A stretch of 6,045 nucleotides of DNA, taken from the NCBI GenBank assembly GCA_031260845.1, contig JAISKR010000099.1:1-6045 (forward strand). Reading direction: 5' to 3'. This stretch comes from Bacteroidales bacterium. Its GTDB lineage: Bacteria > Bacteroidota > Bacteroidia > Bacteroidales > UBA4181. This document shows, piece after piece, positions 1 through 6,045 of this stretch. Both the position numbers and the translations under genes were made by a program. The number at the start of each line of letters is the position of its first letter. Position 1 is the stretch's first letter. A model generated the notes under the pieces. It searched no databases. It saw only the letters and a list, made by a program, of their open reading frames with translations, and was not told the DNA's origin.

Positions 1-2
1 AT

Positions 3-575
3 GAGTTGAAAGCCATGCACATCAAGGCTAAACCAAGCCGTAATACCCCTGTGCGCGTATATGCCAGTTCGCAAAAGAAAGACGACGACGAGGAATGGAT
101 ACTTGTACGCACCGGCATGACAGACGCCAACGGTCACTACGTCATCAAAGACCTGCCCAAAGGTCGCTACAAGATAGTACCCGATTTGCCCGGATACACT
201 TTGGATGCAGTGTTGATTGTGGAGGCGCAGGAAGACAAAAAGTACGTTGACCTCAACTTTACCATTGATACCGAAACCAAGACCATCACCAAAACGGTAG
301 AAGACGTACCCCCCATACCAACCGGCGTGGTAGAAACAGGGTATGCCCTGTCTGTACAGGTGTACCCCAACCCCTTTGCAGGAACCTTGCACCTGACAGG
401 CGCAGAAGGCAGCGTGTTGCAGGTAATTACGGTCAACGGCGCAGTAGTGCATACCCAAAAGGTAGTGAATCCTGATGAAACCATCAGTTTGGAGAAACTG
501 CCCGCAGGGCTGTATTTCTTCCGCTTGGAGAAAGCAGGGAAAGTGAAAACGGTGAAGGCGGTGAAACAGCCGTGA
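3..575 (+). CDS. C-terminal part of a secreted protein with a T9SS sorting domain (5' end outside window)
   Basis: The reading frame is open from the left edge (first full codon at 3), so this is the tail of a longer gene; the TTG at 6 is not a convincing start. About 190 residues are visible. Residues ~15-90 resemble a CnaB/SdrD-like or carboxypeptidase-regulatory-like beta domain (TPVRVYAS, then TDANGHYVIKDLPKGRYKIVPDLPGY). After a Thr/Pro-rich linker (~90-112) comes a type IX secretion C-terminal sorting domain of ~70 residues: VYPNPF near residue 120, VNGAVVHTQ, LPAGLYFFRLE and a basic end (KVKTVKAVKQP). In this family the domain directs export across the outer membrane by the Por/T9SS machinery and is usually removed, leaving the protein on the surface or released. 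The function of the missing N-terminal part cannot be told. The last codons (VKTVKAVK) have a 9-bp GTGAA periodicity that runs straight into the downstream repeat array, whose 33-bp repeat covers the stop codon. Confidence 0.9.
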   Translation, partial: ELKAMHIKAKPSRNTPVRVYASSQKKDDDEEWILVRTGMTDANGHYVIKDLPKGRYKIVPDLPGYTLDAVLIVEAQEDKKYVDLNFTIDTETKTITKTVEDVPPIPTGVVETGYALSVQVYPNPFAGTLHLTGAEGSVLQVITVNGAVVHTQKVVNPDETISLEKLPAGLYFFRLEKAGKVKTVKAVKQP

Positions 576-629
576 TACAATAGTGAAACAGTTGTAAAAC
601 AGCCGTGATACAATAGTGAGACAATGGTG
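564..629 (+). repeat. Two tandem copies of a 33-bp repeat spanning a stop codon
   Basis: Copies at 564-596 and 597-629 match at 29 of 33 positions; the first 23 bases are identical. The first copy begins inside the coding sequence of the secreted protein and includes its TGA stop (573-575). The 33-bp unit is itself three 11-bp sub-units, each carrying a GTGA- or GTAA-type word. Confidence 0.9.
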
Positions 630-647
630 ATACAATTGTCTCACTAT
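613..647. terminator. Perfect 13-bp inverted repeat, possible bidirectional terminator
   Basis: ATAGTGAGACAAT (613-625) and ATTGTCTCACTAT (635-647) are exact reverse complements around a 9-base loop (626-634). A second pairing, GTGAT (605-609) with ATCAC (650-654), extends the stem beyond a small internal loop. It lies between converging genes, where a two-way terminator would be expected. There is no U-tract on either side and the stem is only moderately GC-rich, so intrinsic termination is uncertain; the hairpin could instead stop RNA decay or act with Rho. The inverted repeat is certain; its function is inferred. Confidence 0.55.
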
Positions 648-648
648 G

Positions 649-729
649 AATCACAACGTATCACAATGAATCACAATCGAATCACAACGTATCACAATGA
701 ATCACTATCGAATCACTATGTATCACCAC
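649..729 (-). repeat. Tandem 31-bp repeat, about 2.6 copies
   Basis: Copies at 649-679 and 680-710 differ at one base (A675 versus T706). A partial third copy at 711-729 matches 15 of 19 positions and runs up to the menD stop codon. Each 31-bp unit is built of sub-units of 10, 10 and 11 bases: AATCACAACG, TATCACAATG and AATCACWATCG. Confidence 0.9.
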
Positions 730-2355
730 CTATAACAGGATTTTGCAATTTTTCTCCATCTCGGTCAAGACTTCTAATAGTATGGGTTTGTCGCTTGTGG
801 CGTCGGTCAGGATGGGTATTTGGTGCTGCAATTCTGCCTTGTTGCTTGCTTGCAGGTAGGTGAAACCTGCTGCTTCCGCCCATGCTTGCGCTGTGGCGCT
901 GTGCCGTGCCATTGTGTATTGTTCGGTGGGGCAGGCGTGGTCGAATTTCGGCAGGGTGCAGAATATTTCTCCGCCACCGTTGTTGTTGAGCAATATTCGC
1001 AAATTGCCGGTTATTTGTCGGTTCCACAAGCCGTTCATATCGTAGAAGAAGGCTAAATCGCCCGTCAGCAGGAAGGTGAGGCGGTCGCTTACCGCAGCAT
1101 ATCCGACGGCGGTGGACAGACAACCGTCGATGCCGCTTGTTCCGCGGTTGGAAAAAGTGTGTACGGTGGCTTTCAGCGGGAAAAGTTGCGCGAAACGCAC
1201 TGATGAACTGTTTGCCAGATGCAGCGAACAATCGTCAGGCAACGCCTGCATCAGCGCTTTCACAGCGGAAAGGTCGGAATATTCCGGCTGCGTAACGGGA
1301 ATGGCGTCTAATCGGCGCTTCCAAAGGGTGGGGAAGAGGGCGTCTTGGGCAACCGCGTCGGCGTCAGTGCGGACAAGCGCTTCCAGAAAACTCAATGCCT
1401 CGGTTTCAATCACGTTCGTCAGGTGGTGGTACAGGTCGGCGACGTCGCCCGTGGCGCTGACAAGCCAGTGTTCCTGCGGCGGATGCTTTTTGAAAAATTG
1501 TTTCACCCGTTTGGAAACGACGTGTCCTCCTACGCTTATCAGCAGGTCGGGCGCGTATTGCGTTTGCTCGTCATCGGTCAGAGCGCCCAAAAGCGCGTCA
1601 AAATTCCATGCAAACGACGGCGAATGCAGGTTGGAAGGATGTTCCGCCAGCACCACGCAATTGTATTTTTCCGCCAAAATTTCCAGCGTTTCTTTCAATC
1701 CGTTGTCCGGCGGCAGTTGCCCTGCGATAATCATTCGCTTGGCGAAGGTTGGGAAACGTTTGGCGCATGAGTTCGCCTCTGTGTGGCGGTTTATCTTGCG
1801 AACTGCCGGCAATGCCGCTTCCGAATATTCAAACAGAGGTTCAGACAAAGGCACGTTGATGTGAACCGGTCCCTTTCCGTGGTGGTCTTTTTCCAGCAGG
1901 GCTTCATTAATGAGTCGGTTGCAGTACCATTCATCATCGGGCGTTGTGATTTCGGGAAGTTGTACGAACTTCCGCACCAACGCCCCAAACAGACCGCGCT
2001 GCGGGATGACCTGATTGTCCATTTGTCCCAACAGGGCTTCGGGGCGGTCTGCCGTAATCACCACCAAGGGCAACTGTCTGTAAAAGGCTTCGGCAACAGC
2101 AGAGGCGTAATTGAGCACCGCCGTACCCGAAGTGCAGCAAATAGCCACTGTTTCGCGGGTGGAATCCATGACGCCGAGCGCATAGAAAGCGGCGCTTCGC
2201 TCGTCAATCACCGAATGGCAGATGAAAAAGGGATGCGCGGCGAAAGTATGGGCAAGCGGTGCATTCCGTGCGCCCGACGACAACACGATGTGCCTGACGC
2301 CGAACGCTTGCAGCAAAGCCGCTAATTGCAAAACATTTTTCTTGTTGGAATACAT
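730..2355 (-). CDS. menD: 2-succinyl-5-enolpyruvyl-6-hydroxy-3-cyclohexene-1-carboxylate synthase (MenD)
   Basis: Thiamine-diphosphate enzyme of menaquinone synthesis. It decarboxylates 2-oxoglutarate and adds the succinyl-semialdehyde unit to isochorismate, giving SEPHCHC, in the cytoplasm. The 541 residues are close to the usual ~550. Visible marks: N-terminal pyrimidine-binding domain with SSGARNAP (26-33) and the VIDERSAAFYALG stretch with the expected catalytic Glu52; TADRP (101-105); the MenD-typical NRGTSGIDG (403-411); and the cofactor-binding motif GDLAFFYDMNGL (432-443) ending in NNNGGG (457-462). The ATG at 2355 is preferred over an in-frame ATG at 2406: it starts the conserved N-terminus and overlaps the menF stop as TAATG, suggesting translational coupling. 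The 17 extra residues of the longer form lie wholly inside menF. menD is the last gene of its run; the stop codon at 730-732 abuts the repeat array. Confidence 0.95.
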   Translation of the reverse strand: MYSNKKNVLQLAALLQAFGVRHIVLSSGARNAPLAHTFAAHPFFICHSVIDERSAAFYALGVMDSTRETVAICCTSGTAVLNYASAVAEAFYRQLPLVVITADRPEALLGQMDNQVIPQRGLFGALVRKFVQLPEITTPDDEWYCNRLINEALLEKDHHGKGPVHINVPLSEPLFEYSEAALPAVRKINRHTEANSCAKRFPTFAKRMIIAGQLPPDNGLKETLEILAEKYNCVVLAEHPSNLHSPSFAWNFDALLGALTDDEQTQYAPDLLISVGGHVVSKRVKQFFKKHPPQEHWLVSATGDVADLYHHLTNVIETEALSFLEALVRTDADAVAQDALFPTLWKRRLDAIPVTQPEYSDLSAVKALMQALPDDCSLHLANSSSVRFAQLFPLKATVHTFSNRGTSGIDGCLSTAVGYAAVSDRLTFLLTGDLAFFYDMNGLWNRQITGNLRILLNNNGGGEIFCTLPKFDHACPTEQYTMARHSATAQAWAEAAGFTYLQASNKAELQHQIPILTDATSDKPILLEVLTEMEKNCKILL

Positions 2356-3398
2356 TATCGGATGAGTTTTAGCATGGTTTGTAACTTGTCTTCCGTTTCC
2401 TTCCATTCCTCGTTGAGGGTGGAAGAGGGCAGTAAACCGCCTCCGGCATACAGGCTAAGCGCCTGCTGCCCGATGTGCATACAGCGCAGATTGACGTACA
2501 AATCGGTGTTGCCCGCGGGATGTAACCTGCCCGTAAAGCCTGAATAATAGCGGCGGTCGTAGCCTTCTTCTTTCAGTGTGAACCGATAGGCGTCTTCTTT
2601 GGGCAAGCCGCATACGGCGGGCGTAGGATGCAGGCGTTTCAGCAGGTCGCCGAGATGGCTCACAGCAGGCAGCGAAAAATGGAAATCGCTCCGTAAATGA
2701 GCCAGTTCCCCCGCCCTGACCGCGTGAGGCGCTTCTTCCGAAAACGAAATGCCGTGGGCTGTCAGTTGCTGTTTGACATACATTGCCACTAAATGCTGCT
2801 CTTCCCTGTTTTTGTTGTCCCATGTGGCGGGCAGTTTGCCATTGAGCAAGGGCTGCGTTCCGGCAAGCGCCACGGTGTGCCACTGGTTGCCGCTTCCCGA
2901 CAGCAGGATTTCGGGCGTACTGCCCAACCACATTCCCGTGACAGGCGTGTGGCAGAGATATACATACGAGAACCTGTATCGCCAACAAGCCGTAAAAAAC
3001 GCCTGTTCGGGCGAAAAAGCAGGACTTCGTTCCACGCTTATCTGTCGCGAAAGCACTAATTTTTCCAAACGCTTTTCCTGCAAGGATTGTATGAAAACGG
3101 AAAAGCAGCGTTCGTATTCCGCCTTCGATTGCCGGTATTCGGGATGCCGGAACACCTCGCCTGCGGCAGATTCGGGCACGGGCAAAAGCGCTTCCCTGTC
3201 GGGGCGGATGATGACCAAAGGATGTTCATCGGTGATGTGGTAAGGCGCCATCACATATCCCTGCTGTCCGTTTAACCGGCTGACGTCTTGCAGTATCAAC
3301 GGCGACTGGTCGTTTTGCATCAGGATATGCGCCGTTCCTTCGCCGGGAATGCGGTAAGCAGCAAAAATGTCACCATGTCGGATAAGCGTATCAATCAT
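2355..3398 (-). CDS. menF: Isochorismate synthase (MenF-type chorismate-binding enzyme)
   Basis: Converts chorismate to isochorismate, the entry step of menaquinone synthesis, and hands product to MenD encoded next. The chorismate-binding fold is clear: KLVLSR (113-118), with Lys113 in the place of the general base of isochorismate synthases; STPEILL (160-166); ALAGT (177-181); NREEQHLV (197-204); RLHPTPAVCGLP (255-266); EGYDRRYYSGFTG (278-290); AGGGLLPSSTLNEEWKETEDK (318-338), which carries acidic residues of the kind that bind Mg2+ in the family. At 347 residues it is shorter than E. coli MenF (431), with a reduced N-terminal half. The ATG at 3398 overlaps the thioesterase stop as ATGA, and the TAA at its end overlaps the menD ATG. 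A siderophore (EntC/DhbC-like) role is possible from the family alone, but the menD neighbour makes menaquinone much more likely. Confidence 0.92.
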   Translation of the reverse strand: MIDTLIRHGDIFAAYRIPGEGTAHILMQNDQSPLILQDVSRLNGQQGYVMAPYHITDEHPLVIIRPDREALLPVPESAAGEVFRHPEYRQSKAEYERCFSVFIQSLQEKRLEKLVLSRQISVERSPAFSPEQAFFTACWRYRFSYVYLCHTPVTGMWLGSTPEILLSGSGNQWHTVALAGTQPLLNGKLPATWDNKNREEQHLVAMYVKQQLTAHGISFSEEAPHAVRAGELAHLRSDFHFSLPAVSHLGDLLKRLHPTPAVCGLPKEDAYRFTLKEEGYDRRYYSGFTGRLHPAGNTDLYVNLRCMHIGQQALSLYAGGGLLPSSTLNEEWKETEDKLQTMLKLIR

Positions 3399-3820
3399 TT
3401 CTTTTTCAACACATTATTGACTACCCGCGCGGTGGACACCAATCGTCCGTCGGCTCTGAAAATGTCCACATTCCACACGTGCATGGTTTTTCCGTGGTGG
3501 ATGATGGTTCCTACGGCTCGCACGCTTTCCCCTTCCGGTGCGGGCACCACGTGGTTTCCGCTCACTTGCGTTCCCACAATGCGTTCATCGGGTTGGCAGG
3601 CAGCCAGCGAGCCTACGCCGGCAACCGTTTCCGCCAATGCCAGCGATGCTCCCCCGTGTAAAATTCCCGCCGCTTGTCGTGTACGCGAATCAACCGGCAT
3701 GGTGATTTCCACCCGTTTTTCGGAAGCAGAAAGCACCTCCATGCCCAGATTTTCCATCAGGCTGTCGCGCCAATCTAAATTCAAACGGGAACAAATTTTT
3801 TGTTCGATATCTTCTTTCAT
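3395..3820 (-). CDS. menI: Hotdog-fold acyl-CoA thioesterase, probable 1,4-dihydroxy-2-naphthoyl-CoA hydrolase (MenI)
   Basis: A PaaI/YdiI-type single-domain hotdog thioesterase of 141 residues, the normal length. The signature GILHGGASLALAETVAG (52-68) includes the HGG turn and Glu64 at the place of the catalytic carboxylate of E. coli YdiI; GTQVSGNHV (83-91) matches the following conserved strand. Family members hydrolyse aromatic or small acyl-CoA esters. Position directly ahead of menF and menD supports release of DHNA from DHNA-CoA in menaquinone synthesis; the exact substrate is inferred from context. The start is taken at ATG 3820, 11 bases after the DUF1573 stop. A TTG at 3835 in the same frame would add five residues and overlap that gene by 4 bases, but those residues look non-conserved. 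The end overlaps menF by 4 bases (ATGA). Confidence 0.85.
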   Translation of the reverse strand: MKEDIEQKICSRLNLDWRDSLMENLGMEVLSASEKRVEITMPVDSRTRQAAGILHGGASLALAETVAGVGSLAACQPDERIVGTQVSGNHVVPAPEGESVRAVGTIIHHGKTMHVWNVDIFRADGRLVSTARVVNNVLKKK

Positions 3821-3831
3821 TTTAAATTCTT

Positions 3832-4944
3832 TCAATCAACAACTTCCGCTTTCAGTTTTAAGGTTATTTGGCTGTTTTGCGGGTCGTTGGTGGTCATGGT
3901 GATGATTTTGCTCTGAGCGCCGCTTTGTTCCGACGAATCGTATTGAATGAGCATTTCGGCATTGGCGCCTGCGGCAATTTCCCTTGGCGCGGTCACTTTC
4001 ACCTGCTGATTAGGCGATTCCGTTTTGCGAATCAACAGTTTGCTTTTGCCGTTGTTGGTCAGTTTCACCTTGTATTCTTTCTTTTCGCCGCGCTTGATTT
4101 TTCCGGCTTCAACCACGGTCGCGTCTATCGTGAGCACCGGTGCATTCTGCAACTGCTGTGCCGTCCATCGCGAAAAATCCTCCTGTATGTTGGCTGTCAC
4201 CATCAGATAATACTGTCCGTCTTGTTTTCCGTTCAGCAACAGGCTTACACGGTCGCTCACAAAGCCCCATTCGTTCTTTTTGGCGGCGTCGTAAGTCAGT
4301 TTGATGGCGGCTTTTTGCTCTTTCCCAATAGAGGCGGGTGATACCTCAGCCTTGATATGCGGCGGCAGGTTCGCAAACTCTATTTTCACGGTTTCTGCGC
4401 CCGGATTGTAAGCCACAACGGTCAAGGAAGGCTTTTCGTAAGACCATACGCGGTTGAATGTCAGATGATGCTCCGACAGGCGAAGGTTGCCCATCTTGAA
4501 GCGGAACGCCTCGGCGGGGGCGCGGTCAATGCCTGTCACCTCGCCGATGATGTGCAGTCCCACACTTGCCGGCTTGCCGTTGCTAAGCACAGTGATAGTC
4601 TTGTCAATCGTGCCCGGACGTCCTTTCATGTCATACGACACCTTGATGACTCCGTTTCCTCCCGGTGGAACAGGTTGTTTTGTCCATTCCGGCGTGGTGC
4701 ATCCGCAGGTGGTGGTTACGTTTTTGATGATGAGCGGCGATGTGCCGGTGTTCTTAAACGCAAAATTGTGTACCGCCTCGCCGTCGGCTTCGTTCACTTT
4801 GCCAAAATTGTGCTCTGCCTTGTCAAAGACAATGACAGGCTGTGCTCCGGCAGTTAAAACAAACAAAACAGCAACAAAGAAGAGTGCACTTCTGCGCATT
4901 AGAGGGGATGTCCTCCGGTTGTGATTTTTCTGAGTAATATTCAT
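3832..4944 (-). CDS. DUF1573 exported protein with three Ig-like (ASH-type) repeats
   Basis: A 370-residue exported protein of unknown function, of a type common in Bacteroidota. A signal peptide is visible: basic RR at 17-18, a hydrophobic core about 19-31 and a likely cut after AGA (32-34). The first beta-sandwich (~36-136) is a typical DUF1573 domain: FDKAEHNFGKV, then FKNTGTSPLIIKNVTTTCGCTTPEW with Cys80 and Cys82, PGGNGVIKVSYD, and ITVLSNG. Two further stretches (~150-255 and ~268-368) appear to repeat the same fold, with AYNPGAETVKI and LTNNGKSKLLIRKT taking the place of FKNTGTSPLII, but lack the CGC pair. The domain resembles ASH/MSP-type modules, usually structural or binding. The ATG at 4944 lies 22 bases after the kinase gene; an ATG at 4899 (MRRSALFF) would give a more compact signal peptide and is a real alternative. 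Probably the second gene of the kinase-men transcript. It has no known role in menaquinone synthesis. Confidence 0.88.
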   Translation of the reverse strand: MNITQKNHNRRTSPLMRRSALFFVAVLFVLTAGAQPVIVFDKAEHNFGKVNEADGEAVHNFAFKNTGTSPLIIKNVTTTCGCTTPEWTKQPVPPGGNGVIKVSYDMKGRPGTIDKTITVLSNGKPASVGLHIIGEVTGIDRAPAEAFRFKMGNLRLSEHHLTFNRVWSYEKPSLTVVAYNPGAETVKIEFANLPPHIKAEVSPASIGKEQKAAIKLTYDAAKKNEWGFVSDRVSLLLNGKQDGQYYLMVTANIQEDFSRWTAQQLQNAPVLTIDATVVEAGKIKRGEKKEYKVKLTNNGKSKLLIRKTESPNQQVKVTAPREIAAGANAEMLIQYDSSEQSGAQSKIITMTTNDPQNSQITLKLKAEVVD

Positions 4945-4966
4945 TTCTGTAAGTTTTAAATTTCAC

Positions 4967-5581
4967 TTAAAAAAGACCATGTATTTGGGCGTCAATCCGG
5001 TTGATGACGGAATTTAAGTCTTCCGGTGTTTCTTCAAACTGAATCTCGTCCACGTTTATTATCAGTATGTTGCCCGAAATATATTGGCTAATCCATTTTT
5101 CGTAGCGGTCGTTGAGTTTGCCGAGATAATCGAGCCGGATGCCGCTCTCGAAGGCTCTGCCCCGTTTTTGAATCTGCCTGACCAAGGTGGGTACCGAAGC
5201 GCGAAGATAAATCAACAGGTCGGGCGACTGGATGAACCCGGTCATCTTGTCGAACAGCGAACGGTAGGTTTTGTAGTCGCGCATACTCATCAATCCCATT
5301 GCATGAAGGTTGGCTGCAAAAATGTAGGCGTCCTCGTAAATGGTGCGGTCTTGCACCACGTCTAATCCCGACTCCCTGATTTTCTGAATCTGTCCGAAGC
5401 GTTCGTTCAGAAAATAAATTTGCAGGTTGAATGACCAATGCTGCATATCATCATAAAAATCATCCAAATACGGATTATTTTCCGCAGTTTCGTAATGTGC
5501 CTCCCATCCGTAATGTTTGGACAACAAGCCCGTTAACGTGGTTTTACCTGAGCCGATATTTCCGGCAATAGCGATGTGCAT
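4967..5581 (-). CDS. Deoxynucleoside kinase (dCK/dGK family)
   Basis: Cytoplasmic kinase of nucleotide salvage that phosphorylates a deoxynucleoside using a nucleoside triphosphate. The 204 residues fit the bacterial dAK/dGK/dCK family. Motifs in order: P-loop GNIGSGKTT (7-15); Glu31 in HYETAENNPYL, the region that holds the deoxyribose/base-contacting Glu; QDRTIYEDAYIF (77-88) with the Asp-Arg pair matching the DRS motif; LLIYLRAS (122-129); and the Arg-rich LID RQIQKRGRAFE (135-145). Preference among dA, dG, dC or dT cannot be read reliably from the sequence. The ATG at 5581 is followed at once by the P-loop strand, so the start is well placed. A Bacteroidetes-type promoter sits about 30 bases upstream (5611-5642), making this the probable first gene of a five-gene transcript running to menD. 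Confidence 0.92.
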   Translation of the reverse strand: MHIAIAGNIGSGKTTLTGLLSKHYGWEAHYETAENNPYLDDFYDDMQHWSFNLQIYFLNERFGQIQKIRESGLDVVQDRTIYEDAYIFAANLHAMGLMSMRDYKTYRSLFDKMTGFIQSPDLLIYLRASVPTLVRQIQKRGRAFESGIRLDYLGKLNDRYEKWISQYISGNILIINVDEIQFEETPEDLNSVINRIDAQIHGLF

Positions 5582-5610
5582 AACTCAAAATTTTTGATAA
5601 AAACGATTCC

Positions 5611-5642
5611 CAAAAGTAGTAATTTTTGAATTGACAGGCAAA
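5611..5642 (-). promoter_or_regulatory. Bacteroidetes-type promoter for the deoxynucleoside kinase-men run
   Basis: Read on the minus strand, TACTTTTG (5618-5611) matches the Bacteroidetes -7 consensus TAnnTTTG at every fixed position. TTTG at 5642-5639 lies 20 bases upstream, the right distance for the -33 box. Transcription would begin near 5604, leaving a leader of about 23 bases before the ATG at 5581. The -33 box is made from the last bases of the upstream rpmE2 terminator's T-tract. Confidence 0.7.
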
Positions 5643-5677
5643 AAAAAATCGGGTTTCACAAAAAATATGAAGCCCGA
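5640..5677 (-). terminator. Intrinsic terminator of rpmE2
   Basis: On the minus strand, TCGGGCTTCA (5677-5668) and TGAAACCCGA (5658-5649) form a 10-bp stem with a 9-base loop and one central C-A mismatch, followed directly by nine T residues (5648-5640). It begins about 23 bases after the rpmE2 stop codon. The GC-rich base of the stem and the T-run are the standard layout of a Rho-independent terminator. Confidence 0.87.
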
Positions 5678-5700
5678 CCTTGTATTTTCAAAGGACATTA

Positions 5701-5964
5701 TCAACTTTTAACTTTCTTGTAATGGTCTTTGTATCGGTTCATGTATTTATCAACACGACCGGCGCTATCCACCAATTTCATTTTTCCGGTATAAAAAGGA
5801 TGCGAACTGTTGGAAATTTCCAACTTAATCAAGGGATAAGTAACGCCTTCGAGTTCAATCGTTTCGCGTGAATTGGCTGTCGAGCGGGTAATAAAAGTAT
5901 AGTCGTTCGACATGTCTTTGAACACTACCAACCGATAGTTTTTTGGATGAATATCTTTCTTCAT
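5701..5964 (-). CDS. rpmE2: Ribosomal protein bL31, type B (zinc-free form)
   Basis: Protein of the large ribosomal subunit at the intersubunit bridge, near the central protuberance. The 87 residues are the usual length of the type B form. Hallmarks: [17 protein letters not shown] at the start, [14 protein letters not shown] (53-60) and [11 protein letters not shown] (69-79). No cysteine is present, so the zinc-binding residues of the C+ form are missing, as expected for type B. The start at 5964 is fixed by the conserved N-terminus. It has its own promoter (6006-6035) and terminator (5640-5677), so it is probably monocistronic. No Zur-like operator was recognised in its short leader. Confidence 0.97.
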
Positions 5965-6005
5965 GGCTTATTTTAGATATAAGATTACTTCAATTTTTAG
6001 GGCTG

Positions 6006-6035
6006 CAAAGATACGGATTATTTTTAAAACGCAAA
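6006..6035 (-). promoter_or_regulatory. Bacteroidetes-type promoter of rpmE2
   Basis: On the minus strand, TATCTTTG (6013-6006) is a full match to the -7 consensus TAnnTTTG, with TTTG (6035-6032) 18 bases upstream, slightly short for a -33 box, in an A/T-rich stretch. Transcription would start near 5999, giving an A/T-rich leader of about 35 bases before the ATG at 5964. No strong Shine-Dalgarno is seen, which is normal in this phylum. Confidence 0.75.
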
Positions 6036-6045
6036 AATTATTTTT

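Follow-up and report, generated by a model that had tools for sequence, protein, structure and literature searches.

The STRR heptamer repeats of cyanobacteria are short intergenic tandem words dispersed in the genome, and REP/BIME elements are dispersed intergenic inverted repeats that occur with RAYT transposases. The TAACTGA heptamer forms intergenic direct repeats in Beggiatoaceae, some Cyanobacteria, and five Bacteroidetes (MacGregor 2015, PMC4679880). In the BOGUAY genome, these repeats lie mostly just upstream of start codons, and for two Gramella arrays the relatives have shorter gaps with no obvious repeats (PMC4679880). Slippage is proposed there as the source of heptamer repeats, and long simple sequence repeats (LSSR) are described as having units of 1-11 nt (Mrazek et al. 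2007, as cited in PMC4679880). The origin and spread of the TAACTGA repeats are given as unknown (PMC4679880).

The stretch of DNA analyzed here, 6,045 nucleotides in length and referred to as the window, carries two facing arrays of a repeat with the core GTGATWC. The TAACTGA arrays are the nearest described counterpart found, being of the same kind but with another word, unit length, and placement. Both consist of many intergenic tandem arrays of one word that are patchy across relatives; however, the TAACTGA unit is 7 bp without a spacer and lies mostly just upstream of starts in the BOGUAY genome, whereas the GTGATWC unit is 10 or 11 bp, degenerate, and tends to begin at stop codons. The LSSR are likewise short tandem repeats of similar unit size scattered among species, but by the cited definition they repeat one unit for longer than expected by chance, while the GTGATWC arrays are degenerate in core and spacer and mix two unit lengths. 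STRR and GTGATWC arrays are both intergenic dispersed tandem words that differ in unit length and word. The arrays show the traits of the short-tandem-repeat families (STRR, LSSR, TAACTGA): head-to-tail order, intergenic position, and patchiness among relatives. REP/BIME elements share with them the dispersed intergenic inverted repeats, but neither array-bearing genome yielded a Y1 transposase and 62 of the 72 loci are one-sided. No description of the GTGATWC repeat came up in a literature search, though one may exist in print.

The window comes from a draft assembly of 1.80 Mb that is 59% complete (G000), and the array site lies on a contig of 6,045 bases. Its features are as follows.

3..575, plus strand: 3' portion of a gene whose secreted product carries a type IX sorting tail (open reading frame; Por_Secre_tail PF18962, 38.1 bits against a cut-off of 27)
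561..637, plus strand: left array, seven units at an exact 11-bp step (sequence, repeat-family detection, array calling)
573-575, plus strand: TGA stop of the type IX gene, which falls in the second unit of the left array
613..647: the turn, a near-palindrome with the junction GTGATACAATTGTCTCAC at 627-644 (inverted repeat, 16-nt arms, 94% complementary)
638..726, minus strand: right array, nine units at 10/11-bp steps (repeat detection, array calling)
730..732, minus strand: TAG stop of menD; the right array lies 3 bp away
730..2355, minus strand: menD-like gene for a thiamine-pyrophosphate enzyme (PF02776, PF16582; open reading frame 730..2406)

A preliminary description of this DNA had reported GTGAWA-type words at an exact 11-bp step from 561 to 627 and WATCAC-type words at 10-11-bp steps from 639 to 721, facing each other around position 630, and all three statements stand. 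The seven left words start at 561, 572, 583, 594, 605, 616, and 627, with GTGAWA in five of them (the exceptions are GTAAAA at 594 and GTGAGA at 616); the units are GTGATAC, GTGAAAC, GTGAGAC, or GTAAAAC plus 4-nt spacers. The nine right words start at 639, 649, 659, 669, 680, 690, 700, 711, and 721, in steps of 10, 10, 10, 11, 10, 10, 11, and 10. WATCAC is present in eight of them, the first being TCTCAC, and on the minus strand they read as eight GTGATWC and one GTGAGAC, beginning 3 bp past the menD stop. The arrays meet at 627/638, itself an 11-bp step (GTGATAC-AATT-GTCTCAC). The description also had the array filling a convergent gap; the genes are indeed convergent, but the left array starts inside the type IX gene and the intergenic gap is 576-729. 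Its remark that there is more order than a simple terminator needs is borne out, as the array is real and positions 400-900 contain no intrinsic-terminator-like site (G+C-rich stem followed by a T run). Folding of both strand transcripts, which it had proposed, revealed that none of 200 shuffles folds as well on either strand (z -6.4 and -7.8). Pairing of the two arms in register was rejected, because the arm words, read from the sequence, match poorly beyond the 613-647 core. Comparison of the window with Rfam gave no match above the gathering score and five weak matches to microRNA models (21.8-30.5 bits, cut-offs 50-100).

The outer left units of the window prolong a run of VK-repeat codons in the type IX gene, and the same tail occurs at locus L125. 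At both places (543-575 in the window, approximately 740-780 in L125) the type IX tails end in VK-repeat codons (KTVKAVKQP), whose GTGAAA words merge smoothly into the array words. Seeding of arrays at type IX sorting tails was rejected, since most genes with stops near arrays end otherwise.

The window site is one member of a family. BLAST with positions 540-735 returned at least 68 rows (overlapping rows from both strands, with 40 of the 74 candidates scored) on at least 37 contigs of its own genome, where a triple-word pattern with 10-12-bp steps had 76 overlapping matches vs none for the reversed pattern. Array calling in 244 kb of G000, consisting of contigs chosen for carrying arrays with the window included, and in 402 kb of a congener (G002), 647 kb together, yielded 73 arrays, whereas the reversed sequence gave none; for G002, 20 of 100 contigs were chosen for arrays. 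In 880 kb of G002 there are 32 arrays, and the whole set comprises 74 arrays at 72 loci, 41 in G000 (the 244 kb of array-chosen contigs) and 31 in G002 (the 880 kb).

The 453 units of these arrays are mostly 11 bp (274) or 10 bp (165) in length, with eight of 9 bp and six of 12 bp. Each unit consists of the core GTGATWC, of which GTTATAC and GTGAGAC are the main variants, and a spacer, RRTD in the 11-bp form or RTD in the 10-bp form. The T of the spacer is constant in ∼98% of units and C is almost missing at the last position; the core letters are partly set by the array-finding pattern, the spacer letters are not. The longest arrays have 14 units. Slippage had been among the origins first suggested, and the arrays fit it: of 380 adjacent pairs, 12% consist of identical units vs 2% of random pairs, and higher periods of 21, 22, and 31 bp are present, which together point to local slippage. 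Unit order across loci is near that of shuffled arrays (39 shared two-unit runs vs 29, three three-unit runs vs 1.3), and a single four-unit run is shared between loci vs none in 100 shuffles. From these sequence comparisons, spread by copying between loci is weakly supported.

Genes were called with a custom dicodon script rather than a standard caller, and by these calls one of the 41 G000 loci and none of the 31 G002 loci is centred within a gene. A special tie to convergent gaps, where the preliminary description proposed to search above all, was not supported. Arrays occur in codirectional, divergent, and convergent gaps, at 12/135, 6/58, and 4/34, respectively, in G002; the convergent excess seen on the array-chosen contigs of G000 (8/11, compared with 13/49 codirectional and 3/18 divergent) is absent in G002, and a convergent-gap element was therefore rejected. 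Arrays as markers of synteny breaks were also rejected, with no difference between array gaps and array-free gaps in G000 (6 broken and 1 colinear vs 8 and 3) or in the G002 direction (2 and 0 vs 13 and 4).

The placement of arrays follows the stop codon on their 5' side, as read along the GTGATWC strand. Where a stop lies on that side, 23 of 34 arrays begin across it or no more than 20 bp away; for a stop on the 3' side the figure is 5 of 33 (Fisher 1.7e-5). When the comparison is limited to gaps whose two ends are known, the 5' count is 19/27 compared with 5.5 +/- 1.9 for uniform placement, a value that none of 5,000 simulations reaches, and the 3' count is 3/27 compared with 6.5 +/- 1.8. 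The excess of in-sense starts at stops over uniform placement indicates that placement is not random. The stop is inside the array in ten of the 23 stop-anchored cases. Start codons on the 5' side show no comparable proximity (3/30 within 20 bp vs 23/34 for stops); on this ground, and by their word (GTGATWC+RRTD/RTD), the arrays were rejected as TAACTGA repeats proper.

Both orientations are present at ten of the 72 loci, all of which read >< with a single turn each; seven of the turns are at 11 bp, one at 10 bp, and two at 13 bp. The window is one of the ten, with each arm beginning at the stop of its own gene, and the ten are not all in convergent gaps. The junction GTGATACAATTGTCTCAC of the window is also present at L105, L150, and, on the other strand, L088, which makes four loci in two species, and L137 carries it with two extra bases.

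The distribution among relatives is narrow. Searching the host and related genomes, a step proposed at the outset, gave many loci in the own genome and in G002, but none in the seven other congeners; with 40 relatives searched, G002 is the only match (2 of 41 genomes including its own). In sampled stretches of the seven congeners (189 kb), eight rows of short-period repeats were found, none with a GTGATWC word. Four of 393 genomes of the order match the pattern, with 72, 260, 2, and 1 hits, so that many hits are found only in G000 and G002; the reversed pattern has two hits in genome G100 and one in G155.

Conservation of the array between relatives, which the preliminary description held out as a test, was not found at the menD end. 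The G002 menD protein is 85% identical to that of the window, and the nucleotide alignment covers 748-2500 at 86.7% (blastn), stopping at 748, inside the last menD codons. The orthologous menD 3' end in G002 has no array and a different neighbor gene. The last menD codons of the window (730-748), beside the array, diverge from the congener as if the arrival of the array had replaced the gene end.

Other sites were compared in the same manner. When the 41 G000 loci were set against the 880 kb of G002, flanks matched for 20 and failed to match for 21, and ten of the 20 were counted: nine alignments of 826-902 bp at 84-91% and L088:3331, with flank matches of 100 and 139 bp. Eight of the ten orthologous sites, including that of the window, are without an array in G002; for L089, the G002 contig extends just ∼160 bases past the match. 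L094 is mixed, as its left-flank orthologue is without an array and its right-flank orthologue has one. At L088:3331 and its counterpart L135:4106, both genomes have an array with different unit letters. The ten excluded rows comprise seven short matches (36-96 bp, repeats) and three weak alignments, namely L087 (288 bp, 74%) and L125 (191 bp, 77%), each with an array within 600 bases, and L128 (353 bp, 67%), with no array. From G002 to G000, 10 of 31 loci have a flank match, one of them long and clear (L148:7245, 888 bp, 84%), with no array at the corresponding place in the window; L112 pairs with L094. L090/L102 is the sole array-free site with both flanks aligned (88-91%), where a gap of ∼150 bp in G000 corresponds to ∼30-40 bp in G002, and L102, inspected by eye, has no clean insertion ends. 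Two orthologous gene ends carry other repeats: in L383 (approximately 5430-5700, G002:C31), the orthologue of an array-bearing G000 gene end has a tandem repeat of the CACGAGCCGATGTCACGCA type soon past the same stop, and in L107 (approximately 2970-3060) the orthologous end bears AATTATG-like heptamers.

The absence of arrays from eight of ten orthologous sites argues against a conserved function. The best reading of these sequence comparisons is that the GTGATWC arrays form a young, changing short-tandem-repeat family anchored at gene ends. For the window, we tentatively favor, with a little less than even confidence, an account in which two arrays of a many-locus 10/11-bp repeat start at or across convergent stops, lie tail to tail at an 11-bp junction, probably grew by slippage at gene 3' ends, and would each act as a one-way Rho-type terminator. 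Growth likely proceeds by replication slippage, and short blocks may occasionally be copied from one locus to another. Slippage alone leaves the vocabulary common to separate loci unexplained.

A further explanation, doubtful but a substantial possibility, is that the arrays are neutral, functionless short tandem repeats, which nucleate just past stops where DNA is least constrained and survive when in sense. The unit itself may account for such survival, as every unit contains TGA and its length is not a multiple of three, and growth into a gene end would still stop translation immediately. Other repeat families also crowd at stops. The contigs of G000 and G002 contain many intergenic 7-bp (AATTACG, AATTGAC, GTTTCGA) and 8-bp (CGTTTATC, AAAGGATA) arrays. 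For the 7-bp arrays, 18 of 37 stop-facing ends are within 15 bp, compared with 7.6 for uniform placement, vs 5 of 31 start-facing ends compared with 3.4; the 8-bp arrays are perhaps crowded at stops as well (3/7 vs 1.2). Stop codons are more often richer on the sense strand at gene-end arrays in other families (29 vs 9) and in the GTGATWC family (28 vs 13). Stop crowding together with this richness identifies gene ends as the usual settling place of short tandem repeats in this lineage, and the fast turnover at orthologous sites also agrees with neutrality. The preliminary description took an absence from relatives or a lack of conserved phase, with RNA ends outside the array, as signs of neutral sequence; the first two were found, but the in-sense starts at stop codons exceed uniform placement. 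Untranslated arrays past the stop are sense-biased too, with 13/34 sense starts 1-20 bp past the stop vs 4/33 antisense, although in a looser count the sense bias of the GTGATWC family is not significant alone (p 0.17 after the stop, 0.12 across it). Moreover, neutral growth predicts neither a common vocabulary at many loci nor the constant >< polarity.

The favored account, that of slippage-grown arrays which act as one-way terminators, relies on a strong strand asymmetry: the GTGATWC strand is C-poor and its complement C-rich. A published rule for Rho utilization (rut) sites calls for a 78-nt window with C/G above 1 and a C every 11-13 nt (PMC6407284). Like rut sites as characterized in that source, the arrays have a C-rich, G-poor strand with regularly spaced C; unlike them, they are tandem repeats at 10-11 nt, and any action of Rho on them is predicted. 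In the 37 of 74 arrays with at least six units, the complement strand passes the rule in 65% of cases and has C/G above 2 in 65%, while the GTGATWC strand passes in 0%. Array-free gaps pass in 16% (C/G above 2 in 3%, n=432) and stretches inside genes in 27% (3%, n=1484). A Rho RNA-binding domain is encoded in G000 and G002, and in eight of nine genomes of the genus overall. Two regions of the window are predicted to load Rho.

631..732, plus strand: predicted Rho loading region, C-rich and G-poor, in the transcript past the type IX gene (78-nt windows with C/G 2.4-3.0)
544..657, minus strand: predicted Rho loading region in the transcript past menD (78-nt windows with C/G 1.15-2.0, spaced-C rule satisfied)

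On the plus transcript, the windows with C/G above 2 (from 631 on) fail the 11-13-nt spacing of C, and those from 589 and 595, with C/G 1.07-1.15, satisfy it. The C/G asymmetry, the passes under the rut rule, and the Rho domain lead to the sequence-based prediction that the site is likely a two-way Rho-type terminator built of two arrays. The right array would present a C-rich, G-poor stretch in the type IX transcript and the left array a C-rich stretch in the menD transcript. Rho loaded on either would keep transcription from extending far into the opposite gene, and each array would serve as a one-way terminator against transcripts from its far side.

Whether such termination would be selected is a separate matter. 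Array strand relative to codirectional neighbors is 13 same and 11 opposite, and stops (33) and starts (28) are about equally frequent on the 3' side of arrays. As array strand is not biased by which neighbor would be stopped, a by-product is as likely as an adaptation, and rapid turnover makes termination at most a local by-product of each site, not an ancient element. It is rather unlikely, in our estimation, that the lineage writes one-way terminators, with GTGATWC+RRTD growing from stop codons so that a rut array on the opposite strand would shield the gene end from convergent or antisense transcription, and with other genomes of the order using the same 11-bp grammar and another core (G100: GATGTTC/GTGCAAC+RRTA).

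Protein binding on one face of the DNA is improbable. OmpR/PhoB-type regulators read direct-repeat boxes of 7 bp with 4-bp spacers, and the 7+4 layout and mean step of 10.6 bp of the arrays resemble such boxes by analogy. One-face phasing, which the preliminary description had emphasized, is not a maintained property: phase drift in 65 arrays is 0.349, compared with 0.310 +/- 0.032 when the steps are shuffled, so that step order provides no compensation, and 14 of the 65 drift by more than 90 degrees. The core also varies within arrays (GTTATAC, GTGAGAC, GTGAAAC), and gene ends are preferred over gene starts, neither of which suits a regulator.

No more probable is an origin from a dispersed mobile hairpin of REP/BIME or MITE type that decayed, copy by copy, into arrays. 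The identical, imperfect junction GTGATACAATTGTCTCAC at four loci of two species (the window, L088 on the other strand, L105, and L150) and the strong folding of the window site would be accounted for by such an origin. A Y1 transposase (RAYT/IS200 type) is present in four of nine genus genomes and a reverse transcriptase (RVT_1) in three of nine, but neither was found in G000 (59% complete) or G002 (93%), and an origin through either enzyme, including a diversity-generating retroelement or other repeats made by reverse transcription, was rejected on that basis. In addition, the 62 one-sided loci have a single orientation, unit order is hardly common between loci, and L102 lacks clean insertion ends by eye. 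The weakest proposal, and a very improbable one, is that the arrays act as fail-safe stop signals by placing stop codons in tandem, in each of the three frames, past the natural stop: the sense bias of stop codons in gene-end repeat families and the excess of TGA and TAG among stops at array starts (TGA 10, TAG 8, TAA 5 at the 23 anchored starts, hence 18/23 compared with 332/820 overall, where TAA is 488, TGA 223, and TAG 109) favor it, but 30 arrays have a start codon on their 5' side, and many are thus not past a sense stop, and two or three units would suffice where arrays reach 14.

The GTGATWC family is one short intergenic repeat family with a measurable placement rule, namely in sense and from the stop codon, together with a fixed polarity where two arrays meet and a degenerate unit grammar. 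Together with a sister species in which eight of ten compared orthologous sites are empty, these traits allow one to ask how such repeats arise and whether they terminate transcription. If the rut reading is true, repeat turnover would be linked to the wiring of transcript ends.

Arrays elsewhere in the order provide a wider view. Among 24 selected GTGATWC array loci in other Bacteroidales, none is in a called gene, and of the seven that have a stop on the 5' side, two begin no more than 20 bp from it. As far as tested, stop anchoring is thus particular to this lineage. Arrays were also found with GATGTWC, a scrambled control core, in one of the 393 order genomes (G100), and 28 Bacteroidales loci hold 7-11-bp arrays of many other words. 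Conservation of the GTGATWC core across the order was rejected on these grounds, and the wider GTGATWC matches are partly pattern-picked. G100 has an 11-bp family of its own (G100:C19, approximately 9260-9770, and G100:C17; L451 and L450) with the cores GATGTTC, GGTGTTC, and GTGCAAC and spacers of the RRTA type (GATA, GGTA, AATA, AGTA). Arrays of 11 bp with genome-specific cores may, judging from G100, be a wider habit of the order. Repeats of GTGATACTCAAG at L161, L193, and L203, in Bacteroides, Bacteroidales, and Prevotella metagenome-assembled genomes, have a step of 12 bp, which suggests coding repeats outside the GTGATWC family. At L159, L170, L180, L182, L189, and L214 (RUG11067, RUG13776, and a Paludibacteraceae metagenome-assembled genome), GTGATTC arrays with an 11-bp step lie in an element whose flanks are similar, roughly TGCTGTCATCTATTA before and GGTTAGTAAGC after, sometimes followed by GAATCAC or GTATCAC, and this resembles a dispersed element with an elastic middle.
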